Part shown: in pieces, positions 1-64,000 of the stretch
How positions within the stretch are numbered: position 1 is the first letter of the stretch
Layout of the letters: the number at the start of each line of letters is the position of its first letter
Translations under genes and position numbers: made by a program
Assembly (NCBI RefSeq): GCF_000379025.1
Contig: NZ_KB900623.1
Span: 46,334 to 110,333, forward strand
DNA length: 64,000 bases
DNA from: Orenia marismortui DSM 5156
GTDB taxonomy: Bacteria; Bacillota; Halanaerobiia; Halobacteroidales; Halobacteroidaceae
Direction: 5' to 3'
The notes under the pieces: generated by a model
What the model was told of the DNA's origin: nothing
The model's database searches: none
The model's input: only the letters and a program-made list of their open reading frames with translations

Positions 1-1
1 T

Positions 2-3000
2 TTGAAGTTTGAAAGTATAGCTGATGGATTGCAGGAAACTCTTGCAACTGGTAATGCAGTTGGACAATTCGGAGAATTACTTGAAAGATCTGGGATTCGA
101 TTAGATGTTTTCAATAAAGGGTTACAGGAAGCCATCAAAAACGGGGAAGAGCAAAATTATGTTCTTCAAACACTTGCCAAAACAGGATTAGCAGATGTAT
201 ATGAAAGCTACAGAAGAAACAATAAAGAGTTAGTAGAAAGCGCAGAAGCTAATTATAGATTGAAGCAATCCTTTGCTGAAATGGGGCAAGAATTAGAACC
301 AATTATGACTAATATCAAAGAAGTCGTAGCAGAAACAGTCGGGGAATTCAATGAGTTAGATGAAAGTACAAAAGAATTGATAATCAAAGGCGCGGGAGTA
401 TCTGCAGCATTAGGACCAGTTGCTATTGTCCTTGGAGAGATCACAACGGCAGCTTCTATACTTATTCCTGTTATCGCAGGATTATCTGGTGCTTTTGCTC
501 CTTTAGCGGTTGGTGGCGCTGCACTTGCTGGATTTATAGCCCTATGCGATTGGTTAAAGATCACAGAGGAAGAGACTCAAAAAGCTCTTAAAAAGACTAA
601 AGATTTAGTAGGTGAATATGAGGATTTAACCGAAAAAGAGAAGCTGAATCGAGAAGAGAAAGAAAGATTAAGCGTTATAACAGAGAGATTAGCAATGAAA
701 TATCCAGAATTCATCGAGGGAATTGACTCAGAAACTGGGGCTCTTAAAGTTAATGTCAAAGAACTTGCAAAAAAAGTCAACCTGGAATGGATGTTGGCAA
801 AAGTAAAGAAAAAGCAGAATGAACTAAAAGAAAAAGAACAGAGACTTGAAAGAAATGCTCCAGCTTTTGAAAGAAATGCAAAAGAATTAGAAAGAGCAAT
901 AGATTCTCAGATTAAATATGTAAGAGAACAATTTTCATTAGCTAGTGAAATGATAGGAGAGGAATTCGATAAGAATATATCTTTTGATGAAATATTAGAG
1001 AAAGTTAATAGCAAAGATTTTCAAGATAAATTAAAATTAAAACTTGCCGATCGAGGTCAAGCAGAATCTTTTTCTGTTTTCATGGAGAGTATCCAAGAAG
1101 TAATAAAAATGAAAGACCAATTAAATGAAGAAAAGATGTTCGAGAACAAAACTATCAAAAGCATTGATGAAACAAAAGATAAATTAAGCGAATTAGATAA
1201 GCTTATGAATAGTATGCAAAATGGTCTAATTTCTCCATCAGAAGCAGTTAATAAAATGAATGAAATCATGAAGAAGTCAAAAAATGTAGAAGAAGGAACT
1301 TCTGATAGATCAAGTAATGACAAAAAAGTCAAAAATCAAAAAGAAACTCAAAAAAAGTTATTAGCATTAGAAAAAGAATATCAAGACAAAATACTTCTTG
1401 AGAAAAAAGAAGGTCAAACCAAGGAACTAGAACAGATAAAACAATCTAGAGAAAAAGCAATTCAAGATGCCAAAGATCAAGCTAAAGAAGAAAAGGCCAC
1501 AGAAGAAGAACTAAACCGAACTCTTTTAGCAATAAATGAACTTTACGACCTTAAAGAAAAAGAAGTAAAAGAAAAATACCTAAAGGAAGAATTTAAAACT
1601 AGAGTAGAACATGACAATAAATTGAGAAAACAGCGTGAGAAAAAGAATTCAGAAAGAATCAAAGCTGAATCTGAAGCATACCAAGCTGAAATTGAAGTAG
1701 GACAAAAGGCAGCAGAAAAGAAGAAAAAACTACTTGATAATCGAATGAAATATGATTACAAGCAAAATAAAATCAGTGCTGAAGATTATAAAAAATATCT
1801 TCAATCCAGATTATCAGAGTATAAGGAATATTCTGATGAATGGATAAGCACCAGAGAAAAGATAACAGAAATAGAGAAAGGCGAGATCGAGCAACAACAA
1901 TCAGCTTGGGATGGATTCTTAGACAGATTAGAAGAAGGTAACTTAAGCAAAGCAGATCTAATTCAATCAACCTGGAAAATGGCTATTGATTCTATCAACG
2001 AATCATTGAGCACTACTAACGAAGAATTAGACAAGTTGGCTAATGCTGATATATCAAATTTAGTTGATAATTTCCAAAAATTTGGGAAAAGCACTGAAGG
2101 GACATGGAAAGCAATCGGATCAGCGGTTGGGACAATTGTTGGAAGTCCTGAGCTTGGCGAATTTGCTGCGGAAACGAATCTCAAAGTTTGGGATGAAATA
2201 AGTAGGCTGGGAGACAGAATTTTCGGAGGGGAAACATCTGCCGCTAATTGGAATAAGCAAGTCGGGCTTCTGAAAGAAGAATATCAAGATTTAGCGGGAG
2301 ATCTAGTCGGTGATTTTGATTTGAATCTCCCAAGCTTAGCGGATTTGGTAGATGATGACATAGAAACTGTTACAAAGAAAATCAAAGATGGAGGATGGTT
2401 TCATTCTGACGATTGGGCCGAAGTGCTAAATTTCCCCGAATTCAAAGAAGCTTTCGACGAGCAGATTAAAAAAATCGAGGAAGAAATAGTTCCTAAATTA
2501 CAGGATATTTTTTCTAATGTAAGTAATGGACTAAATAGTGCTTTTTCAGCTGATAGCTATACATCTTTCCTTAGTAGCTTTGGGAGTTCTCTTAAAGAGA
2601 CTATCCTTAGCAATCTCAAAGAAGGATTCTTAGAATCACAAGCTATCCAACCGTTAATGAAAAAGTTGACAGGTACAATTTATGAAGCTACAAAAGACCA
2701 AGTCCTTGATGATAGCGAGAGAGAAGCAATCAAAACATTGTACGATCAGATAAGCAATGTGGCTGGGGACTTCTATACTGGATTACAGGAAATTGGTAAT
2801 GATTTGAGTATAGATTTAGGGGTTGGTGATACAAGTAGTAGTTCTGGAGGTTCTCAAATCTCTGAAATTACAGGGTCTACTAGAGATCTCTTCACAGACT
2901 TATTAACCCCACTTGCTAATTTCCCAAGTTTGCTTAATATTAATGAAAGAATCTATAATCAACTTGTAGCAATGAGTCAAAATGGATTAGCTATAGCTGG

Positions 3001-3154
3001 AGCTGGTGGCTATGATGTGAGTGTTAGAATAGAGAATTTGAATGTAGAATCTCAATCTAACAGTAGTCAATCTATAGCAAGTGCTTCTGTAAGCGATATA
3101 GAATCAGCTATAGCAACTGCTATTGGCGATGGAAAGAGAGGCAGAGGTCAATGA
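2..3154 (+). CDS. phage tail tape measure protein (5' end outside window)
   Basis: This is the scaffold that sets tail length in a long-tailed phage and lies inside the tail tube. The frame is open to the window edge, so the N terminus is missing and the 1050 visible residues are a minimum. Visible features are a Gly/Ala-rich hydrophobic stretch at about residues 125-185, then a very long charged, Lys/Glu-rich coiled-coil region at about 190-660, then a less repetitive C-terminal third. Size, coiled coil plus hydrophobic patch, and position just before a Dit-like gene fit tape measure proteins. The stop overlaps the next start by 4 bp (ATGA), so the genes are translationally coupled. Family inferred from architecture and synteny; the assignment is fairly safe. 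Confidence 0.85.
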   Translation: MKFESIADGLQETLATGNAVGQFGELLERSGIRLDVFNKGLQEAIKNGEEQNYVLQTLAKTGLADVYESYRRNNKELVESAEANYRLKQSFAEMGQELEPIMTNIKEVVAETVGEFNELDESTKELIIKGAGVSAALGPVAIVLGEITTAASILIPVIAGLSGAFAPLAVGGAALAGFIALCDWLKITEEETQKALKKTKDLVGEYEDLTEKEKLNREEKERLSVITERLAMKYPEFIEGIDSETGALKVNVKELAKKVNLEWMLAKVKKKQNELKEKEQRLERNAPAFERNAKELERAIDSQIKYVREQFSLASEMIGEEFDKNISFDEILEKVNSKDFQDKLKLKLADRGQAESFSVFMESIQEVIKMKDQLNEEKMFENKTIKSIDETKDKLSELDKLMNSMQNGLISPSEAVNKMNEIMKKSKNVEEGTSDRSSNDKKVKNQKETQKKLLALEKEYQDKILLEKKEGQTKELEQIKQSREKAIQDAKDQAKEEKATEEELNRTLLAINELYDLKEKEVKEKYLKEEFKTRVEHDNKLRKQREKKNSERIKAESEAYQAEIEVGQKAAEKKKKLLDNRMKYDYKQNKISAEDYKKYLQSRLSEYKEYSDEWISTREKITEIEKGEIEQQQSAWDGFLDRLEEGNLSKADLIQSTWKMAIDSINESLSTTNEELDKLANADISNLVDNFQKFGKSTEGTWKAIGSAVGTIVGSPELGEFAAETNLKVWDEISRLGDRIFGGETSAANWNKQVGLLKEEYQDLAGDLVGDFDLNLPSLADLVDDDIETVTKKIKDGGWFHSDDWAEVLNFPEFKEAFDEQIKKIEEEIVPKLQDIFSNVSNGLNSAFSADSYTSFLSSFGSSLKETILSNLKEGFLESQAIQPLMKKLTGTIYEATKDQVLDDSEREAIKTLYDQISNVAGDFYTGLQEIGNDLSIDLGVGDTSSSSGGSQISEITGSTRDLFTDLLTPLANFPSLLNINERIYNQLVAMSQNGLAIAGAGGYDVSVRIENLNVESQSNSSQSIASASVSDIESAIATAIGDGKRGRGQ

Positions 3155-3909
3155 TTAAGTTGATTAATAGCAAGAATGAAGAAATGATACTCAATAGATA
3201 CTTCTCCTTGAATGAGATCGAGTCAACAAAATCTATCAAGAGTCAAGAATTAGTCAGCAAAGATGGAGAAGAGTATCAAGGGAGCAAATACAATGCTAGG
3301 TCATTTGAGATTAAAGGTGCAATGATTAATACTACTGATTCTGAGCTATTAAGAGCAGAGGTTGATGAGTTGTACAATTTCCTTCAACATGAACCAATTA
3401 AGGTATATCGTAATAAAGATATAGATAGGTATATATCGGGATATATCAATTCCAATTCTAAGAATTGGCATCCTCTCGACAAATGGGTCAAGTTAGAATT
3501 TGAATTTCTAGCAGTTGACCCATTCTTCTATTCATCGGGAGAAACCAGAGGAGAAGCAATCAATAATATACTACACAATTTTCAAGTGGTTAATGATGGT
3601 AATATAGCGATTAATCCTACTCTGACTATTAATTTCAATTCTGCTACTACCACAGACCCTATAATCGCGAATTTAGAGAATGGCAATATAATCATTCTTA
3701 ATGGTAATTTTGGAGCTGGTGATGAAGTTATAATTGATTGCGAGAGAATGATAGTCACCAAGAATGGCAGTAATGCTTTGAGTATAGTTAATGATGAGTT
3801 CTTGCTTGATAGTTTCAAGCTAGAAGCAGGAAGAAATGATATAGAATTTAGATGTGAGAATAGTGTTGATATGAGTTTAGTGCTATCTTACAAAAATAAA
3901 TGGATATAG
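3151..3909 (+). CDS. phage distal tail (Dit-like) protein
   Basis: A protein of 252 residues encoded directly after the tape measure gene, where siphoviruses encode the distal tail protein that forms the hub of the tail tip. The N-terminal half has the usual pattern of this family: short strands, a central segment around residues 85-125 (RYISGYINSNSKNWHPLD, then KLEFEFLAVDPFFYS), and a C-terminal beta-rich domain. The motif FLAVDPFFYS resembles the phage tail family (siphovirus ORF-2 N-terminal domain). It overlaps the tape measure stop by 4 bp. A role as baseplate hub binding the following tail-tip protein is inferred. Confidence 0.75.
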   Translation: MIKLINSKNEEMILNRYFSLNEIESTKSIKSQELVSKDGEEYQGSKYNARSFEIKGAMINTTDSELLRAEVDELYNFLQHEPIKVYRNKDIDRYISGYINSNSKNWHPLDKWVKLEFEFLAVDPFFYSSGETRGEAINNILHNFQVVNDGNIAINPTLTINFNSATTTDPIIANLENGNIIILNGNFGAGDEVIIDCERMIVTKNGSNALSIVNDEFLLDSFKLEAGRNDIEFRCENSVDMSLVLSYKNKWI

Positions 3910-3919
3910 AGGTGATATT

Positions 3920-4513
3920 ATGGGACAAAATTTTACTGAGACTCTTAACTTAGATGGCGATGGTAGAAGAATGACTACAATTGCTCAAACCAGAGATGGG
4001 AAAGAAGAGTTTCTTGGTATTGTGGCAGGTTACGAATATAACAAAAACTCTGGTCTTTGGTATCCTCCAGGAGTCTTGCCCGATGAAGATGTAGGGAAGC
4101 CGAGAATGGAAGTGTCGCAAAATGGTCAGATTGAGTCAACAAAGATGGCTAGTCGGAGTGGTGATTTGGCCACTTCGACAGAAGAAATTGTTGCTTCGAT
4201 AAAAAAAGAAGTAATAGTTCATGATATAACAGCTTATTTTGAAGAAAGTACAACACCTTTGCGTTTTCGTTTAGAGTTCTGGAATGGTGCCACATGGGAA
4301 CTGTATACTTTTCCATTATCACCAGATTATTTTGGGAGTGAAATAACACCAGGTACTTGTAGTCATAACGGTATATTTGAGCAAGTAGGGACAACGAATT
4401 TTATTAAAATGAAGAAAGAAAAATTACAAATAAAAGGAATAAGAATTGTCGCTGGCAATTATACTACTGCAGCTAAAAGACTTGATATTAGTATGCTATA
4501 TTCGGAGGTGTAA
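3920..4513 (+). CDS. phage tail-associated protein, unknown function
   Basis: A protein of 197 residues between the Dit-like gene and the large tail-tip gene. I do not recognise a family. It is beta-rich, with an N-terminal region (residues 1-90) containing NKNSGLWYPPGVLP and a C-terminal region resembling a small beta-sandwich (FRLEFWNGATWELYTFPL). A sandwich domain here would suit an upper-baseplate or adhesion accessory, which is inference. The start is an ATG with the weak Shine-Dalgarno GAGGTG, 11 bp after the previous stop. The Shine-Dalgarno of the next gene overlaps this stop, so the tail operon is tightly packed. Confidence 0.6.
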   Translation: MGQNFTETLNLDGDGRRMTTIAQTRDGKEEFLGIVAGYEYNKNSGLWYPPGVLPDEDVGKPRMEVSQNGQIESTKMASRSGDLATSTEEIVASIKKEVIVHDITAYFEESTTPLRFRLEFWNGATWELYTFPLSPDYFGSEITPGTCSHNGIFEQVGTTNFIKMKKEKLQIKGIRIVAGNYTTAAKRLDISMLYSEV

Positions 4514-4516
4514 AAG

Positions 4517-4756
4517 ATGGAACAATGGATAAGAGACAACTTTGAAATCATAGAAAATAGTTGGAAAAACAAAGATGATATCCATGAAGATGCTTTTGAA
4601 GTTAACGGAAAAACATTAGCGCCAATTAGTTTTTTTATTGATAATTTTTCAGTAGAATTACCTGTAACTTTAGAAAAATTAAAGGCAAAAGATCCTGATG
4701 ATAAACTAGGTTGGTATAATCACTTCAAAGATTGGCAAGAAAAAGGAATCATATAA
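4517..4756 (+). CDS. small phage protein, unknown function
   Basis: A protein of 79 residues in the tail operon, preceded by a strong GGAGGTG that overlaps the previous stop. It is acidic and soluble, with tryptophans near both ends (EQWIRDNF and HFKDWQEKGI). The C-terminal pattern W...K.GII faintly recalls small XkdX-type proteins of phage tail operons, but the similarity is too weak for a name. Its stop (TAATG) overlaps the start of a 25-codon membrane peptide gene, suggesting coupled translation. Confidence 0.55.
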   Translation: MEQWIRDNFEIIENSWKNKDDIHEDAFEVNGKTLAPISFFIDNFSVELPVTLEKLKAKDPDDKLGWYNHFKDWQEKGII

Positions 4757-4833
4757 TGAAGTGGATAAGATTCTTGCCGCTATCACTATTTTTGTGGTTT
4801 CTTATCATTTTACTGATTACAAAACTGATATAG
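4756..4833 (+). CDS. 25-residue single-span membrane peptide
   Basis: A short frame starts at the ATG that shares its A with the TAA stop of the upstream gene (TAATG), the classic arrangement for translational coupling. The peptide is 25 residues: MKWIRF, then a continuous hydrophobic stretch (LPLSLFLWFLIILLI), then a basic end. It is a plausible single transmembrane segment with N-terminal positive charge. It could be a phage membrane mini-protein helping lysis, or chance. No family is recognised and no independent Shine-Dalgarno is seen. Confidence 0.35.
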   Translation: MKWIRFLPLSLFLWFLIILLITKLI

Positions 4834-4853
4834 CACAATAGAGTAATATTGCG

Positions 4854-4880
4854 ACACTTCTAAAAGGAGTGTTATTTTTA
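4854..4880 (+). terminator. weak hairpin with T-rich tail between tail genes
   Basis: ACACTTCT and AGGAGTGT can pair over a 3-nt loop with one G-U pair, followed by TATTTTTATTTG. It could attenuate transcription ahead of the large tail-tip gene, or its right arm may simply be part of that gene's leader. Confidence 0.35.
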
Positions 4881-4897
4881 TTTGAGGAGGTGAAATA

Positions 4898-7800
4898 GTG
4901 CAACAACTAAGGTTATTAGATAAGGACAGAAATCTACTAGCTATCTTTGATCGCCATGCAGGTTGGAAATTTGAATCAAAGATTAATGAAGCTAGTTCTA
5001 TGCAGATTAATATTCCTAAGAATGACACAAAGTTAGAATCAGTCAAATTAGCAGAATTAATTAGAATTATCAAAGGTGACCGAGTGATCACAGGAAAGAT
5101 CACAAAGAAAGAGCAAGGCGACCAGGTTGTCACTCTGAAAGCTATGACTGAGGAAATATTACTAGAAAGCAATATCTGTCCTGCTCAATATGGCCTAGTT
5201 TATCAAAATGTAGATTTAGCTGACTTTGCAAGGAATATTCTCAAAGGATGGGAAACTCTAAGAGTCAAATATCAATCAGAGTGGCAGGATGCTATTGAGA
5301 CTTATCAAGTTGATTTAGATACTCTGCCAGGTAAGGTTATTTTGCAGAAAGATGAGAATGGCCAGTATTATTCAGATGGTTATATTACTCTTAGGTTTGA
5401 TTCTAATAATATAGAAAACTTTGAGAAATGGGATAGAGCCAGATGGGTAAGTGATAATTCTGACCCTGTATCCAGTACTATTCAATACCGCACTGGTAAT
5501 GATACATCTAATATGGGTACTTGGTCAGCAGAAGTTGTGGGAGCATTAACAGACCAATTAGGAGTCGCTCTTTCTGGTATAACTGATAGATATGTAGATA
5601 TAAGAATTAATCTATATACAGATGATACTACAAGCGCCGATAACCAAGGTCAACCCGTAGGAGTCACCCCAATAGCTTTTGCATTAGAAATTATTGCTAG
5701 GACTACAGCAGAAGTACAAGAAGGCATTATCCCTATTAGCACTGGAAAGAAAGTTAAGAATATATCTGCTGATAATAGTAATGCATTAGAGCTGTTGGTA
5801 CCAGCTTGCAATCAAGCAGGCTGGGAGTTTGAGGTAGTTGATGGAAAACTTAATCTAGCAGAAAAACTAGGAGAAGACAGGACTAACGATTTCGTATTAC
5901 GGAATGGTACTAACATTAATGTAGAATCTCTTGGTGAAGATGATAGCAAGCTATGTAATTTGCTCCATGCATACGGACCAGGGGATGGAATTAATCGACC
6001 TTATGTTAAAAGAAAAGACGATACCAGCATAGGTAGATATGGCCATTATCCTAAGACTCTTGAGTTTGATGCAGTGGATAAGCAAGATCTAGAACAAAAA
6101 GCTCAAACTTATATCAATGCTCACAAGACTCCGATATCTGAATTCAAAGTACAAGCTATATTTCCGAAAGAGAATGAACCATACTTTGCTATCGGAGATA
6201 CAGTTAAGGTAGTAGATCCAGAATCACAAATAGTTACTACTGCTAGAATCATGCAAGAAAAAAGAATTTATAACGACAAAGGAATTGAGATAGAGTTGCA
6301 TCTCAATAATCCTCGTAAGTCTCTCTATGATGCACTTGTAGGAGATGAAGAGAAGTCAGATAGTGATGAGTTGGAATTGACTGTACCTCAAGGGCTTAGA
6401 GTTTTGCCTGCTCAACCAGGTCTATTAGTGTATGTCAATCCTTATACTAATAGCCGAGCTACTGGTGTAGAAATTCACATCGGTACTAGTAGTGGGTTTG
6501 AAGCAAGTAGCAAGACTTTGATTAGAAAAGGGCAGGGGACTCAATGGTATCTTAATAAATTGACTACTGGTAATAGATATTATATCAAAGCTAGAAGTTA
6601 TGATGTTGATAAGAATTATAGCGATTTTACAGAAGAAGTTTCGGCTATAGCTGGATTCATTGAAAAACAGCAACTTAATCCAGAATTATCTCAAGATATA
6701 GACTATGCTAAGAGTGAAGCTGATGTAGTCCAGGCTAATAAGGATGCTTGGAATTTGGCCAGAGATGAAGTGTTCCCAGAAGGGATAGAGAATACAAGCT
6801 CAATTACAGAAAATGAAGAAGAAATATCTAATATGCTATTAACTCTTAATAGTGATAATGATGATCCTGCTCAATTCAGTTCAATCAAGCAGACTGCCGA
6901 ATCTATCCTTAATATAGTTAGTGTGTTAGAGAGTGATCCAGAAGATGCCAATCAATATTCAGCTATTAAGCAGATGTTAAATCAGATCCAACTAAGAGTA
7001 GTGAAAGATGAATTAATATCTCAAATTAACTTATCTCCTGAAAGCGTGAAGATTCAAGGGAATAGAATTGTGATTACAGGGGACACAGTAGTTGAAGATG
7101 GTGCATTGAGTACAGAAAAATTGATAGTAGGTCAGCAGATTCCTATGAGAAAGCCAAATGCAGCCCAGTTATTCCACTTTGATAGAAGTTTTCTAAGCAC
7201 TGATGGAGTACAAGCTCAATTTTCAGATTCTAGCTATCAGCTTATAGAAGGAAAATTTGGGAAAGCTCTAGATTTGCAGACTAGCTCAATGTCTGTTCCT
7301 CTTGGATTCACTAATGATTATACAATTGTATTTTATTTCTGGGATGGTTCAGATTGGGTCTATGTAGCCAAGAGGTCAGATGGCAGAGTGTTTAGCTGGA
7401 GAATTATTGAGTTATGGAGTGTCTGGGGTATTCCTGGATATCAACAAGAAATTCTGAATGTTGAAATTGATGTTAGTTGGATTAATATAGATGCAAATGG
7501 AGACTTGCAGGTTAATGCAGGATATAAGATTGATGAATTAATGATAGTTCCTGAGGTAGTTGATGAAGATTCAATCTATAGCTGGTACAAGTCAGATGCA
7601 CCTTTTGTGGATTCTCAGAGTGTAATCGGAGCTGGGAAAGGCGATGTGATAATAAGCGAAGAAGGTATCATTGTAAATAATGGGAAATTACAGCTTAACG
7701 GTTCTGTTGCTCCAGATGCAGGAGATGTAAGTCAAGCTGCTAAAACTGCTGATTGGCATAATGTTACAGGGACAGGAAAACCTGCTGATAATGCTGATAA

Positions 7801-8431
7801 AACCTCAGAAAATTACTCAAAAGACCAGCATAATTTCAACAATAAATCAGGAACAGCCGGTCAAGGCGGGGTTATACTTGACTCTCAAGGATTAAGAAGT
7901 AAAAATGATCAATTTAAAATAGATACCGGGGGTAATGCTTATTTTGGAGGTGAATTGCAAGCAGCTACAGGAACATTTGCCGGAAATGTTACAGCTGGAG
8001 GGATAATTAGTTATGGCAATCTTAATATTAGTTATGCTGTGGCTAATTCAGTATCATCCGGCACACTTATTGCCACACCTTTTACCCAAGATGGCTATAA
8101 TGAAGTTGAGGTAGACATAGTTATATATTCTGATGGCGAAGGAGTTATTGATGTTAAATTTCAGCACAATCAATTAAATACTTTAGTGGGCGGTACTTTA
8201 GTAGGCATACAAGATGTAAATGGTACTTGGAAAGAAAAATTTGGGGATCTTGGGTCTAGATATTCCATTGCAGTAGAACTTTTTGAAAACGGAGTAATTG
8301 TACCCTGTACATTTGGAGCGACTTTGGTTACCGAGAATTCCACAAGAATACGTTTGGAAGTAACTAATGCTCATGATTATGAAGGGACTCATACAATAAA
8401 AATGAGAATGAAAAGACAGGCTATTAAATAA
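4898..8431 (+). CDS. phage tail-tip/minor structural protein (Tal-like)
   Basis: A 1177-residue protein, third large gene of the tail module. Residues about 1-140 resemble the N-terminal hub domain of phage tail endopeptidase-like or ReqiPepy6-Gp37-like proteins (QQLRLLDKDRNLLAIFDRHA start, then beta-rich). About 500-610 looks like a fibronectin-type III segment (GLRVLPAQPGLLVYVNP through YYIKARSYD). The middle has acidic helical stretches. The C-terminal 250 residues are Gly-rich and beta-rich (NAYFGGELQAATGTFAGNV), as in tail-spike or receptor-binding domains. It starts with GTG behind GAGGAGGTG. A role in host binding and tail-tip assembly is inferred from architecture and position. Confidence 0.75.
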   Translation: MQQLRLLDKDRNLLAIFDRHAGWKFESKINEASSMQINIPKNDTKLESVKLAELIRIIKGDRVITGKITKKEQGDQVVTLKAMTEEILLESNICPAQYGLVYQNVDLADFARNILKGWETLRVKYQSEWQDAIETYQVDLDTLPGKVILQKDENGQYYSDGYITLRFDSNNIENFEKWDRARWVSDNSDPVSSTIQYRTGNDTSNMGTWSAEVVGALTDQLGVALSGITDRYVDIRINLYTDDTTSADNQGQPVGVTPIAFALEIIARTTAEVQEGIIPISTGKKVKNISADNSNALELLVPACNQAGWEFEVVDGKLNLAEKLGEDRTNDFVLRNGTNINVESLGEDDSKLCNLLHAYGPGDGINRPYVKRKDDTSIGRYGHYPKTLEFDAVDKQDLEQKAQTYINAHKTPISEFKVQAIFPKENEPYFAIGDTVKVVDPESQIVTTARIMQEKRIYNDKGIEIELHLNNPRKSLYDALVGDEEKSDSDELELTVPQGLRVLPAQPGLLVYVNPYTNSRATGVEIHIGTSSGFEASSKTLIRKGQGTQWYLNKLTTGNRYYIKARSYDVDKNYSDFTEEVSAIAGFIEKQQLNPELSQDIDYAKSEADVVQANKDAWNLARDEVFPEGIENTSSITENEEEISNMLLTLNSDNDDPAQFSSIKQTAESILNIVSVLESDPEDANQYSAIKQMLNQIQLRVVKDELISQINLSPESVKIQGNRIVITGDTVVEDGALSTEKLIVGQQIPMRKPNAAQLFHFDRSFLSTDGVQAQFSDSSYQLIEGKFGKALDLQTSSMSVPLGFTNDYTIVFYFWDGSDWVYVAKRSDGRVFSWRIIELWSVWGIPGYQQEILNVEIDVSWINIDANGDLQVNAGYKIDELMIVPEVVDEDSIYSWYKSDAPFVDSQSVIGAGKGDVIISEEGIIVNNGKLQLNGSVAPDAGDVSQAAKTADWHNVTGTGKPADNADKTSENYSKDQHNFNNKSGTAGQGGVILDSQGLRSKNDQFKIDTGGNAYFGGELQAATGTFAGNVTAGGIISYGNLNISYAVANSVSSGTLIATPFTQDGYNEVEVDIVIYSDGEGVIDVKFQHNQLNTLVGGTLVGIQDVNGTWKEKFGDLGSRYSIAVELFENGVIVPCTFGATLVTENSTRIRLEVTNAHDYEGTHTIKMRMKRQAIK

Positions 8432-8463
8432 TTAAAAGTTTGTGCTTAAGGGGAGGGATAAAA

Positions 8464-8787
8464 TTGAAAGAGGATGGCTATAAATCAGGTAGATGTTTGA
8501 AACATATGGATCTAATACAAGCAAACAAAGATGCTATAGAGAAACTAACGGCAAATCAGGAAGAGGATAAATCTGATATTCGTAAAATTAAAGAGCAATT
8601 AGAAGCCTTGGGGAATGGCGGTTTTAGAAAAATGGTTATGGAGCAAAACAAGAAATTGATCGAAGAATTTCTTAAACGAGATGATAAAGAAAGAGAATAT
8701 AATATTCAAAAATGGAAGGTTATTGCTGGGGTTTTGGGAGGAAGCTCAGTAGTTGCTTTAATACAATTAATAGCTAAAATGCTTTAG
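8464..8787 (+). CDS. XhlA-like phage lysis accessory protein
   Basis: I choose the TTG at 8464 because GGGGAGGG lies at the right spacing before it; a start at 8440 would put that Shine-Dalgarno inside the gene. The protein of about 107 residues has an amphipathic coiled coil (LIQANKDAIEKLTANQEEDK and onward) and a single C-terminal hydrophobic helix (VIAGVLGGSSVVALIQLIA). This is the layout of haemolysin XhlA, a membrane-anchored partner of phage holins. It lies between tail and lysis genes. The function is inferred from architecture. Confidence 0.6.
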   Translation: MKEDGYKSGRCLKHMDLIQANKDAIEKLTANQEEDKSDIRKIKEQLEALGNGGFRKMVMEQNKKLIEEFLKRDDKEREYNIQKWKVIAGVLGGSSVVALIQLIAKML

Positions 8788-8808
8788 ATACCGGAAGGTG
8801 TCTTTTTT
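8786..8808 (+). terminator. intrinsic terminator after XhlA-like gene
   Basis: Stem AGATACC / GGTGTCT with a GGAA loop and one wobble pair, followed directly by a run of T. It starts inside the TAG stop of the upstream gene. Confidence 0.7.
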
Positions 8809-8831
8809 ATTTTTTGAAAGGAGGTGATTAA

Positions 8832-9227
8832 GTGAATGAGATTAGAGTAATTCGTAAAGAAGAAACAGGTGAAGCTACATTGGGTGAGATTTATGTTGAT
8901 GGAGAGAAAATTGGCCATACTCTCGAACCGCCGTGGAGACAGAACAAAGCTAATGAGTCTTGTATCCCTCCAGGAGAATATAATGCTTTCATTAGAAAGA
9001 GAGGGTCTAGTAGGTGGAATTATGATGTGATCCAGTTAGAGGAAGTATTTAATCGGAGTGCAGTTCAGATCCATATAGGTAATTATCCTAAGAATACTAG
9101 AGGTTGTATTTTGGTTGGCAAAGGAAAAGGCAAGAATGCAGTTTGGAGCAGTAGAGATGCTTTTGAGGATCTAATGTCTAGGCTAGGCAAGGAAGAATTG
9201 AAAGTTGTTGTAGAATATGACAACTAA
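8832..9227 (+). CDS. DUF5675 family protein, phage lysis region
   Basis: A protein of 131 residues starting with GTG behind AAAGGAGGTG. It matches the DUF5675 pattern: an N-terminal strand pair (VIRKEETGEATLGEIYVDGE), the segment HTLEPPWR, then CIPPGEYNAFIRKRGS, VQIHIGNYPKNTRGCILVG and a C-terminal helix. Conserved His (IHIGN) and Cys (GCILVG) are present. DUF5675 proteins are often encoded beside phage lysis genes, and a role in cell-wall processing is suspected but not established. The location between the XhlA-like and holin-like genes agrees. Confidence 0.75.
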   Translation: MNEIRVIRKEETGEATLGEIYVDGEKIGHTLEPPWRQNKANESCIPPGEYNAFIRKRGSSRWNYDVIQLEEVFNRSAVQIHIGNYPKNTRGCILVGKGKGKNAVWSSRDAFEDLMSRLGKEELKVVVEYDN

Positions 9228-9250
9228 AAAAATTGAGAGGATGATTAAAC

Positions 9251-9541
9251 ATGAATATTGCTAATGTATTAGGGTTTGTTAATAGCGGGATTGGCCAAGT
9301 TATTGTTTATGGTATTTGTTTTGGGGCTATGTGGTTTATAGATAATAAGTATAATAAAAGAAAAGTTTTAAAAGTTGCTTATAATGTTGTAGATAAAGTG
9401 GAAGATGTAACAGAAGAGGGAACAACGGTTGATAATTTCTTAGATCAATTTGTTAAGGCCTATGAAGATTTATTTGGTAAGCAACCAAGTGCCGGGGAAT
9501 TAAAGACAGCAGCTGATATAAAAAAGAAATTAGTGGAGTAA
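9251..9541 (+). CDS. holin-like small membrane protein
   Basis: A protein of 96 residues with one clear N-terminal hydrophobic segment (IGQVIVYGICFGAMWFI), a basic stretch (NKYNKRK) and an acidic helical C-terminal half. One-span proteins of this size after lysis genes are often annotated as phage holins; the call rests on position and topology only. The ATG follows GAGGATGATTAAAC. The last codons contain A AAA AAG at 9520-9526, and the -1 frame stays open 39 codons beyond that point, so a longer form may be made. Confidence 0.5.
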   Translation: MNIANVLGFVNSGIGQVIVYGICFGAMWFIDNKYNKRKVLKVAYNVVDKVEDVTEEGTTVDNFLDQFVKAYEDLFGKQPSAGELKTAADIKKKLVE

Positions 9542-9645
9542 TCAAGACTAGATCTTCAGGTGAATTAGTTAATGATCTGGTAAGTGATTTAAGAAAAGAT
9601 CATGATATAGATAAGCCATTTCAGTTAATTGATAAGAGAGAATAG
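9520..9645 (+). other. candidate -1 frameshift site and extension frame
   Basis: In the zero frame of the holin-like gene the heptamer A AAA AAG (9520-9526) sits 12 nt before the TAA stop. Slipping back one base leads into an open -1 frame of 39 codons (GAA ATT AGT GGA onward) ending at TAG 9643-9645. That frame has no usual start codon of its own. No strong stimulatory hairpin lies 5-9 nt downstream; a 7-bp stem (ATGATCT/AGATCAT) lies further away. It could be real recoding, a relic of a recent indel, or chance. Confidence 0.35.
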
Positions 9646-9710
9646 CAGGAGTATAAAGAAAAATCTAGAATATAATATGACTATATCCTCCTTTGGGGTT
9701 GATATAGATT

Positions 9711-9737
9711 GCCCTTCCTTAATTGGGAGGGCTTTTG
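9711..9737 (+). terminator. intrinsic terminator ending the phage late operon
   Basis: Stem GCCCTTCC / GGGAGGGC with a 6-nt loop and one wobble pair, followed by TTTTGTTATTTTTTG. The roughly 200 bases between here and the next promoter (9738-9940) are AT-rich and hold no gene I can support. Confidence 0.8.
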
Positions 9738-9940
9738 TTATTTTTTGTACTTAATTAATTGCTAATAGCTTATATACCAGTGTTTATGGCCATATATTAA
9801 TTAAATATCTTAATGTAAGTAGATTCAATTTTTGAATTCTAATTAAAATTAATTAATGATAACTGTTAGATACTTATATTACAATGATTATAAGTTGATT
9901 AACATATATTAAAAAATGATGGAAAAGATGGCAAAACAGC

Positions 9941-9969
9941 TTGACAAAATACACGAATTAGTGTATAAT
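9941..9969 (+). promoter_or_regulatory. consensus sigma-A promoter with embedded palindromic operator
   Basis: TTGACA (9941-9946), exactly 17 nt, then TATAAT (9964-9969): a full consensus promoter. An inverted repeat ATACAC-N6-GTGTAT (9949-9966) fills the spacer and enters the -10 box, so a bound repressor would block polymerase. It reads into the 40-codon peptide gene at 10002. Confidence 0.85.
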
Positions 9970-10001
9970 GTATATAGAACATGAGGGAAGGAGGTGAGTA
10001 G

Positions 10002-10124
10002 ATGGGGTGGTTGAAAGACATTTTGGTGATTGCCGGTTTAGCCTTTACTATCGCTCAAACGATAGATAAAATCCTAGATATCATCAAAAAATTTAAAGAG
10101 CTTACCTCTCAAAATGAGAAGTAA
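10002..10124 (+). CDS. 40-residue hydrophobic peptide, toxin- or holin-like
   Basis: The ATG follows a strong AAGGAGGTGAG about 33 nt downstream of the consensus promoter's -10 box. The 40 residues are a short N-terminal start (MGWLKD), a hydrophobic segment (ILVIAGLAFTIAQTI) and a basic, helical tail (KIIKKFKEL, then NEK). This layout matches small holin-like or Fst/TxpA-type toxins of Firmicutes: a membrane helix with a charged tail from a strong promoter. I found no consensus antisense promoter over the gene, so a type I antitoxin RNA is not shown. It is also plausibly a small phage holin. Confidence 0.5.
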   Translation: MGWLKDILVIAGLAFTIAQTIDKILDIIKKFKELTSQNEK

Positions 10125-10135
10125 GCCACACACTA

Positions 10136-10153
10136 GGGAGGGTTTTCCCTCCC
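10136..10153 (+). repeat. perfect 7-bp GC hairpin after the small peptide gene
   Basis: GGGAGGG, TTTT, CCCTCCC forms a perfect stem 12 nt after the peptide stop. No T-run follows, so it is not a normal intrinsic terminator; it may protect a 3' end or mask the GGGAGGG as a ribosome site. Confidence 0.5.
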
Positions 10154-10179
10154 ACCTAAAACCATTCTATCAAAACATT

Positions 10180-10317
10180 ATGAGAAAATCAATAGCGACC
10201 TCATTGGTATTTCTATTTATTGCTTTTATTTTTGCATTAGATAAAAATTGGTGGGGGACTGGCATATTTGTCTTTAATGCAGCTTCAGTTGCATTGATAG
10301 ATTTTTTTAAAAAGTAA
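10180..10317 (+). CDS. small two-span membrane protein
   Basis: The frame is open from an ATG at 10114, but that start overlaps the previous gene and would translate through a GC hairpin, so I prefer the ATG at 10180 (45 residues). The product has two hydrophobic spans (ATSLVFLFIAFIFAL and GIFVFNAASVALIDFF) joined by DKNWWG. No convincing Shine-Dalgarno is seen for either start. No family recognised. It shares the promoter at 9941 if transcription passes the hairpin. Confidence 0.4.
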   Translation: MRKSIATSLVFLFIAFIFALDKNWWGTGIFVFNAASVALIDFFKK

Positions 10318-10389
10318 TAAAGAATATTAAGCAGTTGCCCGCTCTGCTGCATCAAAAGCGGGGTAAATTAAAAAAAGAGGGGGATATAA

Positions 10390-10572
10390 ATGAATATTAT
10401 TGATGAAGTTTTGACCATATCAGAAGCAGCAGAAAAATATAATAAAAGTACTAGTACTTTAAGACGTAATTTTGATAGAGGTGTAAGCTTTAAACATGGA
10501 GTTGATATAAGAAAGAGTGGCAGTACCTGGTTAGTAACTAAAGCAGCAATGGAAAGAGAATATGGAGAATAA
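10390..10572 (+). CDS. small helix-turn-helix DNA-binding protein
   Basis: A protein of 60 residues with the pattern LTISEAAEKYNKSTSTLRRN, as in excisionase-like or MerR-like winged helices, followed by a short wing (GVDIRKSGSTWLVTKAAME). The Shine-Dalgarno AGAGGGGG precedes the ATG. In a prophage cargo region such a protein could be an excisionase-type factor, or the regulator that binds the palindrome in the promoter at 9941. Both roles are inferred. Confidence 0.6.
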   Translation: MNIIDEVLTISEAAEKYNKSTSTLRRNFDRGVSFKHGVDIRKSGSTWLVTKAAMEREYGE

Positions 10573-10578
10573 AAAAAG

Positions 10579-10608
10579 AACTCACTCTTTACAAAGAAAG
10601 AGTGAGTT
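10579..10608 (-). terminator. 12-bp hairpin, best as minus-strand terminator
   Basis: AACTCACTCTTT and AAAGAGTGAGTT form a 12-bp stem. The seven A bases just left give a U-run on the minus strand; the plus strand lacks a good T-run but may still terminate the HTH gene. Confidence 0.55.
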
Positions 10609-10706
10609 ATGATATCATTATTGTTTATAAATTAAAATTGTAGGTTTAAAATATGCAGACACAATATGTAGTGTAAAAATATAAATAATCCACTACATAT
10701 GGGTAT

Positions 10707-10721
10707 TGATAATCATTATTA
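10707..10721. promoter_or_regulatory. Fur-box-like inverted repeat
   Basis: TGATAAT C ATTATTA fits the 7-1-7 Fur pattern with one mismatch and lies about 120 nt before the Panacea gene. In such AT-rich DNA it could arise by chance. The rest of 10609-10843 is AT-rich with no gene seen. Confidence 0.3.
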
Positions 10722-10843
10722 AAAATGGTAAAATATAATAAAGTAGATAATTATTATTTATAACACTTTTCTTATAATTGTCCTTTTCTTTGGATATTAC
10801 TAGTATATTATTAGTAGTATAAAACTATTAAGGAGGTGTTATA

Positions 10844-11362
10844 ATGGGAGATATAATCCCACTACATCGAGGGGGAGAAAAAATGGCTAAAATAACTTAT
10901 TATGATATTGCGGATTATTTTATATCATTTTCTAATGTAACAAATGATTTAATTACAAATTTAAAATTACAAAAATTAGTTTATTATGCACAAGCTTGGC
11001 ATGTAACGATATTTAAAAATAGATTATTTGAAGGTGATTTTCAAGCATGGGTACATGGTCCTGTACTGCCTTCTTTATATGATGATTATAAAAAATTCAG
11101 ATGGAAACCAATTGAAAGAGATGATTTAGATGAAAAGTCTTTACAACAAATTAGGAATAAAATAGGTGAAGAAAAGACTGAGTTTATGGAAGAATTGATA
11201 GAAGAATATTTTACTCTTAGTGCTTATGAGTTAGAGAGGTTAACTCATGAGGAAGAGCCATGGAGAAAGGCGAGAAAAGGGTTAAGTCCTGATCAACCAT
11301 CTAGTAGAGAAATTCAGATTAGATGGATGAAAGAATATTATGATAAATTTAGGGAAATCTAA
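10844..11362 (+). CDS. Panacea-domain (SocA-like, DUF4065) antitoxin
   Basis: A 172-residue protein with the Panacea/DUF4065 layout: YDIADYFISFS, then TNLKLQKLVYYAQAWH (the hallmark KLQKL.YYaq segment), FEGDFQAWVHGPVLPSLYDD, a helical middle, and WRKARKG near the C terminus. Panacea proteins neutralise many different toxins and are always paired with one. Two starts are possible: ATG 10844 behind AAGGAGGTG (chosen) and ATG 10883 behind GAGGGGGAG. The next gene begins 1 bp after this stop, so the two form one translational unit. The antitoxin role is known for the family and inferred here. Confidence 0.8.
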   Translation: MGDIIPLHRGGEKMAKITYYDIADYFISFSNVTNDLITNLKLQKLVYYAQAWHVTIFKNRLFEGDFQAWVHGPVLPSLYDDYKKFRWKPIERDDLDEKSLQQIRNKIGEEKTEFMEELIEEYFTLSAYELERLTHEEEPWRKARKGLSPDQPSSREIQIRWMKEYYDKFREI

Positions 11363-12127
11363 ATGAGCAAATTAGGTATTAGCAAAACTCCGATTAAATC
11401 TAAAAGCAATCAATATAAACGTTCTAAAGAAGAAGTGCTTGCTAATTTAGAAGAAAATATAGCCTTTTCCTTTAAATATCTTAAATTCAGTAATAAATTT
11501 ACTATAAGCGAATGTGACACACATTATTTTGATCGACTTTTAAGAAGGCTTCAACTTTTAGGGCGGATGAAAATGGAAGATTTTCTTGATAAAAAGAAGT
11601 ATATTCAAATCTTAAGAAATCATAGAACCGATTGGGATAAAGAAGGAGTAACAGAGGACGGGTTTGGCCTATCATTAAGGGATGATATATCGGATGAACC
11701 TTGGCAATTTTCTGCTACAGGTAATAATAAGCACGGAAGAGTTCATGGTTTTATTATAGGTAATGTATTCTATATAGTTTGGTTAGACTATAATCATAAT
11801 TTAGATATTGGGAAAGATGGCAAGTGGAAAGTAGATCTCTCTAAAAGAACACCAAGAGCTAAATTGTTGGAAGAAATATTTACACCTGCCAGGGAAGAGG
11901 TTTATTTTAGCAATCCTGAAGAAATTAATAAAATAATAGATTATTATGTGGAAAAGTGTGATGAATGTGAAGCTTATATAGATATAGGACAATTTTGGTA
12001 TCACTGTGTATTTTGTAACGAAAAAACAGATGAAGATTTATTAAAAGTTAATGGTGTACATATTTGTTATGGTTGTTTAGAAAAAATTAAAAAAATAGAT
12101 GTTAAAGAGTCTGAAGAATCAGCGTAA
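11363..12127 (+). CDS. putative toxin partner of Panacea protein, zinc-binding tail
   Basis: A 254-residue protein whose ATG directly follows the Panacea stop. I do not recognise the family. Residues about 65-170 carry a compact domain with HRTDWDKEG, WQFSATGNNKHGRVHGFI and FYIVWLDYNHNLD; the last motif could form a small beta-sheet as in RNase-like or nucleic-acid-binding toxins. The C-terminal 60 residues have CDECEAY, CVFCNEK and CYGCLEK, that is three CxxC knuckles suggesting zinc binding. Toxin identity rests on pairing with the antitoxin. It is Lys- and Ile-rich and AT-rich, unlike the phage tail genes upstream. Confidence 0.5.
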   Translation: MSKLGISKTPIKSKSNQYKRSKEEVLANLEENIAFSFKYLKFSNKFTISECDTHYFDRLLRRLQLLGRMKMEDFLDKKKYIQILRNHRTDWDKEGVTEDGFGLSLRDDISDEPWQFSATGNNKHGRVHGFIIGNVFYIVWLDYNHNLDIGKDGKWKVDLSKRTPRAKLLEEIFTPAREEVYFSNPEEINKIIDYYVEKCDECEAYIDIGQFWYHCVFCNEKTDEDLLKVNGVHICYGCLEKIKKIDVKESEESA

Positions 12128-12291
12128 TAATTATACATAGTGTCAAATTCAATTTATTTAATATTTTCAGAAACATACATATGTTACATAAAAAATCAAA
12201 TAAATTAAAGGAGTTTAAACTTTAATACATAAATAGAGTAAATACATAATGAATAAAAGCATCTTTACTATAATATTATTGGTGGGATCTT

Positions 12292-13191
12292 ATGGAGGAA
12301 AGTAGTTATGATATAATAAATTTAAATAAAGAAAAAAAATGGCAAAAAACAGGAGAGGCTTTCACTGGTAAAAGTGACTCTTATTGGATACAAAATGTTG
12401 TTAATAGACAGAAAGCTATATTAAAGATTCCTAAAGAACAAGAACGAGAAAATTCAATTGGCTATTCTGGCGAACATTTAGCTGAAAAATTAGCTTCAGA
12501 AATAGGTTTAAAATTAGGTTTGAATATGCCTGAAATAGATTTAGCCATTTATGATAATATAGAATGTTGTATAAGTTATTCTTTTTGTCAAGCGGGCGGT
12601 GTGGAACTTAAGGAAGGTCGAGAGATTTTAATACAAGATATAACAGAAAATGAAAATAGAGATAAATATACTGTAGAAAATATAGTGAGCCATTTACATG
12701 AATATGGATTAGTAGAAGAATTTGTTGAAATGATGCTTTTTGATGCCTTGGTGGGGCAACAAGATAGACATGAAGAAAATTGGGGAATACTCAATTGTCC
12801 AGGTGATCCTGTTAATAGGTATCAATTTGCTCCTATTTATGATAATTCTTCATGTTTAACAAGAGAAGTGCATAGATATAAGCATGGTATTAATATAAAA
12901 CTATATAATTCTGAGCATTTTAAATCTTATTTAAGAAGATCAAAATCATTAATAAGGATAGAATCTAATAATACTCATACTATATCACATTTTGATATGG
13001 TAGAATATTTATATGATAAATATCCCGAATTATGTATTTCTTTTAACGACAAGTTAAAAGGTATAACTAAAAAAGAAATAGAAGATATTATATCTAAGAT
13101 ACCTAGTGGTTTTATTTTAAATAATCATAGGAAAGTTATTTTAAAAGTCTTCTGTGCACGAAAAGAAAAAATTATGAATATAATAGAATAA
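12292..13191 (+). CDS. HipA-like (HipT-like) serine/threonine kinase
   Basis: A 299-residue protein with the HipA C-terminal kinase signature: a nucleotide-binding loop region (TGEAFTGKSDS), a candidate ATP lysine in AILKIP (K45), the catalytic segment QDRHEENWGIL (D158, N163) and the metal-binding IYDNSS (D184). The N-terminal subdomain of full HipA is absent, as in HipT of three-part HipBST systems. HipA kinases phosphorylate translation factors such as aminoacyl-tRNA synthetases; the target here is unknown. It is followed after 40 bp by a protein with a HipS-like N-terminal region, so the missing subdomain is probably supplied in trans. No HipB-type HTH gene adjoins. Confidence 0.75.
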   Translation: MEESSYDIINLNKEKKWQKTGEAFTGKSDSYWIQNVVNRQKAILKIPKEQERENSIGYSGEHLAEKLASEIGLKLGLNMPEIDLAIYDNIECCISYSFCQAGGVELKEGREILIQDITENENRDKYTVENIVSHLHEYGLVEEFVEMMLFDALVGQQDRHEENWGILNCPGDPVNRYQFAPIYDNSSCLTREVHRYKHGINIKLYNSEHFKSYLRRSKSLIRIESNNTHTISHFDMVEYLYDKYPELCISFNDKLKGITKKEIEDIISKIPSGFILNNHRKVILKVFCARKEKIMNIIE

Positions 13192-13231
13192 GTTGGGAAT
13201 GCTAACGTGAAGAAAAGGAGGATTAAATATT

Positions 13232-14104
13232 ATGAGTAAATACGAACATAATGGAGAACTTATTTTAACTTGGAAAAGTCCTTTCTCTAAAGAAAGAATT
13301 CCAATCGGAGAACTATGGGAAGAAAGTGGTTTATTCAAATTCAAATATATCCAGGGTTCTGATTGTGAAGAAGGGAATGTTGAATTAGCAATTAAACACG
13401 GTTTCATTCCTTTTGGTTCTTTAGAAAATTTAACAAGAGAATATAGTTCTGAAGAGATGTTTACATCTTTTTTAAATAGATTGCCTATTGATTGTCGCGA
13501 TAATGATCCGCTAAAAGTTTTGCATGAAACAGGAGGAGAGTTAGCTACTGATTCATTGAAGTTTATGAAAAAGTATAACTTAAAAGTAAAAGAAGTTAGT
13601 TTAAAGATGAGGGTTTCTGGATTTGAATTCATTGTTAAAGAAGAGGTTTTAAATACTTTGACAAGATATACAGAAATTATTTTAGAATTTGATAAAGACA
13701 ATTTATATGATACTAGTTCTATCGAAGTGTTAACAAAAGGATCTAAAAATAAGTTGGGCTATATTCCCGATAAATATAAAGAATATATTATCCCGTTGGT
13801 GGAAAATCAAAATTATAATATCAAAATTAATAATTTAAATAATAAAGATTTATTAATTGAAGTTTCTGGCAATATGATGGGGATTGACTCAAATAAAAAT
13901 TCTAGTTTGAATTATGATTATCAAGATATGAAGGATTATTTATGTGATAATCCTGTGGTTGATGAAAGTAAATTTGAAGGAAGAGAAGAGTCAAATTTTA
14001 GCTATAATAATATAGAACATAATTTTTTGAGGACAAGAACTGATATCAGTAGTGAATTTGTTGATATTCAAAGTGATGTTGATTTTGGATTGGAGGCTGC
14101 TTAA
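13232..14104 (+). CDS. HipS-like plus HIRAN domain protein with long tail
   Basis: A 290-residue protein behind AAAAGGAGG. Residues about 8-110 (LTWKSPFSKERIPIGELWEE; YSSEEMFTSFLNRLP; GGELATDSLKF) match the HipA N-terminal-like module found before HIRAN domains. Residues about 122-210 look like a HIRAN domain (LEFDKDNLYDTSSIEVLT, then KLGYIPDKYKEYI), a fold tied to recognition of damaged or unusual DNA ends. Residues 222-290 are a polar, acidic extension with no domain. Between a HipT-like kinase and a SecB-like chaperone it is the natural candidate for the kinase's inhibitor, and the tail for a chaperone-binding segment. Those roles are inferred. Confidence 0.65.
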   Translation: MSKYEHNGELILTWKSPFSKERIPIGELWEESGLFKFKYIQGSDCEEGNVELAIKHGFIPFGSLENLTREYSSEEMFTSFLNRLPIDCRDNDPLKVLHETGGELATDSLKFMKKYNLKVKEVSLKMRVSGFEFIVKEEVLNTLTRYTEIILEFDKDNLYDTSSIEVLTKGSKNKLGYIPDKYKEYIIPLVENQNYNIKINNLNNKDLLIEVSGNMMGIDSNKNSSLNYDYQDMKDYLCDNPVVDESKFEGREESNFSYNNIEHNFLRTRTDISSEFVDIQSDVDFGLEAA

Positions 14105-14107
14105 AAG

Positions 14108-14518
14108 ATGACAAATAATGCAAAAAGTCAATTTTATTTTGATGATTATAGAATTGAAAATATTAACTTTGAAATGAATAATGATTTTAAAAATGGAGAT
14201 GTAGATGTCGATTTTGATGCTGATTTTAATTTAAATATTTATGAGGAAGAAAATAAAGGTTTATTAAATATAGAGGTTAAATTCTGGGAAAATGCTGCTA
14301 AAGACAGTTATCCCTTTGAACTAAGCATTAGTATTATAGGTGTATTTTCTTCTGACCCTAGCATGGACAAAGAACAATTTGAGACAATGTGCAAATATAA
14401 TGGAGCAGCAATTTTATTTCCTTATATAAGATCTGCTATAACAGATATAACTAAAGTAGCTAATCTACCATCATTAATTTTACCTACTATAAACATAAGA
14501 AGACTTATAGATCAATAA
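14108..14518 (+). CDS. SecB-like chaperone (toxin-antitoxin-chaperone type)
   Basis: A 136-residue protein starting 3 bp after the HIRAN gene. It has the SecB pattern: four-stranded N-terminal half (FELSISIIGVF), then a crossover and helix with AAILFPYIRSAITDIT followed by LPSLILPTINI. The AILFPYIR...LP..N signature is typical of SecB and of solitary SecB-like chaperones. In Gram-positive-type genomes SecB homologues are mostly found in toxin-antitoxin-chaperone loci, where they protect an antitoxin with a chaperone-dependence tail. Tight coupling to the HIRAN/HipS-like gene supports that role. Identification is good; the client is inferred. Confidence 0.7.
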   Translation: MTNNAKSQFYFDDYRIENINFEMNNDFKNGDVDVDFDADFNLNIYEEENKGLLNIEVKFWENAAKDSYPFELSISIIGVFSSDPSMDKEQFETMCKYNGAAILFPYIRSAITDITKVANLPSLILPTINIRRLIDQ

Positions 14519-14554
14519 TATATTTTGTTTTTTTATTAAATTTACTGCTAAGTT

Positions 14555-14582
14555 AAGCCTCCTAAAATAATAGGAGGTTTTT
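14555..14582 (+). terminator. terminator closing the kinase/HIRAN/SecB cassette
   Basis: Stem AAGCCTCCT / AGGAGGTTT with an 8-nt loop, overlapping a run of T. The stretch 14583-14811 that follows is AT-rich with no gene; the sigK open frame begins at 14770. Confidence 0.8.
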
Positions 14583-14811
14583 GTGGTTTGGGAATATTAC
14601 TAATTCTTCAAAGTTGTGTTATGATAGAATTTATTATATCAATATAAATAAAACTAACAACATATTGTCTAGTATTAAGAATAATATTTTTTAAAATTAA
14701 TCAGCACTTTTTGTAATAAAAGATATAATATAATATAGATAGTTTTATTTTTCTTAACTATAGAGATAAAACCATCTATATTGTAATAATAATACTTTAG
14801 TTAATGCTAAA

Positions 14812-15291
14812 GAAGATAATGAAGATCTTATTTCCATTGGTACTATTGGTTTGATTAAAGCAATTGATAGTTTCAACCCTAATAAGAATACCAGATTAGC
14901 CACTTATTCAGCTAGATGTATTGAAAACGAAATTCTGATGCATTTAAGAAAGACTAAGAAGTTGAATAATGAAAAACTAATGCATGAACCAATTGGCTCT
15001 GATAAAGAAGGTAATGAAATAAAATTGATGGATATTTTAGGTACTGCAATAGATGTTGTTAGTGATAAGGTTGAGTCTGCTATAAAAAAAGAAAAATTAT
15101 ATGAGAAATTAAAGGAGTTAGATCCTAGAGAGAGAAAGGTATTAGAATTAAGATATGGATTAAGTGATGGAGAAGAAAAGACACAAAGAGAAATTGCAGA
15201 AAGGTTAGATATATCACGCTCTTATGTCTCTAGAATTGAAAAAAAAGCTGTTAATAAATTGCATAAGAAGTTTAATATAGAAGGCTACTAG
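14812..15291 (+). pseudogene. sigK: 3' portion of sporulation sigma-K gene, 5' part missing (possible skin-type split)
   Basis: The frame is open from 14770. SigK-like sequence begins about 14812 (ED.EDLISIGTIGLIKAI), includes CIENEILMHLR and PIGSDKEGNEIKL, and ends with the region 4 helix-turn-helix (EKTQREIAERLDISRSYVSR). Sigma-K runs the mother-cell programme late in sporulation. PIGSDKEGNEI separates it from sigma-E. The pro-sequence and the region before EDLISIG are absent and there is no usual start (TTG 14851 is the first), so alone it cannot make a working sigma factor. In Bacillus subtilis and Clostridioides difficile sigK is split by the skin prophage and rejoined during sporulation. 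Here the right end of a prophage lies immediately upstream, in the matching orientation. The other half would lie left of this window. Confidence 0.7.
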
Positions 15292-15313
15292 ATTATTTCT
15301 AGTAGCCTTTTAT
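15281..15313 (+). terminator. terminator overlapping the sigK stop
   Basis: Perfect 11-bp stem AAGGCTACTAG / CTAGTAGCCTT with a 7-nt loop and a following T-rich stretch. It separates sigK from the convergent lipoprotein gene. Confidence 0.8.
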
Positions 15314-15318
15314 TACTT

Positions 15319-16458
15319 TTATTTATTAGTAACTATAATTTTTATAGCTCTAGTTTGAGGTGGGAGACTCATGGTCATTATTTTAGAATGATGTGCTTCT
15401 ATTTTCATTCCTACTTTTAAATCTTTAAATTTGATTTTAGTGTTAGTTTTTTCATCTAATAATTTAGTATCTTTATTAATAAATAATTTTATTCCTTCAA
15501 AATTTTTAGCATTATCCAGTTTATTAACCAGCAAAATATAATTGTTTTCATTATGTTCTCCGATTTTTTTGATATATCCTGTAGCTATTGGATTGGATTT
15601 TTGGTCAATAGAATATTTTAAAAGAAAGGTATTATAGCTTACCTCTTTTAAAATCCATTTATTATTATGATAAGACCAAATAGATTCAATTTTAGAGATT
15701 TTATCGGAATTGCTACTTCCGACTATTTGCTGTATTCCTTTTAGTTCATATTTGCCATCATGATCATAATCTACTGTTTCTAATTTGCTAAAAGGGTTAG
15801 CATAAGGTCGAATTAAAATTCTTTTGATTAAGTTGCCTTTTTTATCATAAATTTTTTGTTTAATATAGTTTTCTTTATTTATACTAATATCGAGAATTGA
15901 TTCTTTCTGTAAATCTATAAAGTTTAATTTTGCTTTAAAGTTTGGGATAAATTGACCACTAACCTTTACTCCTTGATTATTATCTGCATCAAAAATCACT
16001 TTAGCTTTTCCATCTTTGAAGCTAGCAATTAGATGATGATAAATACCACCACTCCCACCGCTATTAGCTGAAACCATAACGTCTGCGACTTTATCTCCTG
16101 TAAGTTCTTTAATTGTTAGTTTAGGTTCATAGCCACTAAAATTATCGTATGTTGCTTTAAGATATTTTTGCTTTTTACTTTCTTGTACTATAATTAATAA
16201 ACTATCTCTAAAAGTACTTTTGTTGTCATCCAATTTAGATCCTAACAAGATAACATTATCTTTATTTCCATCACCAGTTACATCAACTGCTTTGGATTCA
16301 ATAATTTCTGTCTGTTCACCTAAATTAAGTTGTGCCAATAATGCTTTTTTATCAATACTTAATTTATCACTTGATTTTTCTCCTTGACTACAAGCTGTTA
16401 GTGCCATAATTATTAAAATTGATAATATGATGGTTAGTATTTTATTATAGTTTTTCAC
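15319..16458 (-). CDS. lipoprotein with calcium-type repeats and DUF3221-like C terminus
   Basis: A 379-residue protein with a lipoprotein signal (hydrophobic stretch ending LTAC), so it is exported and lipid-anchored. Residues about 55-130 and 230-245 carry Asp-rich loops (DVTGDGNKDN, DYDHDGKYEL) like VCBS or calcium-binding repeats. The last 90 residues resemble YobA/DUF3221 proteins (FKDLKVGMKIEAHHS, then PPQTRAIKI). Function unknown; it is convergent with sigK and preceded on its own strand by AGGAGGGATTAGG. No operon partner is seen. Confidence 0.65.
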   Translation of the reverse strand: MKNYNKILTIILSILIIMALTACSQGEKSSDKLSIDKKALLAQLNLGEQTEIIESKAVDVTGDGNKDNVILLGSKLDDNKSTFRDSLLIIVQESKKQKYLKATYDNFSGYEPKLTIKELTGDKVADVMVSANSGGSGGIYHHLIASFKDGKAKVIFDADNNQGVKVSGQFIPNFKAKLNFIDLQKESILDISINKENYIKQKIYDKKGNLIKRILIRPYANPFSKLETVDYDHDGKYELKGIQQIVGSSNSDKISKIESIWSYHNNKWILKEVSYNTFLLKYSIDQKSNPIATGYIKKIGEHNENNYILLVNKLDNAKNFEGIKLFINKDTKLLDEKTNTKIKFKDLKVGMKIEAHHSKIMTMSLPPQTRAIKIIVTNK

Positions 16459-16620
16459 CTAATCCCTCCTGTATTTTTACGTATACACTAATATTATATC
16501 ATGAATTATTTGATCTGATTATTGAAATAATAATAAATATTTTAGATTAGGAAGAAGAAAAATTGATAAGACTTAGATTTTAAAGAGAGATGTTAAAATT
16601 AAGATATAGATTATGAAATA

Positions 16621-16860
16621 ATATAGACAAACAAATTTAGAATGAAATCCAAATATTTCTCTATAGAAAGATAAAGCGACAGTTTTTATTAGCTGCTAGC
16701 TACTGGCTTCTAGCCTTTAGCTTTTAAGGTCTTAGCTAATAGCAGATTTATCACGAAGGGTTTATGATTTTCGAACCCGTAGGAACAGCTAAAAGATAGT
16801 AGCAAAAGTGTCTCTTTATCCCCGTTCAATTTCACTTTAGGATTGGATAATCTATATTGT
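16621..16860. repeat. dispersed palindromic element, family A, with nested hairpin
   Basis: The left end TTTAGAATGAAATCC and right end TTTCACTTTAGGATTGGAT are imperfect inverted repeats. Inside, ATAAAGCGACAG and AAAGTGTCTCTTTAT form a second pair of ends around palindromic words (AGCTGCTAGCTACTGGCTTC). A nested hairpin ACGAAGGGTT...AACCCGTAGG lies at about 16754-16783. The same outer and inner ends recur at many sites in the window. Confidence 0.7.
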
Positions 16861-16939
16861 GTATTAAATATCAAGAATTTTGCACACAATTTATATTACT
16901 TGCATATTATAATATAATAGGATTTCAAGGAGGAGAAGA

Positions 16940-17137
16940 ATGAATAAAAACTTATTAACAATTAATCGTTATGTAGATTTAGATAACTCCAATTCATTGC
17001 ATTTAATAGAAGAAATTCGTTCATTTATTAGGAAGGCTAAAGAGATAAATCCTAAATTAAAATCTTATCACTTATATGATGTGGGTTTTATACCTAAGTC
17101 TGATTTGATTTTAGTAAAGTTATATTTTTGGAATTAA
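16940..17137 (+). CDS. hypothetical protein, 65 residues
   Basis: A short gene with a good Shine-Dalgarno (AAGGAGGAG) before ATG. The product is soluble with an amphipathic helix (HLIEEIRSFIRKAKEINP) and a C-terminal strand pair ending KLYFWN. I do not recognise a family and the neighbours give no clue. From 17138 to the promoter at 17261 nothing else is seen. Confidence 0.5.
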   Translation: MNKNLLTINRYVDLDNSNSLHLIEEIRSFIRKAKEINPKLKSYHLYDVGFIPKSDLILVKLYFWN

Positions 17138-17260
17138 TTATTAGAATGGATTTTATAGAGTAAATAGGATTACTGTAGCATTAATTTTATTTATTTGTAA
17201 ATTTGATCAATGGCAAGGGGTAATTATTATGAACTTCTTTGTTAGCTTAAATATGGATGT

Positions 17261-17289
17261 TTGACAAAGTTCCTAAAATGTTATATTAT
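17261..17289 (+). promoter_or_regulatory. promoter of the glycine-betaine importer operon
   Basis: TTGACA (17261-17266), 17 nt, TATTAT (17284-17289). The next gene on this strand starts at 17451, giving a leader of about 155 nt that contains a strong terminator. Confidence 0.75.
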
Positions 17290-17350
17290 TTATAACTGTT
17301 GTGACTAAGCTATTAATAAAATGTTTCTCAAATTTTAATTATAATTATTT

Positions 17351-17389
17351 AAAGACTTTGGAATAATCTATTATTCCAAAGTCTTTTTA
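17351..17389 (+). terminator. leader terminator upstream of the glycine-betaine operon
   Basis: A perfect 17-bp stem (AAAGACTTTGGAATAAT and its complement) with only 2 nt between arms, then a T-run. It lies about 55 nt after the expected transcription start and before proV, so most transcripts should stop here unless relieved. It may be an attenuator, or end a small RNA of about 95 nt. Confidence 0.8.
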
Positions 17390-17450
17390 TTATGTAAGTA
17401 TTTTTTAGTTTCAGTTTATATTATCAATCCCAAAATAGGAGGTTGCATAA

Positions 17451-18641
17451 GTGAGTAAGATAGAGGTTAAAAACTTGTATAAGATATTTGGAAAGAATCC
17501 TCAAAAAGGTGTTGAATTGCTAAATAAGGGATATAGCAAAGAGGAGGTATTAAAAGAAACAGGTTTAACTGCAGGAGTTAATAATGTTAGCCTTGAGATT
17601 AAATCTAAAGAAATATTTGTTATTATGGGTTTATCTGGAAGTGGAAAATCAACATTATTAAGATGTTTAAACCGACTAATTGAACCTACAGCAGGTGAGG
17701 TTAGGGTAGATGGGAGAGACTTAACTACTTTAGATAAGAATGAGTTGCGTCAAATTAGAAGGGAAAAGTTTGGCATGGTCTTTCAAAATTTTGGTTTATT
17801 TCCTCATAGAACTATTTTAGAGAATACGGAGTTTGGCTTAGAAGTTCAAAATGTTGATGAGGTTGAACGAAGAGAAAAATCCAAAGAAGCTTTAGCGCAA
17901 GTTGGATTAGCTGGCTGGGAAAATAAATATCCTGATGAATTGAGTGGTGGAATGCAGCAAAGGGTAGGATTAGCTAGAGCCTTAGCTGTTGATCCAGATA
18001 TATTATTAATGGATGAGCCTTTTAGTGCTTTAGATCCTTTGATTAAAAGGGATATGCAAAATAAATTATTAGACTTGTTTGAAGAGATGGATAAGACTAT
18101 CATTTTTATTACTCATGATTTAGATGAAGCACTAAAATTAGGAGATAGGATTGCTATTATGAAAGATGGTGAAGTTGTTCAAATAGGAACTCATGAAGAA
18201 ATATTAACTAATGCTAAAAATGCATATGTACGTGAGTTTGTTAAAGATGTAAATCGTTCTCGATTATTGACTGCTGCAGATGTAATGGTTGATCCTTTAG
18301 ACTTAGTTTATACTAATCATCAAGATGGTCCAAGAGCTGCTATGAGAAAGATGGAGCATAATCAGATATCTAGTATTTTTGCAGTAGGCAATAATAAAGA
18401 ATTCCAAGGTCTAATTAGAATGGAAGAGACATTAGAAGCTATTGAGGATAAAGAAGAAGATATATTAGAGCTGGTTAATGAAATTCCAACTGCCAGCCCA
18501 GAAGATAATATGGATGATTTATTTGCTAAGATTGCTGATTTAGATTGTCCACTACCAGTAGTAGATGAATCTAATAAATTATTAGGTCTGATTGTTAAAA
18601 GTACTGTATTAGCTAATTTGGCAGGGGAAGATATAGTTTAA
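17451..18641 (+). CDS. proV: glycine betaine/proline ABC transporter ATPase
   Basis: ATP-binding subunit of an osmoprotectant importer of the OpuA/ProU type. The 396 residues contain Walker A (GLSGSGKSTLLR, about 60-71), signature LSGGMQQR, Walker B ILLMDEPFSALDP and the switch His (FITHD). The long N-terminal extension before Walker A (KNPQKGVELLNKGYSKEEVL) is typical of ProV/OpuAA. The last 120 residues form a CBS-domain pair, used in this family to sense ionic strength. The GTG start follows TAGGAGGTTG. It heads an operon with the binding protein and permease; salt-stress use is known for the family. Confidence 0.93.
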   Translation: MSKIEVKNLYKIFGKNPQKGVELLNKGYSKEEVLKETGLTAGVNNVSLEIKSKEIFVIMGLSGSGKSTLLRCLNRLIEPTAGEVRVDGRDLTTLDKNELRQIRREKFGMVFQNFGLFPHRTILENTEFGLEVQNVDEVERREKSKEALAQVGLAGWENKYPDELSGGMQQRVGLARALAVDPDILLMDEPFSALDPLIKRDMQNKLLDLFEEMDKTIIFITHDLDEALKLGDRIAIMKDGEVVQIGTHEEILTNAKNAYVREFVKDVNRSRLLTAADVMVDPLDLVYTNHQDGPRAAMRKMEHNQISSIFAVGNNKEFQGLIRMEETLEAIEDKEEDILELVNEIPTASPEDNMDDLFAKIADLDCPLPVVDESNKLLGLIVKSTVLANLAGEDIV

Positions 18642-18731
18642 AAAATATATTTTCAAATGACTTTTAGCTATTAAGAAAATTAATATTTATTTAAATTGTA
18701 ATAATTATAAATTAGGAGGCTAATAAAATAT

Positions 18732-19697
18732 ATGTTATTAAAAAAGAAGTTTGTATTGTTTTTAAGTTTAGTATTAATACTTTCGTTGGCATCTGCTTGT
18801 ACGCAACAAGGAAGTTCTAAAAAGGCAAATAAAGAGTTAGCAGTAAAGCAGAGTAAAGTTAGTTTTGGTTATGTAAACTGGCCAGGAGTAACTGTTAAGA
18901 CCGAAGTTGCTAAAGAAGTTTTAGAAAGTCTAGGTTATGAGGTAGAGACTAGTAGCTTAGGTGAACAAGTAATCTTTAAAAGTATGGAAAATGATGAGTT
19001 AGATGCATTCTTAGGGAATTGGATGCCTTCAATGAAAAATACTTTTGAACCTTATCAGAAGAAAGGTGTTATTGAGAATGTACGTTTGAATTTAGATCAA
19101 GCCCTTTATAAAACTGCTGTACCAAAGTATGTTTGGGAAGCAGGAGTTAAATCTATGGCAGATTTGAATAAATATGCTGATAAATTTGATCATCAAATAA
19201 TCGGATTAGAAGCAGGAAATGCAGGAAATATAATTATTAAAAATGCAATTGATAATAATACTTATCAACTTAAGGATTGGGAGTTAATGTCTGGTAGTAC
19301 TGCTGCAATGTTAGCTACAGTAGAAAGAGCTACTAAGAAAAAGGAATGGGTTGCTTTTCATGGTTGGAAGCCTCATTGGATGAATATTAAATATGATTTA
19401 AAATATTTGGAAGACCCAGAAGGTATTTGGGGTGAAGAAAGTGAAGTATATACAGCTGCTCGTCCAGAGTTAAAAAAAGAAGCACCAAACTTTTATAAGT
19501 TCTTAGAGCAGTTTAATGTTAGTTCAGAGATTCAAAGTGGATGGATATTAGAATATCAGAAGAAAGGAAGACCAGCAGAAGAAGTTGCTCAAGAATGGAT
19601 TAAGAATAATAATGACCTTATTCAAGAATGGGTAGTAGGTATGACTACAGTAGATGGAAAAGATGCTGTAGAGACTATTAAAAATAAGCTTAACTGA
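18732..19697 (+). CDS. opuAC: glycine betaine-binding lipoprotein
   Basis: Substrate-binding component of the same importer. The signal peptide ends in a lipobox (LASACTQQ), so it is anchored outside the inner membrane. The 321 residues have the OpuAC fold with conserved segments VNWPGVTVKTEVAKEVLE, DAFLGNWMPSM, GLEAGNAGNI and VAFHGWKPHWMN; the Trp residues are those that usually cage the quaternary ammonium. It lies 90 bp after the ATPase gene with its own Shine-Dalgarno (TTAGGAGG). Placing the binding protein second, before the permease, is less usual than ATPase-permease-binding protein. Confidence 0.92.
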   Translation: MLLKKKFVLFLSLVLILSLASACTQQGSSKKANKELAVKQSKVSFGYVNWPGVTVKTEVAKEVLESLGYEVETSSLGEQVIFKSMENDELDAFLGNWMPSMKNTFEPYQKKGVIENVRLNLDQALYKTAVPKYVWEAGVKSMADLNKYADKFDHQIIGLEAGNAGNIIIKNAIDNNTYQLKDWELMSGSTAAMLATVERATKKKEWVAFHGWKPHWMNIKYDLKYLEDPEGIWGEESEVYTAARPELKKEAPNFYKFLEQFNVSSEIQSGWILEYQKKGRPAEEVAQEWIKNNNDLIQEWVVGMTTVDGKDAVETIKNKLN

Positions 19698-19798
19698 TAT
19701 ATAGGTGAAATAAATTAGAATAATAACTAATTCTAAACAATAGAATGCAGTTATTATTCTAATTTTTCTTAATTATTAAAAGGAGGTATAAAATAGGA

Positions 19799-20635
19799 AT
19801 GTCTATAATTGATATACTGTCTACTAAAATACCTATAGGGAACTGGATAGAAAATATAGTTGATTTTATAATTTTAAATTTTAGTGGACCTTTAGATCTA
19901 TTTTCAGAAGTAATTGGTTCTATAATTGGTAGTTTTGAAAGTGTTTTATCTTTTGGTCATCCATTATTATTTATTATAATTTTTGGTTTAGCTACTTGGA
20001 AGTTTAAAAAAGATATTAAGTTAGCTGCTTTTATTGTGTTAGGATTTATATTGGTATTAAATCTTAGAATGTGGGATCCATTAATAACTACAATGGCTTC
20101 AATACTTACTTCAGTATTTGTCTCTCTTGTATTGGGAATTCCAATTGGAATTTTAAAGGCTCATAGTAGGATGGTGGATATTATAACTCGTCCAATATTG
20201 GACTTTATGCAAACTATACCACCCTTTGTATATTTAATCCCTGCCTTAATGTTTTTTGGTTTAGGGAATGTATCAGGGGTTATCGCTACAGTAGTCTTTG
20301 CTATTGCTCCACCAATTCGTTTAACTAATCTAGGTATTAGACAAGTATCTGATGAGTTAAAAGAAGCAGGTAGATCTTTTGGGTGTACACCACTGCAAAT
20401 GTTATATAAGGTAGAATTACCTTTGGCTTTACCGTCAATTATGATGGGAGTTAATCAATGTATTATGCTTTCTTTATCTATGGTTGTAATTTCAGCAATG
20501 ATTGGAGCAGGAGGACTAGGTAAGCCTGTTTTACGTTCATTATCAACAGTTGATATTGGTTTAGGATTTGAAGCGGGATTAGGCGTGGTTATCTTAGCTA
20601 TGATATTAGATAGATTATTCAGTCGAGATGTGTAA
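19799..20635 (+). CDS. proW: glycine betaine ABC transporter permease
   Basis: Integral membrane subunit of the importer: 278 residues with about six spans and the binding-protein-dependent transport signature (EAGRSFGCTPLQMLYKVELP, the EAA loop contacting the ATPase). The N-terminal periplasmic segment and the motif DFMQTIPPFVYLIPALMFFG are typical of ProW/OpuAB. ATG 19799 follows AGGAGGTATAAAATAGGA with long spacing. It completes a three-gene operon ended by the hairpin at 20656. Confidence 0.92.
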   Translation: MSIIDILSTKIPIGNWIENIVDFIILNFSGPLDLFSEVIGSIIGSFESVLSFGHPLLFIIIFGLATWKFKKDIKLAAFIVLGFILVLNLRMWDPLITTMASILTSVFVSLVLGIPIGILKAHSRMVDIITRPILDFMQTIPPFVYLIPALMFFGLGNVSGVIATVVFAIAPPIRLTNLGIRQVSDELKEAGRSFGCTPLQMLYKVELPLALPSIMMGVNQCIMLSLSMVVISAMIGAGGLGKPVLRSLSTVDIGLGFEAGLGVVILAMILDRLFSRDV

Positions 20636-20655
20636 TTATAGTAGTATAAAATTAT

Positions 20656-20689
20656 TAAGTAAGAATAGCAAGATTGCTATTCTTACTTA
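20656..20689. terminator. hairpin after the glycine-betaine operon
   Basis: A 15-bp stem (TAAGTAAGAATAGCA and its complement) with an AGAT loop. The T-run is poor on both strands, but stem strength and position right after proW suggest termination or 3' end protection. Confidence 0.6.
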
Positions 20690-20724
20690 ATCCAAATTAT
20701 TTATAAACAATTTGAATTAATCTC

Positions 20725-20753
20725 TTGACAAAATATAAGGAATGTATTATTAT
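20725..20753 (+). promoter_or_regulatory. promoter upstream of the tRNA cluster
   Basis: TTGACA (20725-20730), 17 nt, TATTAT (20748-20753). A second TTGACA at 20800 with TATAAC at 20821 has 15-nt spacing. Both read towards tRNA-Lys. Confidence 0.7.
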
Positions 20754-20877
20754 TTATAAGTGCGTTAGGGAAATATTTAAATTAAATTTTATTTATTTCT
20801 TGACATTTTTAAGAAAGTATTATAACATTTATAAATGTTGAAGGAAATTGCAAAACATTTTTTAAACATGAATTTAT

Positions 20878-20953
20878 GGGCCATTAGCTCAGTTGGTAGA
20901 GCATCTGACTTTTAATCAGGGTGTCGGAGGTTCAAATCCTCCATGGCTCACCA
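20878..20953 (+). tRNA. tRNA-Lys (anticodon TTT)
   Basis: A 76-nt cloverleaf: acceptor GGGCCAT/ATGGCTC, D arm GCTC-GAGC, anticodon loop CTTTTAA with TTT, T arm GGAGG-TTCAAAT-CCTCC, encoded CCA end. First of four tRNAs on this strand. Confidence 0.96.
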
Positions 20954-20964
20954 TTTTAAATCAA

Positions 20965-21060
20965 TTAGCAATGTATAATTGATAATTGATAATTGATAAT
21001 TGATAATTAATAATTAAAGGTCCTTTAATTATAGATTTTAAATTATTAATTATAAATTAA
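20965..21060. repeat. AT-rich tandem word repeat and palindrome between tRNAs
   Basis: TTGATAATTGATAATTGATAA repeats tandemly, followed by a complementary ATTATTAATTATAAATTAAT stretch, so the region can fold back. A similar element lies at 21484-21580 between tRNA-Cys and tRNA-Leu. Confidence 0.6.
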
Positions 21061-21066
21061 TCCTAT

Positions 21067-21142
21067 GCCCCCATCGTCTAGTGGCCTAGGATAACGGGTT
21101 TTCATCCCGTCGACAGGGGTTCGAATCCCCTTGGGGGTACCA
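21067..21142 (+). tRNA. tRNA-Glu (anticodon TTC)
   Basis: A 76-nt cloverleaf: acceptor GCCCCCA/TGGGGGT, anticodon arm CGGGT-TTTCATC-CCG with TTC, T arm GGGG-TTCGAAT-CCCC, encoded CCA. Its last nine bases (GGGGTACCA) recur in the tandem repeats that follow. Confidence 0.96.
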
Positions 21143-21313
21143 TATAAAATTTATAATCTTACGGAGAGTTTTTAGGTTTTCAAAACTCGTAGGGGTACCA
21201 AAATAATTTAAGATTTCACGAAGGGTTTTTGTTTTGAAAAACCCGAAGGGGTACCATATAAAATTTATAATCTTACGAAGGGTTTTTGTTTTGTAAAACC
21301 CGAAAGGGTACCA
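21143..21313 (+). repeat. three tandem 56-58-bp hairpin repeats ending like tRNA-Glu
   Basis: Each unit is an AT-rich linker (ATAAAATTTATAATCTT or AAATAATTTAAGATTTC), then ACGAAG-GGTTT...AAACC-CGAAGG type hairpin, then GGTACCA. The ends fall at 21200, 21256 and 21313, each copying the 3' end of the tRNA. The linkers alternate, so a double unit also repeats. A degenerate fourth unit start follows (TTTAAGATTTCACTGAGTG). Confidence 0.85.
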
Positions 21314-21407
21314 AAATACTTTAAGATTTCACTGAGTGTCTTGACTTGTAACATTTGTTCAAGTAAATGAATAAGATTATAATATAAAGAAATTAAATAC
21401 TAAATAT

Positions 21408-21483
21408 GGTGGCATAGCCAAGTTGGTAAGGCAGAGGACTGCAAATCCTTTATTCCCCAGTTCGAGTCTGGGTGCCACCTCCA
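21408..21483 (+). tRNA. tRNA-Cys (anticodon GCA)
   Basis: A 76-nt cloverleaf: acceptor GGTGGCA/TGCCACC, anticodon loop CTGCAAA with GCA, T arm CCCAG-TTCGAGT-CTGGG, encoded CCA. Confidence 0.95.
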
Positions 21484-21581
21484 TAACTTAATTTATAATG
21501 TATAATTAATAATTGATAATTAAAAGCATAAATTATTTTCAATTATACATTTCACATTATAAATTTTAAATTAAATATTAT

Positions 21582-21670
21582 GCCGAGGTGGCGGAATTGG
21601 CAGACGCATCGGACTTAAAATCCGGTGGGCTTTTATGCCCGTGTCGGTTCGAACCCGACCCTCGGTACCA
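21582..21670 (+). tRNA. tRNA-Leu (anticodon TAA)
   Basis: An 89-nt class II tRNA with a long variable arm (TGGGCTTTTATGCCCG): acceptor GCCGAGG/CCTCGGT, anticodon loop CTTAAAA with TAA, T arm GTCGG-TTCGAAC-CCGAC, encoded CCA. Confidence 0.95.
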
Positions 21671-21677
21671 TCTTATT

Positions 21678-21703
21678 ATACTGATTTTAATCAGTATTTT
21701 TTT
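21678..21703 (+). terminator. terminator of the tRNA cluster
   Basis: Stem ATACTGATT / AATCAGTAT with a TT gap and a long T-run. Confidence 0.85.
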
Positions 21704-21729
21704 ATTTTTTGCTATTAATAATTTTAATA

Positions 21730-21840
21730 TGTGATTTATTAGTTAATAGTTAGCAACACTTTGCGTAACTATTGGCTTTCAATTTTATAAGCTATTAGCC
21801 AATAGCCAGAGGTTATTAGAAGATTTATCAGGATGATTTT
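21730..21840. repeat. degenerate dispersed palindromic element, family A
   Basis: TTAGTTAATAGTTAGCAAC and GCTATTAGCCAATAGCC form partly complementary arms made of repeated TAGC/TTAG words, as in other family A copies. The outer ends are not well preserved. Confidence 0.45.
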
Positions 21841-21966
21841 TTTATAGAGATAGTTGAATAGACATAGTGTATTAATCTTTATATTGCATAATAAATTATA
21901 TAAATAGAATTATATGATTTTGTTTATTATAATAAAAGTATATAAAAGACAAAGGGGTTGATAGAT

Positions 21967-22923
21967 GTGGAAGAATTAAAAGAAGCAGCCAGAATAGTAG
22001 CCAAAGATTGTTTAGCGATAAAAGAAGGTGAACAAGTACTAATTGTAGTTGATGAACCTAAACGTAAGATTGCTAATGCTATTTTTGAAGCCAGCAAAGA
22101 GTTGGGAGCAGAAGTTATGCTAATGGAAATGATTCCAAGAGATAATCATGGGCAAGAACCGCCTAAATTAGTTGCCAAGGCTATGAAGTTTGCTGATGTG
22201 GTAATTATGCCTACTTCTAAGTCTTTATCACATACTCAAGCTAGAATAGAAGCTAATCAAGCAGGTGCTAGAGCTGCTACTATGCCTGATATTACAGAAG
22301 AGATGATGAAAAGGGCTTTGAATGCAGATTATGAAGTAATAAAAGAAAGAGGAAATAAGATTGCTGAAAAACTAAGTACAGGTAAAGAAGTAAGAGTAAC
22401 TGCTCCAAATGGAACTGATATTAGAATGTTGATAGAAGGAAGAGAAGGTTATCCTGATACAGGTATTTATAATCAAACTGGGGAATTTGGAAATCTACCT
22501 GCTGGAGAATCTTATATAGCACCTCTTGAAGGTAAAAGCCAAGGTAAATTTATAGTAGATGGATCTATGGCAGAAGCTAAGGTACATACCGAAGAGATAG
22601 AATTATTGGTAGAGGATGGATATGTAACGGAAATAAAAGGAAAGGCAGCTGCTAGAAATTTGAGCAAGATTATTGAACCTTATGGTAAAGATGCTAAAAA
22701 TATTGCAGAGCTGGGTATTGGAACAAATGATCAAGCTGAACTAACAGGCAATATTTTAGAAGATGAAAAGGTCTTAGGTACTGTACATATTGCTATTGGT
22801 GATAACTCTGCAATGGGGGGCAATATATCAGTAGATAGCCATCTTGATGGTATTATTGAAAATCCAACGGTTGAAATTGATGGTGATTTAATTATGAAAG
22901 ATGGTAAATTATTAATTGATTAA
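21967..22923 (+). CDS. M29-type aminopeptidase-like protein
   Basis: A protein of about 318 residues similar to thermophilic metalloprotease family M29 (aminopeptidase T-like), cytoplasmic exopeptidases. Visible are an N-terminal alpha/beta domain (EGEQVLIVVDEPKRKIANAIF), PTSKSLSHTQAR, and a C-terminal segment with GNLPAGESYIAPLEG, ELGIGTN and GTVHIAIGDNSAMGG that holds the usual metal ligands (Glu and His). The GTG at 21967 is chosen because AAAGGGG sits 9 nt before it; a TTG at 21958 is too close. It stands alone upstream of glpK. Confidence 0.8.
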   Translation: MEELKEAARIVAKDCLAIKEGEQVLIVVDEPKRKIANAIFEASKELGAEVMLMEMIPRDNHGQEPPKLVAKAMKFADVVIMPTSKSLSHTQARIEANQAGARAATMPDITEEMMKRALNADYEVIKERGNKIAEKLSTGKEVRVTAPNGTDIRMLIEGREGYPDTGIYNQTGEFGNLPAGESYIAPLEGKSQGKFIVDGSMAEAKVHTEEIELLVEDGYVTEIKGKAAARNLSKIIEPYGKDAKNIAELGIGTNDQAELTGNILEDEKVLGTVHIAIGDNSAMGGNISVDSHLDGIIENPTVEIDGDLIMKDGKLLID

Positions 22924-22989
22924 TTAATAAATAGTATAATTATTTTAATATAACAGATATTTATATCATTTTTATCAGATGGAGGATAA

Positions 22990-24492
<1,503 letters not shown>

Positions 24493-24552
24493 GTTAAATT
24501 ATTGATGAATATAAATATATTAATTAAATAACTAAGTGGTAGAAAAAAGGAG

Positions 24553-24613
24553 AAACCACATTTAAGTACCTAGGGATTAGTAGTGCCAATTTTAGGGCTT
24601 AGATGTGGTTTTT
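24553..24613 (+). terminator. terminator with large structured loop after glpK
   Basis: AAACCACAT pairs with ATGTGGTTT around a 41-nt loop, then a short T-run. TTTAAG and CTTA can lengthen the stem. The loop (GTACCTAGGGATTAG and more) may fold further. It could be a plain terminator, or regulated read-through into glpA. Confidence 0.6.
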
Positions 24614-24659
24614 ATTTATTTAATAAGTAATATATATAACAATTACTGAATCTATTAGA

Positions 24660-24725
24660 ATATTTTAGTGATGAGTAAGGAGTAACAATCCTTTTGTTAT
24701 TGGTCACTAGTTACTTATCATTATC
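24660..24725. repeat. short family A palindrome (GTGA/GTAA word type)
   Basis: AGTGATGAGTAAGGAGTAAC and GTCACTAGTTACTTATCA are imperfect inverted repeats built of GTAA/GTGA words, like the copies at 44047 and 45357. Confidence 0.55.
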
Positions 24726-24814
24726 TTAATATCTAAGTATTTATCCTTTAAATATAGGATGTTCATTGAGTATTAGTGATTTATTTCTCGATAAATTTAT
24801 AGGAGGGATTCATT

Positions 24815-26287
24815 TTGAAAAAGACAGAAGTATTGATTATTGGAGGTGGAGTGGTCGGGACTTCTATTGCACGTGAATTATCTAAATACAAACTAGATAT
24901 ATTATTAGTTGAAAAGGAAGCAGATGTTTGTACTGGAACTAGTAAAGCAAATACTGCTTTGATACATGCTGGATTTAATGCTGATTCTCACAAGTTAAAA
25001 GGCAAGTTAAATGTAAGGGGAAATCAATTGTTTAGGGAGAAGGTTCAAAAGGAATTAGATGTTCCTATAGAGTGGATAGGAGCCTTAGTTGTAGCTCAAA
25101 ACAAAGAAGATCTTTCTACTTTAAAACTATTACTGAAAAATGCTAAGAAGAATGGAGTGCTAGGTTTAGAAATTATTAAAGGTGATAGGTTATTTGAGAT
25201 GGAGCCTGAATTAAACAAAGAGTCTATAGCTGCTTTATATGCACCAACAGCAGGAATAGTCAATCCTTTTGAGCTCACTATTGCTCAGGCAAATAATGCA
25301 GTGAAAAATGGAGTGGAATTATGGTTAGAAGCAGAGGTCTTAGATATTGAAGATAAGGGAGAAGTCAAGGTTGTAAACACTACTAAAGGAGATATAGAAA
25401 GCAAATTAATAATTAATGCTGCTGGTTTATATGCTGATAATGTGGCCAGAATGGTGGGGATTGATGATTTTAAGATAACACCACGGCGTGGAGAATATTA
25501 TTTATATGATAAGAGTCTAGATATAAAGGTTAATCATACTATATTTCCTGTACCTACTAAGGTTACAAAAGGAGTAGTGGTAACTCCTACTGATGAAAAG
25601 AATCTATTAATTGGGCCTACTGCAGATGAAATAGAGGATAAGGATGATCTTATTAATACTCAGCAAGGTTTAGATCAAGTTATGATTGGTGCTCAAAAGA
25701 CAATTCCTAAATTAAGTAGGAGAGGTGTGATTAAAGAATTCTCTGGACTAAGACCAGCTATCAAAGAGACAGGAGATTTTTTAATTGAAGCTAGCGATAA
25801 AGTAAAGGGTTTTATTAATGTATCTGGAATTCAGTCACCTGGTTTAGCTTCATCACCGGCTATCGCTGAGATGGTAGCAGGGATTGTAGAAGAGGAAATG
25901 GATCTTCTAACTCTTGATCCTGAATTTGATCCTTATTATTCTGGACCACCAAAATTTAGGCACATGAGCCACGAAGATCAGGCTAAATTAGTTGAGCATA
26001 ATCCAAACTATGGCCAAATCATCTGTCGCTGTGAATCAGTAAGCAAAGGAGAAATAATTGATGCAATTAGAGAACCTGTTGGTGCTAGAACTGTTAATGC
26101 AGTTAAGAGAAGAGTTAGACCAGGGGCTGGAAGATGTCAAGGTGGCTTTTGTGGACCTAAAGTTGTTGAAATTTTATCGGAAGAATTAGGGCTTTCTAAA
26201 ACTGAAATCAAATTAGAAAAAGATGGTTCAGAAATCTTAGTCGGAAAAGTTAAAGGGCTTTCAAGAGAGGTGAGTGCAAGTGAATAA
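24815..26287 (+). CDS. glpA: FAD-dependent glycerol-3-phosphate dehydrogenase with [2Fe-2S] domain
   Basis: Oxidises glycerol 3-phosphate to dihydroxyacetone phosphate. The 490 residues begin with a dinucleotide-binding loop (EVLIIGGGVVGTSIAREL), contain the DAO-fold segment INAAGLYADNVARMVG, and end with a BFD-like [2Fe-2S] domain with Cys ligands in ICRCESVSKGE and GRCQGGFCGPKVVE. The FAD-plus-BFD layout is that of anaerobic GlpA. TTG start behind AGGAGGGA. It overlaps the next gene by 8 bp. The partners are a second flavoprotein and DUF1667, the three-gene arrangement common in anaerobic Firmicutes. Confidence 0.88.
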   Translation: MKKTEVLIIGGGVVGTSIARELSKYKLDILLVEKEADVCTGTSKANTALIHAGFNADSHKLKGKLNVRGNQLFREKVQKELDVPIEWIGALVVAQNKEDLSTLKLLLKNAKKNGVLGLEIIKGDRLFEMEPELNKESIAALYAPTAGIVNPFELTIAQANNAVKNGVELWLEAEVLDIEDKGEVKVVNTTKGDIESKLIINAAGLYADNVARMVGIDDFKITPRRGEYYLYDKSLDIKVNHTIFPVPTKVTKGVVVTPTDEKNLLIGPTADEIEDKDDLINTQQGLDQVMIGAQKTIPKLSRRGVIKEFSGLRPAIKETGDFLIEASDKVKGFINVSGIQSPGLASSPAIAEMVAGIVEEEMDLLTLDPEFDPYYSGPPKFRHMSHEDQAKLVEHNPNYGQIICRCESVSKGEIIDAIREPVGARTVNAVKRRVRPGAGRCQGGFCGPKVVEILSEELGLSKTEIKLEKDGSEILVGKVKGLSREVSASE

Positions 26288-27554
26288 GCAAAATTATGAT
26301 TTAGTAGTAGTTGGTGGAGGTCCTGCAGGATTAGCTGCTGCTCAAGAAGCTTATGAGCAAGGGGTTGAAAGCATATTAATTGTTGAGAGGGATTTTGAAT
26401 TAGGGGGTATTTTGCAGCAGTGTATTCATAATGGTTTTGGTTTGCATTATTTTGGTGAGGAATTAACAGGAACTGAATATGCTCATCGCTTTATGGAGAA
26501 GGTTAAAGAACGAGGTATTGATATTAAGCTTGATACAATGGTTTTAGAAGTAACACCAGATAAAAGGGTTTATGCTATTAATTCTGAAGAGGGAATGATG
26601 GAGATAAATGCTAAGGTTATTATTTTAGCTATGGGGTGCCGGGAAAGAACTAGAGAAGCGATTGGCATTCCAGGCTCAAGACCAGCTGGTGTCTTTAGTG
26701 CAGGAACAGCGCAAAGATATATAAATATGGAGGGCTATATGCCTGGTAAGAGAGTGGTTATTCTTGGGTCTGGAGATATAGGTTTAATTATGGCTAGAAG
26801 AATGCATCTAGAGGGTGCTAAAGTTGAAGCTGTATTGGAACTTTTGCCTTTTTCCGGTGGTTTAACTCGTAATATTGTACAGTGTCTAGATGATTTTAAT
26901 ATTCCACTGCGTTTAAAGCAGACTGTAATTGAGATTCATGGCAAAGAAAGGGTAGAGAAAGTTACAGTAGCTAAAGTTGATGACAACTTGCAACCTGTTT
27001 CTGGAACAGAATATGAAATTGAATGTGATACATTGCTTCTATCGGTTGGTTTGATTCCAGAAAATGAGTTATCTACTCAAGCAGGAATAGAATTAGATTC
27101 TGTAACAGGTGGAGCGATAGTAGATGAAGGTCGTGAGACTAATATTGAAGGGATTTTTGCTTGTGGTAATGTGCTTCATGTTCATGATTTAGTAGATTGG
27201 GTTACAGAAGAAAGTAAGCTGGCTGGTCAAACTGCAGCATATTATCTACAAGATAAGATTAAAAGGCGGGAAGAAGAGATTATGGTTGAGCCAGGTGAAA
27301 ATGTAGGATATATAGTTCCTCAGAAGATAAATAATCTAGTTGAAGGTAGGCGAAGAGTAGACTTGTATATGAGAGCTAAACAACCGATGGATGATGTGAA
27401 AATTAGGTTATTAGTTGAAGGAAAAGAGTTATTTAGTAAAAAGCAACGCCGAGTAGAACCAGCAGAGATGATTACTCTAGCTTTTCCTGAGAAGATGATT
27501 CAGAAGCTAGAGGTGGATAAGGTTAAAGTAGAAATTGTGAAGGAGGGACAATGA
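26280..27554 (+). CDS. NAD(P)/FAD-dependent oxidoreductase of the glycerol-3-phosphate operon
   Basis: A flavoprotein of about 424 residues of the pyridine-nucleotide-disulphide type without the disulphide: FAD motif VVVGGGPAGLAAAQEA, second dinucleotide motif VVILGSGDIGLIMARRM, and a C-terminal FAD motif with GGAIVDEGRETNIEGIFACG. It follows glpA with an 8-bp overlap and precedes DUF1667, the usual set in which it probably passes electrons from GlpA to a carrier. The GTG at 26280 fits the Shine-Dalgarno GAGAGG better than the GTG at 26274. Exact substrate not shown. Confidence 0.85.
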   Translation: MNKQNYDLVVVGGGPAGLAAAQEAYEQGVESILIVERDFELGGILQQCIHNGFGLHYFGEELTGTEYAHRFMEKVKERGIDIKLDTMVLEVTPDKRVYAINSEEGMMEINAKVIILAMGCRERTREAIGIPGSRPAGVFSAGTAQRYINMEGYMPGKRVVILGSGDIGLIMARRMHLEGAKVEAVLELLPFSGGLTRNIVQCLDDFNIPLRLKQTVIEIHGKERVEKVTVAKVDDNLQPVSGTEYEIECDTLLLSVGLIPENELSTQAGIELDSVTGGAIVDEGRETNIEGIFACGNVLHVHDLVDWVTEESKLAGQTAAYYLQDKIKRREEEIMVEPGENVGYIVPQKINNLVEGRRRVDLYMRAKQPMDDVKIRLLVEGKELFSKKQRRVEPAEMITLAFPEKMIQKLEVDKVKVEIVKEGQ

Positions 27555-27922
27555 TGGCTGAAAGAGTAGAAATTACTTGTATAAGTTGTCCTATGGGATG
27601 TGAAGTTGAATTACAGGTTGAGAATGAAGAAATTAAGAGTATGGAAGGTGCAACTTGTTTGGCAGGTGAGAAATATGTTAAGAATGAGTATTATAATCCT
27701 ACTAGAATTCTGCCAACAACAGTTAGAGTTAAGGGGGGAGTTTTACCATTAGTTCCAGTCAAAACTAATGAGGCTATGCCTAAGAGTTTAATAGAAAAAG
27801 CAATGAAGGTAATAGCTGAAGTTGAAGTAGAAGCACCAATTAAATTAGGTCAAGTAATAATAGAAGATATCTTAGATACAGGGGTTGATATTGTAGCTGC
27901 TAGGGATTTGGAGAGAATATAA
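27551..27922 (+). CDS. DUF1667 protein of the glycerol-3-phosphate dehydrogenase operon
   Basis: A 123-residue protein with N-terminal CISCPMGCE and a further Cys in GATCLAGEKY, a pattern suggesting an iron-sulphur or metal site, then the conserved ILPTTVRVKGG and LPLVPVKTNEAMPK. This DUF1667 family accompanies glpA and the flavoprotein in many anaerobes. An electron-transfer role is plausible but unproven. The start overlaps the previous stop (ATGATGG); ATG 27554 is an equally possible start. Confidence 0.85.
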   Translation: MMAERVEITCISCPMGCEVELQVENEEIKSMEGATCLAGEKYVKNEYYNPTRILPTTVRVKGGVLPLVPVKTNEAMPKSLIEKAMKVIAEVEVEAPIKLGQVIIEDILDTGVDIVAARDLERI

Positions 27923-28030
27923 TAAAAGTAAATAGGTTAGAGATTAGCCCTAAGTTAAAGTATATTTTTAAACTTAAATAAGAAGATTTTATTTAGTGAT
28001 TATTTTAGCTAATAAAGTTGTTGAAAAAGA

Positions 28031-28090
28031 TTGACAGAAGTACCCCAATAATGTTATATTTAATTAAAGAAAATGATTATTGTTATCATT
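28031..28090 (+). promoter_or_regulatory. promoter with Fur-box-like downstream operator
   Basis: TTGACA (28031-28036), 18 nt, TATATT (28055-28060), then AAATGATTATTGTTATCATT (28071-28090), an inverted repeat resembling a Fur box at the expected start of transcription. The gene served (28147) is a putative glycerol transporter subunit, for which iron control would be unexpected. Confidence 0.55.
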
Positions 28091-28146
28091 TAAGAATTTT
28101 ACATACAGAATAATTCAATATAAAGCTTATTGAAAAGGGGAATATA

Positions 28147-28503
28147 ATGATGAAAAAATATTTAGGAACAGTTATTGGAGTATCAATTATAAGTGTTTTA
28201 GCTTTTGCAGTCTTTGAATTATTAGAAAATGCCTATGGAGTTGGTGCAGGATGGTTTGCTTCAATTTGGATTATTGGTTTAGGATGGTATATAAATCATG
28301 CAATAGGAATTGTTCATAAAATAAAAGGTGGAGTCTATGTAAATATGGCCTTAGGGATTGGAATTGCGGGAATTCTAAAAGATGTTTTTGCTGGTAAACC
28401 TTTTGCACCATCAGCTCCAACATTATTTTGGGTAATTATAGGTGGTATCTTAGGAGGTTATTTAGCTAATAAAGTAAATGAAAACTTAAGAGATCAAAAT
28501 TAA
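28147..28503 (+). CDS. membrane protein, Lin0368-family putative glycerol transporter subunit
   Basis: A 118-residue protein with three to four hydrophobic spans (VIGVSIISVLAFAVFELL; WFASIWIIGLGWYIN; MALGIGIAGILKDVF; WVIIGGILGGYLANKV). It resembles the next gene product: both have a polar W..NHA.G..H/Q...GG..-..MAL..GIG core, so the pair probably arose by duplication and forms a heteromer. Such pairs next to dihydroxyacetone-kinase genes are annotated as Lin0368-type glycerol transporter subunits. The DhaM-like gene downstream supports that; transport is not proved. Confidence 0.65.
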   Translation: MMKKYLGTVIGVSIISVLAFAVFELLENAYGVGAGWFASIWIIGLGWYINHAIGIVHKIKGGVYVNMALGIGIAGILKDVFAGKPFAPSAPTLFWVIIGGILGGYLANKVNENLRDQN

Positions 28504-28578
28504 GTTCTAGTAATTGAAATGATTTTTGTATATTGATTATAATTTATATAAGTTAATAAGTTAGTGGAGGTAATAAAT

Positions 28579-28914
28579 ATGAATATAGATGCAATTGTAA
28601 CAACTATTTTTGGAGCGATGCTATTTCCTTTTATGATGATAATTGTTTGGGAGAAGGTAGGTAAAGAAATTGGTATTTTTACTGCTATTTTAGTTGAGGG
28701 ATTTGTTGTAGGAGCAGCATGGTTGGTCAATCATGGTGCTGGATTGATAGTACAAGGTCAAGGGGGAGCACATATTGATATGGCTTTGGCAGCTGGTATT
28801 GGAGTGATTGTTAATTCAGTATTGCAAGGTGGGAAGATCAAAAAATCACTTCCATCAATTATAGCTGCTATATTTGGTGGTGTGATTGGAGGTTTTGTTT
28901 TAGCGAGTATGTAA
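28579..28914 (+). CDS. second Lin0368-type membrane subunit
   Basis: A protein of 111 residues from ATG 28579 (behind GTGGAGGTAATAAAT; a GTG at 28564 would consume that site). It has about four spans, the polar core WLVNHGAGLIVQGQGGAHID and the Gly-rich C terminus IFGGVIGGFVLASM. It is a paralogue of the upstream protein. The 75-bp gap and shared direction suggest one operon with the DhaM-like gene. A small palindromic GCGTATTAATATACGC lies just after the stop (about 28935-28950) and may terminate some transcripts. Confidence 0.65.
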   Translation: MNIDAIVTTIFGAMLFPFMMIIVWEKVGKEIGIFTAILVEGFVVGAAWLVNHGAGLIVQGQGGAHIDMALAAGIGVIVNSVLQGGKIKKSLPSIIAAIFGGVIGGFVLASM

Positions 28915-29109
28915 GTTATAATATTTTTTCTAAAGGCGTATTAATATACGCCTTACTTTATTGCTAAAAACTCACTTCAGTAATATTCTTTACTTAACTA
29001 GAATAATATACTATTACCTTCATTTAAATATTAGATGAAATTTTTACTATAATTTGATAAAATGAAAACAAGTAAAGTTTTTTTAATTAATAAGGGGGGA
29101 AAGGTGGGA

Positions 29110-29502
29110 ATGGTTGGAATATTAATAGTTTCACATAGCCATAAAATTGCTCAGGGAATAGAAGAATTAGTTAAAGAACTTGTTCCCAGAAAAATACCTC
29201 TAATTTCAATTGGTGGAGATGGATATGGAGGCATAGGAACAGATATTGAAGAAATCGTAGAAGCAGTTGAGGAGCTATATGATGATAATGGAGTTATTAT
29301 TATTGGAGATGTAGGTAGTTCTTTGATGAATGCAAAGATGGCTTTAGAGGTATTGGAATTAGAAGGGTATACTAACGTTATGGTAAGTAGTGCTCCTTTA
29401 GTCGAAGGTGCAATGGTTGCGGCTGTTGAAAGTAACTTAGGTAAGGACTTACTAACCATTAAGAAGAAGATAGAAAGTAAAAGATTAATTGAATTAATAT
29501 AA
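29110..29502 (+). CDS. dhaM: DhaM-like PTS phosphotransfer protein (EIIA-Man type)
   Basis: A protein of about 131 residues from ATG 29110 behind AAGGGGGGAAAGG. It starts GILIVSHSHKIAQGI with the phosphorylatable His of the DhaM/mannose EIIA domain, then GTDIEEIVEAVEEL and VIIIGDVGSSLMNAKMAL (glycine loop). In DhaKLM it passes phosphate from the PTS to DhaL for dihydroxyacetone phosphorylation. No dhaK or dhaL is seen in this window, so its partner is unknown; it may instead act with the two membrane proteins upstream. The family call is good. Confidence 0.8.
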   Translation: MVGILIVSHSHKIAQGIEELVKELVPRKIPLISIGGDGYGGIGTDIEEIVEAVEELYDDNGVIIIGDVGSSLMNAKMALEVLELEGYTNVMVSSAPLVEGAMVAAVESNLGKDLLTIKKKIESKRLIELI

Positions 29503-29505
29503 TAC

Positions 29506-29535
29506 AAAAAGCCCCTGCTTAGCAGGGGCTTTTTC
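29506..29535 (+). terminator. strong intrinsic terminator
   Basis: Perfect 13-bp stem AAAAAGCCCCTGC / GCAGGGGCTTTTT with a TTA loop; ends the DhaM operon. Confidence 0.92.
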
Positions 29536-29592
29536 TTATTTATAGGTAAATATTCTATAATTTTAATTATATATTATTTAAGTTTTAAGAAT

Positions 29593-29694
29593 GATAAAAC
29601 GACAGTTTCGGAGTTAGGCGTTAGGCGATAGGACATAGAAAGATCTTACTAACTCCTATGACCTATCACCTAGCACCTAAAAGTGTCTCTTTAT
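29593..29694. repeat. family A palindrome, near-identical twin of 30980-31083
   Basis: Ends GATAAAACGACAG and AAAGTGTCTCTTTAT. The arms are made of TTAGGCGTTAGGCGATAGG and its rough complement CCTATGACCTATCACCTAG. It differs from the copy after the metallophosphoesterase gene by only a few bases; the two copies bracket the two genes between. Confidence 0.8.
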
Positions 29695-29835
29695 AACCAT
29701 ATTACATTATTTCCAAATCTAATACTTAAAACAAATTTAACAAAAGTTAACTTTACAAAATTAATAATTAGTGCTAATATATAAATAGATATAAATATGT
29801 TTATATATTAATGGGATTTTATAGGGGGAGGATCA

Positions 29836-30147
29836 ATGAATAATATTTCAAATATAACAGAAGTATTGAAAGCTTTAGCAGATAATAGTAGATTAGAGAT
29901 TATCAACTTGCTATCATGTGGAAAGATGTGTGTATGTGATATAGTTGAAGAATTAGATTTGAGTCAACCTAATATCTCTCATCATCTAAAAATACTTAAG
30001 AATGCTGATTTAATCATTGCCACTAAACGTGGTAGATGGATGGATTATGAGTTGAATCAAGATAAGTTCAAGGGATTACAAGACGATATACAAGTATTAG
30101 TTACTAAGCAAGGAGACTGTTCAATAAAGAGAAGTGAATGTAAATAA
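29836..30147 (+). CDS. arsR: ArsR-family arsenite-responsive repressor
   Basis: A 103-residue winged-helix repressor. The DNA-binding helices are VCDIVEELDLSQPNISHHLKI. The CVCD motif (KMCVCDI) at the start of that helix is the classic As(III)/Sb(III) site of ArsR, and two further Cys lie near the C terminus (DCSIKRSEC). Binding of arsenite releases DNA. ATG follows GGGGGAGGATCA. It heads a cluster with a metallophosphoesterase and the ACR3 efflux pump. No clear operator was picked out upstream. Confidence 0.88.
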   Translation: MNNISNITEVLKALADNSRLEIINLLSCGKMCVCDIVEELDLSQPNISHHLKILKNADLIIATKRGRWMDYELNQDKFKGLQDDIQVLVTKQGDCSIKRSECK

Positions 30148-30182
30148 AACTAGCTGTTAGATAAACATAAGGAGGAATTAAA

Positions 30183-30896
30183 ATGAGAGTAGCTGTTATT
30201 TCAGATGTACATGGTAATATTTTTGCTTTAGAGAGTGTTCTAGAGGATATCGAAGGAAGAAATGTAGATGAGATAGTCTGTACTGGAGATTTAGTAGGTT
30301 ATGGACCTTTTCCTAATGAAGTCATTGCTAAGATTGAAGAATTAGGAATTAAGACTATCCAAGGTAACTATGATGATGCTATTGCTAATAGAAGAATTGC
30401 TTGTGGATGTGACTATAAGACAGAGCGTTCCCAAAAGATTGGAATGTCTTCTATGAACTATACTGCAATGGAAACAAGTGAAGAGAATAAGGAGTTTTTA
30501 GCTAACTTGCCTTTTAGCTTAATTTTAGAGATAGAGAATAAGAAAGCTTTATTTGTACATGGTAGTCCAAGAAGGATTAATGAATACTTATATGAAGATA
30601 GTAAAGAGCTAGAAGAGGTAGCAGGTGAGCTAAAAGAGGATATTCTAGTTTGTGGACATACACACTTACCTTATCATAAAATAATTAGTGGTAAACATAT
30701 GATGAATGTGGGGAGCATCGGTAAACCAAAGCATGGTAATCCTAATGCAATTTATACAATTATTGAAGTCATCGAAGCTAAGGTTAAAACAGAGTTTATC
30801 GAGGTAATTTATCCAGTGGACAAGCTAACTACTGCTCTTAAAGAGACTGATTTAGCAGAAGAGTTGGTTGAAGTCTTTACAACTGGGATTAGTTAA
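30183..30896 (+). CDS. metallophosphoesterase (YfcE/calcineurin-like)
   Basis: A 237-residue dimetal phosphoesterase with the motif series ISDVHGNIFAL, GDLVGYG, GNYDDAI, VHGSPR and CGHTHLPY, binding two metals. Similar proteins act on phosphodiesters or phosphoproteins; the substrate here is unknown. It follows arsR after 35 bp with AAGGAGG and precedes ACR3, so it belongs to the arsenic cluster by position. A metallophosphoesterase in an ars operon has been seen elsewhere, but its role is not established. Confidence 0.85.
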   Translation: MRVAVISDVHGNIFALESVLEDIEGRNVDEIVCTGDLVGYGPFPNEVIAKIEELGIKTIQGNYDDAIANRRIACGCDYKTERSQKIGMSSMNYTAMETSEENKEFLANLPFSLILEIENKKALFVHGSPRRINEYLYEDSKELEEVAGELKEDILVCGHTHLPYHKIISGKHMMNVGSIGKPKHGNPNAIYTIIEVIEAKVKTEFIEVIYPVDKLTTALKETDLAEELVEVFTTGIS

Positions 30897-30979
30897 GGGC
30901 AGTGTATAGTGTAAAGTTGATAGTTGATAGTTAAGTTCAAAAGTATTAAAGCCATAGATGAAAAGTGAGATATAAGATA

Positions 30980-31083
30980 GATAAAGCGACAGTTTCGGAG
31001 TTAGGCGTTAGGAGCTAGGACATAGAAAGATCTTACTAACTCCTATGACCTATCACCTAGCACCTAAAAGTGTCTCTTTATAC
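30980..31083. repeat. family A palindrome, twin of 29593-29694
   Basis: ATAAAGCGACAG ... AAAGTGTCTCTTTAT with arms GTTAGGCGTTAGGAGCTAGG and CCTATGACCTATCACCTAG. Preceded at 30901-30945 by a degenerate GTTGATAGTTGATAGTTAAG word repeat. Confidence 0.8.
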
Positions 31084-31166
31084 CCATTAAGCAATATTTT
31101 ATTGAGATCATAGTAACTATAAATAATTATCAATTCATCAATATTGAATTGGAGGAGGATATTATA

Positions 31167-32231
31167 ATGAATCAAGCAGAAGTGAAAGAAAAGAAAGAAG
31201 GATTAGGCTTTTTTGAAAGATATTTAACAGTTTGGGTAGCCTTGTGTATTATTATTGGAATTGCAGTTGGGCGCTTTTTACCGATTATTCCTGAAACCTT
31301 AAGTCAATTTGAATATGCTCAAGTATCTATTCCAGTAGCTATCTTAATCTGGTTTATGATCTATCCAATGATGGTGCAGATTGATTTTAGTAGTATTTTA
31401 AAAGCAGGAAGAAAACCTAAAGGATTAGCATTGACCTTAGTAGTTAATTGGTTAATTAAGCCTTTTACTATGGCTTTCTTTGCCTGGTTATTCTTTAAGA
31501 ATATCTTTGGAGCATTTATCAATCCAGAGTTAGCAGAGCAGTATATAGCAGGAGCAATTTTATTAGGAGCTGCACCTTGTACAGCGATGGTTTTTGTTTG
31601 GAGTTATTTAACTGATGGAGATGCGAGTTATACTTTAGTACAGGTAGCAGTCAATGATTTAGTATTGGTCTTTGCCTTTGCACCCATTGTTATCTTCTTA
31701 TTAGGGGTAACAGATTTTACAGTTCCTTATAACACTATACTTTTATCTGTAGTATTATATATTCTCGTACCTTTAGTGGCAGGATATTTGTCACGTAAAT
31801 ACTTAATTAAGAATAAGGGGATTGATTGGTTTGAGAATGTTTATCTTGAAAAAGTGAGTAATTTTACGATTACAGGATTATTATTAACCTTGATTATTCT
31901 ATTCTCTTTCCAAGGAGATATTATCTTAAATAATCCATTAGATATCCTACTGATTGCAATACCTTTAACGATTCAAACCTTCTTTATCTTTATTACCGCT
32001 TATGGTGGAGCAAAGTTGCTTAAGTTAGACCATTCAGTAGCAGCACCAGCAAGTATGATTGGAGCTAGTAACTTCTTTGAATTAGCAGTAGCTACAGCTA
32101 TCTCATTATTTGGACTTAAATCAGGAGCGGCATTGGCTACAGTAGTGGGAGTTTTAGTAGAAGTTCCTGTAATGTTAGCTTTAGTTGGGATTGCTAATCG
32201 TACCCGACATTGGTTTAGTAGTAAGAAATAA
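31167..32231 (+). CDS. acr3: arsenite efflux transporter ACR3
   Basis: A pump of about 354 residues that expels As(III), in the inner membrane with ten predicted spans. Family marks are [15 protein letters not shown] near the N terminus, [10 protein letters not shown], the Cys segment [15 protein letters not shown] that binds arsenite, and [18 protein letters not shown] and [10 protein letters not shown] near the end. ATG 31167 is chosen because GGAGGAGG lies before it. It is the third gene after arsR, with a dispersed palindrome in the gap, so it may have its own promoter or depend on read-through. Confidence 0.92.
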
Positions 32232-32354
32232 GTTTTATTTTTAGCGTTTTAATTTTTATAAGGCTCGGCTCATTAACGAACTTTATGATTAATATTAATT
32301 TTAGTTTTAAATTAAAGTTCAAAAATAAAATCTAAAAAAATAAAATACAATTAT

Positions 32355-32582
32355 TTAACCACGTGCCCTGAGAGAAACCACAAAAATTAAAATCTTACGA
32401 AGGGTTATGTTTCTAAACCCGGAGGAAACCACAAAAATTAAAATCTTACGAAGGGTTATCTTTTCAAACCCGAAGGTGTTTTTCTCGAGTAAGTACTCCT
32501 GGGATGAATGTAGACTAATGTTCAAGAATTAAAAGCATTTTTAAATTTTATAAATTATTTGATTAGTGTTCATTCGTGGTTA
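32355..32582. repeat. family B dispersed element with two nested hairpins
   Basis: Outer ends TTTAACCACGTG and CATTCGTGGTTA are inverted repeats. Inside, a 51-bp unit (GAAACCACAAAAATTAAAATC then TTACGAAGGGTT...AAACCCGRAGG) occurs twice from 32374 and 32425. A relative in the opposite sense lies at 47343-47520 (GAACACGAAT and AGAGTACTTG shared as complements). The rest of 32232-32655 holds no gene. Confidence 0.7.
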
Positions 32583-32664
32583 CAAAAAGGTTTTGAATTA
32601 TATTTTCTATGAAAATAATTAGTTCAACTTATATAAGAATAAATTTAAAAAGAGGGTGATTTTT

Positions 32665-33891
32665 ATGTATGGCTTAGTATTAGCTGGAGGAGGTAGTAAG
32701 GGTAGTTATCAAATAGGTGTCTGGAAAGCTTTAAAAGAACTTGATATTGAGATTAGTGTAGTTACAGGTACTTCAGTAGGCTCTATTAATGGTGCTTTAA
32801 TTGCTCAAGGTGCTTTTGAAAAGGCACTTGATATCTGGTCTAATATAAGTGTTGATCAAATTATTAATATTGATAGTCAACTCTTTAATGAAATATTGAA
32901 TTTCAATATAGATATTAGAGATAAAAAGAATATGACTCAATTACTTAGCCATATAGACAGTTTTTTTAAGAAAAAAGGTCTAGATATAACTCCACTTCAA
33001 GAACTCATAGATAAAAATATTGATGAAAAGAGAATTCGACAATCAAATATTGATTTTGGACTAGTTACTGTTTCCTTAACAGACAAAGAAGCTATAGAAG
33101 TATTTATTGAAGATATTCCTAAAGGTAAGTTAAATGATTATATCTTAGCCTCCTCGTATTTACCTGGATTTATGCCTATGAAATTAGATGGGAAGAGATT
33201 TATTGATGGAGGTTTATATGATAATTTACCTATTAACTTAATGATTGAAAAGAAGATTGATAGGATTATAGCTGTAGATTTAAAGGCTATTGGTAAAAAG
33301 CAACCTGTTAAAGATAAAGAGATCGATATATTATATATAAGCCCTTCAGATGATTTAGGCAATATTTTAGATTTTAATGCAGAAAGAGCTAATAAGAATA
33401 TTCAGTTAGGTTATCTTGATACTTTAAAAGCTTTTGAGAAGCTATCAGGTGTTAAATATTATTTAAAAGATATTCCTAGTTTAGAAGAACTATTTAAGTA
33501 TATCAATAGACTAAAAAGAGAAGAGATTGAAGGAGTATTAAAACTTCTTAATATGGAGCCAGCCAAAACCAATCGTATTTTGTACGAAAAGCTGATCCCC
33601 AAAATAGCACAATTATATGATGCTAAAGATGAGGATGACTATGATATAGTCTTCATAAAAATAGTAGAATACTTAGCTCAACATTATGAGATAGAACGAT
33701 TAGAAATATATGAATTTGATGATTTAGTGAATATGATTATAAGTAGAATTAATCAAGAAAGATCAGAATCATTATCTGATTCTAAAACTCCGTTAGAAGT
33801 GATAAAGGAGAAGTTTACTATTAATATTCCAAAAGATGAAGTAGCCAAACTTATTCTCAAACTATATGAAGAAAAAGTCCTCTCAAACTAG
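32665..33891 (+). CDS. patatin-like phospholipase
   Basis: A protein of about 408 residues with the patatin fold in its first 200: oxyanion loop GGGSKGSYQIG, nucleophile elbow GTSVG (Ser), and catalytic Asp in FIDGGLYDNLP. Such enzymes are cytoplasmic or peripheral lipid acyl hydrolases. The remaining 200 residues are charged and helical with no recognised domain. ATG 32665 follows AGAGGGTGATTTTT; a GTG at 32656 overlaps that site. It is a single gene whose end overlaps a hairpin that also terminates selO. Confidence 0.85.
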   Translation: MYGLVLAGGGSKGSYQIGVWKALKELDIEISVVTGTSVGSINGALIAQGAFEKALDIWSNISVDQIINIDSQLFNEILNFNIDIRDKKNMTQLLSHIDSFFKKKGLDITPLQELIDKNIDEKRIRQSNIDFGLVTVSLTDKEAIEVFIEDIPKGKLNDYILASSYLPGFMPMKLDGKRFIDGGLYDNLPINLMIEKKIDRIIAVDLKAIGKKQPVKDKEIDILYISPSDDLGNILDFNAERANKNIQLGYLDTLKAFEKLSGVKYYLKDIPSLEELFKYINRLKREEIEGVLKLLNMEPAKTNRILYEKLIPKIAQLYDAKDEDDYDIVFIKIVEYLAQHYEIERLEIYEFDDLVNMIISRINQERSESLSDSKTPLEVIKEKFTINIPKDEVAKLILKLYEEKVLSN

Positions 33892-33908
33892 ATCTTTAAG
33901 AGGACTAA
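33870..33908 (-). terminator. terminator for selO (minus strand)
   Basis: Read on the minus strand, AGTCCTCT...AGAGGACT is followed by TTTTTTC. The stem overlaps the stop codon of the patatin gene. The gap 33909-34029 holds only an ATCCAATTTTAGATTGA remnant of family A. Confidence 0.7.
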
Positions 33909-34029
33909 GGTGTATTAATGTTTGTTGATTATACTACTATAGTCATCCAATTTTAGATTGATAACGAATAAAATTGATATCTACTTCTCCAAAAGAACGA
34001 GTGGCTAAATATCTTTAGCAACTTAATAA

Positions 34030-35487
34030 TCAGGTACCACAGAAGGTTTGATAAGGAATATCTGATGGTTCAGGAGGAGTAGAGTACCCAACTTGTTCAG
34101 GAGAGTGGGCATAGGGATTTGAAAGTACATTGAGGAGTTGCTTCATTATACTATAGTCTCCTTTTTGTACTGCGGCGTCTAATGCTTCTTCTACCCGATG
34201 GTTACGGGGGATTAGTGCAGGATTATTCTTTTTCATCAGTTGATGAGAGTATTCTTTTGATTCTTGCTGTCTCTCTAGTCTTTGTTGCCATCTTTTGTAC
34301 CATTGATTAAATTCTTTGCTGTTATATAGCTCTTCATCTTCAAAATTATCAAAGGTCAATGCCAAAAAAGTATTAGTATAGTCTAACTTATACTTCTCCA
34401 TCATGTTAAGAAGATCTTCAATAAGGGATTCATCCTCTATCTCTTCATTGAATATACCTAATTTTGATCTCATCCCTTTAAGCCAATTATAGCGATATAA
34501 TTTAGCAAAACTTGAAACAGTATCTTTGGCTAACTTTACTGCTTTTTCTTGTTTATCATCTAACAAAGGTAGAAGGGTTTCAGCAAATCTTGCAAGATTC
34601 CATTCGCCAATTGGCGGTTGATTTTTATAAGCATAGCGACCTCTACGATCAATAGAACTGAAGACTGTTTTAGGGTTATAGATATTCAGGAAGGCACAAG
34701 GACCATAATCGATAGTTTCTCCACTAATTGTCATATTATCTGTATTCATCACTCCATGAATAAAGCCAAGCAATTGCCATTTAGCAATTAATAGAGCCTG
34801 CTTCTTAATAACTTCTTGAAGTAGGGATAAATATGGATTATCATTATCTTCAATTTGTGGGAAGTGGCGTTTTATTGTATAGTCAGCTAGAATCTTAAGT
34901 TCCTCATCTGTACCCCAATTTGCAGCATATTGAAATGTACCAATTCGTAGATGACTAGCAGCCACTCTGCTTAGGATTGCACAAGGTAGATTGTTCTCAC
35001 GAGTTTGACCTGTTCTTACTACTGCTAAACTGCGGGTGGTAGGAATACCAAGACCATACATTGCTTCACTGATAATATATTCTCTTAGCATTGGTCCAAG
35101 GGTAGCTAGACCATCCCCACCCCGGGAATATGGTGTTTTGCCTGAACCTTTTAGTTGGACATCAAATCTTTTGCCTAAAGGGGTTATCTGTTCGCCAAGT
35201 AGGAGGGCTCGACCATCGCCTAACATTGTAAAATGGCCAAACTGATGTCCAGCATAAGCCTGAGCAAGGGGTATAGAATTTTCAGGAATTGAGTTACCAG
35301 CTAGAATCTCTATCCCCTCTTTATTTTCTAGTGCTTCGATATTTAAGCCTAGTGATTGTGCTAATGAGTTATTTAAAATAATTAATTCAGGTGAAGGTGC
35401 ATTAGTTGGCTTGAGGGTGGAAAAAAATAATTTTGGTAGAGTGGCATAAGTGTTTTCTAAGTTCCATCCTGTTTTTATTTTTGTCAC
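34030..35487 (-). CDS. selO: protein adenylyltransferase SelO (YdiU)
   Basis: A 485-residue pseudokinase-fold enzyme that transfers AMP from ATP to hydroxyl side chains of proteins, linked to redox stress. Family motifs: [72 protein letters not shown]. The C terminus ends FCGT; a Cys (Sec in some homologues) near the end is typical. Length is normal for the family. It is monocistronic on the minus strand, with AAGGAGGAAAAAT before ATG. Confidence 0.92.
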
Positions 35488-35636
35488 CTTATTTTTCCTC
35501 CTTATTATCTTTTGTTTTATTATATCAACAAACTACTTTTAGTATCTACTTTTAGCAATTTGTTATCCTCTTTCTATCTAAAAATAGCTAAGGGCAGTTT
35601 ATTTATATACAGAATAAGTCACATTGTCATTAAAGT

Positions 35637-35652
35637 CAACTAATATTAGTTG
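35637..35652. promoter_or_regulatory. perfect 16-bp palindrome upstream of fetA-like gene
   Basis: CAACTAATATTAGTTG is a perfect inverted repeat about 35 nt before the ABC gene and may be an operator. No convincing promoter boxes were picked out. Confidence 0.4.
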
Positions 35653-35687
35653 TAGAATAAACATAAATAAAAGTTGGAGGTGATTAT

Positions 35688-36323
35688 GTGTTTAGCCTAG
35701 AGAAAGTTAAGTTTAAGGATATATTAGATATTGATAAATTAGAGATAGATAATAAGATAACTGTAATTATTGGTCCTAGTGGGGCAGGTAAATCAACTTT
35801 GCTTAAATTATTAAATAATATGATCAGTGTAGATTCAGGGACTATTTTGTATAATGGAAAAGATTTAAATCAGATTAATCCAATAGGCTTAAGAAGAGAA
35901 GTAATTATGTTGGCTCAAACACCTATTATATTTGAAGGAACAGTCAAAGATAACTTGGAGGCAGCTTTTAAATTAAGAGAAGAAGTAGTAGCTAACGAAG
36001 AGAAATTGAAAGAGGTATTAAAGGTCGTTCATTTAGATAAAGAGTTAACTGATAATGCAGAGAAGTTATCTGGTGGAGAGAAACAGAGATTATCCTTAGC
36101 AAGGATCTTATTATTAAGTCCTAAAGTTCTACTATTAGATGAACCATCTTCAGCTTTAGATCAAGAGACTGAGCGATTGCTAATTGAGACAGTAGTAGAT
36201 TATGTAAAGGATAGAGATAAGACTTTAGTTATGATTACCCATTCTAAAGATATAGCTTTAGAATATGGAGATAAGGTTATTACTCTTAAAGAGGGTAGAG
36301 TTGTTAGAGAGGAGGAAAGTTAG
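35688..36323 (+). CDS. fetA: ABC transporter ATPase, FetA/YbbL-like
   Basis: A 211-residue ATPase: Walker A GPSGAGKSTLLK, Q-loop LAQTPIIF, signature LSGGEKQR, Walker B VLLLDEPSSALD, switch THSK. Short length and pairing with a YbbM-like permease match FetAB (YbbLM), described as an iron exporter that protects against oxidative stress; metal specificity here is inferred. GTG start behind TTGGAGGTGATTAT. The permease gene begins at the base after its stop. Confidence 0.8.
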   Translation: MFSLEKVKFKDILDIDKLEIDNKITVIIGPSGAGKSTLLKLLNNMISVDSGTILYNGKDLNQINPIGLRREVIMLAQTPIIFEGTVKDNLEAAFKLREEVVANEEKLKEVLKVVHLDKELTDNAEKLSGGEKQRLSLARILLLSPKVLLLDEPSSALDQETERLLIETVVDYVKDRDKTLVMITHSKDIALEYGDKVITLKEGRVVREEES

Positions 36324-37118
36324 ATGGAAGAGACTAGTATTATAGATTTGCAATTATGGCAGTTAGCTGCTGCTTATATTTTTGTGGTTATTCTATCACT
36401 ATTTTTAAAGATTAGAAAGATTGAGAAGAATAAGGAGCTATTATTAGCTACTACTAGGATGACTTTACAATTAGTTATAGTAGGATATCTTTTGGGATAT
36501 ATTTTTGAACAGAATAACTATTTATTTACTGTAATTATTATTACTATAATGGAGTTCTTTGCTATTCATAATATCTACCAGCGGGTAAATAATAAAATTA
36601 ATAATGGTTTAAAAAAGATCATCGCTTTATCCATGATTGTTGGAACTTTGACTAGTATAATTTATTTTATCTTAGTTGTGATTGGATTAAGACCTTGGTA
36701 TGATCCTAGATATTTTATTCCTCTAGCAGGAATGTTAATCGGTAATTCGATGACAGGTATATCATTAGGGGTAGAAAGATTGATTTCAGGGATGAAAGAG
36801 AATCAAGCAAAAGTTGAAACTGCTTTAATGTTAGGAGCAACACCTAAGAAAGCCACTCAGCAGATAGTTAATAATGCTTTTAATTCAGCTATCCTACCGA
36901 CTATTAACTCAATGATGGGGATGGGAATTATCTTTTTACCAGGAATGATGACTGGGCAGATTCTTTCTGGGGTTTCACCACTGACGGCTATTGAGTATCA
37001 GATAGCAATTATGTTAGGGATATTAGGGAGTGTAGCTTTAACCTTAATTATCCTTGTTTATTTAGGATATAAGACTTTCTTCAATGAAAGAGCGAAGATT
37101 ACACTTGATAAACTGTAA
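36324..37118 (+). CDS. fetB: ABC transporter permease, FetB/YbbM-like
   Basis: A 264-residue membrane protein with about seven spans belonging to the UPF0014 (YbbM) family. Visible marks: TRMTLQLVIVGYLLGYIF, PLAGMLIGNSMTGISLG and PTINSMMGMGIIFLPGMMTG. It directly follows its ATPase gene and would form the iron-export channel of the FetAB system. Shine-Dalgarno GAGGAGG lies in the end of fetA. The exact substrate has not been read from sequence. Confidence 0.85.
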   Translation: MEETSIIDLQLWQLAAAYIFVVILSLFLKIRKIEKNKELLLATTRMTLQLVIVGYLLGYIFEQNNYLFTVIIITIMEFFAIHNIYQRVNNKINNGLKKIIALSMIVGTLTSIIYFILVVIGLRPWYDPRYFIPLAGMLIGNSMTGISLGVERLISGMKENQAKVETALMLGATPKKATQQIVNNAFNSAILPTINSMMGMGIIFLPGMMTGQILSGVSPLTAIEYQIAIMLGILGSVALTLIILVYLGYKTFFNERAKITLDKL

Positions 37119-37316
37119 TTAGTTAAGAAAGTTTGATTATATTAATGGGAATAGATGAATAGGATTATTATTTACTAACAGTAGTGGGCAAGTATTTCTT
37201 AATGGGAATGCTAACTTGTTTGCTGCTGACTATTATTTTTTGTTTAAATAGTTTTTAAAGGGCAAATTAATTAATATAGTAATTATCAAGTCAATTCAAT
37301 TTATTTAAGAGAGAGC

Positions 37317-37345
37317 TTGACAATAAAAATTAATTTTTTTATAAT
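37317..37345 (+). promoter_or_regulatory. consensus promoter upstream of the GH1 gene
   Basis: TTGACA (37317-37322), 17 nt, TATAAT (37340-37345). Two GntR-type operators follow. Otherwise 37119-37610 is AT-rich and holds no gene. Confidence 0.85.
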
Positions 37346-37360
37346 TAAAGCATAATGATC

Positions 37361-37372
37361 TGGTATATACCA
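37361..37372. promoter_or_regulatory. GntR/HutC-type operator 1
   Basis: TGGTATATACCA is a perfect 12-bp palindrome just downstream of the -10 box, matching the TGGTNTANACCA type bound by GntR/HutC regulators of sugar genes. A HutC-type regulator is encoded at 41108. Confidence 0.75.
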
Positions 37373-37453
37373 AAAACATTATAATTAGGCTATGATTTAG
37401 TTTTAGAGGTTATAAATTATAAAATAAGATAGAGATAATTTTTTTATCCACTC

Positions 37454-37465
37454 TGGTATAGACCA
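37454..37465. promoter_or_regulatory. GntR/HutC-type operator 2
   Basis: TGGTATAGACCA repeats operator 1 with one change, 93 bp downstream, with the same flank (TCTGGTATA). Two spaced sites would suit repression by looping or road-block. Confidence 0.75.
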
Positions 37466-37591
37466 AGAAATTTTATTATATTAGAAATTCGATAAAGTTT
37501 TTAACTGGATTACTTATAAATTATTTTATAGTTAAAAATAATATTAATTATCTAACTTCACTTATGTTTAAAAATATAAATTTCAAATTAA

Positions 37592-39043
<1,452 letters not shown>

Positions 39044-39099
39044 TCTAAAGGGTTTAGCTTTATTAATTGTTTAATGGTGGCTAAAGGGAGGGAGAACAT

Positions 39100-39875
39100 A
39101 TGTTAGCGGATTATCATATGCATACTAGCTTCAGTGATGATTCTACTTATAAGATGGAGGAGCTAATTAGAAGAGCAATTACTTTAGAAATTGATGAAAT
39201 CTGTTTTACAGAACATGTGGATTATGGAGTTAAGACAGAAGATTTAAATTGTGATTATTCTGCTTATATTGAGGAGTTTCAAAGGTGTAAGGAAGAGTAT
39301 AAGAAGCAAATTAATATTAAATTTGGAATTGAGTTTGGAATGCAAGTTCATACTATCGATCAATTTCAAAGGGATTTTGATCAATATGATTTTGATTTTA
39401 TTATTCTTTCTTGCCACCAGGTAGATAATAAAGCATTTTGGACAGGAGATTTCCAAAAAGGAAATACACAGCAGGAATATAACGAAAGATATTATAAAGA
39501 AATCTTAGAGGTAATCAAACAATATGATAATTATAGTGTATTAGGTCATTTAGATATGATGAGTTAGGTGAGTATCCACTTGCAAAGGTAAAGGATATTA
39601 TTAGCGAAATTTTAAAACAGGTAATTAGACAGGGTAAAGGAATTGAAGTTAATACCTCAAGCTTTAGATATGGTTTAGAAGATTTAACTCCCTCTAGGGA
39701 TATATTAAAGTTATATAAAGAGTTGGGTGGTAATATTATCACAATCGGATCAGATACTCACCAAGAAGAACATGTAGGTTATAATATATTTCATGTAAAA
39801 GAAGAACTTAAAAAGATAGGTTATAAACAATTTTGTACCTTTGAAAAGATGCAACCTATTTTTCATAACTTATAA
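39100..39875 (+). pseudogene. PHP-domain histidinol-phosphatase-like gene, frameshifted
   Basis: Reading starts at ATG 39100 (MLADYHMHTSFSDDS, the metal-binding HMHTSFSDDS of the PHP fold; FTEHVDYG; ILSCHQVDN; VLGHLDMM) and hits TAG at 39565. The family sequence continues one frame over from about 39567 (GEYPLAKVKDIISEIL; GIEVNTSSFRYG; GSDTHQEEHVG) to TAA 39873. A single-base deletion near 39560 explains both halves. The intact enzyme would be a HisK/YcdX-type phosphatase of about 258 residues. It follows the GH1 gene by 56 bp. A sequencing error is possible. Confidence 0.8.
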
Positions 39876-39892
39876 GCATGCTATATTATAGA

Positions 39893-40017
39893 TGTCCAAT
39901 CCTAAGATGAAACTTTATAGCTATAGTGTGACATTTTTAGGTGATAGGAGTTAGGTTATAGGGGATAGTAAGGTCTTCCTACCTCCCATTTCCTAACTCC
40001 GAAAGTGTCTCTTTATC
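39893..40017. repeat. family A palindromic element
   Basis: Starts with TCCAATCCTAAGATGAAACTT (an outer end) and closes with AAAGTGTCTCTTTAT. The arms are GGTGATAGGAGTTAGGTTATA and CTACCTCCCATTTCCTAACTC. Confidence 0.65.
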
Positions 40018-40133
40018 ATTCTAGTGTATAACTTTTGTACTATCACAAGAGATAATATTAGAAATTTAATAAAATTTTTAGAGGATACATTTGTTAGCTG
40101 GGGATTAATCTTTTTACATAGGAGATGATGGAA

Positions 40134-41009
40134 TTGTTTAATAATAAAATAGAGATGATATTATTGGATATGGATGGGACTTTATTAAATTCACAATCTA
40201 AGGTTTCCTCAAGGAATAAAAAGGTATTAAAGCGATTGATTTCAGAAGGTTATAGAGTTGCTATTGCTACTGGTAGAAATTATCATGAAGCTAGAAAAGC
40301 AGTAGAAGATATTGCAGGATTAGCTTATATTACTAATAATGGTGGCTATGTTGTTGATTTTAATGGTGATGTTATCTTTGATAAGAATATTAGCAGAGAA
40401 GATGTTATCTCTTTGCTTAGAACAATAGAAGAATATCCATCACTTAATTATGCTCTGGCTGCTCCAGAAGAGATCTATATGAAGAGTAAATTACAGTTTA
40501 TTAAGATGTTCTTATCTAATAAGAGGGTATTTAAGGGTAAATTAAATATCTTCCAAAGATTTGCATTAATAAAGCGATTAATTAGATTATTTAATTCGAG
40601 AAAGGAATCAGATAATATTTATGAGTTGATAGAAAATGATTCTTTAGCTGTACAGAAGATAGATGTGATGGGGAGAATAGAAGAAATGAAAGCTTTGAAA
40701 AACAGGATTATAGAGGAATTTGGAGATAAGATTAAGCTGAGTAGTTCTTCTAAAGAGAATTTAGAGATAAATCCTCTTAATATATCAAAAGGAAGCGGAC
40801 TAAGATATTTGGCAGATGAATTAGGTATTTCTGTTAAAAACTCTATTGCTTTTGGAGATGGAGGAAATGATTTGGAACTCTTTGAGATTGTAGGAACCTC
40901 GGTAGCAATGTCAAACTCTGAATTTAGTAAGCTAAAAGATAAAGCAGATATTATAGCAGAAAGCAATGATGATGATGGAGTGGCGAAGGTGTTGATTGAG
41001 TTATTATAA
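40134..41009 (+). CDS. Cof-type HAD-superfamily phosphatase
   Basis: A phosphatase of about 291 residues with HAD motif I LLDMDGTLLNS, motif II ATGRN, and motifs III/IV in NISKGSGLRYLADELG and AFGDGGNDLELFE. The C2 cap is typical of Cof/YwpJ proteins that dephosphorylate sugar phosphates. TTG 40134 is preferred because GGAG (40121-40124) is too close to ATG 40125 and ATG 40128, though either is possible. It follows a GH1 and a broken PHP gene and precedes a GntR gene, so a role in sugar-phosphate handling is likely but unproved. Confidence 0.85.
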   Translation: MFNNKIEMILLDMDGTLLNSQSKVSSRNKKVLKRLISEGYRVAIATGRNYHEARKAVEDIAGLAYITNNGGYVVDFNGDVIFDKNISREDVISLLRTIEEYPSLNYALAAPEEIYMKSKLQFIKMFLSNKRVFKGKLNIFQRFALIKRLIRLFNSRKESDNIYELIENDSLAVQKIDVMGRIEEMKALKNRIIEEFGDKIKLSSSSKENLEINPLNISKGSGLRYLADELGISVKNSIAFGDGGNDLELFEIVGTSVAMSNSEFSKLKDKADIIAESNDDDGVAKVLIELL

Positions 41010-41107
41010 ATTTTTACTTATATAAGATTTAATTGTAATCAGGTAAAGGAAATGTTAGACTTTAGTTACAATCATAGAGGTAGAGATTAATAGGAGGAAG
41101 GTGAAAG

Positions 41108-41821
41108 ATGAAATTAGAAAATAATGATATACCAATATATTATCAAATAGAGAATCTAATTAGGGATAAGATTGAAAATAGTGAGTATGCTACAGGTGAG
41201 AAGATTCCATCTGAGAGGGAGTTAGGTGAAATATGTGGAGTAAGTAGGATGACAGTTAGGAAGGCCTTGGATAATTTAGTTAATGAAGGCATCTTAGAAA
41301 GAAGGGAGAGGCAAGGAACCTTTGTTGCTAGAGATAATTTAAATGAATTTACTACTTTAGTTGGAGTGAGTGAATATATTGAATCTGAAGGAATGAAACC
41401 TAATATTAAAGTTATTAATAAAGAGTTGATTAAACCGGATAAGAGTATTACTAAAAATTTAAATCTAAACTCAGATGAAAAAGTTATTTTAGTCGAAAGG
41501 TTAATTTTAGCTGATAAAAGACCCTGTGGATTTGAACAATCCTATATTCCTTATCCCATCTGTCCAGAGTTATTAGAAGTTGAAATTGATCAGAAATCTA
41601 TTTATGCTATGTTAAGAAGAAATGGCCATAAACCTACTAAAGCTAAAGATCAGACTAGTGCAATATTATCTAATGATAAATTGAGCAAATTATTGCAGAT
41701 AGATAGCAAAGAAGCTATTTTAAAGAATATTAGAACCAGCTTTTCTAAAGATAGACCGATAGTGTATAGCTATAACTATTATAGTGGAGAAGATTTTGTT
41801 ATGACTAGAATAGTTTTTTAA
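41108..41821 (+). CDS. GntR/HutC-family transcriptional regulator
   Basis: A 237-residue regulator with an N-terminal GntR winged helix (YYQIENLIRDKIENSEYATG; ELGEICGVSRMTVRKALDNL; RQGTFVA) and a C-terminal UTRA ligand-binding domain (residues about 85-237, with LVERLILADKRPCGFEQSYIP). Such proteins bind sugar phosphates. The TGGTATATACCA and TGGTATAGACCA sites before the GH1 gene, 3.6 kb upstream, are plausible targets. ATG follows AGGAGGAAGGTGAAAG. Confidence 0.88.
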   Translation: MKLENNDIPIYYQIENLIRDKIENSEYATGEKIPSERELGEICGVSRMTVRKALDNLVNEGILERRERQGTFVARDNLNEFTTLVGVSEYIESEGMKPNIKVINKELIKPDKSITKNLNLNSDEKVILVERLILADKRPCGFEQSYIPYPICPELLEVEIDQKSIYAMLRRNGHKPTKAKDQTSAILSNDKLSKLLQIDSKEAILKNIRTSFSKDRPIVYSYNYYSGEDFVMTRIVF

Positions 41822-41865
41822 AATTTATTAGGAAGTTATTTTAGTCAATATGCTTTAATATTCTC

Positions 41866-41973
41866 TTGACACTAAAAAGATAAATTTATATAATTATATT
41901 AACAAATTCTAATATACTCATATATGATCAATATTTTTTAATAACTATATTATGATATCATAATATAGTTATT
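41866..41973 (+). promoter_or_regulatory. promoter and 34-bp perfect palindrome before methyltransferase
   Basis: TTGACA (41866-41871), 17 nt, TATAAT (41889-41894). The leader then contains a perfect 34-bp palindrome (41940-41973; arm AATAACTATATTATGAT). It could be a cruciform-like operator or an RNA hairpin; T-rich sequence follows but no clean T-run. Confidence 0.7.
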
Positions 41974-42038
41974 TATCTAGAGTTATTTTATTATAGGTGT
42001 GACAAGATTATTTTTATGAGCAGAGAGGAGTCTAGAGG

Positions 42039-42668
42039 ATGGAAAGTAAAAAATATTTTGATAAAGTTGCTAAGGATTGGGATATTATGAGAAGTGAATT
42101 TTTTCCTGAAAGAGTAAGAGAAAGGGCTTATTCTGTGGCAGAGATTGAAGCAGGAAAGAAAGCTGCTGATATTGGAGCAGGTACTGGATTTGTAACTGAA
42201 GGTTTAATCAAGAGAGGGTTAAAAGTGGTTGCAGTAGATCAATCTCTAGAGATGATTAATGAGATTAAGGAGAAGTTTGGTGATAAAGGTGAGATTAAAT
42301 GTCGTCAAGGTATTGCAGAAGAATTGCCTTTAGAAGATGAAGAAGTAGATTATGTCTTTGCTAATATGTTTTTACATCATGTAGAGAATCCAGCTAAGGT
42401 TATTAACGAGATGGTTAGAGTACTAAAAATCGATGGGAAGTTAGTAATAACAGATTTAGACGAACATAATTTTGAAATTTTAAGGAAAGAACAATATGAT
42501 AGATGGATGGGATTTGATAGAAAGGATATAGCTAAGTGGTTTATTGAAGCTGGTTTAAATGAGGTTAAGGTAGACAGTGTAGAGTCAAATTGTTGTACAG
42601 CAACAGATTGTAATTCAGAAAATATAAGTATTAGTATATTTGTTGCTTCAGGAATGAAGTCAAGGTGA
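42039..42668 (+). CDS. SAM-dependent methyltransferase, arsenite-methyltransferase-like
   Basis: A 209-residue class I methyltransferase: motif I ADIGAGTGFVTEGL, then VAVDQSLEMI and YVFANMFLHHVENP. The C terminus has paired cysteines (ESNCCTATDCNSE) that could bind arsenite, as in small ArsM-like enzymes. It precedes an ArsR gene and an ArsP-like permease, whose family exports methylated trivalent arsenicals, so methylation of arsenite is a sensible role. The Cys spacing differs from classical ArsM, so a generic methyltransferase remains possible. ATG behind GAGGAGTCTAGAGG. Confidence 0.7.
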   Translation: MESKKYFDKVAKDWDIMRSEFFPERVRERAYSVAEIEAGKKAADIGAGTGFVTEGLIKRGLKVVAVDQSLEMINEIKEKFGDKGEIKCRQGIAEELPLEDEEVDYVFANMFLHHVENPAKVINEMVRVLKIDGKLVITDLDEHNFEILRKEQYDRWMGFDRKDIAKWFIEAGLNEVKVDSVESNCCTATDCNSENISISIFVASGMKSR

Positions 42669-42746
42669 ACAGTTGGAATTTTATAAAAAGCTACAGTAAC
42701 ATCTATTATAAAATTAACATAAAATAATTAAGATAGGGGGAAGACT

Positions 42747-43061
42747 ATGCCATTATTATCTAAGTTAAAAAGCGAATTATTTAAAGCATTAGCACATCCA
42801 ATTAGAATAGAAATTTTGGAGTTATTAACAGAAGGGGAGTTATGTGTCTGCCATATTTATGAGGATTTAGAACAGAGTCAGTCCAATGTTTCTCAGCATC
42901 TAAGTAAGTTAAAGAATGCCCAATTAGTTGAAGCTAGAAAGGATGGGCTACAAGTTTATTATAGCTTAAAAGATGAGAAGGTTATAGAAATTATAGGATT
43001 ATCTAAGGAGATATTATTGTCACAAATAGATGAGGCAAGAGAATCTTTAACTAAGGAGTAG
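42747..43061 (+). CDS. arsR: ArsR-family repressor, second copy
   Basis: A 104-residue winged-helix repressor with the metalloid motif ELCVCHIYEDLEQSQSNVSQ and the recognition helix QSNVSQHLSKLKNAQL. The CVC motif suits As(III) sensing. It is 78 bp after the methyltransferase and 9 bp before the permease gene, so it likely controls both. It differs clearly from the first ArsR at 29836, so it is not a recent duplication. Confidence 0.88.
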   Translation: MPLLSKLKSELFKALAHPIRIEILELLTEGELCVCHIYEDLEQSQSNVSQHLSKLKNAQLVEARKDGLQVYYSLKDEKVIEIIGLSKEILLSQIDEARESLTKE

Positions 43062-43070
43062 TGATAAAAG

Positions 43071-44018
43071 ATGATAGAGTGGTTTGCAGATTTAGTGATT
43101 TATAATTGGCTTAATTTTAGTGAAGGGACTCGCTTAGGTGAGTCAGTACACTTCTTCTTTTATGATACAATTAAGATTATAATTTTATTAAGTATAATGA
43201 TATTTTTCATCTCAATTTTAAGAAGTTTCTTTCCACCTGAGAAGACTAAGAAGTTATTAAGTAATCGAGGTAAGTTTGTAGGTAACTTTTTGGCATCAAC
43301 TTTAGGGGTAGTAACTCCTTTTTGCTCCTGCTCTTCAGTCCCAATTTTTATAGGATTTATTGAATCTGGTGTACCTTTGGGTATTACTTTCTCATTCTTA
43401 ATTACTTCACCAATCGTTAATGAGGTGGCTTTAGTAATGTTATATTCATTATTTGGTTGGAAGATAGGAACACTATATTTAATCAGTGGAATAGTTGTTG
43501 GAGTAGCTGGTGGAATGATTATAGGAAGTATGGGCTTAGAGTCTGAAGTAGAAGAGTATGTATATCAAATTCAAATTGAAGATGATGAAATAGAGGAATT
43601 AACCTGGGAGCAGAGAATTGACTATGCCAGGGGAGAAGTAAAGGATATTGTAGGTCGAGTGTGGAAGTATGTTCTAGTTGGAATTGGAATTGGAGCTTTA
43701 ATTCATGGTTATGCACCAGCAGAGGTATTGGCCAAATATGCAGGACAAGGAAATCCCTTAGCGGTAATAGTAGCGGTATTAGTAGGTATTCCTCTTTATT
43801 CTAATGCTATGGGAACAATTCCAATTGCTCAAGCACTTTTAGATAAAGGTGTAGCTTTAGGAACTGCATTGAGCTTTATGATGGCTACTACAGCATTATC
43901 ATTGCCAGAGATGATTATCTTACGTAAAGTCATCAAGCCTAAGTTAATAGCAATCTTTATTACTGTAGTAGGGATAGCTATTATAGGGGTAGGATATATG
44001 TTTAATTGGGTTATGTAA
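43071..44018 (+). CDS. arsP: ArsP-like permease (DUF318 family)
   Basis: A 315-residue inner-membrane permease with about eight spans. The signature VVTPFCSCSSVPIFIGFIE carries the conserved CSC cysteines, repeated in form by GIPLYSNAMGTIPIAQALL in the second half, the typical internal duplication of the PF03773 permeases. Members in arsenic loci (ArsP) export methylarsenite and aromatic arsenicals. The neighbouring ArsR, methyltransferase and thioredoxin-like gene support that use. Start ATG 43071, 9 bp after arsR, weak Shine-Dalgarno GGAGTAGTG. Confidence 0.85.
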   Translation: MIEWFADLVIYNWLNFSEGTRLGESVHFFFYDTIKIIILLSIMIFFISILRSFFPPEKTKKLLSNRGKFVGNFLASTLGVVTPFCSCSSVPIFIGFIESGVPLGITFSFLITSPIVNEVALVMLYSLFGWKIGTLYLISGIVVGVAGGMIIGSMGLESEVEEYVYQIQIEDDEIEELTWEQRIDYARGEVKDIVGRVWKYVLVGIGIGALIHGYAPAEVLAKYAGQGNPLAVIVAVLVGIPLYSNAMGTIPIAQALLDKGVALGTALSFMMATTALSLPEMIILRKVIKPKLIAIFITVVGIAIIGVGYMFNWVM

Positions 44019-44046
44019 GCTTTTCTGCTGGTGAAGAAGTGATATA

Positions 44047-44125
44047 ATAGATAAAGGGACACTTCAGTAACTAGTAACCAGTAAATAACTTAACTTGTCA
44101 CCTGTTACTGTTTCTTTAGCCCCAT
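44047..44125. repeat. family A palindrome (GTAA/GTGA word type)
   Basis: ATAGATAAAGGGACACTTC and TACTGTTTCTTTAG ends, with arms AGTAACTAGTAACCAGTAA and TTAACTTGTCACCTGTTACT. Confidence 0.65.
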
Positions 44126-44196
44126 AATCTGATACTAGATAGATTAAAATTGAATATATCTAACTGCCAACTGTATTTGAGAGGAGTTGAGCTTTT

Positions 44197-44445
44197 ATTT
44201 TAGAATTATCAAGAGAAGAAAAGAATAGATTAATTAATGAGATTCAAGGTTTTTTCTATGATGAAAGAGGAGAAGAGATTGGAATTATTGCTGGTGAAAG
44301 TGTACTAGATTTTTTCTTAGAAGAATTAGGTTCTTTAATTTACAATAAGGCTTTGGATGATTCAAAGCTTTGGTTTAGCAATAAGTTAGAGAATATAGAG
44401 ATAGATTATGATTTGTTATATCAAAATATTAATTCAAAAAGATAA
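44197..44445 (+). CDS. DUF2164 family protein with apparent ATT start
   Basis: An 82-codon frame encodes LELSREEKNRLINEIQGFFY, then DERGEEIGIIAGESVLDFFL, SLIYNKALDDSKLWFSNKLE: the standard DUF2164 layout, complete to its TAA. No ATG, GTG or TTG lies at the N terminus; an in-frame TGA is just upstream and the homology begins right at ATT 44197, 10 nt after GAGAGGAG. It may start at AUU, as infC does in some bacteria, or be a recently disabled gene. The function of the family is unknown. It sits between arsP and the thioredoxin-like gene. Confidence 0.65.
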   Translation: MLELSREEKNRLINEIQGFFYDERGEEIGIIAGESVLDFFLEELGSLIYNKALDDSKLWFSNKLENIEIDYDLLYQNINSKR

Positions 44446-44451
44446 ATATAG

Positions 44452-44513
44452 TCATCCAACTCAAGAATGAAATTTAAATTAGGGTTAAGTTGGATGACAG
44501 TGACGAGTAACTA
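44452..44513. repeat. family A outer-end fragment
   Basis: TCATCCAACTCAAGAATGAAAT matches the outer end of the copy at 45357, and AGTTGGATGAC closes a short inverted repeat. GTGACGAGTAACTAG follows. Confidence 0.55.
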
Positions 44514-44590
44514 GTTAAAATCAAAAATATAAAAATAATATAAGTTTAACATTGAAGTTTGCTTATTTATAAAATTAGGAGGGATTTTTA

Positions 44591-44821
44591 ATGAAGGTTA
44601 CTGTTTATGGTGGTGGATGTAAGAACTGTATTACTTTAGCTGATAATGCTAAGGCTGCAGCTAAAGAGTTAGGAATTGATATTGAGTTAGAGAAGGTTAC
44701 TGATATGGCTGAAATCGCAATGGCTGGGATTATGAAGACACCTGGGTTAGCGATTGATGGAAGGGTTAAGGTGAAAGGCAGAGTAGCTACTAAAGATGAA
44801 ATTAAAAAGTTACTTAGATAA
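44591..44821 (+). CDS. small thioredoxin-like redox protein (MTH895/TM0996 type)
   Basis: A 76-residue protein with a one-domain thioredoxin fold: strand MKVTVYGGG, active-site GGCKNCITLAD (CxxC), cis-Pro segment KTPGLAIDGRVKVKG and C-terminal helix. This family is commonly encoded next to ArsP-like permeases, where it probably reduces the metalloid or the permease cysteines. It follows arsP with a DUF2164 gene between. ATG behind AGGAGGGA. Confidence 0.88.
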   Translation: MKVTVYGGGCKNCITLADNAKAAAKELGIDIELEKVTDMAEIAMAGIMKTPGLAIDGRVKVKGRVATKDEIKKLLR

Positions 44822-44840
44822 TAACCTTTGGTCTAATTAT

Positions 44841-44938
44841 AGATAATGCGATAGTTTCGGCGATAGGCTATAGGTATTAGAAAAACTAACTCCCAACTCC
44901 TAGCACCTAAAGCCAAAAAGTGTCACACTATATCCATT
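44841..44938. repeat. family A palindromic element
   Basis: TAGATAATGCGATAGTTTCGG and AAAAGTGTCACACTATATC ends, with arms CGATAGGCTATAGG and CTCCTAGCACCTAAAG. Confidence 0.65.
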
Positions 44939-44973
44939 AATTTTTATCTTGAAAGTATAACTGAATAAATAAT

Positions 44974-45009
44974 ATAAGGAATCAGTATTACTGGTTCCTT
45001 ATTTTTTTA
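44974..45009 (+). terminator. intrinsic terminator after the ars cluster 2
   Basis: Stem ATAAGGAATCAGT / ACTGGTTCCTTAT (one wobble pair) with an ATT loop and a run of T. Confidence 0.85.
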
Positions 45010-45356
45010 TAGAAAGTAACTTTTTATAAAGAGATAAACTCTACTGCTTACAATAGTATGTAAATATATTAATAATTTCTTCTAATTATAAAGTCTATAT
45101 CATTAATTTTCTAATAAATAAAAATTTATTTAATCTTTTACTATAACCATAATCTATGTTATAATTACCTTCGTGTCTATAAGGTTGAGCTATTCTTACA
45201 AGTACTTGCTTTGGTATTAAATTTAAAGTGAGTTTAACTAATTGCAACAATGATGGAGAAGAAGAAAAAATAAAAAGGTTGTAAATTTAGTTTTGGTATT
45301 TTTCTATCTAATAACACTAATTTAAATAAACTTTACATAATAACTTTATATATACT
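45010..45356. other. AT-rich intergenic stretch
   Basis: I see no coding frame with a ribosome site, no tRNA and no clear promoter here. It lies between a terminator and a family A repeat. Confidence 0.5.
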
Positions 45357-45523
45357 TATCCAACTTTAGAATGAAATCTAAATATGTATCTATAGAAAGG
45401 TGATACTTCAGTAACTAGTGACAAGTGACGAGTAAGCAGTAAATAAATTAACTTGTCACTTGTTACTGTCACTTTATAACTACTTATAACTACTAAATTT
45501 CACTTTAGGCTTGGATATCTATA
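45357..45523. repeat. full-length family A element with both outer ends
   Basis: Left TATCCAACTTTAGAATGAAAT and right AATTTCACTTTAGGCTTGGAT are imperfect inverted repeats. Inner ends TAGAAAGGTGATAC and CTGTCACTTTATAAC flank arms AGTAACTAGTGACAAGTGAC and AACTTGTCACTTGTTACTG. This copy best shows the element's architecture. Confidence 0.8.
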
Positions 45524-45613
45524 ATTAGTTTCTCAGTTTAAATTAACAACTCTATAAGAGATTATATAAGACATTTATATAAATGTATAAGAATATAAGA
45601 AGGAGATGTGTTT

Positions 45614-47179
45614 ATGGTAAAAAGAATGAAAGAGAGTTTTAATCGACAGATGGTTAAAGATGATGTTTTATCTGGATTGACAGTAGCTTTAGCGTTGATT
45701 CCAGAGTCAGTAGCTTTTGCATTTGTGGCAGGGGTGAGTCCGATTATCAGTTTGCAAACTGCTGTTATTATTGGGCTGATAGCAGCTACCTTTACTGGAA
45801 GACCAGGGATGATCAGTTCATCTACAGCTGCACTTTCAGTTGTATTTGCTTCATTAATTGCTCAACATGGTTTAGAGTATCTTTTTGCTACAGTAGTTTT
45901 AATGGGAATTATTCAAATAGTAATAGGGGTTTTTAAGTTAGGAAAATATGCACGAATGATACCTTATCCAGTAATGCTTGGCTTTTTGAATGGATTATCG
46001 ATAGTGATGTTTTTGGCTCAATGGGAACAGTTTAAAGTAAAGAAGATAGTGATGGTAGATGGTGTTGAGATGATACAGAAGGTTTGGCTACCTAGATCAG
46101 ATATGCTAATAATGCTTTTGTTTGTAGCCTTTACTATGGCAATTATTCATTTTGTTCCTAAATTGACTAAAGCAGTTCCTTCAAGCTTAGTAGCTATTGT
46201 TATAATGACAATTATTGCAGTTCTTTTAGATAAAAATGGTTACCATCTAAGAAATGTACAAGACTTTGCAGGGATGGAGTTGAAAGGTGGATTACCTAAG
46301 TTTCATATACCACAAGTTAAGATAAGCTTGGATATGTTAAAGATTATCTTTCCTTATGCTTTAATTGGGGGCCTGGCAGGATTGACAGAGGCAGTACTTA
46401 CCCTTAGAGTAATTGATGAAATGACAGATACTAGAGGTCATACTAATAAAGAATGTATCGCTCAAGGTATAGCAAATACTATTAATGGATTTTTTGGAGG
46501 AATGGGTGGAGATGCTATGATAGGTCAGTCCATTATCAATATTAAATCTGGTGGTCGAACAAGGTTATCAGGCTTAGTAGCAGCCTCAGGCTTAATGATG
46601 TTTATTATGTTTGGTTCAAGCTTTGTAAATGTTATTCCTCTGGCAAGTTTAGTAGGAGTTATGTTTATGGTTGTAGTAGGAACCTTTAAGTGGGAAAGCT
46701 TAAAGTATGGTAAGAAGATACCTAAAGAAGATATTATAGTAGTAGTAGCAGTTACTTTAATTACAGTGTTGGTAGATTTAGCTACAGCAGTAATTATAGG
46801 AGTAATCTTATCAGCTTTAATATTTGCTTGGCAAAAGGGAAAAGCTATACAAGTAAATAAAAGAAATAGCCACTGTGGCTCTAAAGTATATGAAGTAGAT
46901 GGACCACTATTTTTTGGTTCTGTACTAGAGTTTAAAGATTTATTTGATATTAAAGAAGATCCTGATAATATTATAATTGATTTTAAAAATTCTAGAGTAA
47001 TGGATCATTCAGCTATTGAAGCTATTAATTCTATAACAGAAAAGTATTTTAATCAAGGTAAAAAAATTATTTTACGCCATCTTAGTGAAGATTGTCAATT
47101 ACTTTTAAAAAATGCTGAAAGTATTATCGAAGTTAATATAGAAGATCCGCACTATCATGTAGCTGATGATTTATTATAA
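45614..47179 (+). CDS. SulP/SLC26-family anion transporter with STAS domain
   Basis: An inner-membrane protein of about 521 residues. The first 400 residues have the SulP core (DVLSGLTVALALIPESVAFA; GRPGMISSSTAALSVVFAS; GGDAMIGQSIINIKSGGRTR), around 12-14 spans. The last 110 form a STAS domain (VYEVDGPLFFGSVLEFKDLF; IIDFKNSRVMDHSAIEAIN). Substrates of the family are sulphate, bicarbonate or dicarboxylates; which one is not readable. ATG 45614 follows GAAGGAGATGTGTTT. Single gene. Confidence 0.9.
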   Translation: MVKRMKESFNRQMVKDDVLSGLTVALALIPESVAFAFVAGVSPIISLQTAVIIGLIAATFTGRPGMISSSTAALSVVFASLIAQHGLEYLFATVVLMGIIQIVIGVFKLGKYARMIPYPVMLGFLNGLSIVMFLAQWEQFKVKKIVMVDGVEMIQKVWLPRSDMLIMLLFVAFTMAIIHFVPKLTKAVPSSLVAIVIMTIIAVLLDKNGYHLRNVQDFAGMELKGGLPKFHIPQVKISLDMLKIIFPYALIGGLAGLTEAVLTLRVIDEMTDTRGHTNKECIAQGIANTINGFFGGMGGDAMIGQSIINIKSGGRTRLSGLVAASGLMMFIMFGSSFVNVIPLASLVGVMFMVVVGTFKWESLKYGKKIPKEDIIVVVAVTLITVLVDLATAVIIGVILSALIFAWQKGKAIQVNKRNSHCGSKVYEVDGPLFFGSVLEFKDLFDIKEDPDNIIIDFKNSRVMDHSAIEAINSITEKYFNQGKKIILRHLSEDCQLLLKNAESIIEVNIEDPHYHVADDLL

Positions 47180-47230
47180 GTTGAAATTTGAGTGTTAATG
47201 ATTAACCTATTCGAGAAAATAAATTTATTT

Positions 47231-47259
47231 AAAAAGCCATTCCTAGTGAGTGGTTTTTT
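47231..47259 (+). terminator. terminator after the SulP gene
   Basis: Stem AAAAAGCCATTC / GAGTGGTTTTTT with wobble pairs, a CTAGT loop and a T-run. Confidence 0.75.
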
Positions 47260-47342
47260 ATTTATATTAATTGCTATAAAGGATTAAAAGTATTTGCATT
47301 AATTTACAAAAAATAATTATAACTACCCAAACCTAAATCGAA

Positions 47343-47520
47343 AGAAAAATTAGGAACCACGAATGAACACGAATAGTAATTAGCTAGCGGCTATTGGTTA
47401 GTAGCAAATTTATTGCGAAAGGTCTTTTTTTAAGACCTAGAGAATTAGCCAGTGATTGATTCACCCCAAGAGTACTTGATCGATAAGTAAAAAACAACTT
47501 ATCTCACAGCGCGTGGTTAA
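47343..47520. repeat. family B dispersed element, inverted relative of 32355
   Basis: Ends GGAACCACGAATGAACACG and AGCGCGTGGTTAAA. A hairpin GCGAAAGGTCTTTTTTTAAG-type (GGTCTT/AAGACC) lies at about 47416-47450. The GAGTACTTG and GAACACGAA parts match the complement of the copy at 32355. The rest of 47260-47768 has no gene. Confidence 0.65.
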
Positions 47521-47768
47521 AATAATCTGTTGAATTTTATTTTAGAGTTGTTTATTTATTATTAAGGATAGGGCAATAATTACATTAATTGGGTTCAAAT
47601 TTACTCATTTATAGTTAATTATCTGATTTTATTTATAGATATAATAATAAAGTTATATAATAGTAAGAAGTAATAGGTAGGATTAATAACTAATGTATGA
47701 AGGGTAAAGAGATGAAATAAATTTAATTATTTGATATAATGGATAAAATAAACTAAGAGGTGATAGTT

Positions 47769-48629
47769 ATGCAAATGGAAGAGTATGATATCATTATTGT
47801 TGGAGCAGGGCCAGCAGGAATGTCAGCAGCTATTAATGCTAAAGCTCGCAATAAGAGTGTTGCTATCTTTGAAGGTGGACAGATAGCTAAGAAGATTGAC
47901 TGGGCGCCTCATGTAAACAATTACTTAGGTTTTAGTAATGTTACTGGACCTGAATTGGCAGAAGCTTATATTAAACATGTTGAGGATTTGGAAATTCCTA
48001 TTATTAAGCAGAAAGTAGTCAAAGCTTTCCCAATGGGTGAAAAGTTTATGGTAACTACTAATGGAGAGAATTATCAAGCTAAGAAATTAATTTTAGCTTT
48101 AGGAGTAATACAACAAGCTAGATTAAAGGGTGAAGAAGAGTACATAGGTAAGGGTATCAGTTATTGTGCTACTTGTGATGGAATGTTATATAAGGGTAAA
48201 GATGTTATGGTGATTAGTGATAGTGCTCACCATGAAGAAGAGGCTAATTTCTTAGCAGATATCTGTGAAAATGTTTATTATGTAGCCCAATATAAAGAGA
48301 TTGAAGATTTAGATGAAAGAATTCAGGTTGTAGAGGGCAAGGTTGAAGAGATAGCTGGAGAAGATATGGCTAATCAGGTCAAATTAACTACAGGTACTTA
48401 CGATGTTTCTTGTGTATTCATCTTAAGAGAGACAGTACCACCTACTGAGATAGTTGATGGATTGGAATTAGCGAGTAAGAAATATATCAAAGTTAATAGA
48501 AAGTTTGAAACAAATATTTCGGGAGTATATGCAGCAGGTGATTGTACTGGTGAGCCATTACAGATCAGTAAGGCTACAGGAGAAGGTCAAGTTGCAGCAT
48601 TAAATGCGGTTAAAGAGATAGGGAAGTAA
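47769..48629 (+). CDS. thioredoxin-reductase-like flavoprotein lacking NADPH motif
   Basis: A flavoprotein of about 286 residues with FAD motif IIVGAGPAGMSAAINA, active-site dithiol CATCDG and C-terminal FAD motif GVYAAGDCTGEPLQI. In the second dinucleotide domain the expected GGGDSA-type loop is replaced by VISDSAHHEEEANFLA, and the HRR motif that binds the NADPH phosphate is absent. That matches ferredoxin-dependent or other non-NADPH flavin thioredoxin reductases described in clostridia. No thioredoxin gene adjoins. ATG 47769 behind AAGAGGTGATAGTT. The electron donor is inferred. Confidence 0.8.
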   Translation: MQMEEYDIIIVGAGPAGMSAAINAKARNKSVAIFEGGQIAKKIDWAPHVNNYLGFSNVTGPELAEAYIKHVEDLEIPIIKQKVVKAFPMGEKFMVTTNGENYQAKKLILALGVIQQARLKGEEEYIGKGISYCATCDGMLYKGKDVMVISDSAHHEEEANFLADICENVYYVAQYKEIEDLDERIQVVEGKVEEIAGEDMANQVKLTTGTYDVSCVFILRETVPPTEIVDGLELASKKYIKVNRKFETNISGVYAAGDCTGEPLQISKATGEGQVAALNAVKEIGK

Positions 48630-48633
48630 ACTT

Positions 48634-48671
48634 AAAAGAGGTGATATCAGTACTGATATCACCTCTTTTAT
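48634..48671 (+). terminator. strong terminator, 17-bp perfect stem
   Basis: AAAAGAGGTGATATCAG pairs with CTGATATCACCTCTTTT over a 2-nt gap; the arm itself ends in a T-run. Confidence 0.9.
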
Positions 48672-48674
48672 TAT

Positions 48675-48742
48675 GGAGTGATAGATAATGTGATAGTTTT
48701 TGAGTTAGATAAACCCTAATCCCTATTCCCTAGTCTTTAAAA
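48675..48742. repeat. degenerate family A element
   Basis: TAGATAATGTGATAGTTTTTG (inner end) with GTTAGATAAACCC and CCCTATTCCCTAGTC arms; the closing end is worn. Confidence 0.5.
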
Positions 48743-48839
48743 TTATTATCAGAAAAACTATTTAATGTTAATTGAGAAATGAATAAAATTATAATAATCT
48801 GAAAATAATTATAGTTAAGGAAGAAGGGTAGGTGAAAAA

Positions 48840-49244
48840 ATGTCCTCTAAATTAGCGGTAATAGGTTTAGGAGATGTTCGTAAACAGGATAAAGGGCTTA
48901 CTATTTATCTACTGGACAAATTAAAGAATATTTTTTCGGAGACTTTAGATATATTATTCATTGAAGGTGGTTTTGATGGAGAAGATTTATTTGAAACTTT
49001 ACAAGATATAGATGCTGAGAAGATTGTAGTATTAGATACAATGAGAGAAATAGTTAAACCGGGTGAATTAGATTATTTGATAATTAAGCCAAGAGAAGCA
49101 AAGTCTTTAAAAGAGTTACTTATGGTGACAATAGGAATATTAAGTGATGATTGGGGAAAAAAATTATCAAATTCCTTATGTGAAAAATTCTATGATATAT
49201 TAGATAAAGTATCAAATATTATAAATAATTTATTAAATAAATAG
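48840..49244 (+). CDS. hydrogenase-maturation-protease-like protein
   Basis: A 134-residue protein resembling the M52/HycI family that trims hydrogenase large subunits: VIGLGDVRKQDKGLTIYLLD (family GxGN.l..DDG), IEGGFDGEDLF and KIVVLDTMREIVKPGELDYL. The usual Asn of GxGN is Asp and the DDG acidic pair is QDKG, so a metal ligand may be missing and catalysis is uncertain. No hydrogenase gene adjoins. ATG follows AAGAAGGGTAGGTGAAAAA. Family call moderate. Confidence 0.65.
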   Translation: MSSKLAVIGLGDVRKQDKGLTIYLLDKLKNIFSETLDILFIEGGFDGEDLFETLQDIDAEKIVVLDTMREIVKPGELDYLIIKPREAKSLKELLMVTIGILSDDWGKKLSNSLCEKFYDILDKVSNIINNLLNK

Positions 49245-49264
49245 ATGGAATAAAATGGAATGGG

Positions 49265-49313
49265 TTGACAGCAGAGGAGGTGATGGTATATAATTAAAAA
49301 TGATAATCATTAA
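49265..49313 (+). promoter_or_regulatory. fur promoter with Fur box
   Basis: TTGACA (49265-49270), 18 nt, TATAAT (49289-49294), then AAAATGATAATCATT (49298 onward), a Fur-type palindrome at the transcription start. It suggests autoregulation of the fur gene. Confidence 0.7.
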
Positions 49314-49330
49314 GTTAGTAGGTGAACTCT

Positions 49331-49759
49331 ATGGAAAAAACATTGAAGAATTTAAAAAGCATATTGGCTGCAAATAATTATAAGCTTACTTCACAGAGAA
49401 AATTAATTTTAGATATTCTATTAAATAATGAAGGTGAGCATTTAAGTGCAGAAGAAGTTTATAATATTGTAAAAAAAGAAGATCCTGGAATTGGGTTAGC
49501 AACAGTCTATAGAACTTTAGAGTTGTTTTGTGAATTGGGAATTACACAACAGTTAAATTTTGATGATAATTGCCGTCGCTATGAGTTAGATACAGGTGAA
49601 GATCACCATCATCATTTAGTCTGTTCTAAATGTGGTAAAGTGACAGAGTTTAATGATAAAATATTAGAAGAATTTGAAAAAGATCTACAAATTAAACATA
49701 AGTTTAAAGTAACAGATCATAGAATCAAATTTTATGGCTATTGTGAAGAGTGTCAATAA
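49331..49759 (+). CDS. fur: Fur-family metal-responsive repressor
   Basis: A regulator of about 142 residues: N-terminal winged helix (YKLTSQRKLILDILLNNEGE; LSAEEVYNIVKKEDPGIGLATVYRTLELF) and C-terminal dimer domain with the metal-binding HHHHLVCSKCGKVTEF and CEECQ zinc cysteines. The pattern is Fur rather than Zur or PerR, but specificity cannot be fixed by eye. Many Fur-type boxes in the iron clusters at 51.9-60.2 kb make it the likely controller. ATG 49331 follows TAGGTGA; a GTG at 49322 is less likely. Confidence 0.88.
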   Translation: MEKTLKNLKSILAANNYKLTSQRKLILDILLNNEGEHLSAEEVYNIVKKEDPGIGLATVYRTLELFCELGITQQLNFDDNCRRYELDTGEDHHHHLVCSKCGKVTEFNDKILEEFEKDLQIKHKFKVTDHRIKFYGYCEECQ

Positions 49760-49831
49760 GCAATAGCTTTTTTTACGAAAATAACTGAGAATGAAAGTCA
49801 ATACAAAGGTATATAGAAGGGAGTAGAGAGT

Positions 49832-50032
49832 ATGTCATTTTTTATTTTAAATATATTATTAAATTTATTCAGTGATAATAGAGAAATGCTTAGTGTAGAT
49901 GAAGTTTATGCAACAGTAAAAAAAGAAGAACCTAAAGTTAAGTTTGAAAAGATTAAAGAAACTTTAGAAGAAATGTCTAAATTGAATTTTATAACTAATT
50001 TGGATAAAAGGACTATTAGGATTTATAAATAA
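49832..50032 (+). CDS. Fur DNA-binding-domain-only paralogue
   Basis: A 66-residue protein. EMLSVDEVYATVKKEEPKVK lines up with HLSAEEVYNIVKKEDPGIG of the upstream Fur, and IKETLEEMSKLNFI with YRTLELFCELGI, ending in a short wing. It has no dimerisation or metal domain. The hydrophobic start (MSFFILNILLNLFSDN) replaces the first Fur helix. It could modulate Fur by heterodimer or competition, or be a decayed duplicate kept under selection. ATG behind AGAAGGGAGTAGAG, 72 bp after fur. Confidence 0.6.
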   Translation: MSFFILNILLNLFSDNREMLSVDEVYATVKKEEPKVKFEKIKETLEEMSKLNFITNLDKRTIRIYK

Positions 50033-50073
50033 GTTAATATAAAAGCAGAAATTATAATTAAATAATAGTGTTT

Positions 50074-50107
50074 AAAAAGCTCATGACTATAGTCATGAGC
50101 TTTTTTT
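50074..50107 (+). terminator. strong intrinsic terminator after the fur pair
   Basis: AAAAAGCTCATGACT / AGTCATGAGCTTTTTTT with a 2-nt gap and a long T-run. Confidence 0.92.
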
Positions 50108-50187
50108 GTTGAATTTAAATACAATTGTAATTATTTACTAGTCACTGTCATCTAACTTTATATTAATTTGGATTTTATTATGATTAT

Positions 50188-50315
50188 ATAATATCCAATT
50201 ATAAAGTGAAATTTAATAAGTATATTGTAACATTTTTTAGGTGCTAGAAATTATATTATAGTTTTTGGGGTTTACTACCATCTAAAACCTAGTGCCCAAT
50301 ACCTAAAGTGTCTTA
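50188..50315. repeat. family A element abutting the amidase gene end
   Basis: Begins with the outer end ATATCCAATTATAAAGTGAAAT; arms TTTTTAGGTGCTAG and ACCTAGTGCCCAATACC; closes AAAGTGTCTTAATAATG, reaching the stop codon of the minus-strand amidase gene. Confidence 0.65.
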
Positions 50316-51437
50316 ATAATGTACACGAACTAGCCAAAATTTTATTCCTCTATCACTCCATCCTAAGTCCCAAGGAACTCTATAGCGGTCTGCATTATGA
50401 CAATTTACCAAGGCATATCCTTTAGAGTCAAATCCAGAGATAACGGAGATATGAACAACTTTTCCCTTTTTTTCATAGCCTATGTAATCTCCAGGTAATA
50501 ATTTATAAGAATATTTTAATATTTGTTCATAATTTCCATGAGCAATCTTGGATGCTCTATTGCTATAGATCATATAGCGATTAAAGGAATGAGCATTGAC
50601 CCATGCTTTACTACCAGAGCCTTGAGAATAATTCCATATGCTATTTTTCTTAAACTTTCCGCCTTCATATAGTACTTGGGAAGCAAAATTGGCACAATCG
50701 CCCCCTTGGTAATTATAATTTCTATACTTATTATTGTATTTGAAACCTTTGTCAGGGGGATTAGCAGCACCACAATATTGATTGAGGTATTCTAAAGCTT
50801 TTAATCTTCTTGGGTTTAGCTTTGATAAATCTTTAGCTTTTTCTGAAAGGATTTTTTCTTTTACTCTATTATTTTTAGATTTATTCAAGTGTAAAGAGTC
50901 TGCAAAAGGATCTCTATACCATTCTTTTGCTATAACTAATCTATCTTCTTGAGGAATTAAATCTAAAACATGGTATGTTCCAATTCTAAAAGTATTATAT
51001 TTTTTTGGTGAATCGATATAGGTGTATTGGTATTTTGTGGAGACTAGAAGAGTTACTGAAAATCTGTCTTGCTTCTTTTTAATTCGTCTTAGAATGATTT
51101 GAGAATCTATATTTTTAAATTCAACCCCTTGTTTATTGGACCATTGATGCAAGTATTTCATCTTCTTAAATGCATGCTCATAAGCCCAAATTCCAGTTTT
51201 ATTTTCTCTATTATATAGTTTTTTAAGAATATTATTATTTTGATTTAACAGAGATTTATTACGTGTGTCAAAGATCTCTTGTATCTTTAGTTTTAAAAAT
51301 TCAGTCAAATTTTCACCTGTAACTACAGTAGATGTTTTAGTATAAAAAATTTTTGAATATGCTCCTAGCCCACAAATTAGAAAAAAGAGTATAAACAATA
51401 TTAATAACCTTTTTTTAATGCTTATTAAGATAAACAT
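50313..51437 (-). CDS. membrane-anchored amidase-domain (Amidase_6) protein
   Basis: A 374-residue protein with one N-terminal transmembrane segment (KRLLILFILFFLICGLGA), a 190-residue extracytoplasmic linker domain, and a C-terminal Amidase_6 domain of about 150 residues. Its catalytic Cys is in GGDCANFASQVLYEGG and the His in KVVHISVISG; NCHNADRYR follows. Such domains cleave cell-wall peptides or amide bonds, often at the spore or cell surface. AGGAGGAGAAT lies before ATG on the minus strand. No operon partner. Confidence 0.82.
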   Translation of the reverse strand: MFILISIKKRLLILFILFFLICGLGAYSKIFYTKTSTVVTGENLTEFLKLKIQEIFDTRNKSLLNQNNNILKKLYNRENKTGIWAYEHAFKKMKYLHQWSNKQGVEFKNIDSQIILRRIKKKQDRFSVTLLVSTKYQYTYIDSPKKYNTFRIGTYHVLDLIPQEDRLVIAKEWYRDPFADSLHLNKSKNNRVKEKILSEKAKDLSKLNPRRLKALEYLNQYCGAANPPDKGFKYNNKYRNYNYQGGDCANFASQVLYEGGKFKKNSIWNYSQGSGSKAWVNAHSFNRYMIYSNRASKIAHGNYEQILKYSYKLLPGDYIGYEKKGKVVHISVISGFDSKGYALVNCHNADRYRVPWDLGWSDRGIKFWLVRVHY

Positions 51438-51596
51438 ATTCTCCTCCTAAGATCTACTTATAGGATTATATGTTTAAAATCAAATGACTATTCCCAGGTT
51501 TTAATATAAGAATTTATATTAAGTTGTTTATATACTAGATATAGATTTTCAACTATAGAACGGAATTAAAATATAGAGCTATAGATAATGCGGCAG

Positions 51597-51680
51597 TTTT
51601 AGGATTTAGGATTTAGGACATAGGAGATAGCTATTAGGAAAAAGCAACTACCTAAGCCCCAAACCCTAGCCCTAAAAGTG
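51597..51680. repeat. family A element (TTAGG word type)
   Basis: GGCAGTTTTAGGATTTAGGAT tandem words with complementary CCCCAAACCCTAGCCC; closes CTAAAAGTGTTTTTTATAAC. Confidence 0.6.
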
Positions 51681-51714
51681 TTTTTTATAACTATATTTTA
51701 AAAGATGGGTAAAA

Positions 51715-51815
51715 AGATATTTTAGTAATTAGTTAGAAGTAACCAGTAATCAATACATAACTTAACTTGTCACCTCTTACTCGTAACTTGTTATTATCTC
51801 TTTATATCCATATTC
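51715..51815. repeat. family A element (GTAA word type)
   Basis: TTAGTAATTAGTTAGAAGTAA with complementary TTAACTTGTCACCTCTTACT, ending CTTGTTATTATCTCTTTAT. Two elements of different arm type thus stand side by side. Confidence 0.6.
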
Positions 51816-51891
51816 TATTGTTGATTTTTGGTCAAATCTCAGTAAAAAAGATAATAACTTAGATTAACTAAAGAATTAACTGGATAAAGAT

Positions 51892-51945
51892 TTGACAATC
51901 TAATATTAATTCACTATAATGTTAAATAATGATAATCAATCTCAT
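51892..51945 (+). promoter_or_regulatory. promoter with Fur-type box before the iron cluster
   Basis: TTGACA (51892-51897), 17 nt, TATAAT (51915-51920), then AATGATAATCAATCTCAT (51928-51945). The next gene starts at 52127, leaving a leader of about 200 nt with no gene seen. Confidence 0.75.
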
Positions 51946-52035
51946 CTAAGTCATAAAAATGTCTTTAAATTAAAAGTAATATTGATTTAATAGAAAGGGG
52001 GATAATATATTTTAAATTTAAATTTTTTCTTAAAT

Positions 52036-52053
52036 TTGTGAGATATATCACAA
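52036..52053. promoter_or_regulatory. 18-bp Rex- or Crp-type palindrome
   Basis: TTGTGAGATATATCACAA has perfect 6-bp arms and matches the Rex operator form TTGTGA-N6-TCACAA, also compatible with Crp-like sites. It lies 90 bp before the DUF2325 gene and may link the iron cluster to redox state. Confidence 0.55.
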
Positions 52054-52085
52054 CATAGAGTTAAAGATTAATATATAATAAGTTT

Positions 52086-52104
52086 AATGATAATCAATAT
52101 CATT
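52086..52104. promoter_or_regulatory. Fur-type box directly before DUF2325 gene
   Basis: AATGATAATCAATATCATT is a near-palindromic 19-mer very close to the Fur consensus, 8 nt after a TATAAT-like hexamer (52072-52077). Confidence 0.7.
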
Positions 52105-52126
52105 TGAGAGGTGGAGGAGAAAAACT

Positions 52127-52408
52127 ATGTCGATTGTGATTGTAGGAGGGGATAAATTGGGAAATATCCCTACTGAACTCAATAAACTGGGTTTTGATAA
52201 GATAGAACATATTAGTGGTAGAAAATCTTATAAGATTCAGTTGACTACAAATGCAGATATGGTATTGGTTCTAACCGACTATATTAGCCACAATTTATGC
52301 AAGAATGTAAAGTGTAAGGCTAAGGAGTGTGATGTTCCAGTTTTATTCTGTCGTCGTTCATGGTCTTGTATCTATAAAAAGTTAAATATTTGTGGTTTTT
52401 TGAATTAA
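52127..52408 (+). CDS. DUF2325 family protein
   Basis: A 93-residue protein with the DUF2325 layout: VIVGGDKLGNIPTELNKLGF, EHISGRK, ADMVLVLTDYISHNLCKNVK, then PVLFCRRSWSCIYKKL. Rossmann-like and cytoplasmic; the function is not established. Five Cys (including KCKAKEC) are more than usual and might bind metal. A strong Fur-type box precedes it and the FTR1 iron operon follows, so an iron-related role is likely by context. ATG behind GAGGTGGAGGAGAAA. Confidence 0.78.
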   Translation: MSIVIVGGDKLGNIPTELNKLGFDKIEHISGRKSYKIQLTTNADMVLVLTDYISHNLCKNVKCKAKECDVPVLFCRRSWSCIYKKLNICGFLN

Positions 52409-52476
52409 AACCAAGTATCTATATCTGAAAACTTTAGTTTTTAAATTTAGTCAAATAAACTAATTGGACTAAATTC

Positions 52477-52601
52477 TTGACAAAATGAAATAAATTTCTT
52501 ATAATGTTTAATGTTGATAACGATTTTCATTATATACATATCAAATTGCTTTAAATAAGGGCTAGAAATATTTTTTTGATCAAAACTGATAATGATTTTC
52601 A
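52477..52601 (+). promoter_or_regulatory. FTR1-operon promoter with two Fur-type boxes
   Basis: TTGACA (52477-52482), 17 nt, TATAAT (52500-52505). TGATAACGATTTTCA (52515-52529) and TGATAATGATTTTCA (52587-52601) are near-identical Fur-type boxes 72 bp apart in the leader. Confidence 0.8.
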
Positions 52602-52638
52602 AAATTAAAATAAAATATCAAAGAAAGGGGGATGCAAA

Positions 52639-53844
52639 TTGAAAAATAAATTTAATAAGTTATTACTAACTTTTTGCATGTTAGCTATATTAGTATTAAG
52701 TTTTAATACTAATACTTATGCAGCTTCTTGGCATGAGGTTAGAGAAGACATTAAAATTAGAATCAATAAAGGTCTAGACCTTTATGAAGAAGGTAATTTA
52801 GAGAAGGCAAAAAAGAGTATTACTGATGCTTACTTTATTCCTTTTGAAGGTAAAGAGATGGAACAGGCTATTCAGCGTTATATAGGTGGTCAGAATGCTT
52901 TTAAAGTTGAGTATATGTTCAGCCAAATTAAGAAATTAATGGACAAAGGAGCTGACAAACATAAAGTTAAAGCATTATCAGATAGGTTACTTAAAGAATT
53001 AGACGCTTATGCTACTAAGCTAGATGAATTAGCTCCAAGGGAGGATGACAGTCCTTTTGCTAAGTTTCTATATTCTTTTATGATTATCTTAAGAGAAGGG
53101 TTTGAAGCTATCTTAGTCATCGGTGCTATACTTGCTTATTTAATCAAATCTGGCAACGAAGATAAGGCTAAGACAGTATATAACAGTAGCTTTGTAGCTA
53201 TTATAGCAAGTATTCTAACTGCTTTTCTATTCAAGTATGTATTCCATATTAGTGGTTTAGGTCAAGAGTTACTTGAAGGGATTACAATGTTATTGGCAAT
53301 GGTGGTATTATTCTCAGTTAGCTTCTGGTTGATTAGCAAGGTAGAGGCTAAAAAATGGGATGAGTATATTAAAGGTAAGGTCAAAGATTCTTTGGCTACT
53401 GGAAATAGCTGGGCTTTATGGTCAGCCGTATTTTTGGCAGTTTATCGTGAGGGGGCAGAGACAGTACTTTTTTACCAAGCTTTATTCGCTAAGACTGACA
53501 AGAGTGCTTATGGTATGATTGGTTTAGGTTTTTTAGTTGGCTGTGTGGCTTTGGCGATTATTTACATGATAGTCAAGAAGGGAAGTATGAAGTTGCCACT
53601 TAAACCATTCTTTGTAGTAACTAGTGGGTTGCTTTATTATCTTGCTTTCGTATTTGCAGGACAAGGAATTAGAGAATTGCAAGAAGCATCTGTTATTGGA
53701 GTAACTAAGATTGAAGGATTTCCAACTATAAGTTGGTTAGGAGTTTATCCTACATGGCAGACATTAAGCTTACAAATAGTCTTAGTTATAATAGCTGTGA
53801 TTGCGTTAGTGTATTCTTTTAATGGAAGTAAGCAAAAAGTTTAA
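52639..53844 (+). CDS. FTR1-family iron permease
   Basis: A 401-residue iron permease. A signal peptide (ends NTYAAS) and a 110-residue helical extracytoplasmic domain precede about seven spans. Two REGxE-type iron-binding motifs are present: LREGFEAILVIGAIL and YREGAETVLFYQALF. It is homologous to the permease of the P19 system of Campylobacter and to EfeU/FetM-type proteins. TTG start behind AAAGGGGGATGCAAA. It opens an operon with P19, DUF2318, two FtsX-like permeases, an ATPase and an FMN-binding protein; two Fur-type boxes precede it. Confidence 0.92.
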   Translation: MKNKFNKLLLTFCMLAILVLSFNTNTYAASWHEVREDIKIRINKGLDLYEEGNLEKAKKSITDAYFIPFEGKEMEQAIQRYIGGQNAFKVEYMFSQIKKLMDKGADKHKVKALSDRLLKELDAYATKLDELAPREDDSPFAKFLYSFMIILREGFEAILVIGAILAYLIKSGNEDKAKTVYNSSFVAIIASILTAFLFKYVFHISGLGQELLEGITMLLAMVVLFSVSFWLISKVEAKKWDEYIKGKVKDSLATGNSWALWSAVFLAVYREGAETVLFYQALFAKTDKSAYGMIGLGFLVGCVALAIIYMIVKKGSMKLPLKPFFVVTSGLLYYLAFVFAGQGIRELQEASVIGVTKIEGFPTISWLGVYPTWQTLSLQIVLVIIAVIALVYSFNGSKQKV

Positions 53845-53879
53845 AGAAAAAATATAAATAAAATTTTGGAGGGGTTAAG

Positions 53880-54422
53880 ATGAAATTAAGAAAATCTATG
53901 ATAACTTTAGTGATGTTAATGGCTATATTAGTAAGTATAGGAGTCAATACATATGCATTTACAGAATATCCAATTGGAGAAGCAAAGGAAGTTAATTACA
54001 TGCAGATTGCAGCAGTATACTTCCAATCAGTACCAATGGAACCAAATGATAAGGCTGGCTTAGCTGTAAATGAATCTGATCTTCATATTGAAGCAGATAT
54101 TGCTGCATTATTAGATAATCCATATGGTATTCCTTTTGGAGCTTGGGTTCCATATTTAACAGTAGACTATAAATTAGAAAATGTAGATACTGGTGAAGTA
54201 CAAGAAGGCACTTTCATGCCAATGGTAGCTAGTGATGGACCTCATTATGGTGCAAACGTTAAGATGATGGGAATTGGTAATTACAGGCTTACTTACATTA
54301 TACACTCACCAGCTAAACAAGATTTTCTACAACATGTTGATAAGACAACTGGTGTAGATAAGAGATTCTGGAAGAAGCCTATCAAAGTTGAGTGGGACTT
54401 CACTTATACAGGAAATATTTAA
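53880..54422 (+). CDS. P19/Tp34-family periplasmic iron-binding protein
   Basis: A 180-residue secreted protein: signal peptide ending NTYAFT, then an immunoglobulin-like metal-binding domain. Visible P19 marks are VYFQSVPMEP (Met ligand), DLHIEADI (His, Glu/Asp), PFGAWVPYLTVDYKLEN, MPMVASDGPHYGANVKM (Met, His) and YRLTYIIHSP (His). P19 binds copper and iron and works with FTR1. Directly downstream of FTR1 behind TTGGAGGGG. Part of transcription may stop at the hairpin that follows, giving more of this protein. Confidence 0.92.
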   Translation: MKLRKSMITLVMLMAILVSIGVNTYAFTEYPIGEAKEVNYMQIAAVYFQSVPMEPNDKAGLAVNESDLHIEADIAALLDNPYGIPFGAWVPYLTVDYKLENVDTGEVQEGTFMPMVASDGPHYGANVKMMGIGNYRLTYIIHSPAKQDFLQHVDKTTGVDKRFWKKPIKVEWDFTYTGNI

Positions 54423-54434
54423 TCAACTACTATA

Positions 54435-54480
54435 GACTACCCCAGGTTTTAATAATTAAACCTGGGGATTTAGTCTTTTT
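54435..54480 (+). terminator. internal terminator/attenuator after P19 gene
   Basis: CCCCAGGTTT / AAACCTGGGG, extended by GACT/AGTC, then a run of T. It lies inside the operon 18 nt before DUF2318, so it likely reduces expression of the downstream ABC part. Confidence 0.8.
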
Positions 54481-54497
54481 CGAGGGGAGTGTTATTT

Positions 54498-55781
54498 ATG
54501 TTAGAAACCTTAGCTTTAACCTTAGGTGATAGTTTAGAATTAGCAATTTTAAGTGGGTTATTATTCGGATTTATATATAAAATTCAAAGGAAGAAATTAA
54601 ATAACTATGGTTATAGTGGATTAGCTATGGCGTTTTTATTTAGTGCTTTATTAGTTTATTCATTGAATCATTTAAGAATTGCAAAGGAGATCGAAATTTT
54701 CTTATCCTTTAGTGGATTTATCTTGACTATAGTCATGATTGGATGGATTTATTATCAAAGTGCTAAATATAGAAAAGAATCTAATAACCAGAATTTGATT
54801 AATCGGGAGAGCTCTTTATTCTCAGATATTAATATCTTCTTATTTACTTTATACTTAGGAGTAAAGTTTGAAACTAGAATCTTTTTATTTCCAAAAGAGA
54901 TGACCAAAAGTGACATGCTGACAACTGGCTTTAATACTGATCTATTATTACAGTACTCTGGTGGTGTTTTAGGAGTGCTTCTAGGATTAGTTTTCGCCTT
55001 TACTTTAGTTAAAGCTCATAAGAAGTTGACAGCAGTAGCTAGTCGGAACCTGATTATTTTAGTTTATCTTATTAATTTAGTACGATTAGGTATTTTAAGT
55101 TTTTATGGATTTATAGTTAAAGGCTTTATTACAGCAACTCCAAAGCTTATCTCTAAATTAGCTCCACTTTATAATAATATTGATCATTTCTTTTATATTT
55201 TAATAGTAATAATAGTTATTTCTTTATTTATCAATCTATTCAAGAAAGAAAGCTTAGTGGACCTGACAGAGTTAAATCCTGCTGAAGGCAGAAAGATTAA
55301 AGCAGAATTTAAGAATAAAATTTTCTGGTCTAAGGCAGGGATAGTAGTACTATTATTCTGTATATCATTATTAGGAATAAATTATATCTATGCTAATCAG
55401 GAGGTAGAGTTGGTTCCTGCTATAGCTACAGAGCCAGTCGATGGTCAATTTATTATTTCTAAGGCAGATTTAGAAGATGAGGAGATACATCGTTACTCTT
55501 ATGAAACAGAATCAGGAACAATAATCAAATTTTTCTTAATTAAGAAGACCGAAGATGCTTATGGTGTTGTGTATGATGCTTGTGAAATCTGTGGAGTAGC
55601 AGGCTATTATCAACGTGAAGATGAGATAGTATGTAAGCGGTGTGATGTAGTGATGAATAAGATGACCATCAACTTCCCTGGAGGATGTAATCCAATTCCT
55701 TTACCTTATGGAGTTGATAAAGATAATATCAGAATTAATCTTAAGGAATTATTACAGAGAGAGGAATTCTTTGCGAAGTAG
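54498..55781 (+). CDS. DUF2318 membrane protein of the P19 iron system
   Basis: A protein of about 427 residues with an eight-or-so-span membrane half (residues 1-300) and a C-terminal extracytoplasmic DUF2318 domain of 110 residues with CEICGVAGYYQREDEIVC-type cysteines (CEIC, CKRC) and GGCNPIPLPY. Homologue of Campylobacter Cj1660. The Cys pairs suggest binding of a metal or cluster during iron transfer, which is inferred. ATG 54498 behind GAGGGGAGTGTTATTT; the GTG at 54489 overlaps that site. Confidence 0.88.
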   Translation: MLETLALTLGDSLELAILSGLLFGFIYKIQRKKLNNYGYSGLAMAFLFSALLVYSLNHLRIAKEIEIFLSFSGFILTIVMIGWIYYQSAKYRKESNNQNLINRESSLFSDINIFLFTLYLGVKFETRIFLFPKEMTKSDMLTTGFNTDLLLQYSGGVLGVLLGLVFAFTLVKAHKKLTAVASRNLIILVYLINLVRLGILSFYGFIVKGFITATPKLISKLAPLYNNIDHFFYILIVIIVISLFINLFKKESLVDLTELNPAEGRKIKAEFKNKIFWSKAGIVVLLFCISLLGINYIYANQEVELVPAIATEPVDGQFIISKADLEDEEIHRYSYETESGTIIKFFLIKKTEDAYGVVYDACEICGVAGYYQREDEIVCKRCDVVMNKMTINFPGGCNPIPLPYGVDKDNIRINLKELLQREEFFAK

Positions 55782-55792
55782 GAGGTGGAATC

Positions 55793-57085
55793 ATGTTTGT
55801 TAGAATGTTAAAAAGTGCTTTTACAAGAGGACTTAAATCGAAATTTTTGGCTATTTTAGCTATAACTTTTGGAGCATCTTTAGCTACAGCAATGTTAAGT
55901 GTATCTTTAGATGTTGGAGATAAGATGAACCAGGAGTTGAAATCTTATGGTTCTAATATAGTTGTAGTTCCTGAATCAGAATCATTACCAGTAGAAATTG
56001 ATGGTGTTGATTTAGATATACAAGGAGCTGATAAAGATTATATTTCAGAAGAGGATGTATCAATGATTAAGGTAATCTTCTGGCGACATAATATAGTCAA
56101 TTTAGCTCCTTATTTGAAGGTCAATGCAAGTGTTGAGGGAGAGCAGATACCTGTAATAGGTACTTGGTTTGATGATAAAATTAAGATTCCAACAGGAGAA
56201 AGATTCAGGTTTGGTATTAAGGAGCTTAAATCTTGGTGGAAGATAGATGGAAACTGGATTAAGGATGGTAAAGATAAGAATCAAGTCATGGTCGGCGAGA
56301 AGTTAGCCCATAAGTTTGATTTAAAGGTTGGTGACACTATTAGTTTAGATTTTGCTAAAGGAGAAGGTGTAGTTGCTAAAGAGGTGAAGGTAGTTGGACT
56401 TATCAATAGTGGGGATAAGGCAGAGAATCAGATTTATCTACCACTTGATTTCTTACAGAGGTCAGTAGATTTAGAGGATAAAGTTGATAAAATAGAGGTA
56501 AGTGCTTTAACTACACCAGTCAATGAGTTGGCAAGAAAGGCTCAAGCAGATCCTGAAGCATTGACTGATGAAGAATTTGAAACTTGGTACTGTACAGCAT
56601 ATGTTAGCTCAATAACTTTTCAGATAGAAGAGGCTATTCCTGGAGTTGTAGCAAAACAGGTTCGCCAAATTTCAGAATCAGAAGGAAAAGTTCTAGGTAA
56701 GATTCAATTATTGATGTTCCTAGTAACTATAGCTTCATTGATCAGCTCTGGATTAGGAATTTCAAGTATTATGACTACTAAAGTATTAGAACGGAAGAAA
56801 GAGATTGGATTATTAAAGGCTATTGGGGCTAGTGATTTCGCAGTTATATCATTATTTGTAATTGAAATTATATTGGTTGGAGTTATTGGTGGAGGATTAG
56901 GATATTACTTAGGCATTGGTTTTGCAAGCTTGATTGGACAGCAGGTATTTGGGATGGCTATTGCTGTTAAGTTGATAGTAATGCCATTTATCTTATTATT
57001 ATCAGTGCTAGTTGCTTTGCTTGGTAGTTACTCTCCATTAAGGATTGCACTAAAATTGGAACCTGCTGAAGTATTACATGGTTAA
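55793..57085 (+). CDS. FtsX/MacB-like ABC permease 1 of the iron system
   Basis: A 430-residue protein with one N-terminal span (LAILAITFGASLATAMLSVSL), a large extracytoplasmic domain (residues about 45-290) and three C-terminal spans with the FtsX signature (ERKKEIGLLKAIGASD; LEPAEVL). It matches Cj1661-type permeases, which with the next protein and the ATPase form a non-canonical ABC unit. GTGGAATC spacing behind GTAGGAGGTGG; 11 bp after DUF2318. Confidence 0.88.
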   Translation: MFVRMLKSAFTRGLKSKFLAILAITFGASLATAMLSVSLDVGDKMNQELKSYGSNIVVVPESESLPVEIDGVDLDIQGADKDYISEEDVSMIKVIFWRHNIVNLAPYLKVNASVEGEQIPVIGTWFDDKIKIPTGERFRFGIKELKSWWKIDGNWIKDGKDKNQVMVGEKLAHKFDLKVGDTISLDFAKGEGVVAKEVKVVGLINSGDKAENQIYLPLDFLQRSVDLEDKVDKIEVSALTTPVNELARKAQADPEALTDEEFETWYCTAYVSSITFQIEEAIPGVVAKQVRQISESEGKVLGKIQLLMFLVTIASLISSGLGISSIMTTKVLERKKEIGLLKAIGASDFAVISLFVIEIILVGVIGGGLGYYLGIGFASLIGQQVFGMAIAVKLIVMPFILLLSVLVALLGSYSPLRIALKLEPAEVLHG

Positions 57086-57097
57086 GGATGTGATGTT

Positions 57098-58261
57098 ATG
57101 AAAAAGTGGAAGATGTTCTTTAGAATGATATCTCAGGCACTAAAGGAGAGAAAATCAAGGGTAGCGATTGTATTTTTTGCTATAGTAGTTGGAATTGGAG
57201 TGATCTCTGCTCTATTTAGTGTTTATTATGATATTAATATTAAGATGAGTAAGGAATTAAGAACTTATGGGGCAAATTTAGCTTTAAAACCTAGTGTTGA
57301 TACTTCTCAAGAGATTCTCCTTGAAGATTTAGAGCAGGTAGTTGCAGAATTTAGCCAAGAAGAGTTAATTGGTTATAGACCTAACCTTTATGGGATAGCA
57401 GAGGTAGAGTCTAAGAAGTCGGTATTTAAAAGTACTAAACCTGTGGTTTTAGTAGGTACTTGGTTTGAGCAAATTGCTAAGATTAATCCTTACTGGCAGG
57501 TTGAAGGTGAATTACCTATAAATCATGATATTAAGGATGAAGTAGTTATTGGACAAGATGTTGCTGAAAAATTAGGATATGATATAGGTGATGAATTGAA
57601 GCTTGCTACCAAGAATACTTGGGGTAGTGAGAAGTTTATGGTTACTGCTATAGTAGAGACTGGAGATGATGCTGATAGCCGTATCTTTGTCAATCTGTCA
57701 GTAGCTGAAAGATTATTGGATACAGAAGGTAAGATTAATACAGCTTACTTGAGTGTAATTAGTAAGGGAGAAGATTTAAGGACTAAAGTAACTGAGATAA
57801 ATGAAAAGTTATCATCAGTAGGTTTAGAGACTATTCAAAAGATTGCCAAATCTGAAGCAAAGGTTTTAGATAAGATTAAATCATTAATGTACTTAGTTGT
57901 AATGGTAATTTTGTTATCTACTATTCTTTGTGTATCAACGACCATGATGACAATAGTTGCTGAACGTAAAGAGGAGATTGCCCTCAAGAAGGCTTTGGGT
58001 GCTGATAGTAAAGATGTAATAATTGAATTCTTAATGGAAGCAATTATCTTAGGTGGAGTCGGTGGTTTGATCGGTTATGGTTTAGGATTCTTAGGAGCAC
58101 AGTTAATTGGAAAGAGTGTCTTTGCTTCAGCTATCTCCTTTAGAAGTATGGTGCTGTTCTCTTCCTTTATCTTATCAATTGTGGTCTCCTGTATAGCATC
58201 TACTTTACCAGTAAGTAGAGTAGTGGATATCGACCCAGCAGTTACGTTGAAGGGAGAATGA
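57098..58261 (+). CDS. FtsX/MacB-like ABC permease 2 of the iron system
   Basis: A 387-residue paralogue of the previous protein: N-terminal span (AIVFFAIVVGIGVISALFSV), extracytoplasmic domain, three C-terminal spans, and ERKEEIALKKALGADSKDV plus VVDIDPAVTLKGE. The two permeases probably heterodimerise. It starts 12 bp after permease 1. A palindromic repeat separates it from the ATPase gene, an insertion that may disturb coupling. Confidence 0.88.
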   Translation: MKKWKMFFRMISQALKERKSRVAIVFFAIVVGIGVISALFSVYYDINIKMSKELRTYGANLALKPSVDTSQEILLEDLEQVVAEFSQEELIGYRPNLYGIAEVESKKSVFKSTKPVVLVGTWFEQIAKINPYWQVEGELPINHDIKDEVVIGQDVAEKLGYDIGDELKLATKNTWGSEKFMVTAIVETGDDADSRIFVNLSVAERLLDTEGKINTAYLSVISKGEDLRTKVTEINEKLSSVGLETIQKIAKSEAKVLDKIKSLMYLVVMVILLSTILCVSTTMMTIVAERKEEIALKKALGADSKDVIIEFLMEAIILGGVGGLIGYGLGFLGAQLIGKSVFASAISFRSMVLFSSFILSIVVSCIASTLPVSRVVDIDPAVTLKGE

Positions 58262-58430
58262 TTAACGTACAATGTACAGTTTACAATTGACAATTAAAAT
58301 CTTTAAAGCCAATTCATAATAAGAAATTAATGCAATATTTGATTACCTATAGTTTAATTAATTTTCTGAAGAATTTAATCTTTTAATTGTAAATTATACA
58401 TTGACAATTGTAAATTATAAAGGCGAGGTG
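58262..58430. repeat. AT-rich palindromic element inside the iron operon
   Basis: ACAATGTACAGTTTACAATTG and AATTGTAAATTATACATTGAC with the repeated word ACAATTG/CAATTGTAAATTATA are inverted repeats about 100 bp apart. It resembles the elements at 20965 and 21484 and separates the permease and ATPase genes. Confidence 0.65.
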
Positions 58431-58436
58431 TTAAAG

Positions 58437-59087
58437 ATGGGTTTAATTACATTAGAGAGTGTATCAAAGATTTATGAGGGTGATGTAAGAGCCTTAGATG
58501 ATGTGAGTTTAGAGATCAAGCATGGTGAATGGATCTCTGTTATGGGACCTTCAGGTTCTGGTAAGAGTACAATGTTGAATTTGATTGGCTGTATGGATAC
58601 CCCAAGTTTAGGTGCAGTTAAGATAGATGGAATTGATATATCTCAATTGAATAAAAAAGAACTAACAAAAGTACGACGTGAAAAGATAGGATTAGTCTTT
58701 CAACAGTTTCATTTGGTACCTTATCTTACAGCTGTAGAGAATGTAATGGTAGCTCAATATTATCATAGTATGGCTGATGAAGAAGAAGCATTAAAAGCTT
58801 TAGAAAGAGTTGGCCTAGATCATCGTGCTAATCATCTACCTAAAGAATTATCTGGTGGGGAGCAGCAAAGGGTATGTATTGCTAGGGCATTAATTAATTA
58901 TCCTAAATTAATCTTGGCTGATGAACCGACAGGTAATTTGGATAAAGAGAATGAACGAATAGTACTGGATTTATTTGAAGAGTTACATGAACAAGGTCAT
59001 AGTATTATGATGGTAACCCATGATCCTAAAGTTGGTCAGTTGGCTGAAAGACAGATTAATTTAGAGTATGGGAAATTGGCAAAGTAG
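58437..59087 (+). CDS. ABC ATPase of the iron system (LolD/MacB-like)
   Basis: A 216-residue ATPase with Walker A MGPSGSGKSTMLNLIG, Q-loop VFQQFHLVPYLT, signature LSGGEQQRVCIARAL, Walker B LILADEPTGNLD and switch MVTHD. The LolD/MacB class pairs with FtsX-type permeases. Homologue of Cj1663. ATG 58437 follows GGCGAGGTG; upstream in-frame codons from 58401 lie in the repeat and are unlikely to be translated. Confidence 0.92.
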   Translation: MGLITLESVSKIYEGDVRALDDVSLEIKHGEWISVMGPSGSGKSTMLNLIGCMDTPSLGAVKIDGIDISQLNKKELTKVRREKIGLVFQQFHLVPYLTAVENVMVAQYYHSMADEEEALKALERVGLDHRANHLPKELSGGEQQRVCIARALINYPKLILADEPTGNLDKENERIVLDLFEELHEQGHSIMMVTHDPKVGQLAERQINLEYGKLAK

Positions 59088-59159
59088 GAAGTTGTTAATC
59101 TTTGTACTACTAACCTTTCACTGCTTACTAATCACTGATTTATAAAGGAGGTTATAAAA

Positions 59160-59837
59160 ATGAAGAGGTTATCTAGTATATTATTAAGTTTAGTCTTATT
59201 TTTTGGAGGAATGGTTCCGACAGCATCTGCAAATAGTAAATATCGTGATGGTAAATATATTGCTTATGTAGCAGATGAGCATGGGGATATAGTGATTGAG
59301 CTAACTATAAATCGAGCTAAAATTGATAAGGTTGAGATTATTAGCCCGATAAAAAATGATAATTATCCGAATAAAGCAGCAATAGAATTTTATAATAAAT
59401 TTCCTCAAGAGGTAGTTGATAAGCAATCTAATGAAGTTGATTTAATCTCAGGTGCAACAAAAAGTTATAATCAATATAGAAAGGCTACTGATATTGCTTT
59501 AGCTATAGCTTCAGGAAGATATGAGGGTAATGTATACTATGGAATTGCTAAAGATTATAAGGATCATGGTTATGTTTTATTAGAAGTAACAATTGAAGAA
59601 GATTTAATTAAAGATGTAGAGATTATTCCTGCTAGAGATGAAAAGATAGAAGAATTAGCAGGAAATAAAGGATTAAGATATCCATACTATCCTGCTAAGA
59701 AACTTTATAAAGATTTTCCTAAAACAGTTGTGAAAGAGCAATCCACAGATATAGATATAGTCTCTGGTGCTACTGTTAGTACTAAGGCATATAATGATGC
59801 TTTGAAGCGGGCTTTAGAACAAGCCGGATTAAATTAG
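59160..59837 (+). CDS. secreted protein with two FMN-binding domains
   Basis: A 225-residue exported protein: signal peptide ending ASANS, then two FMN_bind domains in tandem (about 30-115 and 120-225), each closing with the flavinylation motif SGAT (LISGATKSYN and VSGATVSTKAYNDAL) whose Thr receives FMN by ApbE. Located at the end of the iron operon it may reduce ferric iron outside the membrane, or pass electrons to DUF2318; Campylobacter has thioredoxin-like proteins at this position. Reductase role is inferred. Behind AAAGGAGG. Confidence 0.85.
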   Translation: MKRLSSILLSLVLFFGGMVPTASANSKYRDGKYIAYVADEHGDIVIELTINRAKIDKVEIISPIKNDNYPNKAAIEFYNKFPQEVVDKQSNEVDLISGATKSYNQYRKATDIALAIASGRYEGNVYYGIAKDYKDHGYVLLEVTIEEDLIKDVEIIPARDEKIEELAGNKGLRYPYYPAKKLYKDFPKTVVKEQSTDIDIVSGATVSTKAYNDALKRALEQAGLN

Positions 59838-59847
59838 TAAAACTTTT

Positions 59848-59877
59848 AAGTAACCCGATTCATCGGGTTACTTTTTT
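59848..59877 (+). terminator. terminator of the iron operon
   Basis: AAGTAACCCGAT / ATCGGGTTACTT with a 2-nt gap and a T-run. Confidence 0.92.
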
Positions 59878-60035
59878 GTTTAGGGAAATTAGGCTTTTTT
59901 AGAGGTTGTGGATAACTTTTGATTTTATTTATTTAAAACATCAGAACGCTTTCTAATCCCCTTTTCATCTCAAGAGGGGGAAGAGTTTGACTTTTTAATT
60001 ATCTAGGAAATTGTTTGATTTATAACTTAGCAAAT

Positions 60036-60075
60036 ATTAAAACATAGTAAATCTACAGATTTACTATGTTTTAAT
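60036..60075. terminator. 19-bp perfect hairpin in a gene-free gap
   Basis: ATTAAAACATAGTAAATCT and its exact complement are separated by AC. Each arm ends in a short A- or T-run, so it could terminate in both directions. No gene is seen at 59880-60035; a small RNA is conceivable. Confidence 0.6.
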
Positions 60076-60106
60076 ATGGAACTATAGCCATTATTTTATT
60101 TATGTA

Positions 60107-60164
60107 TTGACTTCTAAAAAAGTATCCTTTATAATAATGGTAGAATAAATGAGAATGATTTTTA
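60107..60164 (+). promoter_or_regulatory. feo promoter with Fur-like box
   Basis: TTGACT (60107-60112), 17 nt, TATAAT (60130-60135). TGAGAAT G ATTTTTA (60150-60164) is a partial Fur-type match, and GGTTATCATTGG (60169-60180) another half. Confidence 0.7.
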
Positions 60165-60211
60165 TTTTGGTTATCATTGGAAACCGTTATCAATATATAG
60201 GAGGGACTAGT

Positions 60212-60427
60212 ATGACTTTAGCAGATGTGAAAAGAGGAGATAAATTTCAGATTGAATTTATTCCTGATGACAAGATAAGAGCGCAGGCTATGAGGTTTGG
60301 AATTTCAGAAGGTTCTAAAGTTATTTGTCAAGAGAAAATACCAGGTGGACCAGTAATTTTAAAGAGAAACTTACAGGAAATTGCAATTGGAAGGAAATTA
60401 GCAGAAAAGATTAAGGTTGGAAAGTGA
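60212..60427 (+). CDS. feoA: FeoA, ferrous iron transport accessory protein
   Basis: A 71-residue SH3-like protein: MTLADVKRGDKFQIEFIPDD, RAQAMRFGISEGSKVICQEK, GGPVILKRNLQEIAIGRKLA. FeoA supports the FeoB ferrous-iron channel in the cytoplasm. ATG 60212 follows TAGGAGGGACTAG; an upstream ATG at 60149 would lie inside the operator region and is rejected. FeoB lies 600 bp downstream beyond four tandem repeats. Confidence 0.92.
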   Translation: MTLADVKRGDKFQIEFIPDDKIRAQAMRFGISEGSKVICQEKIPGGPVILKRNLQEIAIGRKLAEKIKVGK

Positions 60428-60440
60428 TAAAATAGAAAAG

Positions 60441-60968
60441 TAAGCAACTAGATATAAAATAAGAGATAAGTAATAGGAGGAAGAAATGTAATGGACTGTT
60501 GTAGGGAATAAAAATGATATTTTTTTAGGTCATTTTTAGACCACGAAGTGTTCAAAGAACACGGAGGAAATAAGTAAGCGACTAGATATAAAATAAGAGA
60601 TAAGCAATAGGAGGAAGAAATGTAATGGACTGTTGTAGGGAATAAAAATGATATTTTTTTAGGTCATTTTTAGACCACGAAGTGTTCAAAGAACACGGAG
60701 GAAATAAGTAAGCAACTAGATATAAAATAAGAGATAAGTAATAGGAGGAAGAAATGTAATGGACTGTTGTAGGGAATAAAAATGATATTTTTTTAGGTCA
60801 TTTTTAGACCACGAAGTGTTCAAAGAACACGGAGGAAATAAGTAAGCGACTAGATATAAAATAAGAGATAAGCAATAGGAGGAAGAAATGTAATGGACTG
60901 TTGTAGGGAATAAAAATGATATTTTTTAGGTCATTTTTAGACCACGAAGTGTTCAAAGAACACGGAGG
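60441..60968 (+). repeat. four 134-bp tandem repeats between feoA and feoB, each with mini-ORF and hairpin
   Basis: Units start at 60441, 60575, 60709 and 60843 and are nearly identical (TAAGCAACT alternates with TAAGCGACT). Each has AGGAGG, then ATGTAA, then ATGGACTGTTGTAGGGAATAA (M-D-C-C-R-E-stop at 60491, 60625, 60759, 60893), a T-rich stretch, and a hairpin CACGAAGTGTTC...GAACACGGAGG. The start of feoB (ATGGATTGCTGTAA, also M-D-C-C, with similar leader) looks like the parent of the repeated start site. No CRISPR features. Confidence 0.93.
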
Positions 60969-61025
60969 CAAATAGAAGGCAATAAATCTAAAAATAATTA
61001 GTAAACTATGGGAGGCGGAGATATA

Positions 61026-62876
61026 ATGGATTGCTGTAATATAAGTCATCAGATTGATATACCAGAAGGTAGTAAAAAGATTGTATTAGCAGGTAACCCT
61101 AATGTAGGGAAGTCTATATTTTTTAACTCTTTTACAGGAATTTATGTAGATGTATCTAACTATCCAGGAACAACTTTGGATATTAGTTCAGGAAAGTATG
61201 AAGATGATGTTGTTATTGATACGCCGGGAGTTTATGGAGTATCATCATTTAATGATGAAGAGATTGTAGCAAGAGATGTTATTGCTTCAGCTGATGTAGT
61301 AGTAAATATCGTTGATGCAGTACATTTAGAAAGAGATTTGTTCTTAACTCAACAGGTTATTGATATGGGGATTCCAGTAGTAGTAGCTTTAAATATGATG
61401 GATGAAGCTCAAAAACATGGCTTAGAAATAGATGTTGATGCTTTGAGTAAAGAGTTAGGAGTACCGGTTATTCCAACAACGGCTACCAAGGGAGAAGGAC
61501 TATCAAAAGTAAAAGAGGCTGTTTGGACTGCTAGTACTGGTAATAGTAGTTTAGAGTTAGAAGATGAACTAGAAGATGTAAAGTTCAAAGGTGTTAATCG
61601 TGCAGAGGCTTTATTAATTTTAGAAGGCGATCCTCATGTAGCTGAGAAATATAGTATAGAAGTTTTAGAACATAGAGAAGAAATATATCGTGCCAGAAGA
61701 GAAAGAGTAAATAATATTGTTGATAAGGTAGTTACTGAGACTAATGAAGGAACAAGTTTAAGAACAACTATAGGTCGATTGATGCTGAGGCCATTAACAG
61801 GTATACCAATGCTATTATTAGCTTTATATGGATTATATCAGTTTGTTGGGGTATTTATAGCTCAGACAGTGGTAGGGATTACAGAAGAGACCATCTTTAT
61901 TGAGACCTATGAGCCTTTCATTAGAGGGATTGTAGCTAATATAGTTGATCCAGCTTCATTGATTGGTCAATTATTAATAGGAGAGTTTGGAATATTTACA
62001 ATGGCTATCACTTATACTTTTGGCTTACTACTTCCATTGGTTATTGGCTTTTATCTCTTCTTAGCGATTTTAGAGGATTCAGGTTACTTACCAAGAATTG
62101 CGGCTTTAGTTGATAGAATGCTGACATCTTTAGGATTGAATGGTAGAGCTATTATTCCAATGTTATTAGGGTTTGGTTGTGTAACTATGGCTACAATTAC
62201 AACTAGATTACTAGGTTCTAAACGTGAACGGATTATTGCAGTATTCTTATTAGGATTAGCGATTCCTTGTTCAGCCCAATTAGGGGTTATTGCAGGATTG
62301 ATTGCTCCTTTAGGTGCTAAATTCTTTATGATTTATGTTGCTGCTATTTTTGTTGTTTATGTTTTAGCAGGAACTTTCTTAAATAAGATATTACCTGGTG
62401 AGTCTACAGATTTATTAATTGATTTACCACCACTTCGCTTGCCAAGAATTACTAATGTTATGCAAAAGACCTTTATCAAGTCTAAATCTTTTATTAAAGA
62501 AGCAGGTCCAATCTTTGCATTTGGTGCAGTAGCAATTACTTTAATGCAAGAGTTTGGAATCTTAGAGGCTATTCAAAATGCAGTAGCACCAATAACTGTA
62601 GGGTGGCTAGAACTGCCTAAAGAAGCTGCTACAGCATTTATCATGGGAATTGTTCGTCGTGACTTTGGGGCAGCAGGTTTAACAGATTTGGCTATGACAT
62701 CAGCACAGACTACAGTAGCTTTAATTACAATTACATTATTTGTTCCATGTATCGCAGCAATGCTAATTATGATCAAAGAGAGAAGCTGGAAAGAAAGCAT
62801 TTATATCTGGTTTGGAAGCTGGATTACAGCCTTTGTGACAGGTGGTATTGTAGCTAAGTTGTTGGCCTTATTTTAA
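61026..62876 (+). CDS. feoB: FeoB ferrous iron transporter
   Basis: A 616-residue inner-membrane Fe(II) transporter. N-terminal GTPase domain: G1 GNPNVGKS, G2 region NYPGTT, G3 DTPGVYG, G4 NMMD; then a GDI-type helical segment and two gate (nucleoside-recognition) domains with GFGCVTMATITTRLLGSKRE and FIMGIVRRDFGAAGLTD (conserved Cys and Arg-Arg-Asp). Somewhat short but complete. ATG 61026 is chosen since GGAGGCGGAG precedes it; ATG 61008 would swallow that site. The MDCC N terminus is mirrored in the tandem repeats upstream. Confidence 0.93.
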   Translation: MDCCNISHQIDIPEGSKKIVLAGNPNVGKSIFFNSFTGIYVDVSNYPGTTLDISSGKYEDDVVIDTPGVYGVSSFNDEEIVARDVIASADVVVNIVDAVHLERDLFLTQQVIDMGIPVVVALNMMDEAQKHGLEIDVDALSKELGVPVIPTTATKGEGLSKVKEAVWTASTGNSSLELEDELEDVKFKGVNRAEALLILEGDPHVAEKYSIEVLEHREEIYRARRERVNNIVDKVVTETNEGTSLRTTIGRLMLRPLTGIPMLLLALYGLYQFVGVFIAQTVVGITEETIFIETYEPFIRGIVANIVDPASLIGQLLIGEFGIFTMAITYTFGLLLPLVIGFYLFLAILEDSGYLPRIAALVDRMLTSLGLNGRAIIPMLLGFGCVTMATITTRLLGSKRERIIAVFLLGLAIPCSAQLGVIAGLIAPLGAKFFMIYVAAIFVVYVLAGTFLNKILPGESTDLLIDLPPLRLPRITNVMQKTFIKSKSFIKEAGPIFAFGAVAITLMQEFGILEAIQNAVAPITVGWLELPKEAATAFIMGIVRRDFGAAGLTDLAMTSAQTTVALITITLFVPCIAAMLIMIKERSWKESIYIWFGSWITAFVTGGIVAKLLALF

Positions 62877-62897
62877 TAGAAGTAAATGAAAGTGTGG

Positions 62898-62941
62898 GTG
62901 TGAGTAGTTTCTAAAACTAGCTTATTACTCACACTTTTTTA
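62898..62941 (+). terminator. terminator after feoB
   Basis: GTGTGAGTA / TACTCACAC around a loop containing AGTTTCTAAAACT, then TTTTTT. The Cys-rich gene at 63092 lies beyond it. Confidence 0.85.
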
Positions 62942-62957
62942 ATTTTTAAGTTAGATT

Positions 62958-63062
62958 TAATAGGTATAGTGCGATATTTTGGCCGCTAGCCTCTAGCTAT
63001 TAATATTATAAGCCAACGGCTAGTAGCCAAAAGCTAGCAGCTAAAAATCTATAGTGTCAAAT
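62958..63062. repeat. family A element (TAGC word type)
   Basis: TATAGTGCGATATTTTGGCC and ATAGTGTCAAATTC ends; arms GCCGCTAGCCTCTAGCTATT and AGCCAAAAGCTAGCAGC. The end TAGTGTCAAATTCA also occurs alone at about 12137-12151. Confidence 0.65.
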
Positions 63063-63091
63063 TCATATAAAATTATGAGGAGGTTAAACAT

Positions 63092-63232
63092 ATGAAATGT
63101 AACACCAACAAAAAAACAAGAATCTGCTCAGAATGCGGTTATGAGGTTAAAGATCAATCAGCAATTAGGTGTCCGCGTTGTTTTAAGATATTATTGAAGA
63201 AATGTTCGGAATGTGATGGTTGTGGGATATAA
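63092..63232 (+). CDS. 46-residue Cys-rich zinc-ribbon-like protein after feoB
   Basis: A small gene with ATGAGGAGG before ATG. The product has nine Cys: KCN, ICSECG, CPRC, CSECDGCG. The first two pairs make a zinc-ribbon pattern (CSECG then CPRC about 16 residues apart), and the C-terminal CSECDGCG could bind more metal. Small Cys-rich proteins (FeoC or FeoB-associated) often follow feoB, but those have other patterns, so I do not name it. Separated from feoB by a terminator and a repeat. Confidence 0.6.
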   Translation: MKCNTNKKTRICSECGYEVKDQSAIRCPRCFKILLKKCSECDGCGI

Positions 63233-63436
63233 AAAATTCGAAAGTACAAATAGTTTTCTTCTGAGGAAGTAGTCTTAGCTTGGAAAAAAGTAACTTGCCT
63301 TTTAGGTGAAAAAGTAATTCTATTTCTAATATTTACTTCTTTCATTTTCTATCTCTCTGCGTTACAATAAATAAAGTAAGATAATTTGAATCACTGGTCA
63401 ATTATAAAATGAAAATTACATAGAAAGGGTGTAATC

Positions 63437-64000
63437 ATGAAAAAAATTGCAGTAATATTTGCAGCTTTAGTCATACTATTAAATACTGCAACAGTTTTTG
63501 CTAATGATCGAGTTGGTATGGGCTTTGATTATATGAAATTAAATTATAAGTTTAATAATAGTATTGATCAAGATATGGAATTGAAACAGGTTCGTGGAGC
63601 TATTAAATTCAGTGAAGACTTATCATTAGAAGCAGGGTATGCTTTTGGTGGCTATGATAGTTATACTTCTTCTGACTTGAAAGTATTTAATTTAGATCTA
63701 AAAAAAGACTTTAATCTAACTCCAAGCAGTGAAATTTATTTAGGAGTTGGAGGTAATTATTCTAAGTATGATACTAACTTCTTTGGAAGTGAGTTATTTA
63801 ATATTAAAAGTAAGGATTTAGACCTATTGTTTGGTTTAGAATATAAATTAAATAATAGATTAAGTCTCTTTGCTGACGGAAGATATGGAATAGCAGGAGA
63901 TTATCAAATTTATTCACAATATTTAAAGGAGCAAGAGTATACTCAAGACGGAAAGATCACAGATTATGAGTTAGCTGAGAGTTATGGTTTAGAAACTGGC
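63437..64000 (+). CDS. outer-membrane beta-barrel protein (3' end outside window)
   Basis: The 188 visible codons run off the window. A signal peptide (KKIAVIFAALVILLNTATVFA) precedes alternating amphipathic strands (VGMGFDYMKLNYKF; LSLEAGYAFGGYDSYTSSD; EIYLGVGGNYSKY; RLSLFADGRYGIAGDY) as in small porin-like outer-membrane proteins. It shows that the organism has an outer membrane, unlike typical Firmicutes. ATG behind GAAAGGGTGTAATC. Specific function unknown. The gap 63233-63436 holds a family A outer-end remnant (GTCAATTATAAAATGAAAAT) and no gene. Confidence 0.75.
   Translation, partial: MKKIAVIFAALVILLNTATVFANDRVGMGFDYMKLNYKFNNSIDQDMELKQVRGAIKFSEDLSLEAGYAFGGYDSYTSSDLKVFNLDLKKDFNLTPSSEIYLGVGGNYSKYDTNFFGSELFNIKSKDLDLLFGLEYKLNNRLSLFADGRYGIAGDYQIYSQYLKEQEYTQDGKITDYELAESYGLETG

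Follow-up and report, generated by a model that had tools for sequence, protein, structure and literature searches.

Two kinds of described system meet in the locus reported here. The first is hipIN, in which a HipI kinase is paired with HipN, a putative antitoxin made of a HipS-like and a HIRAN domain; Gerdes et al. (2021) put HIRAN forward as a sensor of phage DNA ends in this system (PMC8262856). PADLOC models the pair as PDC-M03. The second kind is the toxin-antitoxin-chaperone (TAC) system. TACs of the HigBA, MqsRA and HicAB types consist of a toxin, an antitoxin with a C-terminal ChAD and a SecB-like chaperone (PMC5105189, PMC6377645). Known ChADs are reported to share no mutual similarity, and ChAD/SecB modules can be grafted onto classical toxin-antitoxin pairs (PMC5105189). 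CmdTAC and MqsRAC provide phage defence in E. coli (PMC9519451), where CmdA ends in LAA, a ClpXP signal, is degraded via ClpP and is lost once capsid titrates CmdC (PMC11618068).

The locus lies within 64,000 nucleotides of Orenia marismortui DSM 5156, the whole stretch analysed, hereafter the window. An earlier note on this DNA had seen a HipA-type kinase, a HipS-like/HIRAN protein and a SecB-like chaperone in a row, and had known of no described system that joins a split HipA to SecB. This second point survives in part: in the literature searched, no publication was found that combines a Hip kinase and a SecB TAC, and HipA goes unmentioned both in a review of TACs and in a paper on chaperone addiction, but the kinase and HipS-HIRAN pair had already been described as hipIN. 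Both halves are known, one from hipIN and the other as the CmdTAC chaperone, and what is new is their union, that is, the third gene and the tail of the second.

Gene content and predicted folds

The three genes follow one another in the order first read from the sequence, with these features:

12292..13191, + strand: HipA_C Ser/Thr kinase, HipI-type, predicted toxin, without HipA N-subdomain 1 (Pfam HipA_C, E 4.6e-11; PADLOC PDC-M03A, 3.9e-72)
13232-14104, + strand: HipN-like protein, whole gene
13232..13876, + strand: HipN-like antitoxin core, HipS-like (residues ~7-115) and HIRAN (~117-215), the DNA-end pocket of which is changed and reads G130 F E132 F I134 (PADLOC PDC-M03B, 4.1e-39; fold matches)
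13877..14104, + strand: tail that ends the HipN-like protein, residues 216-290 with the stop codon, putative ChAD with degron-like end (low pLDDT; absent from 18 SecB-less HipN)
14108..14518, + strand: SecB-like chaperone of CmdC (PD-T4-9_C) type (Pfam SecB, E 3.8e-10; PADLOC PD-T4-9_C, 2.9e-21)
14555..14580, + strand: intrinsic terminator-like hairpin at the operon end

The genes form one operon closed by the terminator, as had been proposed. A gap of 40 bp separates the kinase gene from hipN and one of 3 bp separates hipN from secB (14104 to 14108), the Shine-Dalgarno sequence of secB (GGAGG) lying inside the 3' end of hipN.

The kinase has 299 residues, and its HipA_C match is above the Pfam cut-off. 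The closest solved chain is CtkA (3akj, E 8.6e-10), and the catalytic residues K45, D158, N163 and D184 are present and invariant across the family. HipA N-subdomain 1 is missing, in agreement with the original reading of the gene.

In the HipN-like protein, the AlphaFold model is confident for about residues 6-218. Residues 7-115 match HipS of HipBST (7ab3, Z 10.4) and HipA N-subdomain 1, while residues 117-226 match HIRAN folds (lp_0118, 3k2y, Z 11.7; HLTF, Z 9.3). Pfam gives a HIRAN match barely over its cut-off (E 9.8e-6). The PADLOC profile covers only residues 6 to about 215, and HIRAN is not C-terminal here: it is followed by a tail of 75 residues (the earlier note gave 70) that matches no Pfam family, has mostly pLDDT <45 and is predicted to be disordered over residues 220-290. 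The tail is net acidic, with 17 D/E against 6 K/R, and ends in DFGLEAA.

The third protein is SecB-like by Pfam, by PADLOC and by its predicted fold (pLDDT 92). At E <1e-6 the model resembles both E. coli SecB and 5mtw, the SecB-ChAD complex of M. tuberculosis, which is among the top matches. The structure prediction called for by the earlier note returns the HIRAN and SecB folds that it expected of the second and third proteins.

The locus shares features with both systems. As in hipIN, a small Hip kinase without N-subdomain 1 precedes a HipN that joins HipS-like and HIRAN domains, with the same order, domains and profile matches. hipIN, however, has two genes and a HipN of about 233-260 residues in relatives, whereas in the window the tail and a SecB gene are extra and the HIRAN pocket differs. 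As in TACs, a SecB-like gene stands directly downstream of the predicted toxin and antitoxin genes, and the putative antitoxin has a C-terminal extension missing in the SecB-less homologues compared; the folds of the predicted toxin and antitoxin are unrelated to those of the HigBA-, MqsRA- and HicAB-type TACs.

Two other class assignments were rejected. CmdTAC (PD-T4-9) shares a same-clade SecB-like gene in third position, an antitoxin with a disordered C-terminus ending in -AA and a place in prophage cargo. Its toxin is an ADP-ribosyltransferase and its CmdA is short, whereas the window has a HipS-HIRAN antitoxin core and, as first gene, a HipA_C kinase rather than CmdT, though the chaperone is CmdC-like. 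HipBST also splits HipA into a kinase without N-subdomain 1 and a separate HipS-like inhibitor. The window, in contrast, has no HTH gene in the operon and so no hipB, starts with the kinase instead of following the order hipB-hipS-hipT, and adds HIRAN and SecB.

Relatives of the kinase pair and of the chaperone

The triple was found in one genome only. The earlier note had looked to co-occurrence of the three genes in other genomes as a check, and here its expectation was disappointed. Our sampling took in part of Bacillota and of phage and plasmid records, and no second kinase-HipN-SecB operon was found in 59 genomes of the class, 398 sampled genomes of the phylum, smaller class sets of 37, 83, 63 and 3 genomes, or the viral contigs found. 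No close HipN turned up in plasmid and phage records, and when 84,980 species were scanned with a strict pattern for the close SecB clade, only three loci came back, all with CmdTAC-type SecB.

Relatives of each half do occur. Five other HipN genes in the 59 class genomes (233-235 residues) and thirteen more from sampled Bacillota and viral contigs have neither the tail nor a neighbouring SecB gene, so that both are absent from 18/18 other HipN compared. Tail and SecB were gained together in one lineage, which speaks for a functional link between them. The tail ends like most other SecB-linked antitoxins; the last residue is Ala or Gly in 16 of 18 of these and in 2 of 18 SecB-less HipN, in sets of related, not independent, sequences. 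Part of the -LEAA end may be dictated by a translation signal, as its GAG-GCT codons overlap the secB Shine-Dalgarno sequence. No convincing similarity of the tail to CmdA tails was seen (best shuffle p 0.026 of six comparisons).

The two halves differ in history. In the kinase tree, the window kinase clusters with the tail-less hipIN kinases of its class (support 88/91). The chaperone belongs to a clade of four (99/96), the others being CmdC of Halonatronum, of Halanaerobium and of a further member of the class, and Halonatronum CmdC is its sister (94/92); the final SecB tree leaves aside the HigBA chaperones, whose inclusion in an earlier 25-row version gave long branches. The nearest relatives of the window chaperone lie within CmdTAC operons of the same class. 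Across class and phylum, SecB genes of this type follow CmdT-like ADP-ribosyltransferase, HigB/RelE-like and other genes (toxin families read by eye). The two trees are most simply read as a hipIN pair having taken over its chaperone from a CmdTAC cassette.

One hipIN pair, in Halanaerobium (L017, 610-1486), has its kinase frame broken in two beside an intact HipN, a pattern of decay that is expected if the kinase is harmful.

Prophage setting

The cassette had been placed in prophage cargo, and its surroundings bear this out. Upstream are portal-, protease- and capsid-like genes (read by eye); tape measure, Dit and excisionase-like HTH genes are also present, and the cassette is the last cargo of the prophage, at its sigK-side end. 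Directly after it comes the 3' part of a split sigK-like sporulation sigma gene (profile positions 70-227; 14851-15291, coding from about 14800). The 5' part (profile 2-72) is on another contig, at G000:C6:209765-209977, beside a large serine recombinase. The prophage looks like a sigK-intervening, skin-like element as in Bacillus, with exact joins that are ambiguous given two similar prophages and an assembly of 9 contigs. In a Halonatronum prophage region, a CmdTAC cassette stands just after DUF5675-type lysis-region genes (L002/L005), the same placement as that of the window cassette.

The two prophages (G000:C6:198000-209722 and G000:C7:17545-31900) have closely similar early regions with RecT-like and SMC-like genes and a separate serine recombinase apiece; they may have recombined with each other or been misassembled. 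Within the window's cargo region, positions 10844-12127 hold a SocA/Panacea-domain antitoxin-like gene and, directly after it, one whose 254-residue product weakly matches the MAG6450 family and ends in a zinc-finger-like stretch; the two are a candidate second toxin-antitoxin pair.

Proposed control of the kinase

Given the gene content, the folds, the joint occurrence of tail and SecB and the two phylogenies, we think it likely that the cassette is a tripartite TAC module with a HipI-type Ser/Thr kinase as toxin, that it arose by a natural graft of SecB and ChAD onto hipIN, and that chaperone titration and antitoxin proteolysis are its trigger. From HipBST, CmdTAC and HigBA TACs we infer the inhibition by HipS, the chaperone dependence, the degron, the trigger, the target and the role in defence. 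The HipS-like domain would occupy the place of HipA N-subdomain 1 and so block the kinase. The tail would make the antitoxin rely on the SecB chaperone for folding, and SecB may also shield the -LEAA end from a ClpXP-like protease. If freshly synthesised phage protein, for example, titrated the chaperone away, in the way that capsid does in CmdTAC, degradation of the antitoxin would follow, and the freed kinase would phosphorylate an essential target, stopping growth and protecting the prophage's host population. The source of the SecB/ChAD module would have been a related prophage that carried a CmdTAC-like cassette. The proposal that the HIRAN protein is the kinase's antitoxin and that SecB acts through its tail fits everything seen.

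The same biochemistry could serve a different role. If the cassette were a chaperone-addicted module for prophage maintenance, the antitoxin, being labile, would disappear once the element was lost, and the kinase would become active. Toxin-antitoxin modules often stabilise mobile elements, and the cassette's location in an integrated prophage, at the end next to sigK, would suit this role. Against it, CmdTAC and MqsRAC, whose chaperone is of the same type, protect E. coli from phage (PMC9519451), and we regard maintenance as somewhat unlikely.

The trigger could also lie in HIRAN, as in the hipIN proposal (PMC8262856) and the earlier note: phage or damaged DNA ends would release the kinase, with SecB only a folding helper. 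The domain's fold match to HLTF favours such a sensor, and the GxRYY and NxYD motifs of the family profile align to GLRYY and NPYD of HLTF. These DNA-binding motifs are typical of most HipN and not defining; Actinobacterial HipN are without them. In our comparison with HLTF, which covered the two motifs, the window protein retains the second as N157-L-Y159-D160, but where class relatives have GWR(H/Y)Y it reads GFEFI. The equivalent of HLTF R71-Y72-Y73 (R71 being identified by counting back from N90/N91 of the profile alignment) is thus E132-F-I, whereas the Arg is kept in most relatives. As R71E abolishes 3'-OH end binding by HLTF (PMC11366124), the Glu at this position weakens the case for a DNA-end trigger. 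Divergence is also greater in HipN than in the kinase (end branch 2.19 vs 0.96). Judged from these residues, DNA-end sensing by the window HIRAN is doubtful, and a HIRAN sensor is in our view improbable; the HipS-like domain and the kinase, by contrast, seem to be intact. The earlier note had named DNA ends or loss of the chaperone as the trigger; by analogy with CmdTAC, the second would fit better.

Finally, we consider it improbable that hipIN is followed by chance by a functionally unlinked SecB, either a solitary one or what is left of a decayed CmdTAC, with the tail a product of drift: there is a single instance, its SecB was probably once a CmdC, orphan SecB genes exist (L008) and SecB relatives occur at prophage ends, which are sites of cargo exchange (L002), but the 3-bp spacing, coupled Shine-Dalgarno sequence, common terminator and intact, confident SecB fold argue against this, as does a tail with a TAC-like C-terminus that is present only where SecB occurs.

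If the cassette is a TAC with a kinase toxin, it is tempting to speculate, tentatively and a little short of calling it probable, that one lineage exchanged its sensor: the DNA-end-sensing HIRAN of hipIN may have been retired by an R71E-like change after uptake of SecB/ChAD from CmdTAC, leaving the kinase to be set free when a phage protein titrates the chaperone. Such a locus would be the natural counterpart, in a Hip kinase system, of the chaperone-addiction graft made in the laboratory, where a chaperone/ChAD module was moved by hand onto a classical toxin-antitoxin pair in 2016. TACs are known with endoribonuclease and ADP-ribosyltransferase toxins, and none with a kinase was found in the literature searched, so a kinase toxin would widen the class. 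The chaperone-free hipIN pairs of the same class offer a ready comparison between a possibly DNA-end-sensing and a putatively chaperone-gated version of one toxin, and the locus makes the evolution of TAC triggers directly testable.

The survey also brought up SecB-like genes in other company. At three loci (L111, 1849-2457; L106, 2040-2666, - strand; L099, 2450-3073, - strand) they stand behind unrelated proteins of about 200 residues ending in -SYAA, one of which matches the RAMP superfamily above the Pfam cut-off while two have no Pfam match; these are possible undescribed SecB-dependent systems. In two genomes of one family (L090, L091), a SecB-like gene overlaps the end of the gene for a 333-residue protein that belongs to no Pfam family and ends in SSSSAAA.
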